Positions 1 through 64,000 of a stretch of 64,000 nt of DNA are shown here, piece by piece (position 1 is the stretch's first letter; the number at the start of each line of letters is the position of its first letter). Made by a program: the position numbers and the translations under genes. A model generated the notes under the pieces. The model was given only the letters and a program-made list of their open reading frames with translations, did no database searches and was not told the origin of the DNA. The stretch comes from Pelagomonas calceolata (lineage: Eukaryota > Sar > Pelagophyceae > Pelagomonadales > Pelagomonadaceae): NCBI GenBank assembly GCA_918797485.1, contig CAKKNE010000005.1, positions 5,022,001 through 5,086,000 of the forward strand. Direction: 5' to 3'.

Positions 1-40
1 GCTTTATCGCCTGCAATCGAGTCTGTCTTGCAAGGGATCC

Positions 41-63
41 CTAGTGTCTTACAGGCCGCTAGC
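41..63 (+). promoter_or_regulatory. GCTAG-dyad promoter motif, copy 1
   Basis: CTAGTGTCTTACAG followed by GCCGCTAGC. It is almost identical to copies at 134, 1240, 7178, 11709, 16561, 25565, 32096 and 38067. It lies in direct orientation with the copy at 134, and the two flank GCGGTACCCCCTCAA. The role as a promoter element is inferred from its recurrent position upstream of genes. Confidence 0.6.
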
Positions 64-133
64 GATTCCTAAACGCGCCAGAGTCCTGAAAGCCGCGCCC
101 CGGAGCGGTACCCCCTCAACTGCGTTGGAGCTT

Positions 134-157
134 GCTAGTGCCTTACAGGCCGCTAGC
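134..157 (+). promoter_or_regulatory. GCTAG-dyad promoter motif, copy 2
   Basis: GCTAGTGCCTTACAG followed by GCCGCTAGC, with one T-to-C change from the common form. It lies 364 bp upstream of the ATG at 521. Confidence 0.6.
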
Positions 158-442
158 TTCCCAAGCTTTTTAACTTGTTTGCAGGCACGGCGCCGCAGAA
201 GCTAAATACCCGCACGTTAGGCAATTTGGGCCCTCCCTCCAATCTCGATGGGGGCACCTCCGTGGCAAGCTAGTGTCGTCGTGTGCTTAGGATCCCCCTG
301 GGACCCAACAGGCCTAGTTTCGGGACCCCTGGGCCTAGTTTCGCCGCGCCCGTCCAAATCACCTGCACTCTTTGCCAGAGTCTTTGGCTCACCCTTGACG
401 GGTTTTCCACCCTACCCTCACCCGCACCCTTCTCCCAGACTG

Positions 443-492
443 GGCACCCTTCACCCTTACCCTCGACGGGTAAACGCGGGTAAAAGGGTGCC
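443..492. repeat. Inverted repeat in CACCCT tract
   Basis: GGCACCCTT (443-451) is mirrored exactly by AAGGGTGCC (484-492). ACCC and GGGT words between the arms could extend the hairpin. It sits just upstream of the ATG at 521 and could form in the leader RNA. Function unknown. Confidence 0.55.
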
Positions 493-520
493 ACCCTTGC
501 CCTTTTGCTGCCCTGCGCGC

Positions 521-1189
521 ATGCCGTCGCCACCACGACCCGACGTCGACATCGAGGGCTCCGACGCGGAACTAGAACGGACCATGTGCACGCCGGTCCA
601 GCGCCACGCGCCGGCGCGCGACGCGCCCTGGTCGGCGCCGGGCGCGGTGTTCAGGCCCATCTGCGCGAGCCCGCTCACGCCGCCCAACGCGACGTCGGAG
701 ATCAACCGCCACGCGGCGCGCCACGCGGTCGAGTGCTATGTGGTTTATGGCGCGAAGCTCGCGGCGCGGCGCGGCGGCAAAGGCCCTTTTTCGCCCGGCG
801 CCGCGGCCGTCGCCGCGGCGCGCGCGAAGTGCCGCCTGCTCTGCCGCGAGGCCGGGACGCGCCGCGCGTTACGACGGCAGCTCGTCAAGGCCGTCGACGC
901 GCGGCGCGGCAAGGAGTCGCGCGCCAATGGGCTTCTGAGGGAGCTCCTCTCAGAATTACGGGAGCTGGACGGCATCGGCTCGCCGGAGCCGTGCACGCCG
1001 TTCTCGCCGAAGCGGATGAACTTGCGGGGCGCCGTGCGCGTGCCCCTGCCGCCTTCCGAAATTGATCGAGTTGGCGCCGAATTGAGTGAGATGCGAGGCG
1101 GGCTGTCGCGGCGGGACGTCGGGATCGCGGTCGTCGTCGCCGGGCTCGGGGCATTGACGCTCGCGGCGACGACAGTTTTCGGCGCATAA
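521..1189 (+). CDS. Hypothetical tail-anchored protein
   Basis: This frame encodes 222 residues from the ATG at 521, chosen because translation further upstream is low-complexity CACCCT repeat. The protein is basic and Ala/Arg-rich. Its middle third looks helical (alternating Arg/Ala/Leu/Glu, about 85-165). It ends in one hydrophobic segment of about 20 residues right at the C-terminus (VGIAVVVAGLGALTLAATTV), as in a tail-anchored membrane protein. I recognise no family. The function is unknown, and the membrane topology is inferred only from the hydrophobic tail. Confidence 0.6.
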   Translation: MPSPPRPDVDIEGSDAELERTMCTPVQRHAPARDAPWSAPGAVFRPICASPLTPPNATSEINRHAARHAVECYVVYGAKLAARRGGKGPFSPGAAAVAAARAKCRLLCREAGTRRALRRQLVKAVDARRGKESRANGLLRELLSELRELDGIGSPEPCTPFSPKRMNLRGAVRVPLPPSEIDRVGAELSEMRGGLSRRDVGIAVVVAGLGALTLAATTVFGA

Positions 1190-1239
1190 CCTTTTTGTTT
1201 TGGTGACCTGTCGCCGCGATGGCGTCGAGGAGTCGCTCG

Positions 1240-1263
1240 GCTAGTGTCTTACAGGCCGCTAGC
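1240..1263 (+). promoter_or_regulatory. GCTAG-dyad promoter motif, copy 3
   Basis: Perfect copy of the common form (GCTAGTGTCTTACAG plus GCCGCTAGC), 273 bp upstream of the TRAPPC3 ATG at 1536. The leader between them carries repeated CAAAAGCAGCA words (about 1400-1535). Confidence 0.65.
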
Positions 1264-1535
1264 TAGCTGTGCGGCGCGCTCATTTTACACGAGGAGCAAT
1301 CGTCGAGCAGCAGTAGTGCTCTCGCGAACGCCATCTATCAGTACTGAAGCCCTGCGCCCCGCCGCAACGACGTCGCGCAGCTAGGCAAGCAGACAGGCAG
1401 ACACAGCCAGCACAAAAGCAGCAAAAAGCAGCATCCTCGTGCCGCGGGCCGGGGTTCCCGCTTGACATCAGCAAAAGGCAGCAAAAGCCTGCGCGAGAAC
1501 CAGGCACCGCTCGACGGCCACAAAAAGCAGCACCC

Positions 1536-2126
1536 ATGGCCCAGCAGACGCCGACCTCCAACAGCGTCAAAGCCTTACGGGCAAGAGGCGACCAGGTCTG
1601 GGCGCGCATGCCGAAATGCAACGCCGAGTTCTTCCGCTTGACGTATGGTGCTTTAGTGGTGCAACTGGTCGAGGACTGCGATGATATCAAAGAAGTGAAC
1701 GACAAACTCCTTTCTATGGGGGTGTCTATCGGTACTCGTATAATAGACGAGTTCCTCGCCAAGAGCAACCAAAGGGAGCCGTGCAAATCCTTCGAGGAGA
1801 CCTGCGAGGTCGTCGGGCGCGTCGCCTTCAAGATGTTTTTAGGGGTCGAGGCCGATGTGAGGAATTGGAACGAGGATAAATCAAGGTGTTCGCTCGTGTT
1901 CCCCGAGAACCCCCTGAACGAGAACGTGGAGCTGCCGCCGGGCAAGAACTTCCTCTACTCAAATATTATTTGCGGCGCGATTCGAGGCGCCTTGGAGCAG
2001 ATCCTCTACAAGGTCGACGTGTACTGCATCAAGGACACGCTGCGGGGCGACGACACGAACGAGATCGGGATCACGTTTGTTTCGAGGCTGCAGGCGGAGA
2101 TGGACGACCAGTACAAGGAGTCGTAA
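1536..2126 (+). CDS. TRAPPC3: TRAPP complex subunit BET3/TRAPPC3
   Basis: The 196-residue product matches the TRAPPC3/BET3 core of the TRAPP tethering complex, which activates Rab1/Ypt1 in ER-Golgi traffic. Family landmarks in order are FFRLTYGALVVQL (32-44), MGVSIGTRIIDEFLA (61-75), the conserved Cys83 that is palmitoylated in human TRAPPC3, VAFKMFLG, and SNIICGAIRGALEQI toward the C-terminus. Length is close to the animal protein (about 180), with a longer N-terminus. The reading frame is uninterrupted. ATG 1536 follows a CAGCA-rich leader and a promoter motif. Function follows from family identity. Confidence 0.93.
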   Translation: MAQQTPTSNSVKALRARGDQVWARMPKCNAEFFRLTYGALVVQLVEDCDDIKEVNDKLLSMGVSIGTRIIDEFLAKSNQREPCKSFEETCEVVGRVAFKMFLGVEADVRNWNEDKSRCSLVFPENPLNENVELPPGKNFLYSNIICGAIRGALEQILYKVDVYCIKDTLRGDDTNEIGITFVSRLQAEMDDQYKES

Positions 2127-2727
2127 GTATGTTTTTATAGTTGGGTGTTGCGTCGACGGCGCGTCTAGGCGTCGCGTCGATGGCGTAAAGCGTGGGCCCG
2201 TCCGTGCTTGGCGGACGAGGTCCTCGCCTCTCTTGACCCGGCGGCTGGTTGGGAGGCGTTCTTGCCAGCCTGAGGCCCGCGTCGCCGCGGAGGTGGCCGT
2301 CGCGGGCCTTCGCTTGCCCGTCTCAGACCAGAAAGTCCTAGACGAAGTAGAGACGTCGTTCGCAGCCCAGGATCGCTGCGCGAGGGGACGCCACTAGCCT
2401 CCGCCATTTCATGGACCAGCGAGCGAGCTATTGGGAGCGTCGCTTGCACGCTACAGCGTCTAAATACAAAAACGGAGGAGCGGCAGAGCACCGCTGAGGC
2501 CCTGACTTGCAGCGGGCGAACGGACATCGCCTGGCTCGAGCGGTCTGGCGAGCGCGAGCTGCACTTGTAGCCAGCGACCATCTGCAGCTCAGCGAGCGCG
2601 CGCCGCCGCCGCGGCCCGACGGAGAGCTCTCTGCGAGACGCCGCGCGCCACCGACGCTGTCGACGACGCGCCGCCGCGGCCAAGGATTGCCAACGAAACG
2701 CTCGCGTCACACAGGTCGTAAGCCAAG
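2127..2727. other. uL2 upstream region
   Basis: No convincing coding signal. It separates TRAPPC3 from the uL2 ribosomal protein gene and presumably holds the latter's promoter and leader. It contains an inverted CCAAT (ATTGG near 2433), an A-rich TATA-like stretch near 2462, and at about 2169-2186 the word GTCGCGTCGATGGCGT, which also occurs in several introns of the window. A 5'-UTR intron is possible but I cannot place one. Confidence 0.4.
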
Positions 2728-4090
2728 ATGGGTAAGACCATCCGCGGCGCCCGTAAGGGCAAGAACTCCATCTTCACGGCGCACACGCGCCTGCGCAAGG
2801 GCCCCGTGCGCCTGCGCAAGATCGACTACGCCGAAAAGTGCGCGGGCCGCGTCCCTCTCTCGCGACTCTTCGACCGACCGATTGGCGCAACGGCAGCGCG
2901 TCAGATTCCAGTCCTGAAGGTTACGTGTTCGAATCACGTATCGGTCACAGCAGCACTGAGCCTCGGTGGTCCGGGGGGTGGACTTCAGTTCCACAGCCGT
3001 TTCGCGACGGAGCGGTTCGATTCCGTCTGGGCTGCGACTGCTGGATTGGTGTAGTGGTTATCACGTCTGCTTTACACGCAGTAGGTCACCGGTTCGAGCC
3101 CGGTATCCAGTAGAGAGCGTCGGAGAGAGCGCGCGAGGGCACGCCGGTCACGCGTTTTTTCCCCACTCGCAGGGAGGGCTACGTCAAGGGCGTCGTGAAG
3201 GCCATCGTCCACGAGTCGGGCCGCGGCGCGCCCATCGCGAAGGTCCAGTTCCAGAATGCGTACCGGTATCAGAGGGATACGGAGCTCTTCGTCGCGGCCG
3301 AGGGCATGCACGAGGGCGCGTTCGTGTACTGCGGCGCCAAGGCGCAGCTGGCGGTCGGCAACGTGCTGCCGCTGAAAGCGATCCCCGAGGGCACGGTCGT
3401 GTGCAACGTCGAGGCCAAGCTCGTGCGCGGGCCGCGTCCGCTTCTCTTCAATCCGACCGATTGGCGCAACGGTAGCGCGTCAGATTCCAGTCCTGAAGGT
3501 TACGTGTTCGAATCACGTATCGGTCACAGCAGCACTGAGCCTCGGTGGTCCGGGGGGTGGACTTCAGTTCCACAGCCGTTTCGCGACGGAGCGGTTCGAT
3601 TCCGTCTGGGCTGCGTTATACACACCATCGTCGAGAGGCGACAAGAGAGCTCCTGGTCACCCGCACGTCCACGCAGGGCGACCGCGGCGCGTTCGCGCGG
3701 TGCTCGGGCGACTACGCCGTCGTCGTGACGCACGACGAGGAGAAGGGCACGACGAAGCTGCGCCTGCCGTCGGGCGGCAAGAAGAGCGTCAAGTCCGTGT
3801 GCCGCGCCATGGTCGGCATCGTCGCGGGCGGCGGCCGCACGGACAAGCCCATGCTCAAGGCGGGCCGGGCATACCACAAGTATCGCGTGAAGCGCAACGA
3901 GTGGCCCAAGGTTAGGGGTGTTGCGATGAACCCCGTGGAGCACCCGCACGGCGGCGGCAACCACCAGCACATTGGTCATCCTTCCACTACTCGTAGAGAT
4001 GATGTTGCGGGCAAGAAGGTCGGTCTGATCGCGGCGCGGCGAACGGGCCGGCTCCGCGGCATCAAGAAGACGGCGGTGGACAAGGACTAG
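2728..4090 (+). CDS. RPL8: 60S ribosomal protein uL2 (RPL8), 3 exons with intronic tRNAs
   Basis: Exons 2728-2837, 3173-3422 and 3677-4090 join to a 257-residue uL2, the same length as human RPL8. The protein opens [16 protein letters not shown] and ends with the signature [20 protein letters not shown] and a [13 protein letters not shown] tail. Intron 1 (2838-3172, phase 2) restores AEKEGYVKG; intron 2 (3423-3676, phase 0) restores EAKLGDRG. Both are GT-AG and both open with GTGCGCGGGCCGCGTCC. Intron 1 carries tRNA-Trp, tRNA-Sec and tRNA-Val genes; intron 2 carries a second Trp-Sec pair. uL2 sits at the peptidyl-transferase centre of the large subunit. Nested same-strand Pol III genes inside a highly expressed Pol II gene are unusual. 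Confidence 0.95.
2876..2947 (+). tRNA. tRNA-Trp(CCA), copy 1, in uL2 intron 1
   Basis: 72 nt including discriminator A. The acceptor GACCGAT (2876-2882) pairs with ATCGGTC (2940-2946). The D-arm region TTGGCGCAACGGCAGCGCG and T-arm GTTCGAATC are canonical A and B boxes. The anticodon loop TTCCAGT gives CCA at 2908-2910. There is an A-C mismatch at the loop-proximal pair of the anticodon stem (31-39). It begins 38 nt inside uL2 intron 1. Confidence 0.92.
2950..3036 (+). tRNA. tRNA-Sec(TCA), copy 1, in uL2 intron 1
   Basis: 87 nt with the eukaryotic selenocysteine tRNA plan: a long acceptor (2950-2958 with 3027-3035), a U-U mismatch at pair 8 as in the human gene, CCTCGGTGGTCCGGGG D-arm, anticodon stem GTGGA/TCCAC with loop CTTCAGT (anticodon TCA, 2985-2987), a long variable arm CCGTTTCGCGACGG, T-arm CGGTTCGATTCCG and discriminator G. 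An A-G mismatch sits at pair 6. It starts 3 nt after the tRNA-Trp, close enough for dicistronic transcription. Confidence 0.9.
3040..3112 (+). tRNA. tRNA-Val(TAC), in uL2 intron 1
   Basis: 73 nt. The acceptor GCTGGAT pairs with ATCCAGT, with a G-U first pair. The D-arm GTGTAGTGGTTATCAC and the B box GGTTCGAGCC match eukaryotic tRNA-Val. Loop TTTACAC gives anticodon TAC (3073-3075). It starts 4 nt after the tRNA-Sec and ends 60 nt before the intron 3' splice site. There is no second copy in intron 2. Confidence 0.92.
3455..3526 (+). tRNA. tRNA-Trp(CCA), copy 2, in uL2 intron 2
   Basis: Same 72-nt gene as at 2876 with one visible substitution in the D-arm (GGTAGC). Anticodon CCA is at 3487-3489. 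The duplicated copy stays fully foldable, which argues that both copies are functional. Confidence 0.92.
3529..3615 (+). tRNA. tRNA-Sec(TCA), copy 2, in uL2 intron 2
   Basis: Copy of the gene at 2950 with no visible substitution over 87 nt; the TCA anticodon is at 3564-3566. It ends 61 nt before the intron 3' splice site. Many eukaryotes carry a single tRNA-Sec gene, so a second intact copy is noteworthy. Confidence 0.9.
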
Positions 4091-4183
4091 ACGGCCGCGG
4101 CTAGTTTTTAATTGGGGTTTCTCTTTTACTCTGTAGTAGTACTGGCAGTGTCACACAAGGCGCAAGGGGAGGTGCAGGTGTCT

Positions 4184-4397
4184 TCACGCGCTTCGCGTCA
4201 GTCTGAGGAAAGCAGGGAGTCCCGGCGCGCGAGCCTGCGTCGGTTGCGTCGCGTCGACGGCGTCGCGGCGATGGCGTGCGAATTCCACGCGGGTCTACGA
4301 ACTCCTTGAGCTTCATCATCTGCTCGTCGGCCAACTTATCCATCTCCTCTTGGATCTTCTTCGGGAACGCGTAGGGGCAGGCGCGCGTCGCCTCCAT
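4184..4397 (-). CDS. Small two-exon gene or gene fragment
   Basis: On the minus strand, exon 4397-4299 encodes a helical charged peptide (MEATRACPYAFPKKIQEEMD, then KLADEQMMKLKEF). An in-frame GT-AG intron (4298-4235, 64 nt) leads to a short exon 4234-4184 ending in TGA, 49 residues in all. The intron contains ACGCCATCGCCGCGAC, the motif also present in introns at 5615 and 46363, which supports its being real. Coding-like sequence extends upstream of this ATG (HATKVSV to 4422), so the 5' end may be missing. I do not recognise the protein. Confidence 0.35.
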
Positions 4398-4896
4398 GAC
4401 GCTTACCTTCGTCGCGTGGAACCTGTGCGTGAGTCGAGTGTCGCGGCGATGGCGTGCTGAGGGAATCGACGCGGCGTTTTGGCTGCTTCATCATTACGGG
4501 TGAAGGCGCGCATCGTGCAGACGTCACCAATGGACACGACCAGCGCAGCAACACAGTTGCAGACCGACTATCGATGGGTTTCAACACCTCGTCACGGCCG
4601 CAACGTCTCCCACCAATGCAGGCTGACACTGTTGCTGTTTTGCCAGAGCGATTATTGATGCAATTTGATGGGTTTGACACGGCCTGACGGTCGGTTTCGA
4701 CGATGAGATCAATGATGATGGTGTTGGTCAACGCCCTGACACCTCAGGTTAGCCAGGAACACCCGATCAAAGGCGCTTGCGCAGTTGCGACTCCTGGGAA
4801 AACCCGTGGCGACTCAGGGACGATGTGTCCAGGGGGAGCGGAAGCGCCCAGGAGGGCGCGCGGAGAAGTAAAAAAACACGGATACAGAACGATGAT
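4398..4896. other. Intergenic, no confident gene
   Basis: Possible remnant of the minus-strand fragment's upstream exon and intron (a second ACGCCATCGCCGCGAC word and an ACGCACAG acceptor lie around 4424-4465). Neither strand gives a recognisable product. The right end is presumably the 3' flank of the deacetylase-acetyltransferase gene. Confidence 0.35.
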
Positions 4897-7026
4897 TTAG
4901 GAATACTTCTCCACGTCCAGCCCCACGCCCTCGACGTCGTAGAACGTCTGATCCGAAGGCAGGTAGCCGACCATGGCCCGGTCCAGGCCGGGCAGGACGT
5001 CCGGCGGCACGACCCGGAACCCCATGGCCTCGTACCATTTGACCAATTTCCCGGAGCCGCCGTCGCGCTCGACGAAGAGCATGTACCTGAAATCGAGCGC
5101 GCGGCACGCCCGCATCGCCTCCTTGAAGAGGACCTCGCCGATGTTCCGCCCCCGCGCCGCCGGCTCGACGAAGACGGCGACGCCCGCCGCGACCTTGGCC
5201 GTGCCCCTTCTGGAGTCCCGTTCCACTTTTGTAGAATCGCCGCCGTGGAGAATGGCGGAGAGGGCGTCGTCCGTGCCCGGCGTCGGCTCGTCGGGCAGCC
5301 TCACTAAGTAGTACCCGAGTTCCAGTCCTGTTGATGTGACGGCGGCCGTCCGCAATTCCCCATTCTTGATTGAGGTGGCGACGGTCGCGCGGTCGTTCTG
5401 GGCCGCGCGCGCGAAGGATCGTTGGGTCACGAGGCGCCGACGTCGGCGCCTCTTCCTAAGTTTGGGATAGAGCTGCCGCGGGGCCGCGGAGAGGACCGCC
5501 TCCAACTCGTCGCTCGACGCGGTGGCGACGCCGTCGACGACGTCGAGGCGCGCCGTCTGAATCGCGCTTGCGTCCCGGTAGTCCGCGGGGAGGCGCCGCC
5601 GCCGCGCGAGTGGTCTGCGTGTGAGCTGGTCCGAACTCTACCGGACGGCGAGCGACGAGTCGCGGCGATGGCGTATATGAAGCGGGACGCCGGCCGCGCA
5701 CCGCTTCGGTAAGATGGCGGGGCACCAGGGCCCGCGGACGTCGCCCGAGTCGACGTAGAACTTCGTGCCCGAGCCCCTATCTTTTATGGTACGTACCTGG
5801 CCGTCGAAGTCTCCATAAAAACGCGTCGCCAGGCCGTAGGGCGGCAGGCGTTTTTGTAGAGCGTAGGCCGCGCCGTCTGATGTGGTAGCGATCGTGAGAG
5901 GGCCGTGTTTTGTCGAGACGCATCTTAACGCACCGGGCTCCGGTAGTTGATTGGATTCGCAGACCTCGACGCGCCTTGCGAGCTTCGGCGCCGCCTCCAC
6001 TTCCACTAGATCCGCGTCGTCGCCGAGCCACGGTCTTATGGAGTGGGCGAAGGCGTCTCCCACCTTCGTCGAGTAGCCCCCTTCCAGGCCCAGCACGACG
6101 GGGACGCCTAAAGTTTCAGCGGCATCTTTTGTAGCGCGCCCTATTCGTACATAATCCTGGGGTCGCAGGCGGCACTGCGCCAGCGGGTCCTCGAGCAGCG
6201 CATCGAAGCCCGCGCTCACTACTAGTAACCCATTGCTTCCTGAAACACGATCTGCCACAAACTTCAGACAGCGGTCCCAAGCGCCGCAGAACTCGACGGC
6301 GTCGGCGCCTCTTTTCACACACGCATTCAATCGATTGCCCAGTAAACCTTGGTCGGAAGGGTCATCACCCGTGTTCGGCCAGAGCGGCGCCTGGTGCGCC
6401 GACGCGTACATTACTCGAGCTTCCTCGTCGGCGTACGCGGCGACGCCGTTGCCGTGATGGACATCAAAATCCAGCAAAGCCACCCAGTCCTTGCCGAGGA
6501 CGTCGAGGGCGTAGGCGGCCGCGCCCGCCGCGAAGTTGTACAAGCAGAAGCCGTCGGCCACGTGCCGCGACGCGTGGTGGCCGGGTGGACGCGAGAGCGC
6601 CACCGCCAATTCATTTTGGATAGAAGCGTGGTCCACGGCGTCGAGCCACAGCGATTGGGCCCGCAGCATCGTCTGATGCGATCCCCGTTTCGCGTACGTG
6701 TCGACCGCTAGTCGCGTGCGCCCGAAGCGGTAGAACTTTGACGCTTTTTTCACTCGTGAAATATGCTGGTTTGAGTGTACGCGTCGGACCGACTCTTCAG
6801 CGTCTGTCCTCGCTTGTTTGAGGTACTGCCAGGTCGCGTCGGTCTTTTCGAGCGCTCGCCGGCAGTCGTCGACGCGGCGCGGCGTCTCGGGGTGGCCCTT
6901 GGCGTTGCTGTGCGTCGCGTGTCTGGGGTCGTAGAAGATCTTGACGCCGCTTGGATGCAATGCGTTTACTCCGCCCGAATGCAGGGCGACGCTGTGCACC
7001 AATGCGCAGCGCCAGAGCAGCCTCAT
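4897..7026 (-). CDS. Histone deacetylase-GNAT acetyltransferase fusion (2 exons)
   Basis: Exons 7026-5702 and 5614-4897 join to 680 residues. The first holds a zinc deacetylase of the HDAC/acetylpolyamine amidohydrolase superfamily: catalytic His pair in SRPPGHHA (145-152), zinc ligands in LLDFDVHHGNG (185-194), SAGFDAL with Asp275, and GLEGGY with Tyr318. About 110 uncharacterised residues follow. Exon 2 adds a basic run (RKRRRRRR, about 495-502, a possible NLS) and a GNAT core with an acetyl-CoA loop EPAARGRNIGEVL (about 592-604) and WYEAMGF. The 87-nt GT-AG intron keeps frame, removes the only stop, and resembles the intron at 46363. The acetyltransferase half has no upstream Met of its own. 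ATG 7026 lies 152 bp downstream of a promoter motif; its hydrophobic start could be a targeting signal. Substrates are unknown. Confidence 0.72.
5615..5701 (-). other. Intron of the HDAC-GNAT gene (second intron family)
   Basis: 87 nt on the minus strand, beginning GTGCGCGGCCGGCGTCC and ending CACACGCAG. It contains ATACGCCATCGCCGCGACTC and an in-frame TAG (5640-5638). The first 17 nt and the internal word match the RBR ligase intron at 46363 (GTCCGCGGCCGGCGTCC, ATACGCCATCGACGCGACTC). The length is divisible by three, so both flanking frames are the same. Confidence 0.7.
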
Positions 7027-7177
7027 TGCAGCCCGGCGCAGTGCTGCCCAGTGCCACAAAACGAGCGCAGCTCTCCTATAGCTTTGTGCAGCGTGGAAAG
7101 GAGCTGCGTTGCGTGACGTGACTAACGATACCGATGCAGGGCGCAGTGCCAGGGCACTTGCACCGTCTGCACTCGCT

Positions 7178-7201
7178 GCTAGCGTGCTGTAAGACACTAG
7201 C
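7178..7201 (-). promoter_or_regulatory. GCTAG-dyad promoter motif, copy 4
   Basis: On the minus strand GCTAGTGTCTTACAGC then ACGCTAGC. It lies 152 bp upstream of the HDAC-GNAT ATG. Although the frame is open across it, the motif argues that translation starts downstream. Confidence 0.6.
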
Positions 7202-7319
7202 AAACAATGTAGTTTTGGGCTTGTGGCGCAAACCTGTACCGATCCTGATTGAAAAGGTGCGCACCCCACCGCGCGCTGATCGCTGCAAGAGGGGGTGTAG
7301 GTAAAACTATACTGTGGTC

Positions 7320-7810
7320 TTAGGCATCGCGGCGACTACGTGCAGGCAGTACATCAGTGAAAAGTTTTCCCCTTGCCAGCCCCAGTGTCTGTCGGACTGC
7401 TGGTATCTTCGGGTGCGATGGCCCTAGTACCCTAAGTGCAGTCCGCTCGAGCTTCTCCAGCACCGCCACGGCCAGACGTAGCTCTTCCAGTGAGGGGGCG
7501 GGCTTATAGACGAGCGCCTGGGCGTAAGAATAACGGAGGCCCAGTGTAATATCGTCCTCTTCTCCCAAAAGTTTTCGGCTTTTGGGGAGCATCTCCGTGC
7601 ACAACGCTCTGGCTTCGGAGTAAAGATCAATCCCAGGGGCGATGAGAGCGGAGGCCAATTGCAAGGCCGAATGCAACAAGTCACGCTTAGCCCGATCATC
7701 AGTTTTCTCGATGGTCTTGAGGGTAGCATAGACCTCTCGATGTATCGCGAGAGACTCTTCGTGCCGCCCAAGTTTAGATAAAGCCGCCCGACAGCAGGCA
7801 GCATCCTCAC
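7320..7810 (-). pseudogene. 5'-truncated TPR (kinesin light chain-like) gene
   Basis: The minus strand encodes about 160 residues of TPR-like repeats of the kinesin-light-chain/TPR_12 type: KLGRHEESLAIHREVYATL, then YSEARALCTEMLPKSRKLLG, then a repeat ending RVLGPSHPKIPAVRQTLG, with a stop at 7320-7322. Similarity begins abruptly mid-repeat near 7808, exactly where a different, oppositely oriented gene fragment begins, so the 5' part looks lost. The frame continues upstream to 7892, but that part is antisense to the cysteine-rich fragment. Expression is unknown. Confidence 0.55.
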
Positions 7811-8194
7811 GACTACGCCGGGAACGCCGGCGACATGGACTACATCTGCGAGTGTTGGTTGGGGCCGGTGCCGCCCACGCCGTCACCGACAACGCCGGAG
7901 CCCACGACGCCCGCCCCTACTAACGATTGCACGGACGGCGTCGAGGGCTACAGCAACGAGTGCTCGGCCGACTGCTCGTCGACGACCCCGGGAACTTGCC
8001 GGTATTACATACGCAACGCCGACTGGGGCGAGGAGCGGACGTGCTCGCACTGGTGCGGGAGCCAAGGCCTCACCTGTCACGCCATGTACGACGACAGCGG
8101 CAACAGTTGCTGCAATTACAAAGGCAACAAACTTAGTTGCGACTACACCGGGGACTCCAGTGACATGGATTTCATCTGCGAGTGTTGGCCATGA
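7811..8194 (+). pseudogene. Cysteine-rich repeat protein fragment
   Basis: The frame is open from 7811 to TGA 8194. It starts with the tail of one repeat (DYAGNAGDMDYICECW), then a Pro/Thr linker (PTPSPTTPEPTTPAPT), then a full repeat of about 75 residues with some 13 Cys ending DYTGDSSDMDFICECWP. The pattern suggests a secreted disulfide-rich extracellular module. The first repeat is cut off at 7811 where the TPR fragment begins, and no signal peptide precedes it. The ATG at 7835 could still start a short protein, but I read it as the 3' remnant of a larger gene. Confidence 0.55.
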
Positions 8195-8248
8195 ATTTCC
8201 CCCCCTCCTACTCTGGGCTAGAATAACAAGGTTCTAGACAACATCAAC

Positions 8249-11200
8249 TTAGTCCGCCGGCGCCCCGACGCCCCCCTCGTCCCAGCGCACCGCGGGCGGC
8301 CAGTAGTCCGCCCGGTCCTTCCATTTCCTTAACTCCGCCCGCGTCCGGAGTACCGTCCATCCATCAGGATCGCACGTGCCGTCGCGGTCGTCGCCCGCCG
8401 CGTAGACCCGCGTCCTTAACACTCGTCTTTTATCCGAGAGAAGATGGTCGTCGACCAGCTTCAGCAGGTCCTGCTTGGAAACTTCCAACAAAGAAGCCGC
8501 CCGCGTCTCGACGTGCGAGAAGCGCCTTCGACCGGTAGAGACCTCGTGCCAGTCCCTGCTGACGACATCCCGCAACGCGCCGGGCCGCTGCAGCAGCTCC
8601 GTCGCGAGGCCCTGCGCTTGTGAAGCCACCTCCTCGTCAGACATATTTGAGATCTCCTCCCTCAATGCTACAGTCCAAGATTCAATACGCTCCTCCAAAC
8701 CCTTCGGGTCGAGCCCTGTGGCGGATTGCACGCCGCACCGCAGACTGACGGCACCCTCGATGACGTCGAGACCCGCGTCGACGAGATAGCCCAGTTGTTC
8801 CTTCGTCCGCAATCTATCAAACGCTGATGATTGTGCTATACGACCTAACAGAGTAGCGGCGCCGTCCCTCGCGTTGGCCGACGACCAGCCATTTTCTGCA
8901 GCGTTTTCATCGTCGCCCGCGCGGCCGACTTGGAAGACCATCTCCACGGCGCAGTTCGGATCGCCCTCGGACGAGGGCGGCGCATCCCCATCCCCGGCAA
9001 ACAGCGTCTGCTTCCGCTCGGAATCTTCTGACAATGCCCGTAGCTCGAGTACGGTGTCGCCCACCGGCAGTTTCAGAGCCGTTTCCGGCTGAGGACGGGA
9101 CGCGTCCTCTGATGGGGGCGCGATATTACGTGCTTTCTCCGCGAAGCTCAACGCCCACTCCGTATCAACGTTGCCGGCCACGTAAATCTCGAGGTGAGCA
9201 CTGGACAATCTTCGCGACAGGTCGGACGCGGCCGCGGCGACGTCCTCCTCACTCAACTTACCTGATGCTTCACCAACAGAGTCGACATCCACGACATCCG
9301 AGTCCGAATCGACAGCTCTTCTAGCCCAGCCGCCCGCGAGGCGTATGGGGTCATCCCGAATCGAGTCGGCGCACCTTCTCGCAAGGTCCTCGGCGTCCGC
9401 TAGAAAAGCCCGCGTCCCCGCCGCTTCATCCTCAAACCCGCATTTTTTGCCGGATAAGGCTTGGGTCAAGCGCTCCGCGACCAACTGAAACGCTTCGGAA
9501 GCTCGCGCGTCGAAGCCCGAGACGCGCACTTCCAGACCTCTACGAGCAGCTTCCACGGTGAACGAGAGTCCTGCCAGATGCGCGTCGTAGGCGTCGTGGT
9601 TCAGCGACTGCATCAACGCGCCGCAAAAAGCTCTATCCCTTGCTAATTCGACCGCGGTCGACGGCTCCTTGAACCTAAATAATGCTATAGACGCCGTCTT
9701 CGGGACACGGGGCACACTCTCCGGCGCTCTTGCATAGTCCGAACGCTTCCACAGCGTCGTCGCTTCTGGAGTATTTGATAATCGAACAATACCCTTGCCA
9801 GCAGGCAACAGAGGAGACGCCTTCGCCGCAAATTTATTAGGTAGAGGTAGTTTCAAAGAGCTATCGGTAGCCTCCATTTTCTCAGACCACCGTTTCACCT
9901 CGTTATCTTCCAATGAAGCTTCGTCGTAGGAGGCCCCGTGCCACCGTTCCCTGGAAACTAACTCACTATCATCGTGCGACGATCGCACGTCAAAGACGAC
10001 GCAGTTCTCGGGTACTAACGCATCTAAGACAACCCGCGTCGCGTCATCAGAGTACGGTCCAACTAACGCCGGACCCGCCACGGGCTGCGAGGGGTGCTCC
10101 CATAAAGCGTCCGCCACGTCCGACGCCATGGTCGCCGCACTTGACCGTTCCGAAAAGTCGAACTTGACGTCTCCCAAATCTCGGAGTTCTTGATTGGCCG
10201 TTTCTAGTTCCTGCGAAGAGGCTCGTCGCACCACACCGACCCAGCTCCATAATAAGTCAAGGACCTCCTCGCAGTGCTCATCACCAGCATCCGTCAAATC
10301 GACGGCTAGCTCAAACAACTGCCCGCCGTCGTTGGCCACCGCCGCGCCACACGTCAGCGAGTCGACCCATCCTTTATCTCGTAGTAAGGAATGTAAGGTA
10401 TCCCGCCCCTCGTGTCCTAACAAATGCGACACTAATACCTCAGGATTGGGCTTGATGTCGCCGTCACTCTCTCGTAATGCTTTGCGAGGCGGCAAGGGGA
10501 ACAACAATTGCAGCGACCGCAAATCGCGGACGGGCGAGACCCGCACTCTTGTCTGAGTCTCGTCGGACGTCCAGGCCGGTCCCAACTCCCGCGAAGGCAA
10601 GTCGCCGGACGGGATAGCACCGAACCTACCATCAGCTGTTACGAGCTGCTCCAATTCCTCCAGCGACTCGCGACCGACCACAGCGAGCCGCATGTTCGCG
10701 CTGTTGTAATACGCGCGGTTCCACTTTTTTAACTCAGAGTGTAAGCCGTCGACGCCCCCGGCCTTCTCCAGTAGAGTCTGCTCACTACCAGTCGAAAAAC
10801 GCGAGAAGGGATGATCTTGCTTGGCGGTAGCCTTGAGCACGCTATGCAACCTCCAACTATCGTCCTGCAAGGCCATCCGATATTCACTGTCCACGGCCTT
10901 CACTTCTCTCTCCACAGCGTCTTTTTCGAGGGTAGGCGCGACAAAAAACTGCGCCAACCGGTCGAGCGCACCCTCCAGCGACGCGGCATTCACGTTGAAA
11001 TAGTAGCACGTCGTGTCGTCCGACGTCCAGGCGTTGCAACCACCACCGTTACTCGATAAGTACTTTTCGTACTCGTCCTCCTGGGGATACTTCTGCGTTC
11101 CCAGAAATAACATGTGCTCGTGGAAATGCGCTAAGCCTAGTAAAGTGTCATCAAACGATCCTGCTTTGACGGAGAGGGCGGCGCCGGCCTCGTCGGCGTC

Positions 11201-11470
11201 TCTATCGCTTACCAGAGCTACTTCTAGGCCGTTCGCGAGTTTTAAGAGGCGGTACTGTCTCGAATCGACTGCTGGTCGCTTGAAGGCTGAATCATCAACT
11301 AAAATTTCGGTCGTTGACGACGGTGCTGTCGTTAGCGTCGTCGCCGTTAATGGTCTCAGAGGCCGCCTCACGATGTTGTGCTTGAAGCCCAGAGAAGGTG
11401 TGTGGCGCGGCCGCGTCGACTCCGTGATGAGTGCTGTTGTTATTAGGGCGTAGCAGGCTTGCCAGGCCAT
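8249..11470 (-). CDS. M16 metallopeptidase, insulysin/nardilysin-like
   Basis: 1,073 residues in one exon. The inverted zinc motif HxxEH is present as HFHEHMLFLGT (His115, Glu118, His119), with the distal Glu ligand region ERE-VKAVDSEYRM about 75 residues later, as in insulin-degrading enzyme. Length matches the single-chain, two-half M16A type; the second half (about 560-1073) is the non-catalytic repeat with the KEQLGYLVDAG motif (about 860-870). These enzymes degrade medium-sized peptides in cytosol or organelles. The N-terminal 50 residues are hydrophobic then basic and Thr/Ser-rich, possibly a targeting leader. A promoter motif lies 239 bp upstream. Confidence 0.9.
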   Translation of the reverse strand: MAWQACYALITTALITESTRPRHTPSLGFKHNIVRRPLRPLTATTLTTAPSSTTEILVDDSAFKRPAVDSRQYRLLKLANGLEVALVSDRDADEAGAALSVKAGSFDDTLLGLAHFHEHMLFLGTQKYPQEDEYEKYLSSNGGGCNAWTSDDTTCYYFNVNAASLEGALDRLAQFFVAPTLEKDAVEREVKAVDSEYRMALQDDSWRLHSVLKATAKQDHPFSRFSTGSEQTLLEKAGGVDGLHSELKKWNRAYYNSANMRLAVVGRESLEELEQLVTADGRFGAIPSGDLPSRELGPAWTSDETQTRVRVSPVRDLRSLQLLFPLPPRKALRESDGDIKPNPEVLVSHLLGHEGRDTLHSLLRDKGWVDSLTCGAAVANDGGQLFELAVDLTDAGDEHCEEVLDLLWSWVGVVRRASSQELETANQELRDLGDVKFDFSERSSAATMASDVADALWEHPSQPVAGPALVGPYSDDATRVVLDALVPENCVVFDVRSSHDDSELVSRERWHGASYDEASLEDNEVKRWSEKMEATDSSLKLPLPNKFAAKASPLLPAGKGIVRLSNTPEATTLWKRSDYARAPESVPRVPKTASIALFRFKEPSTAVELARDRAFCGALMQSLNHDAYDAHLAGLSFTVEAARRGLEVRVSGFDARASEAFQLVAERLTQALSGKKCGFEDEAAGTRAFLADAEDLARRCADSIRDDPIRLAGGWARRAVDSDSDVVDVDSVGEASGKLSEEDVAAAASDLSRRLSSAHLEIYVAGNVDTEWALSFAEKARNIAPPSEDASRPQPETALKLPVGDTVLELRALSEDSERKQTLFAGDGDAPPSSEGDPNCAVEMVFQVGRAGDDENAAENGWSSANARDGAATLLGRIAQSSAFDRLRTKEQLGYLVDAGLDVIEGAVSLRCGVQSATGLDPKGLEERIESWTVALREEISNMSDEEVASQAQGLATELLQRPGALRDVVSRDWHEVSTGRRRFSHVETRAASLLEVSKQDLLKLVDDHLLSDKRRVLRTRVYAAGDDRDGTCDPDGWTVLRTRAELRKWKDRADYWPPAVRWDEGGVGAPAD

Positions 11471-11910
11471 GGTGATCTAGGCTGTTGGCGTGTGTCGCGG
11501 GCCTACGGGTGCGGCGACGGCGTCCCCGAGCACAAGTTGCACAGCGGCACTCAGGTGGTTAGGCAGCACGTGGGTGCAACGGTGGCGTGTCGCAGCGCAG
11601 GGATGTGTTCACAAGGAGGCTGCACCAATGTTGCACGGCCTGCGGTTGCACAGGTGCGGTCTGTGCGGCGTGGGGAGCGCTGCAAGTACTCCACGCATGA
11701 GCCCATTTGCTAGTGTCTTACATGCCGCTAGCGCGACGCCTGCAGTGAAAGAGCGGCTCGCGCCCGCCGCCGATGAATCGGCGACGCGCGGTGTCTCCCC
11801 CCAGGGGCTCCGCCCACTAGTCCTAGCACCGTAACATCGACTACGCCTGCAGTACGCCTTCGCCGCAGCGACGTTCGAGCTGAAGAAAATATGTATAAAA
11901 TTACGCAGAA
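11471..11910. other. Intergenic with promoter motif
   Basis: 5' flank of the M16 protease gene and 3' flank of the WW/PH scaffold gene. The only feature seen is the GCTAG-dyad motif at 11709. No gene. Confidence 0.5.
11709..11732 (+). promoter_or_regulatory. GCTAG-dyad promoter motif, copy 5
   Basis: GCTAGTGTCTTACA then TGCCGCTAGC, one base off the common form. It lies 239 bp upstream of the minus-strand M16 protease ATG; its orientation relative to the gene is opposite to copy 3, suggesting it works either way round. Confidence 0.6.
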
Positions 11911-13695
11911 TCACGGAAGATTCGCCAAGGCCTTCGCCCGCCGTTTTTGCGAGGCGGCGATGGCCTCCGCCAATCCCCCTATCCCTCCGTCGCCGGAGCT
12001 CATCGCCTTCGGGGGCGGCGGCCCCAACGGTGCGGAGACCTCGACCTTCTTGAGCTTGGTCCCGGCCTTCAACTGGGCCATCAAATCGCCGCCCGCGTGT
12101 AATTTGAGGTGCACGGTCTTCTTGCGCGGCTTGGGCAGCACGAGCTTTGCGGGGGCAGGCGCGGCATCCGGGAACAATAACGAAGGATCGACACCATCCG
12201 CGCGCATCTTCTGCTCGACCGCACCTTGAGGTAATTTCATCGCGATCATTTTCTCGTACTTCGCGAGGGCTGGGTCACCGGACGCCGCCGCCGCCGGTTT
12301 TGGTGGTGGAGGCGGCGGCTTGGGCCGCGCGGGCGGCGGCGCGGGCGCTGGTGCGGGTTCAGGCGCCGGTGCGGCCGACGCGGCGTTGAGCCGGTCGCCC
12401 CACGTCTTGCCCCGCATCTTGGGCTCCTTCGTCGGCGACGGAGTGGAAGGAGACGCCTGGGGGAACAGCTTCCGCGCCGGCGACTGCACCGCATCATAGA
12501 AAACCTCCTCGTCTTCCTGTTTAGGTTTCTGGGCCGTGAGGGGCCCGGGCGGCGTATGAACCGGCGTCCTCGGGGGCAGCGGCGGAGGCGCTGAGTCAGA
12601 TGACACGCGCTTCGAGACCCTTTTTGGCAATGGCGGCGCGTCCTTGCGGTCGACCGTCGACAGGCGATGCTGCGCCCGCGCCGCCGCCGTCGCCACGGCC
12701 CACTCGATCGTCGCCTTCCACCTGTCGAGCTCGTCGCGGTTCGGCGCTCTTAGTTCTAACGCGCCTTCTCTAGGTTTGCCCGTCTCCGCATCAACCAGTA
12801 AAGATATCACGAAGTAGCAGGGGTCCTCTATGTCTTTCGCGCGGCCCTTGAAGTGCTTTCCACTCGCGTCGTCCGAGACCCTTGTAGCAGCTCCTACTTT
12901 GAGCGACCCCTTCTTATGACGCCTTTCTCTATCAGAGTAGTACGTGATCGTGCCCATGACCGGATCTAGGTCCACGAAGCGGTCCTGCCACTTGCGCCGG
13001 CCAAACAGTGAGGTCCCTCCGCCCTTCTTCAGCAACAGCCCGCGACACCGCAGAATCTCGCCGGAGTGCGTCTTGGCGTCGTCAATCACATCGTCGCAGG
13101 GCGCTATTCGACGCACGACTCGCGTAGCACCCGAATCGAGATTGACCTGGATCATCCGCGTCGAGGGTGGAGTAGGGACCCGCTCACTGACAGCGTTATC
13201 CCCGAACCGCACCTCGAACTCCCGGAACCCGATCGGGTTCGACGGGCACGCCAGTCTCACACTATTGACGCCTCGCGCGAAGGCGTCCTCGAGCAACCAA
13301 GACTGCTCCCGCGAGTGCGTCTCGAAGCCGCCCCTGCCATCGTAGTGGCCGTAGGACGATAATTGAGGAGCATCCTTCACAACAGGAGGCCCCTTCGCCG
13401 GCGTCGGCGGCTGTGGGCTTACAGGCACCTCCCACGGTAATGGCGCCGGCTCTTTTTTTGACGGACTTAATTGTTTCGCCGCCTCCAACACTTCATCGAC
13501 GGACCAGCCCGTGGCACCGGACGCCTCGTGGCAGTAGTAGGCATAACCGGACGCCTCGTCGAAGCCCGCGACGACGCCAGAGGGGAGCGGCACGTCCGCG
13601 GCCTCCTCCTTCGTCCATCCTGACGCGCCCGTCGCCGTGTTGACATAATAAAAGTTGCCGCAGCCGTCGTCGACCTCCTTGACGTCGTCGAACAT
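11911..13695 (-). CDS. WW-PH-proline-rich-WH2 scaffold, likely actin regulator
   Basis: 594 residues from ATG 13695 (the frame is open to 13770). Order: two WW-like modules (about 5-70, each with GNFYYVN or YAYYCHE and a later Trp but no clear first Trp, so degenerate), a linker, a PH domain (about 220-330, beginning GLLLKKGG and ending in a Trp-containing helix), a proline-rich region (370-470, with a PPPPPP tract), a KYEKMIAMKLPQGAVEQKM motif with DGVDPSLLF (about 475-510) as found in CCDC53/WASH and formin-type proteins, and a WH2-like GGDLMAQLKAGTKLKK (about 530-550). This suggests membrane-linked actin nucleation control. Inference only; no exact orthologue recognised. Confidence 0.7.
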   Translation of the reverse strand: MFDDVKEVDDGCGNFYYVNTATGASGWTKEEAADVPLPSGVVAGFDEASGYAYYCHEASGATGWSVDEVLEAAKQLSPSKKEPAPLPWEVPVSPQPPTPAKGPPVVKDAPQLSSYGHYDGRGGFETHSREQSWLLEDAFARGVNSVRLACPSNPIGFREFEVRFGDNAVSERVPTPPSTRMIQVNLDSGATRVVRRIAPCDDVIDDAKTHSGEILRCRGLLLKKGGGTSLFGRRKWQDRFVDLDPVMGTITYYSDRERRHKKGSLKVGAATRVSDDASGKHFKGRAKDIEDPCYFVISLLVDAETGKPREGALELRAPNRDELDRWKATIEWAVATAAARAQHRLSTVDRKDAPPLPKRVSKRVSSDSAPPPLPPRTPVHTPPGPLTAQKPKQEDEEVFYDAVQSPARKLFPQASPSTPSPTKEPKMRGKTWGDRLNAASAAPAPEPAPAPAPPPARPKPPPPPPKPAAAASGDPALAKYEKMIAMKLPQGAVEQKMRADGVDPSLLFPDAAPAPAKLVLPKPRKKTVHLKLHAGGDLMAQLKAGTKLKKVEVSAPLGPPPPKAMSSGDGGIGGLAEAIAASQKRRAKALANLP

Positions 13696-14252
13696 GGTTC
13701 TACCGCACTGCTTGTTGGGTCTAGGTCTACCTGGTGTCGCACGGGAGAGGGCAGCTAGCGCGCGCGGCACTGACCCGCCTGGGTCTGGGTCTGTACAGGA
13801 GGAGCGGCCTCGCGGTTTATGCGCCTCGAGGTTGCTACGGTGAGCTCTTGGGCTGCCCTTGCACTCGTTATCCGCCTCCGCACCCCGCGGTAGTGCGGAT
13901 GACTTTTAACAGAGAGCAGAGACTCCCAGGCATGGGATTTTTGACTCCGGCTGTGCGCCGCCGGGACCACGTAGTAGTCCCCCGGGCGGCCGCGCATCGC
14001 GTCTCGGCTTTCCGATCATACCAGCACCTTGAATTATTATTGGGCGGGTATACGGCGCCAAAAATTGGTTGGACCACAGCTTCGTACGTGCGCTGGGCCG
14101 GCACACTCCAGCTTGAATGGACCGTACGCGCTTGTTTGAAGGAAAGAGACGGTAGCCTCATGTGGCGACGCCGGGCTGCCTCGGCGGAGAGCTGCGGGCC
14201 AGCTAGGTTGGACCTGTGTGGGGGGCAGCCCTCAGACAGTCGTAGGCCGTGG

Positions 14253-14774
14253 ATGGACTTGCTGTGCGGCAGCCGCCAGCCCGTCGAAGAAGACGAGGTC
14301 TTCAGCGTAGAGCCTCCACAGTCGCCGGAGGCGAAATTCATCGCGGATGCGTGGGAACCGCGTGAGCGTGAGGACGACGCTTGCGCGCTGCCAGAGCACA
14401 TTGACGACGACGCAGATAGCTTCGCAGACCTCCCGCAAATGGTCGAGGCGGCGACGCGCCGCGAGATATCGCGACGACGAGACTCGCTGTCGCCCAACGC
14501 CGTCACCGACCGCCTCAGCGCCCTGCGGGTGTCCCGAACGACGGTCGCGACGCCGCCGCGGCGACGCCGATCTCGCGGCCAGCACGGCGGGGCGGACGTG
14601 CCGAGTCCTCTGACGAAGCCGGCCGTGACGCCGCGGCGTCGACGCGCGGCCTGGCGCGGCCAGCACGGCGAGGCGGACGTCGCGAGCCCCCTGACGGACG
14701 GCTCGCCGCCGCTCGAGGCGCTGCCCCAGCGGAAGGTGCGCCCCGAGCCGTACTACTCGCAGCCCGTGCAGTAG
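14253..14774 (+). CDS. Hypothetical Arg-rich protein
   Basis: 173 residues from ATG 14253. The frame is open from 13734, but the upstream part is less protein-like and overlaps the 5' flank of the divergent scaffold gene, so I take the later ATG. It has an acidic first half and then a duplicated basic motif (RGQHGGADVPSPLT and RGQHGEADVASPLT, about 115-155). No family recognised. The protein may be an intrinsically disordered regulator. Confidence 0.4.
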   Translation: MDLLCGSRQPVEEDEVFSVEPPQSPEAKFIADAWEPREREDDACALPEHIDDDADSFADLPQMVEAATRREISRRRDSLSPNAVTDRLSALRVSRTTVATPPRRRRSRGQHGGADVPSPLTKPAVTPRRRRAAWRGQHGEADVASPLTDGSPPLEALPQRKVRPEPYYSQPVQ

Positions 14775-14859
14775 TAGCACGGGCCTCACGCTATCGAGCG
14801 CCGCGCCGAGGGGGAGCATTGTAAATGTCGAGTGAATGACAGTTAGGAAGGGAGGGACT

Positions 14860-16335
14860 CTACTTCCCGAGCCCGAGCGCGAAGGCCACGCGGCGCCGCT
14901 GCAGCCGCGCCGTGACGCCGATGTCCTCGAAGGTCTCGTCGAGCTCCGCGGGGCTGAGGGACGCGAGGAACGCGCCGTCGCAGGCCAGCTCCTCGATGGC
15001 CGCCGCGAACTGCGAAAAGCCGGGACCGATCGCGGCGACGCGCGCGGCGACGCCGGCCGCGTCGAGCGTCGCGAGGGCGGGCTCGAGGCTCGACCCGCGG
15101 TTGCCGAGGTGGACCTCGGTCTTCGCCGGGGCCGCGGGCGGTGCGGGCGCCGCGGCGGGCGGCGGCGGTGCGGGCGCCGCGGCGGGCGTCGGCGGCGGCG
15201 CCGCGACCGCGACGGGCGGCGGCGCGGCGGCCGCCGCGGGCGCGTCCGTGGCCTCGGCGACCATGACGTCGCGCGCGCGCTTGATCTGGTCGGCGACCTG
15301 GCCCTGCACCTGGGGCGGCAGCGGGCTGTCGAGCTGCACCGAGCCGGCGTACTGCATCAGCGCCGAGAGCGCGCCCTGGACGACCTGCTGGTCCTCGCCC
15401 TCGAGGGCCGCGCCCGACGCCGGCGCGGCGGCGACGGGCCGGCCGGTCGGGTCGCGCTCGACCGGCGCGGCGGGCGGCGGTGCCGCGGGCGCCGCGGGCG
15501 CGGGCGGCGGCGGCGCCGCGGCGACGGGCGCCGGGGGCGGCGGCGCGGGCGCGGCCGGCGCCGGCGCCGGCGGCGCCGCGGGCGGCGCGCGGCCCGCGGC
15601 GGCGGCCGCCGCCGCCCTTGCGGCCGCGTAGCCCGACGGCGCCGCGGGCTTCGGCGTAGAAGCCGGCCGCTGCTTCGGCACCTCGAGCGTGTCCCTTCCT
15701 TCCGCAATTGCTTTTTCATAATAGACCTCCCAGGCCGGCTTCACCTCGTAGCGCTCGCCCACCTTGAGCTGGTTCACGAGGAAGGTGTCGGACATGTCGA
15801 TCTCGATATCTTCATCCGGGCGCTGGCCGAACTGGCGCTTGATCGTGTCGTAGCCGGCCGTCTTGCCGTCGTTCTTCGTCCAGTGCCTTTCACTGGAATC
15901 TCTGGTGAGGTCCGCGAAGTAGCCCTCGCCCGTATTGTAGTGGGGCGTGTGGCCCTCCGGTGCTCTCGAGAACCGTTCTTTCATGGACGACCGGTCCATG
16001 CCGGACTCGCCGCCTCCCACGGCGTAGTTCGCTCGACCCTCGTCGTCCGTCGGCACGTAGCTCATCTCGTCGGGCGCTTGGGCTTCCGTGGCCGGCTTCA
16101 CGAAGGCCATCATGTCGTCGGGCCGCATGGGGGTGGACTCGCCGCTGTTGCGCGTGGCCTCGATGCGGGCCGCGGCGCGCTCGGACGCCTGCATCAGCGC
16201 TTCACGCCGTGCGGCTCTCGCCGCATCGTCGGCGTGCCTTATGGTAGCCGGGACGCGCTGGGTCGTCGGCGGGACGAGCGCGGCGGCCGGCGCCGTCAGC
16301 GCCAGGGCCAGCACTAAGGACTTGCTGGAGGGCAT
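14860..16335 (-). CDS. Secreted or plastid-targeted SAM-domain protein
   Basis: 491 residues. It opens with a signal peptide-like stretch (MPSSKSLVLALALTAPAAAL) and AAALVPP at the likely cleavage site, loosely resembling the ASAFAP-type bipartite plastid leaders of heterokont algae but with Leu rather than Phe. A soluble region (50-215) contains YEVKPAWEVYYEKAI. A long Ala/Pro linker (230-300 and 370-410) follows. The C-terminal 65 residues resemble a SAM domain (FSQFAAAIEELACDGAFL, LSPAELDETFEDIGV). Function unknown; plastid targeting is a hypothesis. Confidence 0.65.
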   Translation of the reverse strand: MPSSKSLVLALALTAPAAALVPPTTQRVPATIRHADDAARAARREALMQASERAAARIEATRNSGESTPMRPDDMMAFVKPATEAQAPDEMSYVPTDDEGRANYAVGGGESGMDRSSMKERFSRAPEGHTPHYNTGEGYFADLTRDSSERHWTKNDGKTAGYDTIKRQFGQRPDEDIEIDMSDTFLVNQLKVGERYEVKPAWEVYYEKAIAEGRDTLEVPKQRPASTPKPAAPSGYAAARAAAAAAAGRAPPAAPPAPAPAAPAPPPPAPVAAAPPPPAPAAPAAPPPAAPVERDPTGRPVAAAPASGAALEGEDQQVVQGALSALMQYAGSVQLDSPLPPQVQGQVADQIKRARDVMVAEATDAPAAAAAPPPVAVAAPPPTPAAAPAPPPPAAAPAPPAAPAKTEVHLGNRGSSLEPALATLDAAGVAARVAAIGPGFSQFAAAIEELACDGAFLASLSPAELDETFEDIGVTARLQRRRVAFALGLGK

Positions 16336-16560
16336 CGCTGGTACCTGTCAGCCGTGGCACGCGGCACTGCGGCAAGGATGCTAATCGTGCTCACGCTCTT
16401 GTCGCTCACGCGTGGCGTGAGGGCGGCTCTGAGCTGCAATTGAGGCGGCCGGCGTAGTGCGTCTGTGTCTCGCCCACCTGTTGGATCCGTCTGTGAGGAG
16501 CCCTGGCGCCCAGGCTACGCTGTTAAGACCGCTCGATGCGTAAAAGCGAAAGGACGTGGC

Positions 16561-16583
16561 GCTAGCGGCTGTAAGACACTAGC
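16561..16583 (-). promoter_or_regulatory. GCTAG-dyad promoter motif, copy 6
   Basis: Common form read on the minus strand, placed between divergent genes: 226 bp upstream of the minus-strand SAM protein ATG (16335) and 194 bp upstream of the plus-strand ATPase ATG (16777). The remaining 440-bp gap holds nothing else recognisable. Confidence 0.65.
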
Positions 16584-16776
16584 AAGCAGGCCTCGAGGAG
16601 GAGCAACCAAAAAGGCGGCAAAAGACGGTGCATCGATCAACCGGCATTGACAGAAGCAACTCACATACATATACAGCCAGCCTCCTGAACGGAAGCGAGC
16701 TGTGTGCACGCGTAAGCTCGATTTGCAAGGCTACAGGCCTGCACAGCACAGACCAAGTAAGCACGTCGCACAAATC

Positions 16777-19700
16777 ATGGAGGGCTTCGAGCGCCCGCCA
16801 ACGCGACGCGGCGCGTCACGAGGCGGACGCATTCCATTTTTTGAGCGGCACCGACGAGAAAATGCAAGGTCGGCCGGTGCGAACCTGTCGGCCGAAGACC
16901 TGCAGCGGCGCCTGCTCGCGATTGGCAACGCCGCGAAGGCGCGCAACCCGGACGGCTTCGTGGACGAGCTGAAGCGCCGCGTCGGCCCGAGCGACGGCGA
17001 CGACGACGACCTCAAGACGGTAGCCGCGCCCGCGGCGCCGCCGGAGCCGGCCGCGAGCTGGTTTTGTTTAGAACCGGGCACCCGCCTCGAGCGGGCGCTC
17101 GCGCGCGGCGACACAAAAGCAGCACGCCTCGCGCGGGCGGAGGCCACAGCGACGCTAAAACGCATCGCGGCCGACGGCGCGCTGACCGACGCCTGGTGCC
17201 GATCGCTCGTGCGCGAGGGCGCGGACGTCGGCGCGGTCTTCGCAGATGTGGAGGCCGCCGCCAAGATGTTGGATAGTCCCTGGACAAAAGACAAGTTCCA
17301 TTGCGTTGGCTTCCTCGCGCTAGCCGCGCCGCACGCCGCGGCAGCGTCGATCGTGGAAGCGGTGAGGCGCCGCGGAAGCGCCTCGTCGTCGGTCTCTAAT
17401 ATCGCAAAAGAAGTCGACGCGACGCTCAAACGGCGGGGCCTCCCGGAGCCGCGAGGCTGGCGGATGCTGATGCCTCAGCAGGACGTTTCGAACGACACTG
17501 AAGAGTGGACAGCGCTTCACAAAGCTGTGTGTGACTGCGACGTGGCGAGAGTACGAGAAATTATTGAAGCAGGCAATGTCTACGTCGACCAGTGGTCGAG
17601 CACCGGTCGACAGACACCACTTTACTGCTGTGTCCATTTTGGAGGCGGAAATCCGGAGATTGCGAAGCTGTTGCTGGAGGCCGGGGCTCGCCGAAAATTA
17701 GACGAACTTATTGACGAAACCACCGATGAGCTCCAGGCTTTGTTGCGCCGGTATCGGGTCGGTGATCTTAGCCACGACGCTCAGCCCGACGACCCGGCCT
17801 CCCCCTCCGAACGAACGACTAACGAAATCAAGGCATGGCATGACCTGCTCGAGAAGGGTGCCATCACGGAAGCCCACTTCCAGACGGCGAAAACCAAGAT
17901 CTTCTCCGCGTTCGAAAACTACGCGAGTGGAGAAGCCCTCCGCGCCACCCAAAAGACCCTCCGCGCCGGCGCCCGTGCGAGCGAGCTCCTCAAAACCCTA
18001 GAAAAGGCAGCACCGGAAGCCGCGGCGAAAGCCGAGACCTGGACGAGAGCAGAAGCCGTGGCGCGCGGCGACGCCGCCGAGCGCGCGCGCGTCGAGGCGG
18101 AGGCCCGCGCGGCGAAGCAGCGCGACGCCCTGAGCGCGCGCATCGCCGACCTGGAAACGGCGCTGGCCCGCGCGACGCAGCAGGCGGCCGCCGCGCGCCA
18201 GGCGCGCGCGCCCGAAATTGAAAAAGCGCCGGCCGACGCCGCGGCCCAGGACGTGGACGACGACACGCCGCGCGGCGTCGTCGAGGCGATCCGCCGGGCG
18301 CGCCTCGTCGACGTCGATTTATCCTCGTGCCCCGCGGCGGTCCGGGCCGGCGCGCGCGGCCTGCAGGCCTCGCTCGCCGCCGCGGCCGAGCGACTGGCCG
18401 GCGACCTCTACGAGCACCGCGCGCACTTCGTCCACGAGCTCGTCCAGAACGCCGACGACGCTAAGTACGCAAGTGACGCGGAGCTCGAGCTCGGCCTCAG
18501 GGGGCGCTGGTTCTATGCCGCGTCGAACCAAGCGCCCGGCTTTACTCGCGATGACGTCGTCGCCTTATGTGACATTAACAAGTCGACGAAGCGGTTGGAC
18601 GAGGCGACGACTGGGTCCAAAGGCATCGGCTTCAAGGCGGTCTTCGCCGTGGCCGACGCCGTCCACGTCCTGTCGAACGACTATCAGTTCGGCTTCGACA
18701 CGGCGCGCGACGGCGCCATCGGTCTTGTAAGTCCGCGCTGGTTGGACGACGTCAATCAATTGCCGCGCGCCGCGTTGGAGCGTTTTGAAGCGGGCGCCAC
18801 GGTCGTCGTGCTGGAGCTCAACGGCGACGAGGACGTCCGAGACGCCAAGGCCGCCTTAGAACAGCTCGGCGGCGACGAGGGCCGGCGCACGCTTTTATTC
18901 GCGCGCCGCCTGAGGAAGCTCTCGGTGCGCGTCGACGACGACGTGCGCGTGCTGGCGAACGTCGACGCGGCCTACCGCGTCTTCCGCCGCGGCGACGCCG
19001 TCGTCGCGTTCGGGGAGACGCCGGCGCGCGGCTGGGCCCACGCGACGCTGCCGATCTGCGCGCTGCCGCGGTCCTTCGGCTTCAGCGTGAACGCGCCCTT
19101 CGACGTCGTGGCGTCGCGCGGCGCCCTCCGGACCTCGGCGGCGAACGTCCAGCTGCGGCAGCAGATCTCCGGCGCGGTCCTCGACGCCTGCCAGGACGAT
19201 GAGCTGCGCGCGGAGATCTTCGACTTCCTCAAGCCCGACGACGACGACGACAACGGCGACGCGTTCTGGGGCGCCTGTCGCCGGGAAATTGTGGACGGCC
19301 TCGCGCGCGGCGGCGTCGCCTGCGTGCGGTGCGACGACGGCGAGCTGGCGCCGATCGACGCCGTGATGCGCTGGCCGCCGGAGGCGTCGGCGCTGGCGGC
19401 GGCACTCCGGAGTTTCGGAGATCGTAGAATTAGTGTTGGTGGACGGCGGTTGGCGCGACGCGCACCGGCTGTCGCCCCCGAGTTTAGTGTCGAAGATCTT
19501 GTCGAGTGGCTAAGTGTCTACGACCGGGTCGAGAACGATGATGCAATATTTGCTGCGCTCCTGACGGCGGAGCCGCACCTCTGGCCTTGCATTCGGCGCC
19601 TCGAGATTATTGATGTCGGTCCCGGCTGCCATGAAGCTCTCGACAACGGTCTGCTTGTCCTCGGCGGCGACGTCGCGGCGCCAGCTTTGAACATCTTCCG

Positions 19701-21894
19701 CGTGACGGACGGCGGGCCCGCGCGGCGCAAGTTCCTCGAGCGCCACGGCGTACCGGCGACCATTTCGGTGAAGGACGCCTACGCCTACGCCTTAGATGCG
19801 GCGGCGAGGGGCGACGGAGCATTCACGGATGCCGCCGATGAGTCTTACGACGAGCGCTGGTGGGCGCTCCTCGACCTGCTCCGCCGCGCCGTCGCAGCGG
19901 GCGATTCAAGCTTACTGGAAGACCCGCGCGCCTCGACGGTCATCCGCGTGCCGCTGGTCGAGGGCGAGGCGGCGCTCGCGGGCGACGTCAATCAGGCGAC
20001 GTTCCTCGGTGCCCCTGCGTTCCTCCCGCCTGATTTAGACGCTGCGATCGGTGCGCTCGTTGGCGATGGGCCGTCGACGGCCGCGGTCGCCACGCGGACG
20101 CCGACGGCCGGTCCGTACCCGGCGCGCGGCGCGGCCGTCGAGTGGGAGGCGCTGCTCGACGGCCTCGGCTGCCGGCGGCCGCGCCTCGACGAGCTCGGCT
20201 TCGAGGTCCGAGCCGCGGCCGGCGCCGCCCTCGCCAGCGCGTCCTTCTGGACGGCGCTGCGGCCCTTCGCCGCGGCGTACGTCGAACGGCGCCTCGACGA
20301 CGCGGAGACGCTCGCGTTTCTGCGGAGCCTACCGGCGAAGCGCGTCGACGGCGAGGTCAAGTGTCTGCGCGACCTGTTCCTGCGCGACGCCTTCTACCCG
20401 CTCTGCGGCGGTCTGCTGCCCTACGCGTTCGAGCGCGGCGACGGCGCCGACGGCTTCCCGAGCCTCGCGACGACGGGCGCGCAGGCGACGCGGTCCCTCG
20501 TCGCCAAGCTCGTGCGATCGGACCCGTCGGACGCCGCCGACGCGCGCGCGGCCCTGGAAGTGCTGGCCGGGGCGACGCGGAAGGACGGCGTCTTCCAGGC
20601 GGCGGCGGCGCTCTACGGCGTCGCCGCGATGAAGCTCGCGGCTGTGAACCAGCCGTGGGTGCTGGTGGAGGCCGACGACGAACTTCAGCTCGAGCTGCCG
20701 ACGAACTGCGTCTGGGACGACAACGAGCAGCTCTGCGAGCTGGCGCGCGCCAAGCGCCTGGCGCCCTTCTACGCGGGCTCGCGAGGCGCCGAGCAGGCGC
20801 TCGTCGCCGCGGGCGTCGAGCCCAAGCTCGGGAAATGTAGAGATTTCCTCGCGATCCTCGACGCACTCCGCGGGTCTGTCGTCGAGGCGTCGGACGCTGC
20901 TTCACTCTCGCGCGAGTGCTACCGGCGCCTCGCCGAGGCCTGCGTCGCGTCGACCGCGGACCGGGCCGCCTGCGCCAACTCCTTCGTCGCGCAGCGGCTC
21001 ATCCTCGTCCCGAAACCTGGTGGGGCGGTCCTGGTGGCGCTGCGGGCCGACGAGGCCTACTGGGACGTCTCCGCGCATTTACGGCATACCGCTCTCGACC
21101 ACTACGCGCTGTCGCACCACTTCGACGCGTCGCTACGGACGTTTTTTGTGGACGTGCTGGGCGTGAATCCCGAGCTTCTCGAGGAGCCGGCCGTGAGCAG
21201 CAACGGTCACACTATTCCGGGGACCGGCGAGCCGTCGACAATCCAAGATGGGTTGCGGTCCGCGGACCTGGCGGCGCCACCATCGACCGGCGCCGCCGGC
21301 GCCGCGCCGACGGAAGCTTTGGCGCGCGCGGCGCTGGCGCGCGTGGCCGAGGGCGACGCGGCGCATTTGCCGCCGTCTTTCCGGGCCCTACCCGCCTCGC
21401 TCGACGCGTTCGCCGCCGCGTGCCGATCCCTGGGCGTGAACCCGCGCGCGGTGGCCATCGCGGAGCCCGATCGGTGCGCATTTTTGCTGGACGGCTGCGT
21501 GATCCTCTCGGCCGGGCGCATGCGGCGCATCCGCCGCGACGACACGCCGTTTCTCGTTACGGAGCTCCTTCACGGCCTGGCCCACGCCGCGGAGGAGGAC
21601 CACGGTTCCGCACACGACGCGTGCCTCCAAGCGCTCCACGCCTACGCGTTTCCGCGTTTGGCCGGAGGACCGCCGCCGCCACCGGCCCCGGCGGTTCCGG
21701 CCGACGGTCCGTTCGGTCGCCAGCAGCCGCCCGCGCCGCCTCCCGCCATGGCACCGCGCGGGCCCCGGCCAGCCGAAGGCGATGCGTTCGGCCGGCCGCC
21801 GGCTCCGGCTCGCGCGCGGCCGCCGTGCCGCTTCTTCGCCCGCGGGCTGTGCCGCAACGGAGCCGCGTGCCGCTTTTCGCACGGCGACCTCTAG
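16777..21894 (+). CDS. Ankyrin-HATPase (sacsin/NO VEIN-like)-CCCH protein
   Basis: 1,705 residues, one exon. In order: a SAP-like helix (LSAEDLQRRLLAIGNAAKAR), two ankyrin-type repeats (about 243-305), a coiled coil (about 390-500), then a GHKL/HATPase_c domain of the sacsin/NO VEIN type (about 530-690) with N-box HFVHELVQNADDAKY and G-box GSKGIGFKAVF. About 800 Ala/Asp-rich residues without known motif follow. Near the C-terminus ELLHGLAH (about 1594) resembles an HExxH zinc helix but lacks the Glu. It ends with one CCCH zinc finger (C-x7-C-x5-C-x3-H, about 1682-1702), suggesting RNA binding. Possible chaperone-like ATPase; the full architecture is unfamiliar to me. Confidence 0.8.
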   Translation: MEGFERPPTRRGASRGGRIPFFERHRRENARSAGANLSAEDLQRRLLAIGNAAKARNPDGFVDELKRRVGPSDGDDDDLKTVAAPAAPPEPAASWFCLEPGTRLERALARGDTKAARLARAEATATLKRIAADGALTDAWCRSLVREGADVGAVFADVEAAAKMLDSPWTKDKFHCVGFLALAAPHAAAASIVEAVRRRGSASSSVSNIAKEVDATLKRRGLPEPRGWRMLMPQQDVSNDTEEWTALHKAVCDCDVARVREIIEAGNVYVDQWSSTGRQTPLYCCVHFGGGNPEIAKLLLEAGARRKLDELIDETTDELQALLRRYRVGDLSHDAQPDDPASPSERTTNEIKAWHDLLEKGAITEAHFQTAKTKIFSAFENYASGEALRATQKTLRAGARASELLKTLEKAAPEAAAKAETWTRAEAVARGDAAERARVEAEARAAKQRDALSARIADLETALARATQQAAAARQARAPEIEKAPADAAAQDVDDDTPRGVVEAIRRARLVDVDLSSCPAAVRAGARGLQASLAAAAERLAGDLYEHRAHFVHELVQNADDAKYASDAELELGLRGRWFYAASNQAPGFTRDDVVALCDINKSTKRLDEATTGSKGIGFKAVFAVADAVHVLSNDYQFGFDTARDGAIGLVSPRWLDDVNQLPRAALERFEAGATVVVLELNGDEDVRDAKAALEQLGGDEGRRTLLFARRLRKLSVRVDDDVRVLANVDAAYRVFRRGDAVVAFGETPARGWAHATLPICALPRSFGFSVNAPFDVVASRGALRTSAANVQLRQQISGAVLDACQDDELRAEIFDFLKPDDDDDNGDAFWGACRREIVDGLARGGVACVRCDDGELAPIDAVMRWPPEASALAAALRSFGDRRISVGGRRLARRAPAVAPEFSVEDLVEWLSVYDRVENDDAIFAALLTAEPHLWPCIRRLEIIDVGPGCHEALDNGLLVLGGDVAAPALNIFRVTDGGPARRKFLERHGVPATISVKDAYAYALDAAARGDGAFTDAADESYDERWWALLDLLRRAVAAGDSSLLEDPRASTVIRVPLVEGEAALAGDVNQATFLGAPAFLPPDLDAAIGALVGDGPSTAAVATRTPTAGPYPARGAAVEWEALLDGLGCRRPRLDELGFEVRAAAGAALASASFWTALRPFAAAYVERRLDDAETLAFLRSLPAKRVDGEVKCLRDLFLRDAFYPLCGGLLPYAFERGDGADGFPSLATTGAQATRSLVAKLVRSDPSDAADARAALEVLAGATRKDGVFQAAAALYGVAAMKLAAVNQPWVLVEADDELQLELPTNCVWDDNEQLCELARAKRLAPFYAGSRGAEQALVAAGVEPKLGKCRDFLAILDALRGSVVEASDAASLSRECYRRLAEACVASTADRAACANSFVAQRLILVPKPGGAVLVALRADEAYWDVSAHLRHTALDHYALSHHFDASLRTFFVDVLGVNPELLEEPAVSSNGHTIPGTGEPSTIQDGLRSADLAAPPSTGAAGAAPTEALARAALARVAEGDAAHLPPSFRALPASLDAFAAACRSLGVNPRAVAIAEPDRCAFLLDGCVILSAGRMRRIRRDDTPFLVTELLHGLAHAAEEDHGSAHDACLQALHAYAFPRLAGGPPPPPAPAVPADGPFGRQQPPAPPPAMAPRGPRPAEGDAFGRPPAPARARPPCRFFARGLCRNGAACRFSHGDL

Positions 21895-22214
21895 TGTAGT
21901 TGTTTTCTTATGTATATCGATGTTTCTCACGCCGCAGCTGACTAAGCAGGTTGCGGCAGGGCCCGGATTGGGGCTAGAAAGGGGGGGGATTGTGACCGAC
22001 CGCAGGATGGAATTCCTCGGCGCGGACGGCGCCCGCCCGGCGGGCGCCGCCGCGAGTCATAGAGCGCGGAGTCGGTGAGGGGAAAGTCGAGGGGAGGCGC
22101 GGCGGGGGGGCGGACGTAGGTGCCCCCCGCCGCGGCAGCGGTGCGCAGATAGGCGCAGAGCGTTCGATGTTCTTCTCGAGCAGGAACGGGACGATGGACT
22201 CGTCGAAAGTGGCC
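21895..22214. other. Convergent intergenic gap
   Basis: Between the 3' ends of the HATPase and HSF-type genes. On the minus strand a frame different from the HSF frame stays open through it (about 22248-21974), starting SSEATFDESIVPFLLEKN, which looks more protein-like than chance; a missed 3' intron of the HSF gene is possible. Otherwise nothing recognised. Confidence 0.35.
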
Positions 22215-22982
22215 TCAGATGATATCGATCTGGGCGGCGGAGCACGTAGGGCTCCGGTCGTTGCGCGGTCTTTTAGGTTCTTTGCTAGCGTCGTGCGCCG
22301 AGTCGCTGGCGTCATCCGCCGGGCGCTTCGGCGCCGGCGCCGGCGCCGCGGCGGCCGCCGCCGCGGCCAACCCCAATAAGGCGTCGGCGGCCGACGCGTC
22401 GGGCGGCTTGGGCTTCGGTTGTGGAGGGCGCCGCTTCTCGCGGACGACGCGCCACAACCTATCGGGATCGTCTCTGGTAAAGTGAGGGTGCACGAACCGG
22501 GCCGTCCGCGCGTGGTCCGGCGCCACGGCCCGCGACGTGCCGTTGAGCATGCGGAAACTGTAGAGGTTCATCATCCTGGTAAAGGACGTCCAGTTGCGGT
22601 GCCGGAAGTAGACGGGGCAGACCTCGGCCGCGAAGGCGCGCGGGTCCGAGACGCGCAAGACGTTCCCGCAGCTCTCCCAGGACACGAGCGTCCCGGGCCG
22701 GTCGGCGAGCTCGTGGAGCTGGCGCACGAAGGGCGCGACCCACCTCGCTTGCGCTCTAGCTGCCGGACCACCGCGCGGAGGCCGCGGCGCCGCCGCGCGC
22801 GTCGGCGGCGGCACGGGCAGCGGGACGAAGCCCGGCGGCGCCAGGCCCGGCCGCGGCTGCTGGAGGACGGCGACCTGGCCGTCGGGCAGGGCCACGATCG
22901 TGCCCGGGGGCAACAAGTGAGGGTGCACCGGACCTGATGGTGCACCGCCCGCCGCGGCGGCCCGCGGCGCCGGCGAGGCCAT
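22215..22982 (-). CDS. HSF-type DNA-binding transcription factor
   Basis: 255 residues. The HSF DNA-binding domain spans about 82-170: FVRQLHELADRPGTLVSW, then the recognition region VYFRHRNWTSFTRMMNLYSF with the invariant aromatic and Phe/Arg pattern, where canonical HSFs have FKHNNFSSFVRQLN. A Pro/Ala-rich N-terminus precedes it, and a basic C-terminus with KRP and PKRPRND, probably an NLS, follows. No heptad-repeat trimerisation region is visible, so it may bind as a monomer or the C-terminus may be misread. HSF-type factors are strongly expanded in stramenopiles. Confidence 0.85.
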   Translation of the reverse strand: MASPAPRAAAAGGAPSGPVHPHLLPPGTIVALPDGQVAVLQQPRPGLAPPGFVPLPVPPPTRAAAPRPPRGGPAARAQARWVAPFVRQLHELADRPGTLVSWESCGNVLRVSDPRAFAAEVCPVYFRHRNWTSFTRMMNLYSFRMLNGTSRAVAPDHARTARFVHPHFTRDDPDRLWRVVREKRRPPQPKPKPPDASAADALLGLAAAAAAAAPAPAPKRPADDASDSAHDASKEPKRPRNDRSPTCSAAQIDII

Positions 22983-23324
22983 CCTATTGAGAAAGATGGG
23001 TTCCGGGCAGCGCCCGCCTCGCCGTCAGACTCGCGTTCCCCGCCGCGGCGCCCCGCGAATGTCACCTCGCACTCCTTGAGGCATTTCTCCCATCAGAGTG
23101 ACTCCACGTGCGGCGTTGGAGTGGTATCGGGGCCGCGCGGAGCGGTCCCGAGGGCCTCGGGGACGAACGCGCGATTTTGGGTGGCTTGTGTGTCGCCGCG
23201 CGGCGCGCGCCGGCTCCTTCCTAGGAGTAGTACGGACGCCGCATGCCACGTGGCCGAGGCCAGTCTCGCCGCGGGCCTGAGAACCCAAAATACGCGGCCA
23301 CTACTACTAAACCCCAACCCTTAC
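22983..23324. other. Upstream region of the HSF gene
   Basis: Promoter side of the HSF-type gene and 3' flank of the docking-like coiled-coil gene. No gene and no GCTAG-dyad motif seen. Confidence 0.45.
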
Positions 23325-25268
23325 TCAGCCGAACTTCGGGAAGTCCCTGATCAATTGCGCCGCCCGGTCTTGCGCACAGCCCTTGACCTTCGACATGGGT
23401 AAAGGATGGAGGTTGTTGATGGGCTTGCCCGCCTCCTTGAGCCACTCGTCCTGGGCCTTCTTGCGCGCCGCTTTGCTGCCCTTGGCGGCGCCGGGGCCTT
23501 CCGACAACTCCTCCAGTTTAGAAGCTCTTTTCTTCTCGGCCTCCGCCCGAATGGCCGACTCGTACTGCCTTGCTGCACTCTTCTTGATGAACGATCGAGC
23601 GGGAACCAACTCCGAGGGGTCGCCCGGCGCCAGCCCGTCGTCGGCCTCGTCCTCGTCGACGGCCGTCAAGAAGACACTTTCCTTGACGGACTTCTCGTTC
23701 TCCTTCTGCTCCTCCGACTTGATGCGCAAGTTGTTGCCCGGGGCGAGCGAGACGTTCATCTCATCAACACTGGGATCCTCGAGCACCAGCGCGCCTTCCG
23801 TTTCTTTATCACCACCTCCTAACAACTCAATCATCTTCACGAGCATGGCTTCGGACAGCACCAGAGCTTCGGCCGTCTCGATCGTCTTTGGGTCGGGCGC
23901 GCCTTTTTTGACTAGATCAGGTTGGTCCTCCAGTAAGTTAAAGTAAGGTATCAACCTTTCATACAAACCAACCGCTCCCGTCCTCAAGCCAATCAGCGTG
24001 CCTTCCAGTCTTTCACAATCCTGCGTTGTGGTCTTCAGCTCTGCTCTAGCTGTATCAATGTCCTTTTCCAAGTCATCGGCCACGTCGCGATTCATCTCCG
24101 TCGTCCCGATGCCCGACGCCCGCAACTCGGAGAATCTTTTTTCAAGTTTCTCCCTCATTTGTTTGGCTCCAGCTAGTCTCGAGTCCGCATCCCTCTTCTC
24201 CAAGACTAACTGCTTCTTGTTCTCCTTCTGCTTCTTGATCTTTTCCACAACTTCCGCCAGTGAATTGACACCGGTCACTTTCCGCACTTCACTAAAATCT
24301 TCGTCGAGCTGGTTAAACTCCTTTTCTAGCGCGTCATGGGCCTTCCTCAGTCCTTTCAGCTCCTCCTTCTTCGCATTCAACTTGTCCATGAGCTTCTGCT
24401 CGCCCTCCTCCGTCAGGTCGCCGGCCATCTCGGCGTTGAACAGGGCCCGTTCCCGCTTCCGTTCGGCGTCCCACCCTTTCATCTTCGCGGCTTGTTCTTT
24501 TTCGGCTTCTCTTTGCATGAGACTACGTTTCATTTCATCCCCTTCGACCTCCATCTCGTACTGCTTCTCGTGGACCTGTACAAGTAACCCTTGGACCGCC
24601 GCTTCGATCTGCCTCGTCATCGCGACCATGTCCGCGTGTTCTCTGATTGCGGCATCTCTAGCTTCCTGCAAGTGTCCTAAGTGGCAATCATATTTAATTT
24701 GCGTCTTTTCCAGTCGTTCTTTCACGTGTTCCAATTGCCTTTTGTAGTGGCACTCCCGATCCAATTTGTCCTGTACGACTTGGATCTTCGCGAGCAGCTC
24801 ATTGATCGTGACAGAGTAGGGGTTCTCGGGTCGCAGCATGTCCTCGACACCATCATTCTGCGCTTTTAAATCCCGCAACACGTCCAACCTTTTCTTAAGC
24901 TCCAGCGCCTTGATGTCGCACTGCGTCCTTATCTCATTAAATTTTTTGGCCGCGAAATTGACGCCCCACTCCATCATGTCTAGAGGGGTGACCCCTTTGA
25001 AGCCCGACCCGCCCTTCGCCGCTTTGGTGGACGCGTCGACGTTCGTGACGTTGAAGGCCTGGCCGAACTCGTGGGGCACGCGCGGCATCTCATTGTAGCC
25101 GGGAGCTAGTCGTCGCACGGCTTCCTGGAGCTCCTGCTTGTTGAACGTCGGCTTCTTGATGGGCTTGCCGAAGCGATCGAGCGGCGTCAGCTGCTGCTTC
25201 TTCTTCTTCTTTTTGAGCTTCGCGAGCTGGCTCGGCTTCTTCTCGACGACCGCGAGTTCCTGGGCCAT
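23325..25268 (-). CDS. Coiled-coil protein, outer dynein arm docking-like
   Basis: 647 residues. After a basic N-terminus (KLKKKKKKQQLTPLDRFGKP), residues 90-460 are near-continuous coiled coil with few Gly/Pro. The segment FSEVRKVTGVNSLAEVVEKI (about 330) matches the motif of the CCDC151/CCDC114/CCDC63 family, which docks outer dynein arms on axonemal microtubules. The C-terminal 150 residues are charged and probably disordered. If correct it implies a flagellated stage. The family call rests on one motif plus architecture. A promoter motif lies 297 bp upstream. Confidence 0.6.
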   Translation of the reverse strand: MAQELAVVEKKPSQLAKLKKKKKKQQLTPLDRFGKPIKKPTFNKQELQEAVRRLAPGYNEMPRVPHEFGQAFNVTNVDASTKAAKGGSGFKGVTPLDMMEWGVNFAAKKFNEIRTQCDIKALELKKRLDVLRDLKAQNDGVEDMLRPENPYSVTINELLAKIQVVQDKLDRECHYKRQLEHVKERLEKTQIKYDCHLGHLQEARDAAIREHADMVAMTRQIEAAVQGLLVQVHEKQYEMEVEGDEMKRSLMQREAEKEQAAKMKGWDAERKRERALFNAEMAGDLTEEGEQKLMDKLNAKKEELKGLRKAHDALEKEFNQLDEDFSEVRKVTGVNSLAEVVEKIKKQKENKKQLVLEKRDADSRLAGAKQMREKLEKRFSELRASGIGTTEMNRDVADDLEKDIDTARAELKTTTQDCERLEGTLIGLRTGAVGLYERLIPYFNLLEDQPDLVKKGAPDPKTIETAEALVLSEAMLVKMIELLGGGDKETEGALVLEDPSVDEMNVSLAPGNNLRIKSEEQKENEKSVKESVFLTAVDEDEADDGLAPGDPSELVPARSFIKKSAARQYESAIRAEAEKKRASKLEELSEGPGAAKGSKAARKKAQDEWLKEAGKPINNLHPLPMSKVKGCAQDRAAQLIRDFPKFG

Positions 25269-25564
25269 GGTGGCGGGTGCTCCCGGCTAGGCCGGGCTCT
25301 GGGGGAGATAGGCTTGGGTGCTGCCCGCTGCGCGTCGCGTGCAGCCCGGTGGTCCGGTTCGGCGGGAGAAGTCGTTAAATAGCTGCCTCGCGGGCCCTGC
25401 TCCTCTCGCGGCGGCGCGCGGCCCGCCTTAGTGCGCTGAGGGCCAAGTTTGCTTGCCGCGTTAGGCTAGTAGGGCCTCTCCCCGGCGTGCTTTGCGGCCG
25501 CCTTCGAGCCCTCGGCGTGCGTGCGCATACCTCTAGTCCCCCGAGGAAAGCTCTGGGGAAAGGT

Positions 25565-25587
25565 GCTAGCGGCTCTAAGACACTAGC
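25565..25587 (-). promoter_or_regulatory. GCTAG-dyad promoter motif, copy 7
   Basis: GCTAGCGGCTCTAAGACACTA-type read, between divergent genes: 199 bp upstream of ATG 25786 (+) and 297 bp upstream of ATG 25268 (-). The surrounding 25269-25785 gap has no gene. Confidence 0.65.
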
Positions 25588-25785
25588 AAGCACTGAGAGG
25601 AGAAGAGGGGGACGAGCGCTACGTGCGCTGCGCGCGCACGGCTGGTGTAGCCTCAGAGCAGCAGCGACTCGTGCTGGACGCAACGCCGCGCCCGAGCGCT
25701 GGCTTGTGCGACCGCTAAGTCTCAGTTTCTTGCAGCCAAGCAGACGCCGCGCGCGGCGGCGCAGCGGTGCGCAGCCCAAGAAACG

Positions 25786-27006
25786 ATGGCGGACCTGCGC
25801 CGCCGATTAGTGGCCTTCTACCAGCGCCACAACCCGACGAACCTGGCCCAGATCGACGCCATCCTGACGGCCTGGGGCCACAACGAGTCGGAACTGTGGC
25901 GCCAGATGGCCGCCAAGTACGGCCAGCGCGCCGTCGACGACGCGGCCGCGGCGTGGCGCGCGCCGCCGGCGACCGGCTTCTCGGCGCCAGACCCTCGAAT
26001 CGCCGCGGCGAAGCGGGTCGCCGCCGCCGCGAGCGCCGCGCCGCCGACCGTGCTCCGGCCGATCGCGCCGCCCGCCTTCGGCGCGGGCTTCGCCGCCGCG
26101 CCGCGGCCCTTCGCGGGCCGCGGCTTCGGCCCGGCGCCCCCGTACGCGCCGCCGCCACAACCGTACGCGCCGCCGCGACCGTACGCGCCGCCGCGCCCGG
26201 CCGCGCCACCACCACCCTGGGACCTGCTCGCCGAGGTCTGCGCCGTCGCGGCGCTGCCGCGCGAGGCTTCCGAGCGCGGGGACAACGTCGACGCCATCGA
26301 GAAAGTGCAGGAGGAGCGCCACGGGACTGCGACGCACGAGGCCTGCTGCGCGCGGCGCTGCCTCCAAAAATTGTCAGAGGCCGGCAAGGCCTTCACGCGC
26401 CAGAGCGGCGGGTTTTTGAAGGCGCTGCGCGGGGGCGCGCCCCTCGTGGCGTCCGTCGGCGGCGCGTCTGGGAGTGCCGACACGACCTTCGTGTTAGTGG
26501 ACCGAATGTTGTTGCTGAGCCTGCGGGCGTCGCTGAACTTGGTCCCGGCGCCGGCGTCGACGGCCCACGCGGCCGGCGCCACGGCCGTCGCGGCCTTCGC
26601 CGCGCAGATCCAGCGCGCGGCGCCGTGGCGCGCGGCCGTCGCCGTCGCGGCGGCGCGGCCCGCGGCGGCGGGACCCAGCGCCGACGACGCCGCGCGGGCC
26701 CTGCGGCGCGACCTCAAGGACGCGAAGCACAGAGCCAAGCGCGAGACGGGCGACGCGATCGCCGCGCTGCGCCGCCTCACCGCGCGGCGGGTCCCGGGTT
26801 TGAATGACCCCTGGGCCTTACCCCGGGTCACGAACGAGTTCTTCGACGCGCTCTCGGCCATCAACCCCGACGGCTGCAGCGACGGCCGGAAGCTCTCGGA
26901 GACGCCCGACGGCGACGCGCTCGCGGCGCTGCTGGACGTGCTCCGCTTCGCGGCCGGCCTCGACGCGCTGTCGCAGAAGCAGCAGGCGCGTCGTCCCGCG
27001 CGCTAG
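25786..27006 (+). CDS. Hypothetical protein with N-terminal helical module
   Basis: 406 residues. The first 45 (RLVAFYQRHNPTNLAQIDAI, then LTAWGHNESELWRQMAAKYG) form a two-helix module of the type L-x-x-F-Y-x-x-x-x-P-x-x-x-x-x-I-D-x-I-L found at the start of many stramenopile proteins of unknown function. A Pro/Ala/Tyr linker with PYAPP repeats (about 110-145) follows, then a helical Ala-rich domain (150-400). No enzyme motif seen. I cannot assign a role. Confidence 0.6.
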   Translation: MADLRRRLVAFYQRHNPTNLAQIDAILTAWGHNESELWRQMAAKYGQRAVDDAAAAWRAPPATGFSAPDPRIAAAKRVAAAASAAPPTVLRPIAPPAFGAGFAAAPRPFAGRGFGPAPPYAPPPQPYAPPRPYAPPRPAAPPPPWDLLAEVCAVAALPREASERGDNVDAIEKVQEERHGTATHEACCARRCLQKLSEAGKAFTRQSGGFLKALRGGAPLVASVGGASGSADTTFVLVDRMLLLSLRASLNLVPAPASTAHAAGATAVAAFAAQIQRAAPWRAAVAVAAARPAAAGPSADDAARALRRDLKDAKHRAKRETGDAIAALRRLTARRVPGLNDPWALPRVTNEFFDALSAINPDGCSDGRKLSETPDGDALAALLDVLRFAAGLDALSQKQQARRPAR

Positions 27007-27465
27007 TTACTTTCGGGGGGGCGGGGGGTCCGTCGGCCCGCGCCGCCGGGGGTCGGCACCAGTCCTGGTGTCGGGCCCGGCGGAGGGACTCGTCCGCTCG
27101 TTTCGATCGACTGGGCCCTCTTGAGAGAGACTCGGGACCGGACGGCGGAGGGACTCGTGGCATCTACGGTCGTCGGTCGTGCGGCCGGAGGCAATCCGTC
27201 GCGGAAGCGTCGTCGGCGTGTGCAACCGCCCGATTCTGCGCCCGCACGCGCGCGTCGAAAACCGTCGCAGGAACCCGTCGAGCGTCGCGCCTCGCAGGCC
27301 CGCGTCCGGGAGTGGACGGGGAGCGTCGGTGCCGTCGTCGAACGGGCCGCCGAGCTCTCCGGCGGCTTCCAGCGGCGCAGGGGCGACGCATCGGGCGGCG
27401 GCGCGCGCGCGGAGACCGAGCCGAAGCCGCCAGTCGCCGAGGACTGGGGCTCCGCGCGCCTCGGC

Positions 27466-28257
27466 ATGTCGGCCGCGGCGCCGGCGGGCGTAGCCACCGA
27501 GAAGCGGCCCGCGGCGGCGCCCGAGGCCGTCGCCGCGCCGGAGGAAACTCAAAAGAGACGCCGCGTCGCGGGCCGCCTCGTGGCGTACGACGACGAGGGC
27601 CACCGGCCCAAGGCCTGGCGCCGCGACCTGTCGCCCAAAAAGCCGGCGACGCGACGGGCGTCCAAGGGCGCGCGCGTCGCCTTCGCGGACGGGTCCAAGC
27701 CCGTCGCTGTTGATACGCCGGCGCCCGTCGCGGATCCGCAGCGCCAGGCGCAGCAGCGGCGGCTCTTAGGAAGGCGCATGGATCGCGCGATCTGGGACGC
27801 GTTCCGGAGCCGCGAGTTCGCGCCCATCGAGGCCTTGTTGGCGCACGGCGCCGACGCCGGGTATGTCAGGACCGAGGGCGGCGGCGAGACGGCGCTCATG
27901 GCCGCCGCGTACCACGGGCGCGAAGAGATCTGCCGAGCTTTATTGTCGCGGGGCGCGGACCCGCGCAAACAGGACAAGCGGGGCCACGACGCCGCGGCGC
28001 TGGCCCGCGTCAAGGGCAACGCGACGCTCGCGACGCTGCTGGACGGCGTCTGCCTCGAGCCCGTGGCCGCGCCGCCGCGCGCGGCGACACCCCCGCCCCC
28101 GGAAGCGCCTGCGGCGGCCAAGTCGCCGAAGCAGCGCGGCGACGACGTCCACCCGCGGCTTCTCAAGAAAAACGGCATGGACGACGACGACGACGCGGCC
28201 GACGACGAGGAGGCCATCTCGCGGAGCGTGGCTTTGCCCGAGGCGGAGAGTGGGTAA
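27466..28257 (+). CDS. Ankyrin-repeat protein, probably nuclear
   Basis: 263 residues from the first ATG in frame. The frame is open upstream to 27121 with coding-like composition but no ATG, so an upstream exon is possible. It carries basic clusters (KRRR, about 30-35; PKKPATRRASKGAR) and two ankyrin repeats (about 100-185: WDAFRSREFAPIEALLAHGA, GETALMAAAYHGREEICRAL, LSRGADPRKQDKRGHDAA). The C-terminus is Pro/Ala-rich and then acidic (DDDDDAADDEEA). Small ankyrin adaptor; partner unknown. Confidence 0.55.
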   Translation: MSAAAPAGVATEKRPAAAPEAVAAPEETQKRRRVAGRLVAYDDEGHRPKAWRRDLSPKKPATRRASKGARVAFADGSKPVAVDTPAPVADPQRQAQQRRLLGRRMDRAIWDAFRSREFAPIEALLAHGADAGYVRTEGGGETALMAAAYHGREEICRALLSRGADPRKQDKRGHDAAALARVKGNATLATLLDGVCLEPVAAPPRAATPPPPEAPAAAKSPKQRGDDVHPRLLKKNGMDDDDDAADDEEAISRSVALPEAESG

Positions 28258-28535
28258 TAAGTATTGTGTGACCTTGTTGTTGGGCTGCGGCGACGCATTC
28301 GGCACCGAACTCTCCAGCGAAGCCACCAAAGCGCGTTTATAAGTGTGTTTCAACCGCTAGCTCGAAAAATATTGCAGAGGTCGAGAATTAGGTCGAGCAG
28401 GTAGAGCGCCACCCTGCGCGCACACAATTATATTGCTTGGCCTTTACAGACCGGCCTGCGAGCGCTGCGCGATCCAGTTTCTCCCAGCTCTTGGCACCGT
28501 AACACCAGTGACTGCTGCACAACCAGGGCGCAGTG

Positions 28536-29885
28536 ATGCCTAAGCTCGACGAATTGCCCGTCGAGCTGCTCGCGCACGTCGCGTTATTCACGAACAGGCG
28601 CAACGACAATAGGTCGTATGATCCCCTTGACCTAAGCGAGCTGCTCGCGCTGCGATGCGCGTCACGTTCCTGCAAGGGCGCCGTCCGTCGGGCCGCGAAG
28701 CAGCACAGAGCTGCAAGGTCTTTCTCCTTTCAACGCTCGAGTGCTCAGAAAATCGCGGCCATCGGACACGTCTTTGGCAGCGGCTGTCGGTCACTTAGTT
28801 TTGGAACGGTCCAGTCCGACCAAGCCTACGAAGCGCGCAAGTCGCTTCAAAACTTTGTGACGAGCACTAACGGTCAGCTGCGGCACTTGTCATACAGTGG
28901 TGCGTCCTCTCAATATTTTTCTATGCCCGAGCTCCTGGAACTGTGCCGCGCGTGTCCGTTGCTGAGGAGCTTGTTTGTGCACGGGTCGCCTACCGGTGTT
29001 ATCACTGCTGCTAATTTAGACGAATTCGCATCGGCAGTGAGTAGAGCTTGCCCACGGCTCCATTGTGTTTATCTCCCACGCCACCGGTCCCCGGCCGAAG
29101 ACTACCAATGGCATTTCCCAAGGTTAGAATGTCTTAATTTCCTGCGCGCCGGATCCGCCTCAGCGTTCCGCTGGGACGGCGTCGAAGCTACCCTCCGCAC
29201 CTGTGTGCATGCGACAGAGGTGGATCTTACCAATGTAACCGTGTCGCCACGATTAGTGGACTTGATTCTGGCGGCGCCTGCGGCTGGCCGGCTGAAGCGC
29301 CTAGACATAAATGAAGCCACGGTTTCGCCTGAATTGATCCTGCGATTTGCTGGAGGTTTGGAAGCGTTGTCTGACTTGCAGTTTCCCCACGAATTCGATG
29401 GTGGGCGCGCGTTTTATAGCTCACTGGTGCAAGCGCGGCCCTCGATAGCGAAGCTTGGCCTTGGGTTAAGCAACGAACTAGACGATGATGCACTGCGAAT
29501 CATATGCAACGGCTTGCGTTTGGAGCATCTGGAGCTCACGTGCGTTGAGAATTTGACTGATCGTGCCATCAACATAATTCTGGAGAGCCCTTGTGCGGAG
29601 ACCCTGCGCTCGATCGAGATTTCCTATGACCCTCAATTCTCTTCTGAAGACGTGTTACGGCTAGTCCGCGGCTGCCCCGAGCTCGCCGAGCTCAATTGGG
29701 AAGTATCGGAGGATGCTCAGTTATTGGTCCAAAACGCGGTGGCAGCGGCTATTTGGGGACGTGTTGGACACGTCGACGGCCCGAACGTCGACGCGATTAA
29801 CGCTCTGCTCGAGAGCCGCGGAGGTAAAGCTACACGTGTCCCGGTCTTGCAAGAAGACGGTTCATGGCGGAAGTGGCCTAGCTAG
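28536..29885 (+). CDS. F-box-like LRR protein
   Basis: 449 residues. The start LDELPVELLAHVALF resembles an F-box helix, and DLSELLALRCASRSCKGAVR completes it. From about 110 onward come irregular leucine-rich repeats of the AMN1/FBXL type (for example LELCRACPLLRSLFVHG, RLVDLILAAPAAGRLKRLDI, LEHLELTCVENLTDRAINII, DVLRLVRGCPELAELNWEVS). Such proteins are substrate receptors of SCF ubiquitin ligases. Base use is less GC-rich than in neighbours. The upstream 28258-28535 gap holds no other gene. Confidence 0.75.
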   Translation: MPKLDELPVELLAHVALFTNRRNDNRSYDPLDLSELLALRCASRSCKGAVRRAAKQHRAARSFSFQRSSAQKIAAIGHVFGSGCRSLSFGTVQSDQAYEARKSLQNFVTSTNGQLRHLSYSGASSQYFSMPELLELCRACPLLRSLFVHGSPTGVITAANLDEFASAVSRACPRLHCVYLPRHRSPAEDYQWHFPRLECLNFLRAGSASAFRWDGVEATLRTCVHATEVDLTNVTVSPRLVDLILAAPAAGRLKRLDINEATVSPELILRFAGGLEALSDLQFPHEFDGGRAFYSSLVQARPSIAKLGLGLSNELDDDALRIICNGLRLEHLELTCVENLTDRAINIILESPCAETLRSIEISYDPQFSSEDVLRLVRGCPELAELNWEVSEDAQLLVQNAVAAAIWGRVGHVDGPNVDAINALLESRGGKATRVPVLQEDGSWRKWPS

Positions 29886-30043
29886 CTAGCTGCTTTTTAA
29901 TCCAGTAAGTATGTGCAATGTACGTATTGTTACGGTGCTAGGCAATGCCAGGAAATAGCTAGTAGGTCTGTGACAATAGCAGACTGAGCTCCAGCAGGCA
30001 CCTGCTGCATAGTTACACGCTTGCTCGGATCAATGCCAGTGTC

Positions 30044-31174
30044 ATGAGTGCACAAGAGAGCAGCACCAAGATAAGACACGCTGAAAAACGCCGCAACAGC
30101 ACTTGCGCACTGGCAGACGCAATAGCACAGGCAGCATTGGACGCCTGGCGGAGCCTCGACGTGCGCACGAGTCGCCAGACCGTCGTCGCGGCGATCGTGC
30201 TGCACCACCAAGAAAAATGCACGTGTTTGTCGCTCGGCGCGGGGACGAAGACGCCGTCGCGCGCCGCCGTCGTCGCGGGCGGCGACGGCGCGCTGCGCGA
30301 CTGCCACGCAGAGGTGCTGGCCGTGCGCGCGTTCCGGCGCTACCTCTACGCCGCGCTTCAAAGCAATGGATGCGCCGCGTTCGAGAAGACCGCGGCCGGC
30401 GTGCGCCTGCGACCCGGCGCCGCGCTCTTCCTCTACTGCTCGTCGGCGCCCTGCGGCAACAGCACGATTAGGAGGTGGGCGAAGACGACGCGCGAGGTCT
30501 TCCGGCCCGAGCTCGGCGCCGGGCCGCCGCCGGAGCGCCACGCGCCGTTCAAGGCGCTGACACCGGCCCAGGTGGCACTGCTGGGCAAGCGGCGGCCCGA
30601 CGACGCCGCAGCGGTGGACAACGTGCCGCCGGGCTGCGCGCCCCTCGACGGCGACGCGCTGCGGCCGCACTGCTGCTCGGACAAGGTGGCGCGCTGGTGC
30701 GCCGTGGGTTTAGAGGGTGCGTTCCTGTCGCGCGTCGTCGAGGGCGCGGCGCTCGCGGGGATCGTGGTCGGCCGAAAATACTGCTTCGAGCACGCGCGGC
30801 GGGCGTTTTGCTGTCGCGTGCCGCATTTACAGAGGCACCCGGCGCTCATGGGGACGGGGCTCCTGCTGGACGAGGGCGTCTACGTCGACAACGACGGGGC
30901 CGACTTCCGCGACCGACGCTGCTACGCGTGGTGCCGCGGCGACGCGCACGCGGAGGAGCTCGACGGGAGCGCGGGGGCCACGACAAGCGGCGCGCCGTCG
31001 ACGCTCTGCCGCGCCGCCTTCTTGGAGCGCTACCGGGCGCTCGTGCGCGACGCGCCGGCGTCGTACGGTGACGCGAAGCGGGCCGCCGCGTCGGAGGCGT
31101 TCGCGGCGGCGGATCGGGCGCTGCGCTTTTCTGCGGGGGCGCCGTTTTCGGCTTGGTTGGCTAGTAATGTGTGA
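30044..31174 (+). CDS. ADAT1: tRNA-specific adenosine deaminase 1 (ADAT1/Tad1-like)
   Basis: 376 residues, typical for the family. The deaminase zinc site is complete: DCHAEVLAVRAFRRYL (His88, catalytic Glu90), SSAPCGNST (Cys near 136) and a second Cys in HCCSDKVARWCAVGLEGAFL, which also matches the inositol-phosphate-contacting core of ADAT1/ADAR deaminases. Known family role: A37 to I37 in tRNA-Ala. An N-terminal hydrophilic stretch precedes the domain. The gene ends 8 bp before the convergent neighbour. Confidence 0.9.
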   Translation: MSAQESSTKIRHAEKRRNSTCALADAIAQAALDAWRSLDVRTSRQTVVAAIVLHHQEKCTCLSLGAGTKTPSRAAVVAGGDGALRDCHAEVLAVRAFRRYLYAALQSNGCAAFEKTAAGVRLRPGAALFLYCSSAPCGNSTIRRWAKTTREVFRPELGAGPPPERHAPFKALTPAQVALLGKRRPDDAAAVDNVPPGCAPLDGDALRPHCCSDKVARWCAVGLEGAFLSRVVEGAALAGIVVGRKYCFEHARRAFCCRVPHLQRHPALMGTGLLLDEGVYVDNDGADFRDRRCYAWCRGDAHAEELDGSAGATTSGAPSTLCRAAFLERYRALVRDAPASYGDAKRAAASEAFAAADRALRFSAGAPFSAWLASNV

Positions 31175-31182
31175 TTTGTGTC

Positions 31183-31854
31183 TTACTGTGACTCGTCCAC
31201 GCCGGCGACGACGTCGAAGTCGAGCGCGGAGGCCTCGACGAGGACGGAGCCGTCCAAGTCCGGATCTTTGTGATCCATCGCGTTCGGGTGGAGCGCCTTC
31301 GCGAGCATCTTTGTGGCCCAGACCTTGACATCTGGCGGATTTTCCCCAAAGCTCAGCTCGCCGACGCGACGGAGGCGCGACCCGCTCCGTGTCTCCACCA
31401 CGCCGTCGGCCGAGATGATCAGGGTTATCTCCTCGTCGTCGCTGACGATGTCTATCGACCCGATCGTCAGCTTGAGTCCAAGCTCCCTGGCCACCTCGCC
31501 TCGGCGCGAGACTGCTGGGCCCCTCAGCGAGAACTGTCGCGCCTCGCCTCGCACGAAAATGTCGCTCTCTGCGAGTAGCAATGGGGTATCGTGCCTCATT
31601 TCCCCGTCGAATTGTCGCGCAACCAATAGCACGCGCGACGACTGCCGGCCGTTAGTTTTATTCGTCGAACGCGCGGCGTAGAAGCCACTGTGCGTGCTCC
31701 GCAGCAGCAAGCCGCGTCGAATCGGCGCCTGGACTGGATCCTCGTCGACGTCGAAGACGTGGGGCTCTGGCAGCTTTGGCTTTACGTCTGCCGGCGGCTC
31801 TTCGGTCAAATCTACGCAGGAATCGGAGTCACTGTCGTCGTGGGGCCGCTTCAT
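31183..31854 (-). CDS. Hypothetical acidic protein
   Basis: 223 residues. The N-terminus is acidic with DSCVDLTEEP, which fits a SUMO-interacting motif (V-D-L-T followed by acidics). The middle (45-160) alternates strands and turns (RRGLLLRSTHSGFYAAR, SSRVLLVARQFD, LKLTIGSIDIVSDDEEITLI), suggesting a beta-rich fold. No family recognised. A promoter motif sits 242 bp upstream of its ATG. Confidence 0.55.
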   Translation of the reverse strand: MKRPHDDSDSDSCVDLTEEPPADVKPKLPEPHVFDVDEDPVQAPIRRGLLLRSTHSGFYAARSTNKTNGRQSSRVLLVARQFDGEMRHDTPLLLAESDIFVRGEARQFSLRGPAVSRRGEVARELGLKLTIGSIDIVSDDEEITLIISADGVVETRSGSRLRRVGELSFGENPPDVKVWATKMLAKALHPNAMDHKDPDLDGSVLVEASALDFDVVAGVDESQ

Positions 31855-31981
31855 ACTGCTGCCAGATGGGCTGCCACACTATCTGTGAGGAGCCTTAGTG
31901 GCGTCCAGTCCAGTTTTGCGTGCGAGAGCGCGCTCTCCTCCGGGTCGGGAACAAGTCAAGGCAAGGCGCAACTCGGGGCCA

Positions 31982-32005
31982 GCTAGCGTCAGATAAAGAC
32001 ACTAG
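31982..32005 (-). promoter_or_regulatory. Degenerate GCTAG-dyad motif
   Basis: GCTAGCGTCAGATAAAGACA then CTAG: the left dyad arm and the AAGACACTAG right part of the motif with a changed centre. It lies 91 bp from the good copy at 32096, in direct orientation, and the two flank TTGAGGGGGTACCGC, the complement of the word between the pair at 41 and 134. Confidence 0.45.
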
Positions 32006-32095
32006 GAATGCGCAGGTGATTTGTCAGTTCGGCAATGAGCCAATTTGAGGGGGTACCGCCCCGGGTTGCGACTTTTAGTCGTCGCCATAGACCGG

Positions 32096-32117
32096 GCTAG
32101 CGGTGTAAGACACTAGC
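32096..32117 (-). promoter_or_regulatory. GCTAG-dyad promoter motif, copy 8
   Basis: GCTAGCGGTGTAAGACACTA then GC, with a spacer two bases shorter than the common form. It lies between divergent genes, 130 bp upstream of ATG 32247 (+) and 242 bp upstream of ATG 31854 (-). A TATA-like CTATAAATT follows at about 32164. Confidence 0.65.
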
Positions 32118-32180
32118 AAGCGAGGCGTGAGAGCTCTCGCCGCTGTATGCGCTGCAAGAGCTGCTATAAATTCATCTAGT

Positions 32181-32245
32181 CATCGTCTTAACACCAGCAT
32201 TGCAAAGGCACAGCATCGTCTAACACCAGCATTGCAAAGGCACAG
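32181..32245 (+). repeat. 33-bp tandem duplication in leader
   Basis: CATCGTCTTAACACCAGCAT followed by TGCAAAGGCACAG (32181-32213) is repeated at 32214-32245 with one T missing. The second copy runs into the chosen ATG at 32247. Recent slippage or local duplication in the 5' UTR. Confidence 0.85.
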
Positions 32246-32246
32246 C

Positions 32247-33654
32247 ATGGCTGCTGCGCCAGCAGCACCGCTACCTCCCAGCATGGCTGCACCACAACCC
32301 GCAGCCGTCTCCGTAGTGCTGCCGGTCTATAACGCAATGCCCTACCTCACGGTAGCCATACGAGACATTTTACGTCAGGAAGTCGAGGGTGGCCTCGAGT
32401 TGATCTGTGCGTGGGACGGCGGCGACGTGGATGCGTGGGAGTTTCTGGTCGAGGTCGCGCAGCGGTGCGGCCGCGTCGAGGTCGTCGACGCGCCGGCGCC
32501 GCCGACGTCCTCAAAACCGAGCGCAACAAGTGACGTCCCGGCCTGGGCGCCGTCCCAGAACCCGGCCCGCAGCGCGGCACCGCGCCACGACGAAGACGCG
32601 GACCACCCGGCTGTTGAAAAGTCGCCGTGCGAACCGCTGAGTGCGGACGCCGTCGCCGCGGCGCGTCAAGCGAATAACACGCTGCGCGCCGTGAAATACC
32701 GGGACGGTCTCAACAGAGGCCAGGGCGCGGCCATGTCGCTCGCGCTGGCGCGGTCGACGGCGCCGCTGATCGCTCAGATGGAGGCCGACGATAGAAGACC
32801 CAACCCAAGGGCCTTCGCCCTCATGGTCGACGCGCTGCGAGCCAACGGGTGGGACGGCTGCTGCTCCGACGCGCGGCCGTTCGGGGCGACGGGCCGGATG
32901 AGAGCCTACTGCGACTGGCAGAATAGTTTGACGCGGCCGGCGGAGCTCGCGTCCAATCGGTTCGTGGAGATCCCCGCGCTCCACCAGACGGGCGTGTTCA
33001 CGCGGGCGGCCGTCGACGCCGTGCTGAACGCGACGGGGGGCTGCTACCGCGACGGCCCGGCGCCGCCCTTTGCGCAGGACGGCGCCGTCGGATCTACGTT
33101 GGACGTGCCCGTGGACCTCTGGTGGTGGCTCGAGTTCTTCGCCCGGGGCCTCACGTGCGGCCGCGTGCGGTCGCCGCCTGTGTGGAAATCAGCCAGTGCG
33201 GTCGCGTCGATGGCGTGGGGCTACTGAAATCTGATTTCCACACAGGTCGCCGCCCGCCACCGACGAAGAGCTACCAGAGACGGCACTCTTCGGCTGGCGC
33301 CAGCACCCGCGCCAGAAGACGCGCGTCCACGGGCGCCTCTCGCTGGAAAACCTGCGGGCCATCAAGCTCGACGCGTTCCTGCGGTCTTACGCGCCACGGC
33401 GCGTCATCGTCGTCTCCGTCGGCCGGACCCTCGAGGCCTGGGCCGCGGGGTTGCGGGCCCACGCGCGCGCGCCCGAGGCCGTCGAGGCCGTCGAGTGGCG
33501 GCCGTCGAAGCGCCAGCACGCCGAGGACTGCCCGCCCCAAATTCTCTCGAAGGACTGCGTGCGGGCCTTCGCCTACGGCGACGCGAGGGCTAGGCAGCGC
33601 GTCCGCCTCCGCGTGCCCGACTGGGACGACGCGAGGGATACGTTCGTCGCTTAA
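32247..33654 (+). CDS. GT2 glycosyltransferase, B3GNTL1-like (2 exons)
   Basis: Exons 32247-33169 and 33246-33654 join to 443 residues. Start at 32247 because a TATA-like box (about 32164) leaves the upstream ATG (32127) before the expected transcript start. The GT-A fold shows VSVVLPVYNAMPYL (21-34), a nucleotide-sugar region NRGQGAAMSLALARS, the metal site QMEADD (about 177-182) and a later DLWWWLEFF helix. The C-terminus, carrying HPRQKTRVHG and an AIKLDAFLRSYAPRRVIVVS stretch, resembles B3GNTL1-type transferases. The intron is a 68-bp introner plus target duplication; only use of the duplication's GT as donor restores frame (RSPPATDEE). Substrate unknown. Confidence 0.85.
33170..33253 (+). 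mobile_element. Introner A (68 bp) in the glycosyltransferase gene
   Basis: Element 33178-33245 has perfect 15-bp inverted ends CTGTGTGGAAATCAG / CTGATTTCCACACAG and an exact 8-bp target duplication GTCGCCGC (33170-33177 and 33246-33253). The intron is 33170-33245: the donor GT is the first two bases of the left duplication and the acceptor AG ends the right inverted repeat. The interior matches the CCAGTG start and the GTCGCGTCGATGGCGTGG core of introner B with about 130 bp missing, so it looks like an internally deleted, non-autonomous copy. Confidence 0.9.
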
Positions 33655-33661
33655 ATTGTAT

Positions 33662-33943
33662 TTATGTGGTCCGCAGCGGCGGCGACACGAGGATGAGCGC
33701 GTCGCCGCGGACAAAAAGCATCTCGATCTGCCGCTTCGACGTGCGGATGATCTCCTCCTCCGTCTCCTGGTCGACCTCCTGCGTCGTCACCGTCTCCTCG
33801 ACGTCGCCGAGCACCATGTTCAGGTGGTTATCGTACGCGTGGAGCTTGCCCCGCAGTTCCCTATCTCCCTGGCATTTCACGTAGATGCGCTCGTCGATGG
33901 AAAGCCGGATGAGGTCCAACGGTTCTCGGCACTCGCTGGACAT
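33662..33943 (-). CDS. LSM3: U6 snRNA-associated Sm-like protein LSm3
   Basis: 93 residues with unmistakable LSm3 sequence: [36 protein letters not shown] (Sm1), VEETVTT and [17 protein letters not shown] (Sm2). LSm2-8 binds the U6 snRNA 3' end in splicing, and LSm1-7 acts in mRNA decay. Single exon. Its stop lies 7 bp from the stop of the convergent glycosyltransferase gene, so the transcripts must overlap at the 3' ends. Confidence 0.97.
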
Positions 33944-34429
33944 TTCTGCGCAGCGATTTATTGCTTTGGGTGCTTACTGCTGTTTGAGATCGTGGCGCCT
34001 CTGCGTGCAGCGAGAGCTGACTGGTGGGTGCACTGCGGGGCTGGTAGGCGTGTCAGAACGAGTGATGCGCAGCTATGGCGCTGTTAAACTGCAAAAAACA
34101 GCACAGGCGCGGGCAGGGGAAACCCGTTTTTTTCGCTTTTTGCGCTGCGCACAGATTCTTAGGAAACGGCGCCCCTGATCTTTCTTCCGGACGGAAATGA
34201 AGAGGATTAGTACTGGAAACTACGTCTAATCCGGGCAATGTTCGTGAGAGCATGAGTGCGTTGAGCCAAGCTCTGCGGCGTCCGCACGCCCTCTAAAAAG
34301 ACGTCAGCGTTTAAGGACCGCACGAAACGACCATCTGGCGCCTAAGGGCAGCATCGTGCGAAGAAACCGCGAGCTCGACGCCTACAGGACACCAAAAACA
34401 GCACCAAAGAGAGCCCAGCTGACAACAAT
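33944..34429. other. Divergent promoter region of LSM3 and BTB gene
   Basis: No coding sequence recognised. It contains GTTTTTTTCGCTTTTTGCG near 34125 and a 7-bp perfect stem GGATTAG (34204-34210) / CTAATCC (34226-34232). No GCTAG-dyad motif. I considered a small nuclear RNA gene but recognise no conserved snRNA motif. Confidence 0.4.
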
Positions 34430-35557
34430 ATGGCCGCGGCCGAGGTCGACGTCCTCCAGCTCGCGGACCGGCCCTGGGCCGAGATCTCGGCCATCCGGCT
34501 GACCGCGACGCCCGCGCCGCTCCCGCCGCCGCCTCTACCGGAGGACGACTCGGTCCAGTGCGACTTCCGGACTTTGCTCTTCGTGCATGACGGCCCCGTG
34601 CCGCCCTTCGCCGACTGTGATATAAGGGGGCGGCCGGCGCACCGCGTCTTCACGCAAGGCGTGCGGCGGCCCGGCGCGCTGCCCGCGGCCTACGGCCGGC
34701 GCGGCGCCGCGAGTAGAGCCGGCGCGCGCGAAAAGGTCCTGGACGCCCTGCATACGACGCTTTTTACGGACACGACCGTGCGGTACGGCGCCGCGAAAAT
34801 CAAGGCGCACCGCTGCATTCTCCACGCGCAGTCGCCCTTTTGTCGGGCGGCGCTGCAGTTCGCTCCACAAAACGGCGTCGACCTGCCCTTCTGCGGGGCC
34901 GCGCTGGAGAATCACCTTAGGAGGCTGGTGGCATATCTCTACACGCGCGACGGCCGCGAGCTTGAGGAACTCCTCGACGCGTGCTACCTCGACGACGACG
35001 AGAGTGGTGATGAGCCCGCCGCCGTGACAGTTGCGCGCGTCGCGGACGCGCTGCTGCTGGACGACCTGCGGAAGGCGGCTCTAGATAGGCTCGTCCGCTG
35101 CGTCGACCTCGCCAGTGCTGCCTCTCTATTAGGTGTCGCGCGGGACCTGACCGACGACCGCCTGCGACGGGCCTGCCTCGAGGAGATCGTCCGGCGGGGC
35201 CCGGACGCGTGCCGCCGCGCCGCGGGGGCCGACGTCTTCGACGCCTCGCTGCCGCCGGCCACGCACGCGGGCCTGCGGCGCCTGGCGGCCCTCGCGGCGT
35301 CGAACCCGGTCTGCTGCGGCGCGGCGCTGCCCGACGCGCGGGAGGCGCTCGCGATGCTCCGCGAGGCCCTCGACGACCAGGCCGAGCGCCTCGCCGACGC
35401 GGACGAGCGCCAGCGCCTCGAGGCCGACGCGCCGTCGGCGGCGCACGTCCTCGCGAACATCGAGCGGCAGCGGGCCCACGTGGCCTTCCTCCGGGACTTC
35501 ATCGTGAAGCAGGAGTCGGAGTTCGTGGCGGGCGACCGGTGGACGCTCGGCGTCTAG
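34430..35557 (+). CDS. BTB/POZ-domain protein
   Basis: 375 residues. The N-terminal 100 form an unassigned beta-rich segment. The BTB core runs about 105-185: TLFTDTTVRYGAAKIKAHRC, then ILHAQSPFCRAAL, and a later YLYTRDG strand-helix matching the BTB end. An array of short helices (about 190-300, LLDDLRKAALDRLV) resembling a BACK region follows, then a C-terminal coiled coil (about 300-370). BTB-BACK proteins often adapt Cullin3 ligases; that role is inferred. Confidence 0.75.
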   Translation: MAAAEVDVLQLADRPWAEISAIRLTATPAPLPPPPLPEDDSVQCDFRTLLFVHDGPVPPFADCDIRGRPAHRVFTQGVRRPGALPAAYGRRGAASRAGAREKVLDALHTTLFTDTTVRYGAAKIKAHRCILHAQSPFCRAALQFAPQNGVDLPFCGAALENHLRRLVAYLYTRDGRELEELLDACYLDDDESGDEPAAVTVARVADALLLDDLRKAALDRLVRCVDLASAASLLGVARDLTDDRLRRACLEEIVRRGPDACRRAAGADVFDASLPPATHAGLRRLAALAASNPVCCGAALPDAREALAMLREALDDQAERLADADERQRLEADAPSAAHVLANIERQRAHVAFLRDFIVKQESEFVAGDRWTLGV

Positions 35558-35626
35558 GTTCTCTCCCATTTTCTCTAAGACAAAGTACACGAAGCATAAT
35601 TAGAGGGGGAAAGGAAGACGCGAGCA

Positions 35627-37900
35627 CTACTTGCGCTTCTTCGCCGCCGGCTTGGAAGAGGAGGACTCCGCCGACCGCTTCTTCTCGAGCGCTCGAGCCG
35701 CGGCCTCGTGCGCCTGCTTGAGCGACACGAAGCCCTCGTCGCCGTCCGCGAAGCGAACTTCGTAGCCGAACTGCTCGACGGACCGGACGACGCCGTCATG
35801 GTAGCCGTCCATGCACGAGACGCCGACGAGGCGCGCGCCGACCGCGAGCCGCCCGACGTGGCGCCGCGGCTGGCGACCCTCGTCCAGGTTCATCGGGACG
35901 AGCTCGGAGGGCTTCACCGACTTGGTCATGCCCTCGTGCCAGTTCACGAAGGTCACGTCGACCTTGCGCCGGCCGACCGACACGACCTTGACGATGACCT
36001 TGTCGTCGGCTTTCAACGTGCAGAGGTCGCCGCGGTGGAGCAGGCCCAGAATGCGCGGGCCGTCGGGATCGACGTCGTCGTCGTCGTCGCTCGAGTCGTC
36101 CTGGCCCCAGAGGAAGACCTCCACTAAATCAGCAGCCTTCCAGCCGTGCTCCTTGGCCGCCTCGACCGCCTTGTCGGGCGAAGGCGTCAGCCGCGGCGAG
36201 TCGGACAGCGCGGCCGCGACCGTCTCCTGGATGCTGAACCGCAGCTTCCGCTGGAAGCGGCGCACCATGAGCTTCGCGAGGCTCCGCTGCTTCGACTCCG
36301 ACGACAAAGTCTCGAGCTCGGCGCGCCGCGCGGACTCCAATCGAATCGTGCCGCTGCTGCCCGCCAGCGCGAGCGCGCCCTCGAGGTACTTCGTGAGTTG
36401 CACGGTGGACCGCACGAAGTCCTGGTGCTGCGAGTAGTTCTTGCCCACCAGGTCGTAATAACAGGGGTAGGTGATGGGGACGCTGACGTCGTAGTACCAC
36501 TTGCCAGGATACGTCGGGCCGCACTTGAACCCGTAGCGCGTCAACGGCCCGCGGAGCTCCATGAGCGACTTGTCCTGGATCGCCGCGAGCAGCTCGCGGA
36601 AGTCGCCCTGCCACGAGGGCGCCGCCGGCGCGGCGGGCTGCGCGGCCGGCTGCGCGGCCGGCTGGCGCGCCCGCGGCGACCGCGAGCGGCGCGGCGCCGG
36701 AGCGGCGGCCGGCTGGCGCGCGCGCGGCGACCGCGAGCGGCGCGGCGCCGGAGCGGCGGGCGACTGGCGCGCGCGCGGCGACCGCGACCGGCGCGGCGCC
36801 GGCGCGGCGGGCTGGCGCGGCCGGGGCGACCGCGACCGGCGCGGCGACCGGCGCGGCGCGTCCTCGTCCTCGTCGTCGGAGGCCGGCGGCGACGGCGGCG
36901 GCGCGGCGTCGTCGTCGTCCGAAGCTTGCGGCGGCGGGGCGTCCGGCAGCTCCTCCTCGTCCGCGGGCGCGGGCGCGGGCGCGGCGACGGGCGTCGCCGG
37001 CGCGGCGGGCGACGGCGCGGCGGCGACGGGCGTCACGGGCGCGGCGTTGTTGGCCGGCGTCGCGGGCGCGGCGTTGGCGGCCGCGGCGCGGGCGGCCTTC
37101 TCCTTGACGAAGGCCTTGCGGAAGCGGCTCCACGAGAGCGGCTTGAGCGTGCTGGCGCTGCACTCGCGCTCGAGGTCCTCGACCGACGTGGCGAAGAGCT
37201 CGGGCACGTCGTTGGCGATGGCGAGGACGCGCTCGCGGACGGGACCCTGGCACTGGACCTCGTCGAGCCACGCCGTCAGTAGCGCCGAGGGCCGCGGGCC
37301 CGCCGCTGGTGGCGGCGGCAGGAGGGCCGGCAGGGCACCCGCCGGCGGCGGCGGCAGCAGCGCGGGCAGGGCGCGCGGCGGCGCCGCGAGGGGCGGTGGC
37401 GGCGGCAGGAGCGCGAGGTGGCGCGGCGCCGCGTTCGCGCGCTTGGCGATGACCGCCGACTCGATGTTGTTCAGGTGGCCGCGCTTGGCGCCGGCGTTCT
37501 CGAGCGCGGCGCGCAGGTCCCGCGCGAGGTCGTCGCGGAGGTTCTGCACGTCCTCCTCGTCGTCGACGCCGAGGTCCTCGAAGATCGAGGCGTACTTCTC
37601 CCCGTAGCCCGGCTTGACCTCGTCGAGCCACGTGGAGATGTCTTTCGGCGCGGCCCGAGGCAGAGGCGGCGGCGGCGGAGCTAGATGTTGCGCCGGCGCC
37701 GCGGCGAGCATGGCTTGTTGGTCCGGCGCCGCGCCGAGCATGCCTTGTTGCGCCGGCGCCGCCATGAGCATGGGGTAGGCCCGCGGCGCCATGGGAGGAT
37801 AGGCGCCGTAGGCGGCGTAGGGCCCGAGCGCGGGCTGAAATCCCGCGGCGCCGGGCCACTGCGCGCCCTGTTGCTGCGGCGCGCCCCAGTTCTGCTCCAT
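35627..37900 (-). CDS. SAM/Tudor-like protein with SRSP repeats
   Basis: 757 residues, probably nuclear. A Gln/Ala/Pro-rich N-terminus (with MLxAAPxQQ repeats, 45-70) precedes a SAM-like module (STWLDEVKPGYGEKYASIF, about 88-150) and a related second one (LLTAWLDEVQ, about 205-270). An acidic/Pro stretch and four 17-residue repeats around RRSRSPRAR (about 350-420) follow, then a central conserved region (430-600). Two Tudor/chromo-barrel-like repeats (about 620-675 and 683-727; VSVGRRKVDVTFVNW, VRSVEQFGYEVRFADGDEGF) precede a Lys-rich tail. Tudor-like folds plus SR-type repeats suggest chromatin or RNA processing; no orthologue named. Confidence 0.65.
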   Translation of the reverse strand: MEQNWGAPQQQGAQWPGAAGFQPALGPYAAYGAYPPMAPRAYPMLMAAPAQQGMLGAAPDQQAMLAAAPAQHLAPPPPPLPRAAPKDISTWLDEVKPGYGEKYASIFEDLGVDDEEDVQNLRDDLARDLRAALENAGAKRGHLNNIESAVIAKRANAAPRHLALLPPPPPLAAPPRALPALLPPPPAGALPALLPPPPAAGPRPSALLTAWLDEVQCQGPVRERVLAIANDVPELFATSVEDLERECSASTLKPLSWSRFRKAFVKEKAARAAAANAAPATPANNAAPVTPVAAAPSPAAPATPVAAPAPAPADEEELPDAPPPQASDDDDAAPPPSPPASDDEDEDAPRRSPRRSRSPRPRQPAAPAPRRSRSPRARQSPAAPAPRRSRSPRARQPAAAPAPRRSRSPRARQPAAQPAAQPAAPAAPSWQGDFRELLAAIQDKSLMELRGPLTRYGFKCGPTYPGKWYYDVSVPITYPCYYDLVGKNYSQHQDFVRSTVQLTKYLEGALALAGSSGTIRLESARRAELETLSSESKQRSLAKLMVRRFQRKLRFSIQETVAAALSDSPRLTPSPDKAVEAAKEHGWKAADLVEVFLWGQDDSSDDDDDVDPDGPRILGLLHRGDLCTLKADDKVIVKVVSVGRRKVDVTFVNWHEGMTKSVKPSELVPMNLDEGRQPRRHVGRLAVGARLVGVSCMDGYHDGVVRSVEQFGYEVRFADGDEGFVSLKQAHEAAARALEKKRSAESSSSKPAAKKRK
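36655..36860 (-). repeat. 51-bp tandem repeat inside SAM/Tudor gene
   Basis: CGCGGCGACC recurs at 36672, 36723 and 36774, a 51-bp period encoding 17-residue RRSRSPRAR units; a fourth, shorter unit follows. The in-frame period allows copy-number change without frameshift. Confidence 0.85.
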
Positions 37901-38066
37901 TTAAGTTTAAGGCTTTGGGGAGAGCGCTTTTTTGTAGAGCGCTTCTGCGAGGCTGTAGTGCAAGAATGGGCTTGATAGGGCTGCGCCCAGCGAAAACAGC
38001 TTCGTATCGCTGCTGTGAAGCACTGTGAAGCACGATTAGCGCGCGCGCGGGCGTCGAGCTAGGCTT

Positions 38067-38090
38067 GCTAGTGTCTTACGGGACGCTAGC
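38067..38090 (+). promoter_or_regulatory. GCTAG-dyad promoter motif, copy 9
   Basis: GCTAGTGTCTTACG then GGACGCTAGC. It lies between divergent genes, 167 bp upstream of ATG 37900 (-) and 181 bp upstream of ATG 38271 (+). Otherwise the 37901-38270 gap has no recognised feature. Confidence 0.65.
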
Positions 38091-38270
38091 GCGGTTACGA
38101 GGGGCACACACGTAGTAGCGCGACGAAGGCCTGCTTGCAGGTGCTGAGTGCTTGAAATTAGTCCTCGTACAACTGCGAAACGCGAACCGCTGCGGCAACC
38201 ACTGGTGACGTGCAAAAGTCCACTGCTTGCCTCAGAGAGGACTTCACCACCACCACACGCAGCACCAGGA

Positions 38271-40016
38271 ATGCGAGCCATAATGTTACTACTACTGGGA
38301 AGGCGCGCAGTCCGCTGCGGCGCCTACGCCCTGCGACGGCGATCAACAAAAGCGCCTCGCATCCGCGCGACGGCCGCCGACGAGGTCGACCTGCCCTACC
38401 GCGGCGTATTGGCAGACCTGCGCTTGCCGGACAGTTTGAAGGATGAAGACGCCTTCGACGCGTGGGCCGAGGAACGCGAGCGGCGGTGGACGCGGGACGG
38501 CGCACTCAGCGGCTGGCTGACGCTGCCGCCCGAGAAGGCAGCTCTAGCGACGCACGCCTGGCGCCGCGGCTTCAAGCTGCACCATTGTGCCGGCGACGAC
38601 TTGGTCCTGTACAAGTGGCTCGCCGAGGGCGAGGACAAAGTGCCGCCGTGGGGAAACACGCAGATCGGCTGCGCCGGCTTCGTCGTGAACGACAAAGGTG
38701 AGTTATTAGTTGTAAGAGAATGGCAGCCGCCGAAGGAGGGCCAGACGACGCGGGAACCGTCCCAGAACTGGAAGCTGCCGGGAGGGCTGGCCGACGCGGG
38801 CGAGTCGTTCTTCGAGTGTGCCGCTAGGGAGACCTTCGAGGAGACCGGTATTCAATGTAGAGGTGTCTCTTTACTAGGCATGTGGCACCGGCACGACTTG
38901 GTACCTTGGGGCAAGTCCGACCTGTACTGCGTCGTTAGGTTGGAGCCGGTCGATCCGGCGCAACAAATAAAGGCGGACCCCGCGGAGATCTCAGCCTGCC
39001 GCTGGTACGACCGCGACGCTTTTTTGAGAGACGAGGGGCACCCTCTCATTTCAAAAGTGCTGCGCGAGTGCTACGGCGCTTCTGACAGTATCGGCGCATC
39101 ATCAAAGCCTTTGTCGGAATGCGTGGACCTGGGCGTGCAGTGGCCCGGGCGGCCGCGCTACGCCACCTACTTCCCGCGGGCGGCGCCGCCCCGGATGCCG
39201 TCTGTGGTTCGGGCGATCGCGTCCGACGTGGATGGCACGCTCCTGGACTCATCATCAAAATGCCACCCCGCCGCCGCGGCGGCGGTCGCGGACGCCTGCG
39301 CCCACGACCACGTGCGCTTCTTCATCGCTACCGGAAAATGTCGCGCGGGCGCGCTCGCGGCGCTGCCGCGCGAGGTGTCTGATTCTCTAGAAGGCGGCGT
39401 GTTCGTGAATGGACTGGTTGCCTACGACGCCCACGGCGAGATCGTGCACGAGCGCCGGTTAAATGGAGCCGTCATTGAGCAATGCGCGTCCTTCGGCGCC
39501 GAGCACGGCTTCGCGCCGGTGGCCTACGACCGCGACCGGCTCTACACTTCCATGATTACGCCGCGGACGGAGGAGCTGGCCGACCGGTACTACGAGCCGC
39601 GGCCCGTCGTCGGTTCACTTGATAGGGACGCGCGCGCGAACAAGATTTTGTTGCTGGGCGACGCCGACGCGCTGGCGGCGGCGCGGCCGGCCCTCGCGGA
39701 GCTGCTCGGCACCGAAGCCAGTCTGACGGTGGCGATCCCGACGATGCTGGAAGTGCTGCCCCCGGGCGCGTCGAAGCGCGAGGGCGTCCGCGCGTTCTGC
39801 GACCACCACGGCATCGACGAGAGCTCGGAGCTCGCGGCCGTCGGCGACGGCGAGAACGACGCCGAGATGCTGCGGGCGGCGGCGCTCGGCGTGGCCGTCG
39901 CGAACGCGGGCGCCGCGGCGATGGGCGCCGCGGATATTGTGGTCGCGTCGAACGACGCGGGCGGGGCGGCGCAGGCCATACGGATGGCGCTGGCGCTCGC
40001 ACCACCGGTGAGGTAA
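38271..40016 (+). CDS. Nudix hydrolase-HAD phosphatase fusion
   Basis: 581 residues from ATG 38271 (the frame is open to 38148; the later ATG gives a hydrophobic/basic leader MRAIMLLLLGRRAVR, possibly mitochondrial or plastid). The Nudix half (50-290) looks NUDT6-like, and its box at about 170-192 is complete (GGLADAGES...RETFEETGI). The HAD half (about 315-580) is Cof/type IIB: motif I ASDVDGTLLDS, motif II ATGK, a Lys in ANKILLLGD and motif IV VGDGENDAEM. All catalytic residues of both halves are visible. A two-step reaction, pyrophosphate cleavage then dephosphorylation, is a reasonable hypothesis; the substrate is unknown. Confidence 0.85.
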   Translation: MRAIMLLLLGRRAVRCGAYALRRRSTKAPRIRATAADEVDLPYRGVLADLRLPDSLKDEDAFDAWAEERERRWTRDGALSGWLTLPPEKAALATHAWRRGFKLHHCAGDDLVLYKWLAEGEDKVPPWGNTQIGCAGFVVNDKGELLVVREWQPPKEGQTTREPSQNWKLPGGLADAGESFFECAARETFEETGIQCRGVSLLGMWHRHDLVPWGKSDLYCVVRLEPVDPAQQIKADPAEISACRWYDRDAFLRDEGHPLISKVLRECYGASDSIGASSKPLSECVDLGVQWPGRPRYATYFPRAAPPRMPSVVRAIASDVDGTLLDSSSKCHPAAAAAVADACAHDHVRFFIATGKCRAGALAALPREVSDSLEGGVFVNGLVAYDAHGEIVHERRLNGAVIEQCASFGAEHGFAPVAYDRDRLYTSMITPRTEELADRYYEPRPVVGSLDRDARANKILLLGDADALAAARPALAELLGTEASLTVAIPTMLEVLPPGASKREGVRAFCDHHGIDESSELAAVGDGENDAEMLRAAALGVAVANAGAAAMGAADIVVASNDAGGAAQAIRMALALAPPVR

Positions 40017-41918
40017 CTTTTTAAGTCTAGCCTGTTGTCTTCTTTGTCCGCCTCGATAGCGTCCAGAGCCACCAATCGCGGGAAACGCACAATACCGTCG
40101 CCTCTCCTTTCGACGCGCGCAAAAGACTCCCGAGACACCTCGCCACCGCCTGCACTGCGGTATCGACGTGTTCCTGTTTTACGTATCTAGTGCTAGTACG
40201 TCGATACGCTAGCTTGGGAGGTTTTTTGGCCATTTATCAACTCACCACCACTCTACCCAGAAATTAACGACTTCCCAAATTCGGAATATACCATAGTCGT
40301 CCGCCGAGACCGTTTGTTTGCAATCAGCGGCCTGGGAACATACCCTCATGCCTCCCGGAACACACCGCCCCGCGGCGACATTCGCGGATGAGTCTTACAG
40401 CTTGCCAAAGTAGACCAGCGATTGACGCCGCCATCTACCGTCCAGATGGTACATTATATCAACTCCAGCCCAGTTTTCATACACACTCGACGGAACCGGA
40501 GCCGACGGCCCGCGCTCGGAGGGCGGGAAAAGAATTCTACTGGACAACTCCCGAGTTTATGTTCGTTTCCTTCCGTTTGTTAGTGGTAGAGTCCATCTAG
40601 GCCGCATCAGCGCCCACTGAGCTATTTGAGGTGATCCGTATGAGCCGCGCGAAACAGCGACTTCGCGACCACGCGTTGAACGAAGATAGCCACAAATCCT
40701 GAATCTGCGAGTATCAGCGACGAAAACATCCAGATGGACCATAACGCCGTCGTTCTATTCACAATCGACCGACTTGCCCGTTCTCCGCGGACGACGGTGC
40801 GTACGCGGGGCACTGAATTGGCCCCAGACCGGTGAGTTGTGAAATAAATTCGCGTTTCAGGCGCTTTTATTGTGGGACGGGCCAGCTAACCGGCCTGAGC
40901 GGCTACTACATTGCTTGAGACCCCACGATGCTCCGCGCGGCTCGGCTCGGCCGCGAGCCCACTATCTCGCTAATTTTGGCAAAGTACACAGACCTGCGGC
41001 CATCAGCCCGTGTACCATCACCATGGACCATGACGCGATCATTTGTTCCATGATTGACTGACTTGCGCGAGGTCCAGATGCAGATGTTCACGGCCCGAGC
41101 GTGGGCAGCACAAAAGTACCCTTCTCGTGGTGTAGATGTCAAATACTTGTAATTGACTATCGGTGGGGTAGTATGGGGTCCGACGAGACCGCTATCACGA
41201 TTATTGGAGGCCCTCGGGTAATTGACGTTTTTTACGGGAACGGGGCGCCATCGGGTCCAAATTATTTACTTTTTTCGGAGGTAGATCGGCTCGCGGACTC
41301 CCTCTCGGGTGGGTGTGAGGTCGGGTGGTCGCCTAGACCGCATGCGCGAGTGCTTGGTGCTCTCCAGAGAGCTCTGGATCCAAAACTTTGGAGGATCATG
41401 GGAGAGGGCCGCGCACTGCCAAGGACCTGTACTGATATGTATATACCGAAGGAAGCGCCCGCGCATGCGGTGTAGGCGTTTGCACGTGTATAGTACCGAC
41501 CCTGAGTGACCCCTGGGAGACCTCTAGGGCAGGGATTGACAGGATTAAACCGGCGCGGCCGCCCTGTGGCCTCGTCCGCCTCCGCACCGCGAAACTATTT
41601 TTGGCCCCCAGTAAGTGTCCCATTGATCTCTTTGGACCAGTAGCGGACTGAAGGGTACTCACATAGCTGCATGTCATTCCCCAAAACCCGCGGCCTCAAA
41701 CCCACCAGTAGTTTTGCGCCCCCCCCCGGGCCTCGTAAAAAGGCGCAGTGGACTCGACGCGAGCGCCGCGGCAGGACGGTTAAGCCCGGCCGCAGCGCGC
41801 CAGCAGCGCTGGCAAGCCCTCGCTGGGCTCCGCGTAAGCGAAACGACTGCGCAGCTCGTTTGAACCGAACAACGGACGGATTTGACCAGACGAGGTCAGG
41901 AGCGGCCGCGGCGCAAAC
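40017..41918. other. 1.9-kb gene-poor gap with degenerate repeats
   Basis: The largest stretch without a confident gene, and visibly more AT-rich than its surroundings. Reading frames are short. Two segments are diverged copies: about 40731-40786 and 41020-41076 share ATGGACCATRACGC and GACTTGCSCG and translate as MDHNAVVLFTIDRLAR and MDHDAIICSMID-stop-LAR. This looks like decayed duplicated coding or mobile sequence. A 68-residue minus-strand frame (40027-40233) is possible but unsupported. Confidence 0.45.
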
Positions 41919-43730
41919 ATGGCGACGACGCACCCTTCCACCGTGACCGCGGCGGTGCCCGCGGCCGCCGCAGCGCCCGCGACCACGCCCGTGACCGCGG
42001 CGGCGGCACCCTTGACTGCCGCGGCGCCCGTGACCGCGCCCGCTCCCGCGACGACCGCGCCAGTGACCGCCGCCGGCCCGGGCTCGTCGCAGCCGGCGCC
42101 GCCAGAAGCGCCCAAATTCGGCGACCTCTTTAGCGGCTGGCCGCAGAGGACGTCGAGCGCACCTGTCTCCCAGACGAACTTCCACTTTCCGCGGCGGACG
42201 GCGAGCGAAGGCTCCGCGGCGCAAACGACCGCTTTCCGCGCCGCCGCTGCGCGGCTGAGCGCAGCCGCGTCAGCTCCCACGTTCAACACGAACGGTGGTC
42301 TATTTACGTCTTCGGCCGCGCCGCAGCCGCCGAGCGGTGGTCTATTTACGTCTTCGGCCGCGCCGCAGCCGCCGAGCGGTTTAATTCCGCCTCCGCCCGC
42401 GCACTCGGCCACAAATTTGGCGAGTCCAAGGGCCGGCCGCCGCATCGTGTCCGTCGGCCGTCGCTTTACCGCTCGGGCCGCCTCGACACCCGCGCCGGCC
42501 GCAAAACCGACGACGAAGCCGCATCAGGCGAACGTCGAGGCCGCCAGGGCCGCTTTGGGCCTGTCGGGTGCGCCGCCGGCGCCCGCCGGGTTATTCAGTG
42601 CGACGCCAGCCTTTGGGGCGAAACCCGCGATCGGCGCGGCGGCGGCGCCCGTCCTCTTCGGCCAGCAGCCGCAGCAGCCCATCTTCCCGGCGGGTCCACC
42701 GGCCTGTACGACGCTCTCGACGGGCTGGCTCGGGGACTTTTCGCGGTTCCTCAAGTGGGAGGCCGTCGACTCGACGCGCGCGGTGGACGCGAAGCTCTGG
42801 GTGCGGGGGTCGAATTCCTTCGCCGCGGACCGGTGCTGCTTGTCGGACGGCTTGACGGAGATGGAGTTCGACATCTCGAGCCTCGGGCCCTTGGAGCGCG
42901 CCAACCTCGCGCCGGGCAACGTCGTCTGCGTGAAGAGGGTCAAGATAAAGTCGGCGACCGAGACGCCGCGCATGGCCATCGAGCGGACGGAGCTCGTCCA
43001 GGGCCAGCCCCGCCGGCCCGACGCGAACGCGAAGGCCGACGCGACACCCGCCGCCGGGAGCGTGCACCTGCTCACGGGGGCGTCGAGCGCCGGCACCGTC
43101 GTCGTGGTCCGCGTGGCCGAGGTCCTCCGCGAGCCGAATACCGTGGACCGCTGGCGCGTGGAGATTGACGACGGGGACGCGACGCTGTCGTGTTTGTTGG
43201 CGGCTGGCGTCCACGCCAACGTCGCGCCGCGGTCGCTGGTCTCGGTGAAGTCGGCGGGCCGCGCCGACTTCGACGGTGCGAGCACGGTCGTCCTGCAGTC
43301 GATCACAGTCGTTGCCCCGCCGCCGCCGCAAGACAAAGCCGCGCCCGTGACGACGCCGACGAAGAAGAAGCCGCTCGACGAGGTCTCGACGAACGTAACT
43401 CCAGAAAAGGCGATCGTGCAGGCCAATCTCCTCTCGCCCGACCACGGGCGGCAGACGTTCTTCGTGAGCCCTACGGGCGTCGAGAACTTTCCGTCGTTCG
43501 CCGTTGAACCGCGCGGCGGCCGCGACTGGCGGTCGCGCTGGCGGGATGAGATCGACGGCGACGCGATTGTGTTCGCGGGCGCGCGAGCCGTCGCGGGCGA
43601 CGCGTTCGAGAAACGAGCTCGGCTGCTGCGCGAAGCGTGCAGCCGGCAGCAAATCATCGTCTCCGGCGGCGACTGGAGGGCGCGGAAAGACGTCGACTCG
43701 CTTTTCCTCGAGAAGATGCTGCGCGCTTAA
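41919..43730 (+). CDS. Low-complexity plus tandem OB-fold-like protein
   Basis: 603 residues. The first 270 are Ala/Pro/Thr-rich with scattered FG and LF motifs (KFGDLFSG, GGLFTSS twice, PAFGAKP, LFGQQP) reminiscent of FG nucleoporins. Two OB-fold-like regions follow (about 290-360 and 390-470), each with a strand-rich pattern such as GNVVCVKRVKIKS and VVVVRVAEVL plus RWRVEIDDGDATLSCLL, as in RPA-type proteins. A C-terminal helical part follows. Function unknown; single-stranded nucleic-acid binding is a guess. The stop at 43728 is in the same frame as the next gene's open frame, so an intron joining them is not excluded. Confidence 0.6.
   Translation: MATTHPSTVTAAVPAAAAAPATTPVTAAAAPLTAAAPVTAPAPATTAPVTAAGPGSSQPAPPEAPKFGDLFSGWPQRTSSAPVSQTNFHFPRRTASEGSAAQTTAFRAAAARLSAAASAPTFNTNGGLFTSSAAPQPPSGGLFTSSAAPQPPSGLIPPPPAHSATNLASPRAGRRIVSVGRRFTARAASTPAPAAKPTTKPHQANVEAARAALGLSGAPPAPAGLFSATPAFGAKPAIGAAAAPVLFGQQPQQPIFPAGPPACTTLSTGWLGDFSRFLKWEAVDSTRAVDAKLWVRGSNSFAADRCCLSDGLTEMEFDISSLGPLERANLAPGNVVCVKRVKIKSATETPRMAIERTELVQGQPRRPDANAKADATPAAGSVHLLTGASSAGTVVVVRVAEVLREPNTVDRWRVEIDDGDATLSCLLAAGVHANVAPRSLVSVKSAGRADFDGASTVVLQSITVVAPPPPQDKAAPVTTPTKKKPLDEVSTNVTPEKAIVQANLLSPDHGRQTFFVSPTGVENFPSFAVEPRGGRDWRSRWRDEIDGDAIVFAGARAVAGDAFEKRARLLREACSRQQIIVSGGDWRARKDVDSLFLEKMLRA
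42295..42378 (+). repeat. 42-bp perfect tandem duplication
   Basis: GGTGGTCTATTTACGTCTTC starts two identical 42-bp units (42295-42336, 42337-42378), encoding GGLFTSSAAPQPPS twice. In-frame expansion of an LF-containing motif. Confidence 0.9.
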
Positions 43731-43862
43731 GCCGGCCGCAGCTCGTCGTGGCGCCGCCTCACGGAGGAGAACTTCCCGGCCCTCACGACTGCGGTGGCCC
43801 AGGCCAGGACGGCCGTCACGCGCATTACTGGTCTCCAGAAACAGCTCGAGGGCTCGCGACGA

Positions 43863-46583
43863 ATGCGCGCCCTGATCAAGCGACCCATCGACGAGGGCCT
43901 GCTTGGCTCGTGCCTGTTCGAGCGAGGCGTCGCGCGTTTGGAGGCGGAGGTAGCGGCCGGGTCGGCTCTTCTCGACGCCGCCTACGAACATCTCGCCGCC
44001 ATCGAAACGGTAGGCGCGCGACGCTACGCGCTCGGAGCAATCTGCGAGGTCCTTGGAAAGCCCAAGCCGCGGGTTGATTGGCGCGCCTGCTGGGACACCA
44101 CGGACGATCTAAGCAGCCTATTCCGGGAGGAGGAATCCTTCGACTCCGCGTGGCGAGCCGCCGCGGGCGAACTCGAAGGTCGCGTGGCCATGGCGGTCGT
44201 CGTCGACGAGGAGGCCGATCCCGATCACTGGTCGCCGGGTGTGCGCGCCATCTCACACCTCGATGACCGCTACCTCAACGAGGGGTTGGACTCTGTGTGG
44301 AAATCAACCAGTGTGTCGGGTGCACCCGACAATTCTTCACTAAGTCATTTCTCGGCGATGACGCGGCCGACCTGGCTCGGTCGAGCTGCGAGGAACCGGC
44401 ATCGCCACGCCATCGAGCAGGCGTCGCGTCGATGGCGTGGAGGACGACGCGACGATTCAGCACGAACGCGCCGTAAAATTTTGATTTCCACACAGGTTGG
44501 ACTTCGACGAAGACGACGACCTCTGGATTGAAGGAGACCGGCTCTCGTCCTACGCGGCCGCGGCGGCCGTCGAAGCGGCTTCGGGGACGCTCGCTGCCGA
44601 TCTGCGTGACGCGCCGGCCCTCGCCGTGGCCCGGAAAGCAAGCGAGTCGCTCGCGCGGCGCCGCCGCGCCCGCGAGGATGCCTGGGCCGGTCGGTCGACC
44701 GTGATAGCTCGGAAGTGGCCTTGGCGTGTCGGAGACGAGGCGGTGTGGGTCTCCCCGGGTGAGCCCGACCGGCGCTGCGTCATACTGGCGCGTAGCCCGA
44801 GCCGGACCACGACCACCCCTCGCTGGAAAATCCTAGCCGACAATATCGGCGAGACCCAGGTATTTTCGACGTCTCTCCGCATGGACCTTGCGGTCTTAAA
44901 CGAGGGCAAGGACCTGGACGCGCGCGAGAAGGCGCTGGCCACCGCAGAGCGAACGATCGCCGCGCGGTCGCGCGCCGAGCAACGCCAGGCCCTGCGCGAC
45001 GCGCGCACGACGCTCGGCTCAGACGTGACGTCGCCGGTCGACTGGCGCGCCGCAGTCTTCGACGACAAGGAGATCTGGCTCGCCAGCGAGGCCGACTTCC
45101 TCCGCGGCGTCGACTGCAAGCTGCTGAAGCTCACGCTAGAGACGGTCGCTACCACGGCCAAGTGCTCCTACGCCGAAGCGTTCGACGCGTGCCGGCGGGC
45201 GCCCCAGGACACGCTCGCTACGCTGAGCGCGTGCCTCACGGACGACGTCCGGGCGATGGCTCGAATCGTCGACCGCGCCGTGGATCGGCTCCGGGCGTCT
45301 TCGGCTACTCTGGCCGCCGCGGCCTCGGCGGCCGAGCGAGAGGTCGCCGACCGCCGCGCGCGCTTCCAGGACGTCATCGATGCCGCTTCGACCGTCGCGC
45401 CCTCGCGCACCGTGGTGATGCCAGCGGTGCTCTCGCGCGACGCGTTGAACACCTTATTAGATCAAAAGGCCTTCGAGGAGCTCTCGCGCGAAGACGATCT
45501 GGAGATCATCGCGGGCCTCGTCAAGCGCATCAAGGACGTCTTCGCCGCGGCCGGCGCGGCCCCGTCTCGGGCGCGGATCGGATACGCCGTCGGGGACGAA
45601 GATTTGACGCGGCCGGCGACGCTAGAGCGCTATGTGGACCAATTAGCCCTCGCCGACGGCGCGGCGCCCCAGGGCGACGACCTGCCCTTTCAGCCGGCGG
45701 CGGACTTGTCTCGCGTCTTTGCGAGCAGCAACCAATGGCTCAACCGGGCGCGCCGGCGGTACCGCTATTGGGCCGATCGGTGGAAGGAGCTCAAGACGTG
45801 CCCAATCTGCTGGGACGCCCTGCCGAAGGCCGAGATGATGGGCGCGCACTTAGGAACCAAGCTCTGCGCCCATTTCGACGAAGTCTGCGTGTCCTGCGCC
45901 CGAGAGCATTGCAAAAATCATTTAGCTGATTCGTCTGGTATCACGGAGAAAGGGCTCCCTTGCGTGGAATGGGGCTGCTCCACGCCGCTCACGCTGGACG
46001 CGCTGGCCGCGACGTTTACCGTTATGCGCGGCCACGGCGACGGGGATGCCTACCCGACCCCGGACCAGTTGTTACGGCCTGCAGATGTGGCCAAAGCCAA
46101 ACGCTTCGTCCGCGCCGCGAAGATTAGTGTTTTTGGTCCGGGAGCGGCTTGCTGGTGCCCGAACGGGTGCGAGGATTCGATCGTCGATCTCACGAGCCCG
46201 ACGCCCCAGTGCAAGGTCTGCGCGACGGTCGTTTGCAAGTCGTGTCAACAGGTCGGGCACGACGGGCCCTGCGCCGCCGCCGCGAGCGCGCTCGACGAAA
46301 CGTTATGGCGCGGTAACTGGCAGCGCTGTCCCGGCTGTAAGACGGTTGTTGAGAAGAAGGAGGTCCGCGGCCGGCGTCCTTCGAGAATACGCCATCGACG
46401 CGACTCATAATCACTCACTCATAGGCGTGCGACCACATGCGGTGCCGGTGCGGAACGCTCTTCTGTTACAATTGCGGCGCGCGCGGCCATGGCTGCCCGA
46501 CGAAGTGCACGCGGCCGCGCGTCTTCGACCCGGCCGAGGACAAGCGACCGGTCAACCGCACCAACCGCGCCGCCGACTACTAG
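43863..46583 (+). CDS. RBR-type E3 ubiquitin ligase (3 exons)
   Basis: Exons 43863-44284, 44496-46362 and 46425-46583 join to 815 residues. RING1 begins CPICWDALPKAEMMG (near exon position 45799) with later Cys/His ligands, followed by an IBR-like stretch (CWCPNGC, CKVCATVVCKSC) and RING2 CPGCKTVVEKKEACDHMRCR then CGTLFCYNC, where the ACDHM Cys is the catalytic thioester residue of the RBR class. Intron 1 is introner B; intron 2 (46363-46424) splits RING2 and must be removed to give it. ATG 43863 is the first in frame, but coding-like sequence continues upstream to 43731, so the true 5' end is probably further left. A long helical N-terminus is unassigned. Confidence 0.85.
44285..44503 (+). 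mobile_element. Introner B (203 bp) in the RBR ligase gene
   Basis: Element 44293-44495 has 15-bp inverted ends CTGTGTGGAAATCAA / TTGATTTCCACACAG and an exact 8-bp duplication GTTGGACT (44285-44292, 44496-44503). The intron is 44285-44495; its GT is the start of the duplication. Splicing gives NEG-LDFDEDDD in frame. The interior carries an inverted CACGCCATCG ... CGATGGCGTG. Confidence 0.92.
46363..46424 (+). other. Intron 2 of RBR gene (second intron family)
   Basis: 62 nt, GTCCGCGGCCGGCGTCC at the 5' end, ATACGCCATCGACGCGACTC inside, CTCATAG at the 3' end; phase 0. No terminal inverted repeats seen. It shares its 5' end and inner word with the HDAC-GNAT intron. Confidence 0.8.
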
Positions 46584-46687
46584 GCGACGCATCGGCAGCA
46601 GCGCGGCACCAAGGCCTGCGCGCGCCACTGAAGATTAAGCTTATTTATGTGACTACTAGATGAACAACACGGTTACACCAGGGCCAC

Positions 46688-48441
46688 TCACTGCGCGAGC
46701 AACGGCGACACCTCGCCCACCGCCGGCTGCGGCGCTTGGACCGGAGTAGAGGCCACCGGCCTGTTCCTGGAGCGCTCGTGATAGTCTAATGGAACTCTAG
46801 ACATCTCCATCGGCAGCGCGTGCGCCGCCCAACCCACGCTAACGCAGACTAAAGTGACGAGCAGGATCACATTTGATATCGAGTTGGGAGAAGCTACCCA
46901 GTTCGACGCCGCTAAACCGCCCAAGCCTCTAGCTGAATAGGCAGCGGCCACGGTAGCTGATCGGGACCTGTGTGGAAATCAAATTTTACGGCGCGTTCGT
47001 GCTGAATCGTCGCGTCGTCCTCCACGCCATCGACGCGACGCCTGCTCGATGGCGTGCTGATGCCGGTTCCTCGCAGCTCGACCGAGCCAGGTCGGCCGCG
47101 TCATCGCCGAGAAATGACTTAGTGAAGAATTGTCGGTGCACCCGACGCACTGGTTGATTTCCACACGGATCAGGACGGGTCGCCTTGCGTCTCGGCGGAA
47201 TAGACCAAAGTGAGCCACACTGCGGTCGTCAACGCGCCTCTTGCCATCGACATCATGCAGATGACAAGGTTTATACTAGCTCCTTTGGCCCAAGGGAAGT
47301 ATTCTGGAATACAGAGGAAAAGTAATCCTCCTCCCGCGAAGGCTGCAAGGCCAGCTAAACAAGGATGCCTTCCCATGACATCAACGACATGGCGCGCTAT
47401 CAGCACGAAGAGCACGTCGAAGGCCAGGCCCGAAAACGCCAGGCCGTAGTCGATCGCCGGACACGGCTCCGAGTCCGCGTAGCTCAGACTCAGGCGCCGG
47501 CGGAACGGCGCCGCCGCGTTTCTTCCGTCACTCGCGAACTCGAGGCGAATCAGCGACGTAATCCCATAGAGCCCGAAGGCCACGAGAAATACGAAACCGA
47601 CGACGCACAGATTGACGCCCCCAACGCAGGCTCTACAGGCTTGTCCCGGAGCAGGCACGGCCGGCTTTGAGCCATCGCCGGAGTTGCGCAGAGTATCGTC
47701 GAGGATGGATGTGACTCGATTGGCGCCCGGTGTGCCCGTACCGTTAAAGGTCCGTGCCGCTTCTTGGCGTGTTTGCGTACGCAGCTGGACGTGCTTGTTT
47801 GACGCTAATAGCCAGCGCGGAGATTCGACCAGGCCTCGCGCGCAGGCGATGCCGGCGAAGAACGGCAGGGCCGCGGCGAACGCGAGCGCGGCGCGCCACT
47901 GCGCGCCGACTGAGGAGCTTGCGATTGCACCGGCGATTACTGCAAGCAAAGCGTGCGCTCCCAAAACTAAAGCCGAGCCGACAGCGACAAAGGCCGCGAG
48001 CGTCGTCGCGTAGCCGGCGCGCGCGGTGACGGGCGCCCGCTCCACTGCGAGTAGGAGTGACGGAATAAAGAGGCCGGTCGCGCTGGCCGCGCAGACAGCT
48101 ACTCCCACCTCAAATGCGAATGGCGTTGACGCGCACGCGGCGACGGCACAGGTGCCCGTGGCCCCGACGCAAGCTAATACAATTGCCTCCCTGCGACCCA
48201 AGAAGTCAGCCGCCACTGCCCATCCGACCGCGCCAATTATTTGACCAATGACGATCCCCGTGCCCGCCCGCGCCGAAGCGTTTGAGTCGTCGTCGTCCTC
48301 GAGCCACTCCGTGGCCGCGCACGGCGCCGCGATGGTCAGTGCTTCTAATACGGCACCGCCAGCGGCGCAGGCCAGGCCGAGGTGCCAGAGCGCGTGGCGG
48401 CCGCTCCTGCCCACTCCTAAGGCTGAGAGAGTTGTGTCCAT
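46688..48441 (-). CDS. MFS transporter (2 exons)
   Basis: Exons 48441-47177 and 46967-46688 join to 514 residues. About 11-12 hydrophobic helices are visible, with the loop 2-3 motif AADFLGRREAIV, a PESPRWLL-like signature VESPRWLL at the sixth helix, a large cytosolic loop and the symmetrical VVDVMGRHPCLA in the second half: the sugar/organic-ion (SP/SLC22-like) MFS pattern. The last helix (NVILLVTLVCVSVGWAAHAL) lies entirely in exon 2, reached only by removing introner C; without splicing the protein stops at 47170 and loses it. Substrate unknown. Confidence 0.88.
46960..47176 (-). mobile_element. Introner C (201 bp) in the MFS gene
   Basis: Element 46968-47168, in the same orientation relative to its host gene as B. 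The inverted ends match B except for one A-to-G change at 47167. The target duplication is ATCGGGAC (46960-46967) and ATCAGGAC (47169-47176), 7 of 8. On the minus strand the intron runs 47176-46968, with donor GT from the duplication and acceptor AG from the element; DPS-RSATVAAAY is restored. Confidence 0.9.
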
Positions 48442-48763
48442 AGCGCTGCTGAGCTGTTATCTCTCGGCGATGCTGAGTTGGCAACGCGCAACGTCGCGGC
48501 GGCTGCGTTTTAGTGTGGCTGGTCTGAGGCTGGTCTAGAGATTGTCTAGCCTTGCGCGGCCCGCGGCCAGCGAGGATCGATTGGCTGCAACGGACAAGAG
48601 TTAGATGTGTAGATGGCTGGTCCGTATCCCGCGCACGGACCAAAGGAGCAACGAGCCGAGAGGCAGGGCCGCGGAACCCGTTTTGTTTGTTTTTTTGACA
48701 GAATCGTCCGACGGGACGCGAGAGCTCTCTGCGCAAGCTTGCTGCACGCCGGGGTTTCTTTTA

Positions 48764-48782
48764 GCTAGTTCTTTGAGCTAGC
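48764..48782. promoter_or_regulatory. Shortened GCTAG-dyad motif
   Basis: GCTAGTTCTTTGAGCTAGC: both dyad arms and TCTT kept, centre shortened by about five bases. It lies between divergent genes, 147 bp upstream of ATG 48929 and 323 bp upstream of ATG 48441. Confidence 0.4.
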
Positions 48783-48928
48783 GGAACGCTGGCGCTGTGC
48801 ACAGCGCGGCGCACGGCGTGGTCTTGCGCACGGCAGGCAGGAGAACGTCTGCGTGCCAAATCAACGCCAAACGGACAGGGGAGCAACCGGCTGTAGACTT
48901 TGCTTGAGCCCAAGGGGGCAGCCTGACG

Positions 48929-50425
48929 ATGCCTGTCGCCTGGGTCCAGAGCCGGCACCACAACTACAAAATCAATCCCGAGCCAGCGCCGCCGCCGCCC
49001 GCACCAGCCCCAAAGCCGCCGCGTTACACGCTGGCCCCGCCGGACGCCGACTACGTACTCGTCAAGTCGCCCGACGCTCGCCGCCGCAGCGAGATCGCGA
49101 CGCTCGCGCGAAGCATCGAAGGACTGCACGCGGTCGAAGTTGAAACGACCCATGACGCCCTAGACGTGTTGCGCGAGGCGCCGAAGCCGCCGGTCGTCGC
49201 GCTCGTTGACGCCTACGACGAAAACGACGATGGCGAGCTGGATCAAGACGAGATGTCCTGGCCGCTGCTCCGTACCATACAACGGCCGTGCAAGCCGTAC
49301 AGGGATGATATCAGGCAAACGTTTGTGGTCTTCGTCTCCAAAACGGTGCATGAATCTCCGCGGCATACCTTGGACGTGCTTAGTGCAGGGGCACGGATGG
49401 TGACGTCTGATCTGGAGGATTGTCGACGCGCGCTGAAACTGGCGAAGCTTTCGTCGGTCCCGCGCAAGACGTCGTCGGATGGCGTGACGTGTCCCTGTTG
49501 CGGCCTCTCGGGCCTTAATCCGGCCCAACTCTTTGCCCACTACTCGCTGATGCATGTGACGGAGCCCTCGCCGAACGCAGATTGCCCTCTATGTGGTGTA
49601 GTGTGTCGGGCTGGCAAGGGCTTCCTCAACTTTGCCGCGCACCTGGAGGAGAGTCACGAACCGGAGGGAACTGATGAGAACGACGACGGCTTTCTCTCGT
49701 CGGGCGAGCTCGACGCGATGCTGAACAGGGACGACGTCTCAGTAGCTAGAGGACCGGTTTACGAGCCGCCGGCGGAGGAAATTAAGTACGAGTACAAGCC
49801 GCACTCGGCCTATGCGTTGTTGGTTGTGCGAAGGCCGTCCGATGGCAAATATCTGGTCGTTCTGGAGTCCTCGCACACGGCAAACTGCCAGGGCTCGTGT
49901 CGCTGGTGGATCCCGGCGGGTAAGGCCGCGCCGGGCGAGACGATGGCCGAAGCCGCGGTCGCCTCGTGCATGCGAGATACGAACGTGAAGGTGATTCCAA
50001 AGGGTATCATCCGCATTCTCCTCGAGCCGTCGGACAACGCCTCGATTCGGAGCGTCCTCTACTGCGAGCCGGACGAAGTGCAGCCTCGCAAGATGAAGGC
50101 CGTGCCGTCGTTTCATTCCGCGGGCGCGGCTTGGGTGACGGCCGACGAATTCGCGATGGATATCTCAGGCAAGGAGTGCCGCTCAGGCGACCCGAAGGTC
50201 CTCTTCCCAGGAGTATCGAATGGTTCAATACCTATAGAGCCGTTCGGCAACACCTGGAACGCTCTGGAAGCTTTAGTGGCCAAACTCGGCCGAACGCCCC
50301 CGAGCAAGGAGTTGGACGAGATGAGACGAGGTCCCCTGCAGGAGCAGTGGGTCGCGATCTGCAAGCGCTACCCGCTCATTTCCTTCAAGGAGAAGGACTT
50401 CATGGCGCGGAGTTCGAAGCGGTAA
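48929..50425 (+). CDS. EF-hand/zinc-finger/Nudix-like protein
   Basis: 498 residues. An N-terminal receiver-like region (40-180) contains an EF-hand-like loop DENDDGELDQDE (about 95-106). Two C2H2 fingers follow (about 188-209 and 219-243; CPCCGLSG and CPLCGVVC with HYSLMH and HLEESH), then a second EF-like loop DENDDGFLSSGE (about 249-260). Residues 290-440 have the Nudix fold pattern (YALLVVRRPSDGKYLVVLES, SCRWWIPAGKAAPGETMAEA), but the box lacks the REUxEE residues (SCMRDTN instead), so hydrolase activity is probably lost. Possible calcium-responsive sensor; the combination is unfamiliar. Confidence 0.65.
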   Translation: MPVAWVQSRHHNYKINPEPAPPPPAPAPKPPRYTLAPPDADYVLVKSPDARRRSEIATLARSIEGLHAVEVETTHDALDVLREAPKPPVVALVDAYDENDDGELDQDEMSWPLLRTIQRPCKPYRDDIRQTFVVFVSKTVHESPRHTLDVLSAGARMVTSDLEDCRRALKLAKLSSVPRKTSSDGVTCPCCGLSGLNPAQLFAHYSLMHVTEPSPNADCPLCGVVCRAGKGFLNFAAHLEESHEPEGTDENDDGFLSSGELDAMLNRDDVSVARGPVYEPPAEEIKYEYKPHSAYALLVVRRPSDGKYLVVLESSHTANCQGSCRWWIPAGKAAPGETMAEAAVASCMRDTNVKVIPKGIIRILLEPSDNASIRSVLYCEPDEVQPRKMKAVPSFHSAGAAWVTADEFAMDISGKECRSGDPKVLFPGVSNGSIPIEPFGNTWNALEALVAKLGRTPPSKELDEMRRGPLQEQWVAICKRYPLISFKEKDFMARSSKR

Positions 50426-50460
50426 TTTGATAAACTTTAGATAACTAGTACAAAAATTCC

Positions 50461-52266
50461 TCAGCCCGAGAACGTGACCGCGTTCACTGCCGCATCCCAC
50501 TCCATCTTCGACACCGTGTCTCCCGCGTGAAGGTCATGCCTTCGCATCAGTCGCTTGACGACCGCTCTCAACACTCTCTTGTAGACGGTACCGTCTTCTT
50601 GCTTGCCGAGCACATCCCAAGGGTGACGGGGCGGTTCCTCGTCGCCATTGGCCATTGCGCGCAGACGGGCGTCGTGAGCCTTCCTGATGAGCGGGCCCTC
50701 GACCGCGTCGATCGACCGGATCATCTCCGCGAACTCGTCGCGGTCCAAAATACCGTTGCCGTCCGCGTCCGCCCACGTGTAGAGCTGCTCGGCTCGCTGC
50801 ACGACGACAGCAGTATCGTAGGTAATAGGCCGCCCGCTCCTCCGTCGGTTGATGCCGCAGCGTTCCCACCTGTGTGGAAATCAAAATTTTACGGCGCGTT
50901 CGTGCTGAATCTTCGCGTTGACCTCCACGCCATCGATGCGACGCCTGCTCGATGGCGTGGCGGTCAACGGAGCCAGCGCGGCCGCATCATCGCCGAGAAA
51001 TGACTTAGTGAAGGATTTCCACACAGACGTCCACCAAGTCGCGCCGAGGCAACTCAGCATATTGGACGCAATGGCAAAACCACCGAGGATCGAGGCGAAA
51101 CACGTGAACGCCGTCTTTGCAACCAACATTTCCTCCGGGTCGCCGAGCGTTAAATGTCCCTTCATGTACGTCATCAGGCAGCCGATGATCGCTAGAGTTC
51201 CGGTCTGAAAACAGAAGTTCACAACCTTCTCTTGGAGGAGGCAGCGCCGCTCGTACCACTCAAACAGGCTCCAGGCAAACGTCGCTTCGCCGCCGTCCGA
51301 CGTCCCGCGCCGCGACGTCTCGATAACGCATTGCTGCCGTAGCGCATCATCTAGCCTCCGCTCTGCCTCCTCGACTTCCTTAGAGTCCAAAGAATTCTCG
51401 TGCATACCCAATAACAGCACGGAGTAGCGTTTCATGTTCCGCTTGATCACGGCTTGCCCTTTTAATCTCACGTCCATGAACTCTGAGAATAGTCGTGTAA
51501 TACACAAACAGCCCGAAATAACACATAGATGCAGCCCGAACGCGGACGCGAGCAAAGAATAGTGGAGCGTCACGAGTTTCAGGCAATTCGGGTGGTCGCT
51601 CCGCGGGGTGGGAAAGGCGCAGTCGTTTCGAGCCTCACGCGGCAAATCGCCCTCGACGGCGAGCGCAAATGCCCCCGCGAAGAGGAGGCCAGATACGGTC
51701 ATCAGAGTTTGGAAGCGCTCAGTTCTTTGCTCCCACAAATCGCGGTCCGCCTCTTTATCGGCTTCCAGTAAATCCGTTAAAATTGTTTTCAGATGCAATA
51801 CCTTGTCGACGTGTATACTCCTCCGGTGCAATTCCTGGTCGGCGCGCAAGGAATCGCGATGGAGCAATCGATCTTGATTGATGGCGTCGCGCTGGAGAGA
51901 AGCCGTGAGTTGCTGCGTCTGTTTATGCCTCTCATTCTCACCCTGCCGCTCGGTGAACGCCGCGAGCGAGGCGGCCGTCGCGGCGGCGATCGTGGTATCA
52001 CCAGACGACGCGACGAAGCCTGCAGCCGCGCCGACCGCGCTCGCGACGAGGCCGGCGGAGCGCCGCAGCGGCGTCACCTCGACCAGTTCCGCTTCGCGTG
52101 CCCGCGTCGAGGCCTGGAATCTACGTAGCGCAGCAAGTGCTCGGACGTCTTTGGCGTGTGTTTTTCGCCATTTTATGCCGCGCGTCCACCGCTGTAACGT
52201 CACCGCTGCGGCGGCGCGCCGGTCGAGCTCCTCCTCTGGCGTCGGCTCTCTTCGCCAGAGCTTCAT
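50461..52266 (-). CDS. Orai-like four-TM channel with IQ and EF-hand motifs (2 exons)
   Basis: Exons 52266-51035 and 50869-50461 join to 546 residues. An IQ-like AAVTLQRWTRGIKWRK (about 20-36, calmodulin binding) is followed by an Ala-rich hydrophobic segment (75-110) and a long helix. Four membrane helices with Orai/CRAC spacing follow: FQTLMTVSGLLFAGAFAL (about 190), LHYSLLASAFGLHLCVISG (about 240), FCFQTGTLAIIGCLMTYM (about 355) and FTCFASILGGFAIASNML (about 390). Exon 2 adds an EF-hand loop DADGNGILDRDE (about 443-454). Introner D lies between helix 4 and the EF-hand. A calcium-gated calcium channel is plausible; the selectivity Glu of Orai is not clearly identifiable. Confidence 0.6.
50862..51034 (-). 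mobile_element. Introner D (157 bp) in the Orai-like gene
   Basis: Element 50870-51026 with ends CTGTGTGGAAATC and GATTTCCACACAG; the interior matches B and C (CACTAAGTCATTTCTCGGCG, the CACGCCATCGAGCAGGCGTC core, and GCACGAACGCGCCGTAAAAT). The minus-strand intron is 51034-50870. The two flanks read GTGGACGT and GTGGGAAC: only GTGG is shared, so the intronic copy has diverged or the duplication is atypical. The frame is restored (ATW-WERCG). Confidence 0.85.
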
Positions 52267-52789
52267 TTTATGCGAGGCCGCGCGCACGAAAAAATGTTAC
52301 AGTGCAGCAGCAGGGCTTTTGTTTGCAGCAATGAGCAGCTAAGAAACGGTTTCACGCGAGCAGGATTGCAGATCAAGTGGTGTTGCACAAGACGCCTTGC
52401 AAAATCAGCATTGCGCGTGAGCCGTGATGCAGCGGATCTCTGAGAGTGATGCGTCTACAGGTCTTTTTTTTTGCGCTGAGCAAAAACCCGACACAGTACG
52501 CATCCCTGATGCAGCCTGGTCGTACAAGCATGCATCATACAATCATTAGGCAGACGAGTAGCTTCCATTTCGTGCGGGTGCCGAGCGCGAGCCCTGCCAT
52601 TGCAGGCGCGACGCGCGACGGGCTTGGAAACCGGGCGCCGGGCAGCGGGCAGCGTACGCGTCTGCAAATTGTTGCAATAAAAGGGGCTGCCGCGCCGCCG
52701 GGCATTGTACGCGTGTGTTGCGGCAGCGGCGGCGTGGGCCGAACACCTCAATCTCCTCGTACTGCCGGCCGCGCTAAAGCGGCGAAGCG
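52267..52789. other. Divergent intergenic region
   Basis: Between the Orai-like and small coiled-coil genes. Contains a T8 run at 52464 and no recognised gene or GCTAG-dyad motif. Confidence 0.45.
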
Positions 52790-53212
52790 ATGGCGGAGTT
52801 ACCAGCAAAGCGCCGCTTGGAGGACCCCGCGAAGAAGTCGGTAGCGCAGATCAGCAAGACTCGTCAGTTGGAGAAGATGAAGGACCTGGAAAGTCGCGTC
52901 GCCTCGCTCAGCCGAGCACGTGACGTCTTGCTAGTAAAGAATCGGATGACCAAGCAGCTCCTCGCGGTAAAAGCGCGTACGTTGCAACAGGGCAACCAGG
53001 TCACGGCCTACCTGCGATTGGAAAACGCGAAGCTCGCAACGGCGCTCGAGGACCTTAAAAAATTAGAGGGCCCTCCGGACGCCGCCGAGCTTTATAGAGC
53101 AACTTCACTCTTGGGCCCGTCGTTCGCCGTCCACGATCATCTCGCAGACGTCTCCGCTATTTTCAAGGACGCGTCGGACCGGTTTCACGGCGACCGGTGC
53201 GAGGACATCTGA
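52790..53212 (+). CDS. Small coiled-coil protein
   Basis: 140 residues, basic N-terminus then heptad-patterned helix from about 20 to 95 (ISKTRQLEKMKDLESRVASL, LVKNRMTKQLLAVKARTL, YLRLENAKLATALEDLKKL). The shape is bZIP-like, but the upstream basic region lacks the N-x7-R signature, so I call it only a coiled coil. The stop is 37 bp from the convergent neighbour's stop. Confidence 0.55.
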   Translation: MAELPAKRRLEDPAKKSVAQISKTRQLEKMKDLESRVASLSRARDVLLVKNRMTKQLLAVKARTLQQGNQVTAYLRLENAKLATALEDLKKLEGPPDAAELYRATSLLGPSFAVHDHLADVSAIFKDASDRFHGDRCEDI

Positions 53213-53249
53213 CCATAGACAATAATAACATGTACATACAAGTTACCAG

Positions 53250-54893
53250 CTAGTAGTCCTCCGCCAGCGCCTCCTTCCGCTCCTTCTCCAGCTGCTCCAT
53301 CGCGCGCTCCGTCGGCGTCTTCCGCATCGGCGCCATGAAGTAGCACGGCGTCGCCTCTAACCGCTTGATCTCGGCCACCATGGCCGCGTCGGCGGCGTCG
53401 GCGGCGTAGAGCGCGCCCGAGCCCTCTTGGGGGGGCAGCGGCGGCGGCAGCGGCCGGTCGTCGCCGGGCGCTCGATGAAACGCCTCACAAAAACACACCT
53501 CGCAGAGGCCTGCCGCGACGCGCGCGGACGCCGAGCACTTGACGCACGCGACGTCCGGCACGGACGGCGCGTCGGCGAGCGACGGCATGCGCGAGAGCTC
53601 GAAGTGCGGGTCCATCAATACGAGTTGCGCGAAGCGCGCGCCGTCGGCGACGTCGTCCTCATCTAAGGAATTCTCGACCAGGCTCGTCTCCGCGCGCACG
53701 GACCAGTCCGGGCCCACCGTACTTCCTAAATTGACTGCGCCGTGCGACCAGTCGCTCGACGCGCGCACCACGTCCTCCAGTAAAGCTTCGGCCTCGCACT
53801 GCATGGCGCTCGTCGCGGCTTCTGACCTTAGTAAAGCCACCGCGAGGTTCCGCGCCAGCGCGACCGTGAGATAGTCGTCGTCGCCCCGATGTCTCTTACA
53901 TAACGAGTGCTGCTCCCGCAGGAAGGCCACGGCCGTCTCGCATTTCGTGGGAGGCGGCGCCTCCGCGTTCGGATCCGGCGGCGCGCCCCACGGCGTCGCC
54001 GCCCACTCGCTCTTATGACGTTCCTTCATCTCCGCGTCGCGCTGCTTCAACTCGAGCTCGAGCTTCTGCATCACGAGGACCGACGTCCGCGCGGCGAAGC
54101 GCTCCTCGACGGCCTTCTTGGCGAACTCTTCGAGCTCCTGGGCGTGGCGCTCCCGCATGTCTCGTTCCAGCACCGCGCGGCCCCATTTCGTGACGATCAG
54201 TTCGTCCCAGTGCTTCTTCCTCAGTTCCTTCTCCTCCTCGGCGACCTCGACCAGCACCTTCTCCATATGTATTCTACCCTTCTTCTTATCTATTAATTTC
54301 GTCTTCCTTGCACTTGTTCTTTTCGCCTCGGCCCTTTCCTCGAACTCGCGCCACTCATCAGCATGCTTCGCCTCGAGCGCCGCCTTGGCCTCGGCGCGCG
54401 CTTGCGCGTTCTTCGAGTCCTCATCCACGAGACAAGCGCCGTAATTCACGGCCGCCGAGAAGACCTCCCTATGGCGATCACCCTTCCTCCGCAACAAATC
54501 GACAAACACACTTAAAGCTTTCTTCGACGCCTGATTGAGATCATACGCCGCCTGGGCCGCGCGCCGCTTCCTCTTCGCTTCGACCTTGACCATTTTTTCG
54601 CGGTAGTGCCGCGCGTGGTCTTTTGCTCGGACGCGTAATCGAACGGCTTCGCCCCGATCAAGCGCCCGGATGCGCCCGGCGTTGCCCGGGTCGTACTCGG
54701 CAGGACCGGTCTTCGGCCTCCGGTGCCGCAACTCGTAGCGCACGTCGTTCAATGCGAATTTTAAGTGGCGCATCATGCCGCCGGCGCCGCCGGACAGCGG
54801 GCCCGTCGTCTTCACGTGCGCTAACGACGGCACGTCGTCGCGCTGCTCGACCGCGCGGGCCTGCTCGCGGATGTCCAACTCGTCGTCGGCCAT
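53250..54893 (-). CDS. Charged helical protein, function unknown
   Basis: 547 residues from ATG 54893 (MADDELDIREQ), preferred over an upstream ATG (55016) that would add a hydrophobic non-conserved-looking leader. Residues 100-330 are Lys/Glu/Arg/Ala-rich helix with recurring units such as KHADEWREFEERAEAKR, KKHWDELIVTKWGRAVLERD and RHKSEWAATPWG, likely related repeats with W at a fixed place. Near the C-terminus a Cys-rich patch (CVKCSASARVAAGLCEVCFC, about 455-475) could bind zinc. No family recognised. Confidence 0.6.
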   Translation of the reverse strand: MADDELDIREQARAVEQRDDVPSLAHVKTTGPLSGGAGGMMRHLKFALNDVRYELRHRRPKTGPAEYDPGNAGRIRALDRGEAVRLRVRAKDHARHYREKMVKVEAKRKRRAAQAAYDLNQASKKALSVFVDLLRRKGDRHREVFSAAVNYGACLVDEDSKNAQARAEAKAALEAKHADEWREFEERAEAKRTSARKTKLIDKKKGRIHMEKVLVEVAEEEKELRKKHWDELIVTKWGRAVLERDMRERHAQELEEFAKKAVEERFAARTSVLVMQKLELELKQRDAEMKERHKSEWAATPWGAPPDPNAEAPPPTKCETAVAFLREQHSLCKRHRGDDDYLTVALARNLAVALLRSEAATSAMQCEAEALLEDVVRASSDWSHGAVNLGSTVGPDWSVRAETSLVENSLDEDDVADGARFAQLVLMDPHFELSRMPSLADAPSVPDVACVKCSASARVAAGLCEVCFCEAFHRAPGDDRPLPPPLPPQEGSGALYAADAADAAMVAEIKRLEATPCYFMAPMRKTPTERAMEQLEKERKEALAEDY

Positions 54894-55131
54894 GGTGTCG
54901 GCGTCGGGTGCGCCTATGACACCTGGGGGCTGCCACAGCACGACAAAGCCTGGGTAAAAAGCAGGCAGGGCGGTGTAGGGCAACGCTGCGACGGCGTACA
55001 AGCCGTATAAAGTCAAGGGGCAGCGTCGGGCCGGCGCCAGGCAGCTTTTGCGGCCGGCCGCTGCAGCAATCTAGTATGTTTATACTGTCAAAAAAGCTCT
55101 TTTGCATCACAGTTGATATTGAAACCAAATC

Positions 55132-58100
55132 ATGGGGCCCCCACCGGGGGATCCAGGCTCCCCGGAGCCCCCACCGGCGCCCGGCCAGCGGCGCAGCCCG
55201 GCGCCGCCACCCATGCCAGCCCATGCTGTTCAAATGCAGCCCGAAAGCATACGTGCCCGTGAGCTGCGCGCCGCGCAAGCACAAAACAACGCCTCGGACG
55301 AGTCCGACGGCGCCCTGACGCCTCCGAAACCGCGGGTCCTCCCGCCCGTGCCGTCGCCGCGGTCCGCGCCGGCCGCGGACCGCCTCGCCGCGGAGAACGC
55401 GATGTTGAAAGCCGCGCTGGAGAATGCAAGGAAGACCATCCACGACGCGGCCGCGGAGCGCGACGACCTAAGAAAGCGGGCCACGGAAGAAATAAATGCC
55501 ATGCGAGCCTCGCTCGACGCCGAACGCGCGGAGCTGCGCGAGGCCTCCTACACGAAGGCCGCCCTGTTGCGCCGGTCCGAGCCGCACGCGGACCTGGCGG
55601 AAGCATTACAATCTCTAGAAGCGATGAAGGCCGGGGCCGCCGCGCGGGATGCAAGGGACGCGGCGGCCAAGAGCGCCCTCGCCGACGAGGTGAGCGCTTT
55701 GAAGGCTTCTGGAAGAGCCGCGGCGCGGCTCCAGGCCGACCTCGCGGCCGCCCACGCCGAGCTCGAGGCGGAACGCCAGGGGCGGGCCGCGCAGACCGGC
55801 GCGTTCCGCGCGCAGCTCGACGACATACGGGCCGCCAAGGAGGAGGCCTGCCGCGACGCCGTCGACTGGGCCGAGGAGTCATCCAGGTTCAAGGGCGAGG
55901 TCACGGCGTTGCTCACGAAGTGTCAGAAACTCGAGGAGGACAAGGCGGCAGCCATCGAATCGAATGGTGGATTGGAGGCCGACCTCGCCGCCGCGCGCCG
56001 CGAGACGGATGAGGTAACGGGGCGTTTAGATGGCGCCGTCGCGAGCCTGGCGCAGGCCAAGACGGAGCAGGAGCGGTTGTACGCCGAAACGTCGAGCCTG
56101 AAGCGCGACCTCGCGGCGACGAAGGCGGACCTGGTCCAATCAAAGGCCGACGCCGACGCGGCCCGGGACGCGCGCGACGCCGCGATCGCGGACGCGCGCG
56201 CCGCGGCCAGGCGCTTCTCCCAAGAACTCGCGGCGGCGCGGGCCTCGGGCGAGACGCAGGCCGCCGCCGACGCGCGGGCCGCGGCGGAGCTCCAGCGCGA
56301 CTTGGTTGCCGCGAAGGCCGCGCTCGACGTCGCGCGCACGCCGCCGGCGTCGCCGAACCCGCGCCTGTCCCAGCTCGAGGCCCACGCCGACGCCGCCGAC
56401 GAGGCGCGCGACGCGGCCCTCGCCGAATGTGTCCAGCTCCGCAAGAAGCTCTCTTCGTTGGAGGTGGACCGCGACGAATTACAAGCGGGCCGGGAGACGA
56501 TCAAAGGCAAGGCCGCGAACCTCCAGCGGCGCCTGACGGCCCTCGAGGCCGAGCTGGCGGCGGCGCAGGAAGCGCACGAGGCCCGGCTCTCATCATTAGC
56601 CGAGGAGCGCGACCGGCGCGTCGGCGACGAGCGCGACCGCGTCGCTTCTTTAAGGCGCGAGCTCGCCGGGTCTATAGCAGATCGCGACGACCTCCGCGCG
56701 TCCGTCGACGTCCTGAAGCGGCGAAGTGATACGCTCGAGAAGCAGCTGCGCGAGGAGCGCGCCGCGGCCGAAGTAGCATCGGACCAATTGAAGGAGGACC
56801 GCGAGCGGAGTTTGAGCGAGGAGCGCGCCGCCGGCGAGGCGACGGCCCAGAAACTGCGACGGGACCTCGACGCGAAGCAGGCCCAGCTCGACGAGGCCAA
56901 CGCTTTATTACTGAGCGGCCCCGCGCCGCGCGAGGCCGACGCGCCGGCCGTCGCCCGCCTCAAGGCCGAGCTCGCGACGGCGTCCGAGGCCCTGGACCGC
57001 ATGACCGTCGAGGCTGCCGACGCCGGCCACAGCGCCACGAACTTGAGGCGGGACGTCGAGAGCGAGCGCGACAAGCGCCGCAAGGCCGAGACCGAGGCGA
57101 ACGACCAGCGCCGCGCCGCCGAGGAGGCGCTCAGCCAAGCGGACGCAGTCAAACGAGACGCCGACGCGCGGATGGCCTCGGCGAAGCGCGAGGCCGACGC
57201 GCGGCTCGCGGCGGCCCAGCGCGAGGCCGAGCAGCGCCTCGCGGACGCCCGGCGCGGCGACGCCGAAGCGCTGGCGGACGCGAAACGCGACGCGGAAGCG
57301 AAGCGCCGTGACGCCGACGCGCTCCGGGCGTCGAACGCGGAACTGCAGCGCGTTGCCGACCGACTGCGGGAGGAGCTCTCGGAAATGGGGGAACTGCGGC
57401 GCGAGCTCGCCGCGGCGAGGACGCCACGCGACGACGCGCCGCCGCCGCCGCCGCCGCTCCGGAATCCGCAGGTCGCCGAGCTCCAGCGCGAGGTGGAGCG
57501 CCTCACCGAGGAGGCCGAGAGCCGGCGCGCGACGAGCTTCGTCGAGGCGACGCGGCTCCGGGACGAGGCCGACGCGGCGCGTGCCGTCGCCTCGGACCTG
57601 CGGGACGACCTCCGCGCGGCCGAGGGCCAGCGCGACGAGGCCGTCGACGCCGCGCGCAAGCTCGAGCGGACGGTCGCGCGGCTCAAGGGCGACGTCGACG
57701 CCGCGGCGGGCCGGCGCGACGCGGCGGACGCGCGCGCCTTGCACGAGGCCGCCGCCGCGCTCGACGCGGCCCGGCAGGCGCAGCGCGCCGCCGAGGGCGC
57801 GCGCGACGGCGCCGTCGCCGACGCGGCGCGGCTGCAGGCGGCGCTCGACGCGGCGCGGACCGAGTGGCACTCCCCGCGGCGGCACGGCACGCCCGAGGGC
57901 GCCGACGTCACCCGCCTCGAAGCGGAGCTCGCCGCGGCCCGCAAGGCCGAGGCCGCGACGGCGGCGCGTGTAAGGGACGAGTGCCGCGCGGAGGCGGCGC
58001 GGCTCGAGGCCGACCTCAAGGCCGCGTCGCAAAAGGCCGAGGCCGCGACGGCGGCGCGCGTGCGCGACGAGTGCCGCGCGGAGGCGGCGCGGCTCGAGGC

Positions 58101-61100
58101 CGACCTCAAGGCCGCGTCGCAAAAGGCCGAGGCCGCGACGGCGGCGCGTGTCAGGGACGAGTGCCGCGCCGAAGCCGTGCGGCTCGAGGCCGACCTGCGG
58201 GCCGACCGGAGCGAGCTCAACTCGGCGAAGACGTCGCTGGAACACGAGCTTGCGGCCATGACCCGCGAGCGCGACGTCGCGCTCGCCGCGTGCTCCGAGG
58301 CGAACGGCGAGCTGCGGGCGTTGAAACTGAAGCACGAGCTCGAGGCCGAGCTCGAGGCCGTGCGCACGCCGCCGCGGGACCACGCCGCGCGCGCCGACCG
58401 GGCCGAGCGCGAGAAGATGGAGGCGGAGGCGCGCGAGGCCGAGGTCCGCGCGGAGTTCGCTGCTTTACGTAGAAGACTCGACGCGGCCGAGGCGCGGGCG
58501 GCGTCGACGTCCGACAGCGAGGAAGTCCCGCGGTCACCGGCGGCGGCTCTAAATGAGGAGGTGTCCGAGGTGCTGCGTGAGGCCGACCGCAGCGTGCGGC
58601 AGAATATCAGGAGGGTGGAGACGTTCGAGAGCGGCGACGCGCCCCAGACGCCGCCGCGGTCGCGCGGCTTAAGAAGACGCGTCGCTGCTTTAGCGGAGGA
58701 GCGGGACGCGCTCCTGGCGAACGCCGAGAAGCGGATCAGTTCGCTGACGGAGCAGCTCGCGCGCGTGACGCAGGAGCGCGACGCTGCAAGACCCATCGTC
58801 GAGACGAGGGGCCGCGCCACACAAACCAAGGTCTACGGCCTCCAGCAGCGGCCGCGGAGCGCGCCGCCGTCGCCCCGAGGGTCCTCGGACGACGAGGACC
58901 GCGGCAAGTGGCGGAGAGCGGAAGATGAGTTGAAATCGTTAAGGAGGATGCTCGAGGACGCCGCGGCCTCGGAGGCGAGGGCCGTCGCGTCGCTGAAACG
59001 GGACCTGGCGGCGGCCCAGGCCGAGCTCGACGTGTTGCGGACGCCCCAGAAGAATCCCATGGAGCAGGCGTTGGCCGCGGAAAAAAGACGACGAGAGGTC
59101 CTCGAGGCCGAGCTTTCTGAGGTGCGGCAGGAGCTCGAGAAAGTAAGTGCCGGCGAGGCGCGGGCCGTCGCCACGCTGAAAAGGGACCTGGCGGCCACGA
59201 AGGCGTCCTTAGAAATACACAGCGAGCCGGCGGACACTTCAGTTGTGAAGCGGCTGCGGGACGCGCTGAACGAGGCCACTTCCGAATTGAATGAAGCACG
59301 GAGTTCCATGAAGTCGCAAAAGAAAACGGCGGACGAGCTCGAGGCATGCCGCAGGGCCCACGCCGCGGAGAAGCAAGCGGCGGAGGAACTGCGGCAGAAA
59401 ATTCACGAAGCGTCTCTCGTAAGAACGCCGCCTCAGACGCCGCCGCGCGAGCCGTCGTCGGACCACGCCGCGGCGGGCAGCACCGCGGGCCGCATGCGCG
59501 CCGCAGCTTTAAAGAGCCTGCGCACTGAGCTCGAGCACGCGCGGGCCGCGCTCGCGGAGATGCGCCTTCGCTCCGACCACACGGAGGAGTCCCACGTCAA
59601 GGCGCTGCAGCACGACCTGCGGCACGCGGCCGAGGAGTGCCAGGAACTCCACGACGAAGTGGCTAAAGAAAAGAAGCTCCGCGCGGAGAGCGAGGAGGCT
59701 TTGCGCATGGAGCAGAGCGTCTTCGCCGAGGCGGAGATGGCGCTGCGGGGCAAGATCTCCGAGAAGGCGGGCGCGCTCGAGGCCGAGCGCCGGCTGCGGG
59801 CCGAGGCCGAGGCGTCGCTCCAGGACATGGCGGCGGTGTCCGCGGCGCTCGGCGCCGAGCGCCGGCGGCGCGGCGAGCTCGAGGCCGCCCTCGCAGAATT
59901 ACAAAGGACGAGCTCCGAGAAGGAATCTTCATTAAGAGTGGACCTCACGACGGCCGCGGACGCGTTGGGTGCCCTGGACGAGGAACATAGAACTGAGGCG
60001 GCCGCGCTGCGAAGCAACCTGGAGGCGCAGCACGAGGTCGAGGCGAACCTGCGCGGCGAGCTGGCCCACGCGCAGGACGCCCTGCAGGCCGAGCGCGCGG
60101 CCTGGGCCGAGGTCGAGGCCGAGGTCGAGAATGAGAGAGAGCAGCGGACGCGGACCGAGGACGATCTAAGAGAAGAGCTCCGGGCGGTGGAGGCGGATCG
60201 GACTCGGACCGAGGACGACCTGCGCGCCGAGCTTCAATCAAAAGCGGAGGCCCTGGCCGCGGAGCAGGCGGCGCGGAACCGCACGGAGGCGGCGCTCGCC
60301 GAGGCCGTGCGGCCGCGGACCGGCGACGTCGAGCGCCTCGAGACGCACCTGGTCGACCTCGCGGCCGCGGCGACCGACGAGGTCGACGCGCACCGGAACG
60401 CGGCACAGCGGCGCGCGGCCGAGCTCCAGCGCGCCCGGAGCGACCACGAGGCCCAGGCTTCCAATGCGCAGCGGCGCATCGCCGCGCTCGAGCGCGAGCT
60501 GGCCGCGGCCCGCACGGCGCTCGAGGACGCGAACGCCGACGACGCGGCCGCCGCGCAGACGATCGAGACGCTCGAGCGCGAGCTCGCACATGTCAGTTCG
60601 GGAGCGACGGCCGCGGCGCGCGCCCACGAGCGCGCCCTGGGCGAGGCGCGCGACGAGGCGGCCGCGGAGGCGCGGACCGCGCAGCGCAAGGACGCGGAGC
60701 TCGCGCGCGCGAACGACGCGCTGCAGGCGGCCACGAACGACCGGGACGCGGCCGAGGCCACGATCCAAGGGCTGCGGCGCGATCTCGTGCGCCGCGGCGA
60801 CGCCCTGCGGGTCGCGGAGGAGGACCGGGACGCGACTATACAACAACTGCAGCGCGAGCTGGAGGCGACGAAGCGCGACGCGGCCAAGTGGAAGGACGAC
60901 GCCGACGCGCTGCGGACCGAGGCCTTCGTCGAGGCGACGCGCCTGCGGGACGAGACGCAGGACGCGCGGACTCGGGCGCGCGAGGCAGCGGCTGCGCAGG
61001 CCGAGCGGCTGACGGCCGCCGAGCGCGAGCGGGACGAGCTCCGGCGGAGCGCCGACGAGCGAGCGAAGCGGTTGACAGTCGTCGAGGGCGAGCGGGACGA

Positions 61101-64000
61101 GCTCCGGCGGAGCGCCGACGAGCGAGCGAAGCGCCTGACGGTCGTCGAGGGCGAGCGGGACGAGCTCCGGCGGAGCGCGGACGAACAAGCGAAAAGAAGC
61201 ATAACGCTGGAGCGCGACCTGGCGGCCACGCGCGCCGAGGCCGCGCGGCGCCTCGCGGAGCTCGACGAGGCGGAGGCGGCGACGGCCGCGGCGGCGCGGA
61301 CCGCCGCGACGCTCAAGGCCCGCGTGGCGACGGTCGAGGCCGAGAACGAGGAGCACACGACGCGCAATGCGACGCTCAAGGCCCGCCTCGCCGCGCTCGA
61401 GGGCGCGCTCGCCGCCGCGGAGAGCGCGCCGGAGCCGCTCAAGGCGCGCCTCGCGGCCCTCGCGCAGGACCGCGACCGCCTCGCGGCCGACGCCGACGCG
61501 CGCCTGGCCGACGCCGATCGCCGGGCCGCGGAGCAGCGCCGCCGCGTCGCCGCGCTCGAGGCGGACGCCGAGGCCCAAGCCGCCAAGGAGGAGGCGCTGC
61601 GGCGCCGCGTCGCCGCCCTCGAGGGCGACGTCGCGGCGGCGGCCGCCGCCCAGACGCCGCTGAAGGCGCGCCTCGCGACGGCGACCGACGACTTCGACGA
61701 GGTGGCGCGGGACCGCGACGCGCTCGCGCGCCGCGTCTTCGCCCTCGAGGGCGACGCGGACGCGCGGGCGCAGGAGGCCGCGGGCTTGCGTCGGAAGGTG
61801 AGCGCGCTCGAGGGCGAGCTCGCCGCCCACGCGCCGCTGAAGGCGCGCCTCGCGGCCGCGGGGGAAGACCACGACGAGCTCGGGCGCCAGCTCGCGGCCG
61901 CGACCCGCCGCGCCGCCGCCCTCGAGAGCGACCTCGCCGCGGCGACCGCCGCGCAGACGCCCCTAAAGGCGCGCCTCGCGGCCGCGGCGGACGACCAAGA
62001 GGCGGCAGCGCGGGACCGCGAGGCACTTTCGCGCCGCGTCGCCACCCTCGAGAACGACCAGACCCAGGAAGCCGCCGACTTGCGTAGGAAGGTAAGCGCG
62101 CTTGAGGGCGAGCTCACCAACGCGGCGGCCGCCGCGCAGACGCAGCTCGCGGCCGCGACCCGCCGCGCCGCCGCCCTCGAGAGCGACGTCGAGGCCCAGA
62201 CCCAGGCGGCCGCCGGCCTCCGCCGGAAAATAAGCGCGCTCGAGGGCGAGAAGGGCGCGCTCGGCGTCGCCGCCGAGGCGCGGCTCACCAAGCTCGCTTC
62301 GGAAAAGGCCGCGGCCGAGGCGCGGTGTGAAGAGTTGCGGCGCGCCGCCGAGGCCGCCGCCGCGCACACAGCGACGCACAGCGAGTTTCAGGACGCGGCG
62401 ACGGCGCGGCTGGCCGAGGTCGAGCGCGCGCGGCGGGCGCTCGAGGGCGAGCGCGACCGGCTTCAGGAGGAGCAAGCGGGTGTCGACGCGGAGCTCCGGG
62501 CGCGGACCGAGAGAGCTGAAGAGGCCGAGGCGCAGGCGTCGGCGCTGCGCCAGGACCTCGAGATCGTCGCCGCCGAGCGCGACGCCCTCCGGGCCGAGGC
62601 GGCGGAGGCGCGGGACGCGCTCGAGCGCCGCGTCGAAGTCCTAGCCAAGGAGCGGGACGAGCTCCGGACCGCGTCGGAAGAAAGCAAGGCCAAGCACGAG
62701 GCGCAACAAAAAGCGCTGGGCGTCGCGTCCGAGGCGCGCCTCGCCCAGCTCGACGCGAGGCGGAGCAAGGCCGAGGCGGACTGCGAGCGGCTCCGCCGCG
62801 ACCGCGCGGCCGCCGACGAGCGGGCGCGCGCGGCGCTCGACGAGGCCGACGCGCGCCTCGCGGAGCTCGGCCGCCGCGTCGCGCAGCTCACGCACGAGAA
62901 CGGCGACCTGCAGACGGCCGCCGCCGCGGCGCAGCGGCGGCTCCGGGCCCTCGAGGGCGAGGTTACATTACTTGGAGACGGCCCGCGCGAGGTCCAGGAG
63001 TTGAGGAAGGAGCTCCGGACCTTGAACGACGAGCGCGACGCGGAGGTGGCCCAGGTGCGCCGCGAGCTCGGCGCGATGACGCGCGCGCGCGACGAGGCGC
63101 GGGAGACGGGGGACGAGGCGCGGGCGGCGCTGCGGCGCAAACTCGGCGTGGCCGAGGCGGAGGCCGAGAGTGCAATCGCCACGATATCGGCGCTGCGCGG
63201 CGAGGCGAGTGAAAACGAGGCGGCCCTGGCGCAGCTGCGCCGGGAGCTCGCCGATGCGACGCGGGCGCGCGAGGAGGGCGAGGCGGCCCTTTCTGCGGCC
63301 CGCGCGGACGCCGCCGCTTTGGTCGACGAGCGCGACGAGCTAGCGAGGCACATCGACGACGCCGACGCCGTCGCGGCGACGCTGCGGCGCCAGGTCGCGG
63401 ACCTGGGGACCGAGCGCGACGCGCATGAACTCGATGCGAAGAAGTCGGGCCGCCGCGTGCGGGAGCTCGAGCGCGAGGCCGAGGCTGCGGTCGACTTGAA
63501 GCGCCAGCTCGTCTCCCTAAAAACGGACCGCGACGACCTGCAGACGATGAGCGACGCGCGGAGCGCGGCGCTGCACCGGCGCATCTCGACGCTGGAAGCG
63601 GAACTCACGGAAGCCTCGCAGCGGCTCCCGCCCCTGCGGGCCGAGGTCGCGGCCGCCGAGGACGCGGCGCGCGAGGCCCGCCGGGCGCGCGACGACGACG
63701 CGAGCGCGTTCCGACGCCAGGTTGCCGCGCTCGAGGCGCGCCTGGCGGAGGCGGAGCGGCCTGCCGTCGCGACGCCCCAGCGCCCCGACCGGGACCAGTT
63801 GCTCGAGGACGCCGAGGGTCGCGTTCAAACCCAGCGGCGGGCGCTCCTCTCCGCGACGCACGAGCGCGACGAAGCCATGGCGCAGTACGACGTTTTGAGA
63901 AGACGCATCGCGTCGCTGGAAGCGGCGCTCCAGGAGCAGCGGGACGCGGCCGACCGCACGACGCAGCAATTGCGGAGCGAAAAACGAGATTTGGAGAGCG
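55132..64000 (+). CDS. Giant coiled-coil protein, 3' end outside window
   Basis: From ATG 55132 the plus frame has no stop to the window edge: at least 2,956 residues. After a Pro-rich N-terminus of about 90 residues (with SPRSAPAADRLAAENAML leading into the helix), the rest is almost unbroken heptad-type sequence dominated by Ala, Arg, Glu, Leu and Asp, with common blocks such as ERDELRR, LEAELAAA and LKRDLAAT. Brief Pro-containing breaks (for example TPPRSRG, RTPPQTPPREPS) divide it into rods. The pattern suits a very long rod: golgin, centrosome/basal-body or rootlet-type scaffold. No motor, kinase or GRIP motif is visible. Low-complexity composition makes homology-based naming unsafe. Confidence 0.85.
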   Translation, partial: MGPPPGDPGSPEPPPAPGQRRSPAPPPMPAHAVQMQPESIRARELRAAQAQNNASDESDGALTPPKPRVLPPVPSPRSAPAADRLAAENAMLKAALENARKTIHDAAAERDDLRKRATEEINAMRASLDAERAELREASYTKAALLRRSEPHADLAEALQSLEAMKAGAAARDARDAAAKSALADEVSALKASGRAAARLQADLAAAHAELEAERQGRAAQTGAFRAQLDDIRAAKEEACRDAVDWAEESSRFKGEVTALLTKCQKLEEDKAAAIESNGGLEADLAAARRETDEVTGRLDGAVASLAQAKTEQERLYAETSSLKRDLAATKADLVQSKADADAARDARDAAIADARAAARRFSQELAAARASGETQAAADARAAAELQRDLVAAKAALDVARTPPASPNPRLSQLEAHADAADEARDAALAECVQLRKKLSSLEVDRDELQAGRETIKGKAANLQRRLTALEAELAAAQEAHEARLSSLAEERDRRVGDERDRVASLRRELAGSIADRDDLRASVDVLKRRSDTLEKQLREERAAAEVASDQLKEDRERSLSEERAAGEATAQKLRRDLDAKQAQLDEANALLLSGPAPREADAPAVARLKAELATASEALDRMTVEAADAGHSATNLRRDVESERDKRRKAETEANDQRRAAEEALSQADAVKRDADARMASAKREADARLAAAQREAEQRLADARRGDAEALADAKRDAEAKRRDADALRASNAELQRVADRLREELSEMGELRRELAAARTPRDDAPPPPPPLRNPQVAELQREVERLTEEAESRRATSFVEATRLRDEADAARAVASDLRDDLRAAEGQRDEAVDAARKLERTVARLKGDVDAAAGRRDAADARALHEAAAALDAARQAQRAAEGARDGAVADAARLQAALDAARTEWHSPRRHGTPEGADVTRLEAELAAARKAEAATAARVRDECRAEAARLEADLKAASQKAEAATAARVRDECRAEAARLEADLKAASQKAEAATAARVRDECRAEAVRLEADLRADRSELNSAKTSLEHELAAMTRERDVALAACSEANGELRALKLKHELEAELEAVRTPPRDHAARADRAEREKMEAEAREAEVRAEFAALRRRLDAAEARAASTSDSEEVPRSPAAALNEEVSEVLREADRSVRQNIRRVETFESGDAPQTPPRSRGLRRRVAALAEERDALLANAEKRISSLTEQLARVTQERDAARPIVETRGRATQTKVYGLQQRPRSAPPSPRGSSDDEDRGKWRRAEDELKSLRRMLEDAAASEARAVASLKRDLAAAQAELDVLRTPQKNPMEQALAAEKRRREVLEAELSEVRQELEKVSAGEARAVATLKRDLAATKASLEIHSEPADTSVVKRLRDALNEATSELNEARSSMKSQKKTADELEACRRAHAAEKQAAEELRQKIHEASLVRTPPQTPPREPSSDHAAAGSTAGRMRAAALKSLRTELEHARAALAEMRLRSDHTEESHVKALQHDLRHAAEECQELHDEVAKEKKLRAESEEALRMEQSVFAEAEMALRGKISEKAGALEAERRLRAEAEASLQDMAAVSAALGAERRRRGELEAALAELQRTSSEKESSLRVDLTTAADALGALDEEHRTEAAALRSNLEAQHEVEANLRGELAHAQDALQAERAAWAEVEAEVENEREQRTRTEDDLREELRAVEADRTRTEDDLRAELQSKAEALAAEQAARNRTEAALAEAVRPRTGDVERLETHLVDLAAAATDEVDAHRNAAQRRAAELQRARSDHEAQASNAQRRIAALERELAAARTALEDANADDAAAAQTIETLERELAHVSSGATAAARAHERALGEARDEAAAEARTAQRKDAELARANDALQAATNDRDAAEATIQGLRRDLVRRGDALRVAEEDRDATIQQLQRELEATKRDAAKWKDDADALRTEAFVEATRLRDETQDARTRAREAAAAQAERLTAAERERDELRRSADERAKRLTVVEGERDELRRSADERAKRLTVVEGERDELRRSADEQAKRSITLERDLAATRAEAARRLAELDEAEAATAAAARTAATLKARVATVEAENEEHTTRNATLKARLAALEGALAAAESAPEPLKARLAALAQDRDRLAADADARLADADRRAAEQRRRVAALEADAEAQAAKEEALRRRVAALEGDVAAAAAAQTPLKARLATATDDFDEVARDRDALARRVFALEGDADARAQEAAGLRRKVSALEGELAAHAPLKARLAAAGEDHDELGRQLAAATRRAAALESDLAAATAAQTPLKARLAAAADDQEAAARDREALSRRVATLENDQTQEAADLRRKVSALEGELTNAAAAAQTQLAAATRRAAALESDVEAQTQAAAGLRRKISALEGEKGALGVAAEARLTKLASEKAAAEARCEELRRAAEAAAAHTATHSEFQDAATARLAEVERARRALEGERDRLQEEQAGVDAELRARTERAEEAEAQASALRQDLEIVAAERDALRAEAAEARDALERRVEVLAKERDELRTASEESKAKHEAQQKALGVASEARLAQLDARRSKAEADCERLRRDRAAADERARAALDEADARLAELGRRVAQLTHENGDLQTAAAAAQRRLRALEGEVTLLGDGPREVQELRKELRTLNDERDAEVAQVRRELGAMTRARDEARETGDEARAALRRKLGVAEAEAESAIATISALRGEASENEAALAQLRRELADATRAREEGEAALSAARADAAALVDERDELARHIDDADAVAATLRRQVADLGTERDAHELDAKKSGRRVRELEREAEAAVDLKRQLVSLKTDRDDLQTMSDARSAALHRRISTLEAELTEASQRLPPLRAEVAAAEDAAREARRARDDDASAFRRQVAALEARLAEAERPAVATPQRPDRDQLLEDAEGRVQTQRRALLSATHERDEAMAQYDVLRRRIASLEAALQEQRDAADRTTQQLRSEKRDLES
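57943..58212 (+). repeat. 90-bp tandem repeat (3 copies) in the giant coiled coil
   Basis: AAGGCCGAGGCCGCGACGGC starts units at 57943, 58033 and 58123, a 90-bp period encoding a 30-residue block (AARVRDECRAEAARLEADLK core). The first two are nearly identical; the third has diverged at its end. Confidence 0.88.
61027..61215 (+). repeat. 63-bp tandem repeat (3 copies) in the giant coiled coil
   Basis: GAGCGGGACGAGCTCCGGCG starts units at 61027, 61090 and 61153. The 63-bp period is 21 residues (ERDELRRSADERAKRL core), exactly three heptads, so expansion keeps coiled-coil register. Confidence 0.9.

Follow-up and report, generated by a model that had tools for sequence, protein, structure and literature searches.

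Nuclear tRNAs of eukaryotes are held to be products of RNA polymerase III (Pol III), and polycistronic tRNA clusters are runs of tRNA genes with spacers of a few nucleotides. In C. elegans, tRNA genes, including those for tRNA-Trp, occur inside introns of protein-coding genes, and the host promoter affects their expression. Introns there hold 44% of tRNA genes, a share that does not exceed chance expectation, 56% have the same orientation as the host, and release through splicing is a theoretical possibility (PMC4999229). In humans, tRNA homologues that lie in introns and derive from mitochondria are reported to affect splicing (PMC7722341). Intron-hosted snoRNAs and the RNase P RNA of arthropods are small RNAs processed from the intron of a Pol II gene; RNase P RNA, which had a Pol III ancestor, turned intronic in insects and crustaceans, and Rat1/Xrn2 and the exosome act on it (PMC6797745). 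Introners of Aureococcus sp. add 12 bp (4 amino acids) to the transcript, and the main text of the paper that describes them makes no mention of tRNA or of cargo (PMC9860276). The Pelagomonas calceolata genome has 16,667 genes with 0.45 introns per gene, and its intron lengths peak near 210 bp, a length called characteristic of the introners of A. anophagefferens; the main text of that genome paper makes no mention of tRNA (PMC9481584). No earlier report of tRNA-bearing introns in pelagophytes was found in the literature searched, which covered titles and abstract openings, with subscription papers mostly and preprints and supplements wholly outside it.

A window of P. calceolata DNA (the whole 64,000-nt stretch that was analysed, on contig C5; the genome comprises 32.4 Mb in 8 contigs) contains a gene for ribosomal protein uL2 with five tRNA genes in its two introns. 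Judged from sequence, chances are somewhat better than even that these introns are members of a genome-wide class of spliceosomal introns that carry tRNAs, release them from Pol II introns and spread in an introner-like manner. They resemble the introners of Aureococcus and Micromonas in having common ends in unrelated genes, complementarity between the ends and possible presence/absence variation, and two Arg-CCT introns of P. calceolata may likewise add residues (ARTG) to the transcript. They differ in that the intron body consists of tRNA genes, its content is variable, and there is no consistent target-site duplication. The spacers are as short as those of polycistronic tRNA clusters, whereas the runs lie inside spliceosomal introns and mostly lack terminators. 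Unlike intronic RNase P RNA, the tRNAs keep internal promoter boxes and would be processed by RNase P and tRNase Z.

Splice structure of uL2 and its five tRNA genes

The P. calceolata uL2 protein has 257 amino acids and is encoded with two GT-AG introns (Table 1). Excision of 2838-3172 and 3423-3676 leaves an open frame and, among the splice pairs tested, this one keeps the conserved uL2 sequence. The product contains PF03947 and aligns without gaps to the solved 60S L8/uL2 over residues 1-251, which bears out the full-length 257-residue protein that the initial annotation had predicted on removal of both introns. A single nuclear locus was found for the gene; two weaker matches in the genome search fall on contigs 7 and 8, the chloroplast and mitochondrion (PMC9481584). 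An environmental protein (P0001) from a 1184-nt contig that is too short for the introns spans both junctions exactly, reading DYAEKEGYVKG at intron 1 and NVEAKLGDRG at intron 2; its source molecule may be DNA or RNA. The C-terminus of P0001 appears chimeric.

Table 1. Features of the uL2 gene in the window (positions count from the first letter of the window).
Feature	Positions	Strand	Basis	Remarks
uL2 exon 1	2728..2837	+	structure alignment	ends ..DYAE + 2 bases of K
uL2 intron 1	2838..3172	+		GT-AG, phase 2, 335 nt; holds Trp-Sec-Val
Donor-end element, intron 1	2838..2854	+		similar in form to donor ends of other tRNA introns
tRNA-Trp(CCA) copy 1	2876..2948	+	ARAGORN; Rfam 59.4 bits	intron 1
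tRNA-Sec(TCA) copy 1	2950..3036	+	ARAGORN; Rfam 62.5 bits	intron 1
tRNA-Val(TAC)	3039..3113	+	ARAGORN; Rfam 62.1 bits	intron 1
T6	3155..3160	+		42 nt past the tRNA-Val end, in the 3' tract of the intron, just beyond the 40-nt count
uL2 exon 2	3173..3422	+	splice model, genome search	
uL2 intron 2	3423..3676	+		GT-AG, phase 0, 254 nt; holds Trp-Sec
Donor-end element, intron 2	3423..3439	+		same 17 nt as in intron 1
tRNA-Trp(CCA) copy 2	3455..3527	+	ARAGORN; Rfam 61.8 bits	intron 2
tRNA-Sec(TCA) copy 2	3529..3615	+	ARAGORN; Rfam 62.5 bits	intron 2
uL2 exon 3 + stop	3677..4090	+	splice model, genome search	

The deposited P. calceolata uL2 model (P0004) has 313 amino acids. It splices from positions 2925 and 3504, within the T arm of each tRNA-Trp, and so keeps the beginning of both introns. 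This model would place tRNA-encoded peptides in uL2 and is therefore taken as a probable annotation error. Its disagreement with the splice structure could point to an assembly or modelling artefact as the source of the uL2 tRNA introns, as could environmental contigs whose proteins look chimeric at tRNA-Trp (P0127-P0133). Such an artefact is very improbable given that in environmental proteins P0018 and P0121-P0124 this Trp-Sec cassette again adjoins the same exon of uL2 and that identical anatomy recurs in 22 regions of the genome. By eye, P0127-P0133, P0149 and P0165 were judged to be chimeras joined at tRNA-Trp. The same judgement was reached for P0125 and P0126, where a Leu-Leu-Trp-Sec cassette appeared in environmental uL2 and its Leu-Trp part resembles the cluster in a symporter intron.

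All five uL2 tRNAs score above the Rfam gathering cut-offs (47 bits for tRNA-Sec, RF01852; 29 bits for the other tRNAs), share the sense of uL2, and have an intact fold with internal A and B boxes. ARAGORN and Rfam agree on their positions and on the + strand, as first proposed from the letters of the window. The proposed 2-3 nt spacers are also right, the range becoming 1-3 nt depending on how the discriminator base is counted. A further ARAGORN candidate, Leu(tag) at 27729-27826, is absent from the Rfam gathering list and was rejected. Between the two introns, the tRNA-Sec copies are identical (87/87) and the tRNA-Trp copies nearly so (72/73). Leaders match at 28/39 and tails at 38/67 aligned columns, and the 60 nt 5' of each intron, used as a yardstick, match at 37/67. 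Both the cassettes and the 17 bases that open each intron thus resemble copies of one another, with tails no closer than unrelated sequence.

The uL2 introns hold the sole tRNA-Sec genes found over cut-off in the genome, a strong though not absolute result. Searched across the genome, RF01852 gave five matches, two of them over the cut-off (62.5 bits), both in uL2, and three below it (38.8-41.1 bits) on contigs 7 and 8; this search scored 53 of 3333 first candidates, and the corresponding RF00005 search 63 of 492. SepSecS, which is required for Sec synthesis, has one match in the genome (E 1.6e-111). Both the status of uL2 as the sole tRNA-Sec site found and the genome-wide intron class go beyond the initial annotation.

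tRNA-bearing introns across the genome and their hosts

A DNA search with uL2 intron 1 identified 31 places, comprising the two uL2 introns, 28 places over tRNA-Trp and one over tRNA-Val. Generic tRNA patterns built from the A and B boxes returned 42, 21 and 5 rows, against 0, 0 and 1 for reversed-pattern controls. The first two pattern sets include 47 rows that are nuclear by contig number. Most of these (31) lie within 30 explicit intron models, and five more fall in two introns of region R12 (introns 1 and 3) that have less certain ends and were left out of the models. Four rows (R01, R17 and two in R22) either lie outside introns or are no tRNA; four others, beyond the regions read, have GCGTC or GTGTC 6-36 nt 5' of the A box; and the remaining three are likewise beyond those regions. 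Patterns with GCGTC or GTGTC placed before the A box gave 15 and 3 rows, with none in the controls.

Merging yielded 26 nuclear regions in which ARAGORN places a tRNA, and in 22 of these the tRNAs are apparently located in same-sense introns. Twenty are flanked by coding sequence on both sides, and two (R03 and R24) are in likely UTRs, as judged by donor and acceptor motifs. R01, R22 and R23 are not intronic, and R00 is a decayed copy of R20. Region R17 has no ARAGORN tRNA. The 30 explicit models (GT..AG) contain 60 ARAGORN tRNAs of many different isotypes, with one to seven tRNA genes per intron in the sense of the host mRNA. Excision restores the host frame in the coding-intron models; UTR models have no frame to check. 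The sample began from the uL2 query and is not exhaustive: the regions read leave out C4:4504657, C4:3727669, three tRNA-Arg on C5, C2:5803274, C3:5049090 and several Trp matches.

The finding of further hosts with the same arrangement rules out uL2 as a lone oddity. An estimated 7,500 introns (0.45 × 16,667 genes) of 210-250 nt, where the upper figure is assumed, would occupy about 5-6% of the genome, or about 3% in the same sense. The binomial probability of 22 intronic regions out of 26 is then 4e-30 at 3% and 2e-23 at 6%, values that are illustrative only, as the regions are not a random sample.

Hosts were identified from joined exons. Pfam matches include eL24 (PF01246), a cyclophilin with three such introns (PF00160), a cold-shock domain protein (PF00313), a bile-acid symporter of the SBF type (PF01758), tubulin C (PF03953), histone H2A (PF16211), a homocysteine methyltransferase (PF02574), a PARG-like protein (PF10021) and TRM13 (PF05206, 28.7 bits, cut-off 26). 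A D-Tyr-tRNA deacylase (PF02580) lies downstream in R24, with the tRNA in its likely 5' UTR intron. The top PDB match of another host is elongation factor 3A (eEF3, 2e-66), and a class-3 alcohol dehydrogenase was named by its PDB match (1.2e-11), with no Pfam match. THX exceeds the cut-off for TIGR04560 and falls below that for PF17070. One host is tentatively a sodium/solute symporter, with TIGR00813 far below cut-off and no Pfam match. Joined exons from R07, R13, R14 and R19 had no Pfam match at E 0.001. By eye, the R12 host is a cold-shock protein. Several of the named hosts are translation or tRNA genes.

Common intron ends and variation in environmental sequences

The donor end of the tRNA introns is GTACCGCGGCCGCGTCC or a near form, and in the Arg-CCT class (class II) it is GCGGACCGGC^GTCC. 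The distance from the donor to the first tRNA is 8-43 nt in 29 of 30 models (median 31; 20-43 nt in 27) and 276 nt in the other. From the last tRNA to the acceptor the median is 40.5 nt, and the 3' ends before the AG often bear GACGGTAC, TCACGCG or GGTCCGCG. The 16-mer GTACCGCGRCCGCGTC has 11 occurrences in 32.4 Mb, compared to none for the control, and eight of them are donors of tRNA introns. Another occurrence (L096) precedes a decayed tRNA-Arg that was recognized by eye only, with no ARAGORN or Rfam match (E up to 0.1). Two more (L097 and L098) have no tRNA, lie in long open frames and are probably chance matches in coding sequence. A role of the 16-mer as a generic intron donor was rejected, given just 11 matches in the genome.

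The two ends of an intron pair better with each other than with swapped ends (-26.5 vs -23.3 kcal/mol, 0/5000 permutations), and this holds when only the intron side is used and swaps are made within classes (-20.0 vs -17.6 kcal/mol, 0/5000). Splice ends were chosen partly with motif bonuses, which cannot alone favour own over swapped pairs. Class I (25 introns) drives the effect, at -25.6 vs -22.9 kcal/mol, while own ends in class II (five Arg-CCT introns) pair no better than swapped ones, at -30.8 vs -31.1. Fold prediction for the two uL2 introns has the 5' end paired close to the 3' end and the final 10-17 nt free; taken whole, these folds show no stability in excess of shuffles (z -0.48 and +0.65). 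Such pairing may draw the splice sites together around the bulky tRNA body, which is a guess. The pairing ends may be terminal inverted repeats of an element with uncertain borders.

As in introners, a terminal sequence is common to many unrelated host genes. Near-identity along the whole element was not seen: the bodies differ in tRNA content and tails, and the introns are therefore termed introner-like, not introners. Repeats resembling target-site duplications were noted by eye at THX (GTACC) and R19 (GTGCGG), and none at uL2, H2A or eEF3.

Proteins were examined from three sets (12 of 120, 24 of 54 and 19 of 48 of those listed). Five environmental ones (P0018 and P0121-P0124) read through uL2 intron 2 and have 0, 1, 0, 0 and 0 differences, respectively, in 53 residues of Trp-Sec. 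In the tail, 9 of 20 residues differ in P0018 and P0121, and the other three tails are too short or shifted to count. The peptide VPRPRP, which is one frame of the donor end, is present in 18 of 216 proteins, including a ClpP-like protein (P0212) and an amino-acid-transporter-like protein (P0211).

At one site in eEF3, environmental proteins P0137, P0138, P0158 and P0173-P0177 have a tRNA intron after FGTY, where the reference is uninterrupted. Flanks of these carriers match the reference at 111/111 residues (P0138) or 181-186/186, with P0173 and P0174 at 186/186. The source genomes may carry eEF3 twice, which would mimic this filled-versus-empty comparison. The site is also uninterrupted in P0179, P0181, P0183 and an Aureococcus model (P0194), and P0178 is uninterrupted for eight residues past FGTY and then looks chimeric. 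P0181, an intron-free environmental eEF3, joins the exons at predicted introns 1 and 2 with one residue differing beside the first; its source molecule, too, may be DNA or RNA. The ENA protein P0183 lacks intron 2 and carries the tail of intron 1, and was rejected as an empty genomic allele because it may be partly spliced RNA.

The common ends, the filled and empty eEF3 sites, the decayed copies recognized by eye (L096 and R00) and the 28 places outside uL2 that resemble tRNA-Trp would also suit a mobile SINE-like intron family with hitchhiked tRNA sequence, in which most copies are no real source of tRNA. This reading appears improbable, as many isotypes are carried, the tRNA part is conserved and the tail is not, and the sole tRNA-Sec genes found sit in these introns of a genome that encodes an enzyme of the Sec pathway.

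Strand, terminators and a possible Pol II route

The initial intron models covered just the tRNA strand, so scoring was repeated for the opposite one. Of 37 groups, 29 have a loose donor motif on the tRNA strand (R22, which was judged not intronic, is one of them) and 7 have it on the opposite strand. Scores of at least 8 for both flanking exons are seen in 19/37 groups on the tRNA strand vs 9/37 on the other, and the tRNA strand scores higher in 25/37. Exon score alone separates the strands modestly, and the claim of a shared strand is carried by the hosts named through homology.

Two of 30 introns have a T4, and none a T5, in the 40 nt that follow the last tRNA, compared to shuffled means of 0.77 and 0.11; these counts refer to the 30 introns and their shuffles alone. 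T runs are thus near chance level in the tRNA introns, not below it. TTTT is absent from all 30 inter-tRNA spacers, using ARAGORN ends. In uL2, the T6 in intron 1 is possibly a Pol III stop after tRNA-Val, and past the second tRNA-Sec the next run of four or more T is at 4105, beyond the uL2 stop. A genome search for B boxes with a long T run behind them gave at least 170 rows vs 17 in the reversed control, with many rows per place; such B boxes exist outside these introns, including at the tRNA places C2:5803274 and C3:5049090.

The main rival holds that these are ordinary Pol III tRNA genes nested in introns by chance, whose A and B boxes recruit Pol III, which runs through the short spacers to weak or distant terminators, with little influence of the host promoter. 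The five uL2 tRNAs score as normal tRNAs with both boxes kept, intron 1 has its T6, Pol III genes are likely in use where B boxes precede long T runs, and intronic tRNA genes at chance frequency have a precedent in C. elegans. We nevertheless regard this account as less likely, given a T4 in so few introns, the distance to the next T run after uL2 intron 2, a same-sense donor bias, compared with 56% same orientation in C. elegans, and common intron ends, which chance nesting would not lead one to expect.

The tRNAs are probably released from Pol II mRNA introns. They would be transcribed as part of the host pre-mRNA, the intron would be spliced out before the tRNAs are cut, and RNase P and tRNase Z would, by general tRNA biology, cut them out of the excised intron. 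The supply of tRNA-Trp and tRNA-Sec would then follow the output of a ribosomal-protein gene. The initial annotation suggested a snoRNA-like release of tRNAs from the mRNA intron, and this fits best with the shared sense, the lack of terminators beyond chance, the common self-complementary ends and some 20 other regions; as a reading of sequence it still competes with Pol III transcription from the A and B boxes.

The introns may have spread as introner-like elements with tRNA cargo. A broader proposal, to which we give slightly less than even chances, is that they are mobile spliceosomal introns whose insertion creates both a new intron and Pol II-made tRNAs, such that part of the tRNA set, possibly all tRNA-Sec, comes from mRNA introns of highly expressed genes. 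If so, tRNA supply would depend on splicing and on how much Pol II transcribes from genes for ribosomal proteins and elongation factors, introner-like introns could carry functional cargo, and, in an ocean alga of wide distribution, the gain of introns would be tied to the number of tRNA genes. Tens of tRNA genes appear to be located in same-sense introns, mostly without terminators, and tRNA-Sec was found solely there.

Two other T runs were observed close to tRNA genes. The cluster in the symporter gene includes one B box followed by TTTT that begins at the tRNA end, and the tRNA-Thr of R23, which is not intronic, is followed by T9.

Deposited uL2 model and junctions at tRNA-Trp

In the uL2 model deposited for P. 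calceolata (P0004, 313 aa), the donor of each intron falls in the T arm of tRNA-Trp, which brings tRNA-encoded peptides into the uL2 protein. This exon structure is probably an annotation error. Among environmental contig proteins (P0127–P0133, P0149, and P0165), different host genes seem to be fused at identical tRNA-Trp copies. These apparent fusions call for caution with short-read assemblies of P. calceolata near tRNA-Trp.

Coordinates of features and regions discussed
Feature	Location	Basis
Introns of P0004	window 2925–3172 and 3504–3676	deposited model
Arg-CCT intron R15	C2:6070003	
Arg-CCT intron R16	C2:6114237	
R00	C1:167248–170321	
R20	C5:166985–170368	
tRNA-Leu- and tRNA-Ser-like copies, symporter intron	L006, about 990–1045, 1237–1266, 1313–1343	by eye
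tRNA-Leu(tag)	window 27729–27826	ARAGORN
High-GC segment	window 56001–64000	

Residues at Arg-CCT introns and decayed copies

The residues ARTG precede the junction at both Arg-CCT introns (R15 and R16), whose host genes are unrelated. The ARTG left by these introns resembles the 4-aa footprint described for Aureococcus introners (PMC9860276).

Regions R00 and R20 resemble each other in sequence, and each lies near one contig end. For the tRNA introns of the alcohol dehydrogenase, the C1 copy (R00) is decayed. At another region, L096, the donor 16-mer is followed by an apparent decayed tRNA-Arg, recognized by eye, immediately upstream of a new gene start; neither ARAGORN nor Rfam gave a match there. 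L096 is perhaps a fossil tRNA intron.

Unusual tRNA copies and other features of the window

In the symporter intron, the tRNA-Leu- and tRNA-Ser-like copies seem by eye to have the D or T arm enlarged by hairpin inserts of roughly 20–30 nt. These inserts are possibly ectopic tRNA introns. At one stretch there, ARAGORN calls an Ala tRNA interrupted by a 143-nt intron.

Elsewhere, the tRNA-Leu(tag) called by ARAGORN in the window is absent from the Rfam list at gathering score. The high-GC segment has a GC content of 0.70–0.78 and a strong AT skew of 0.30–0.44.
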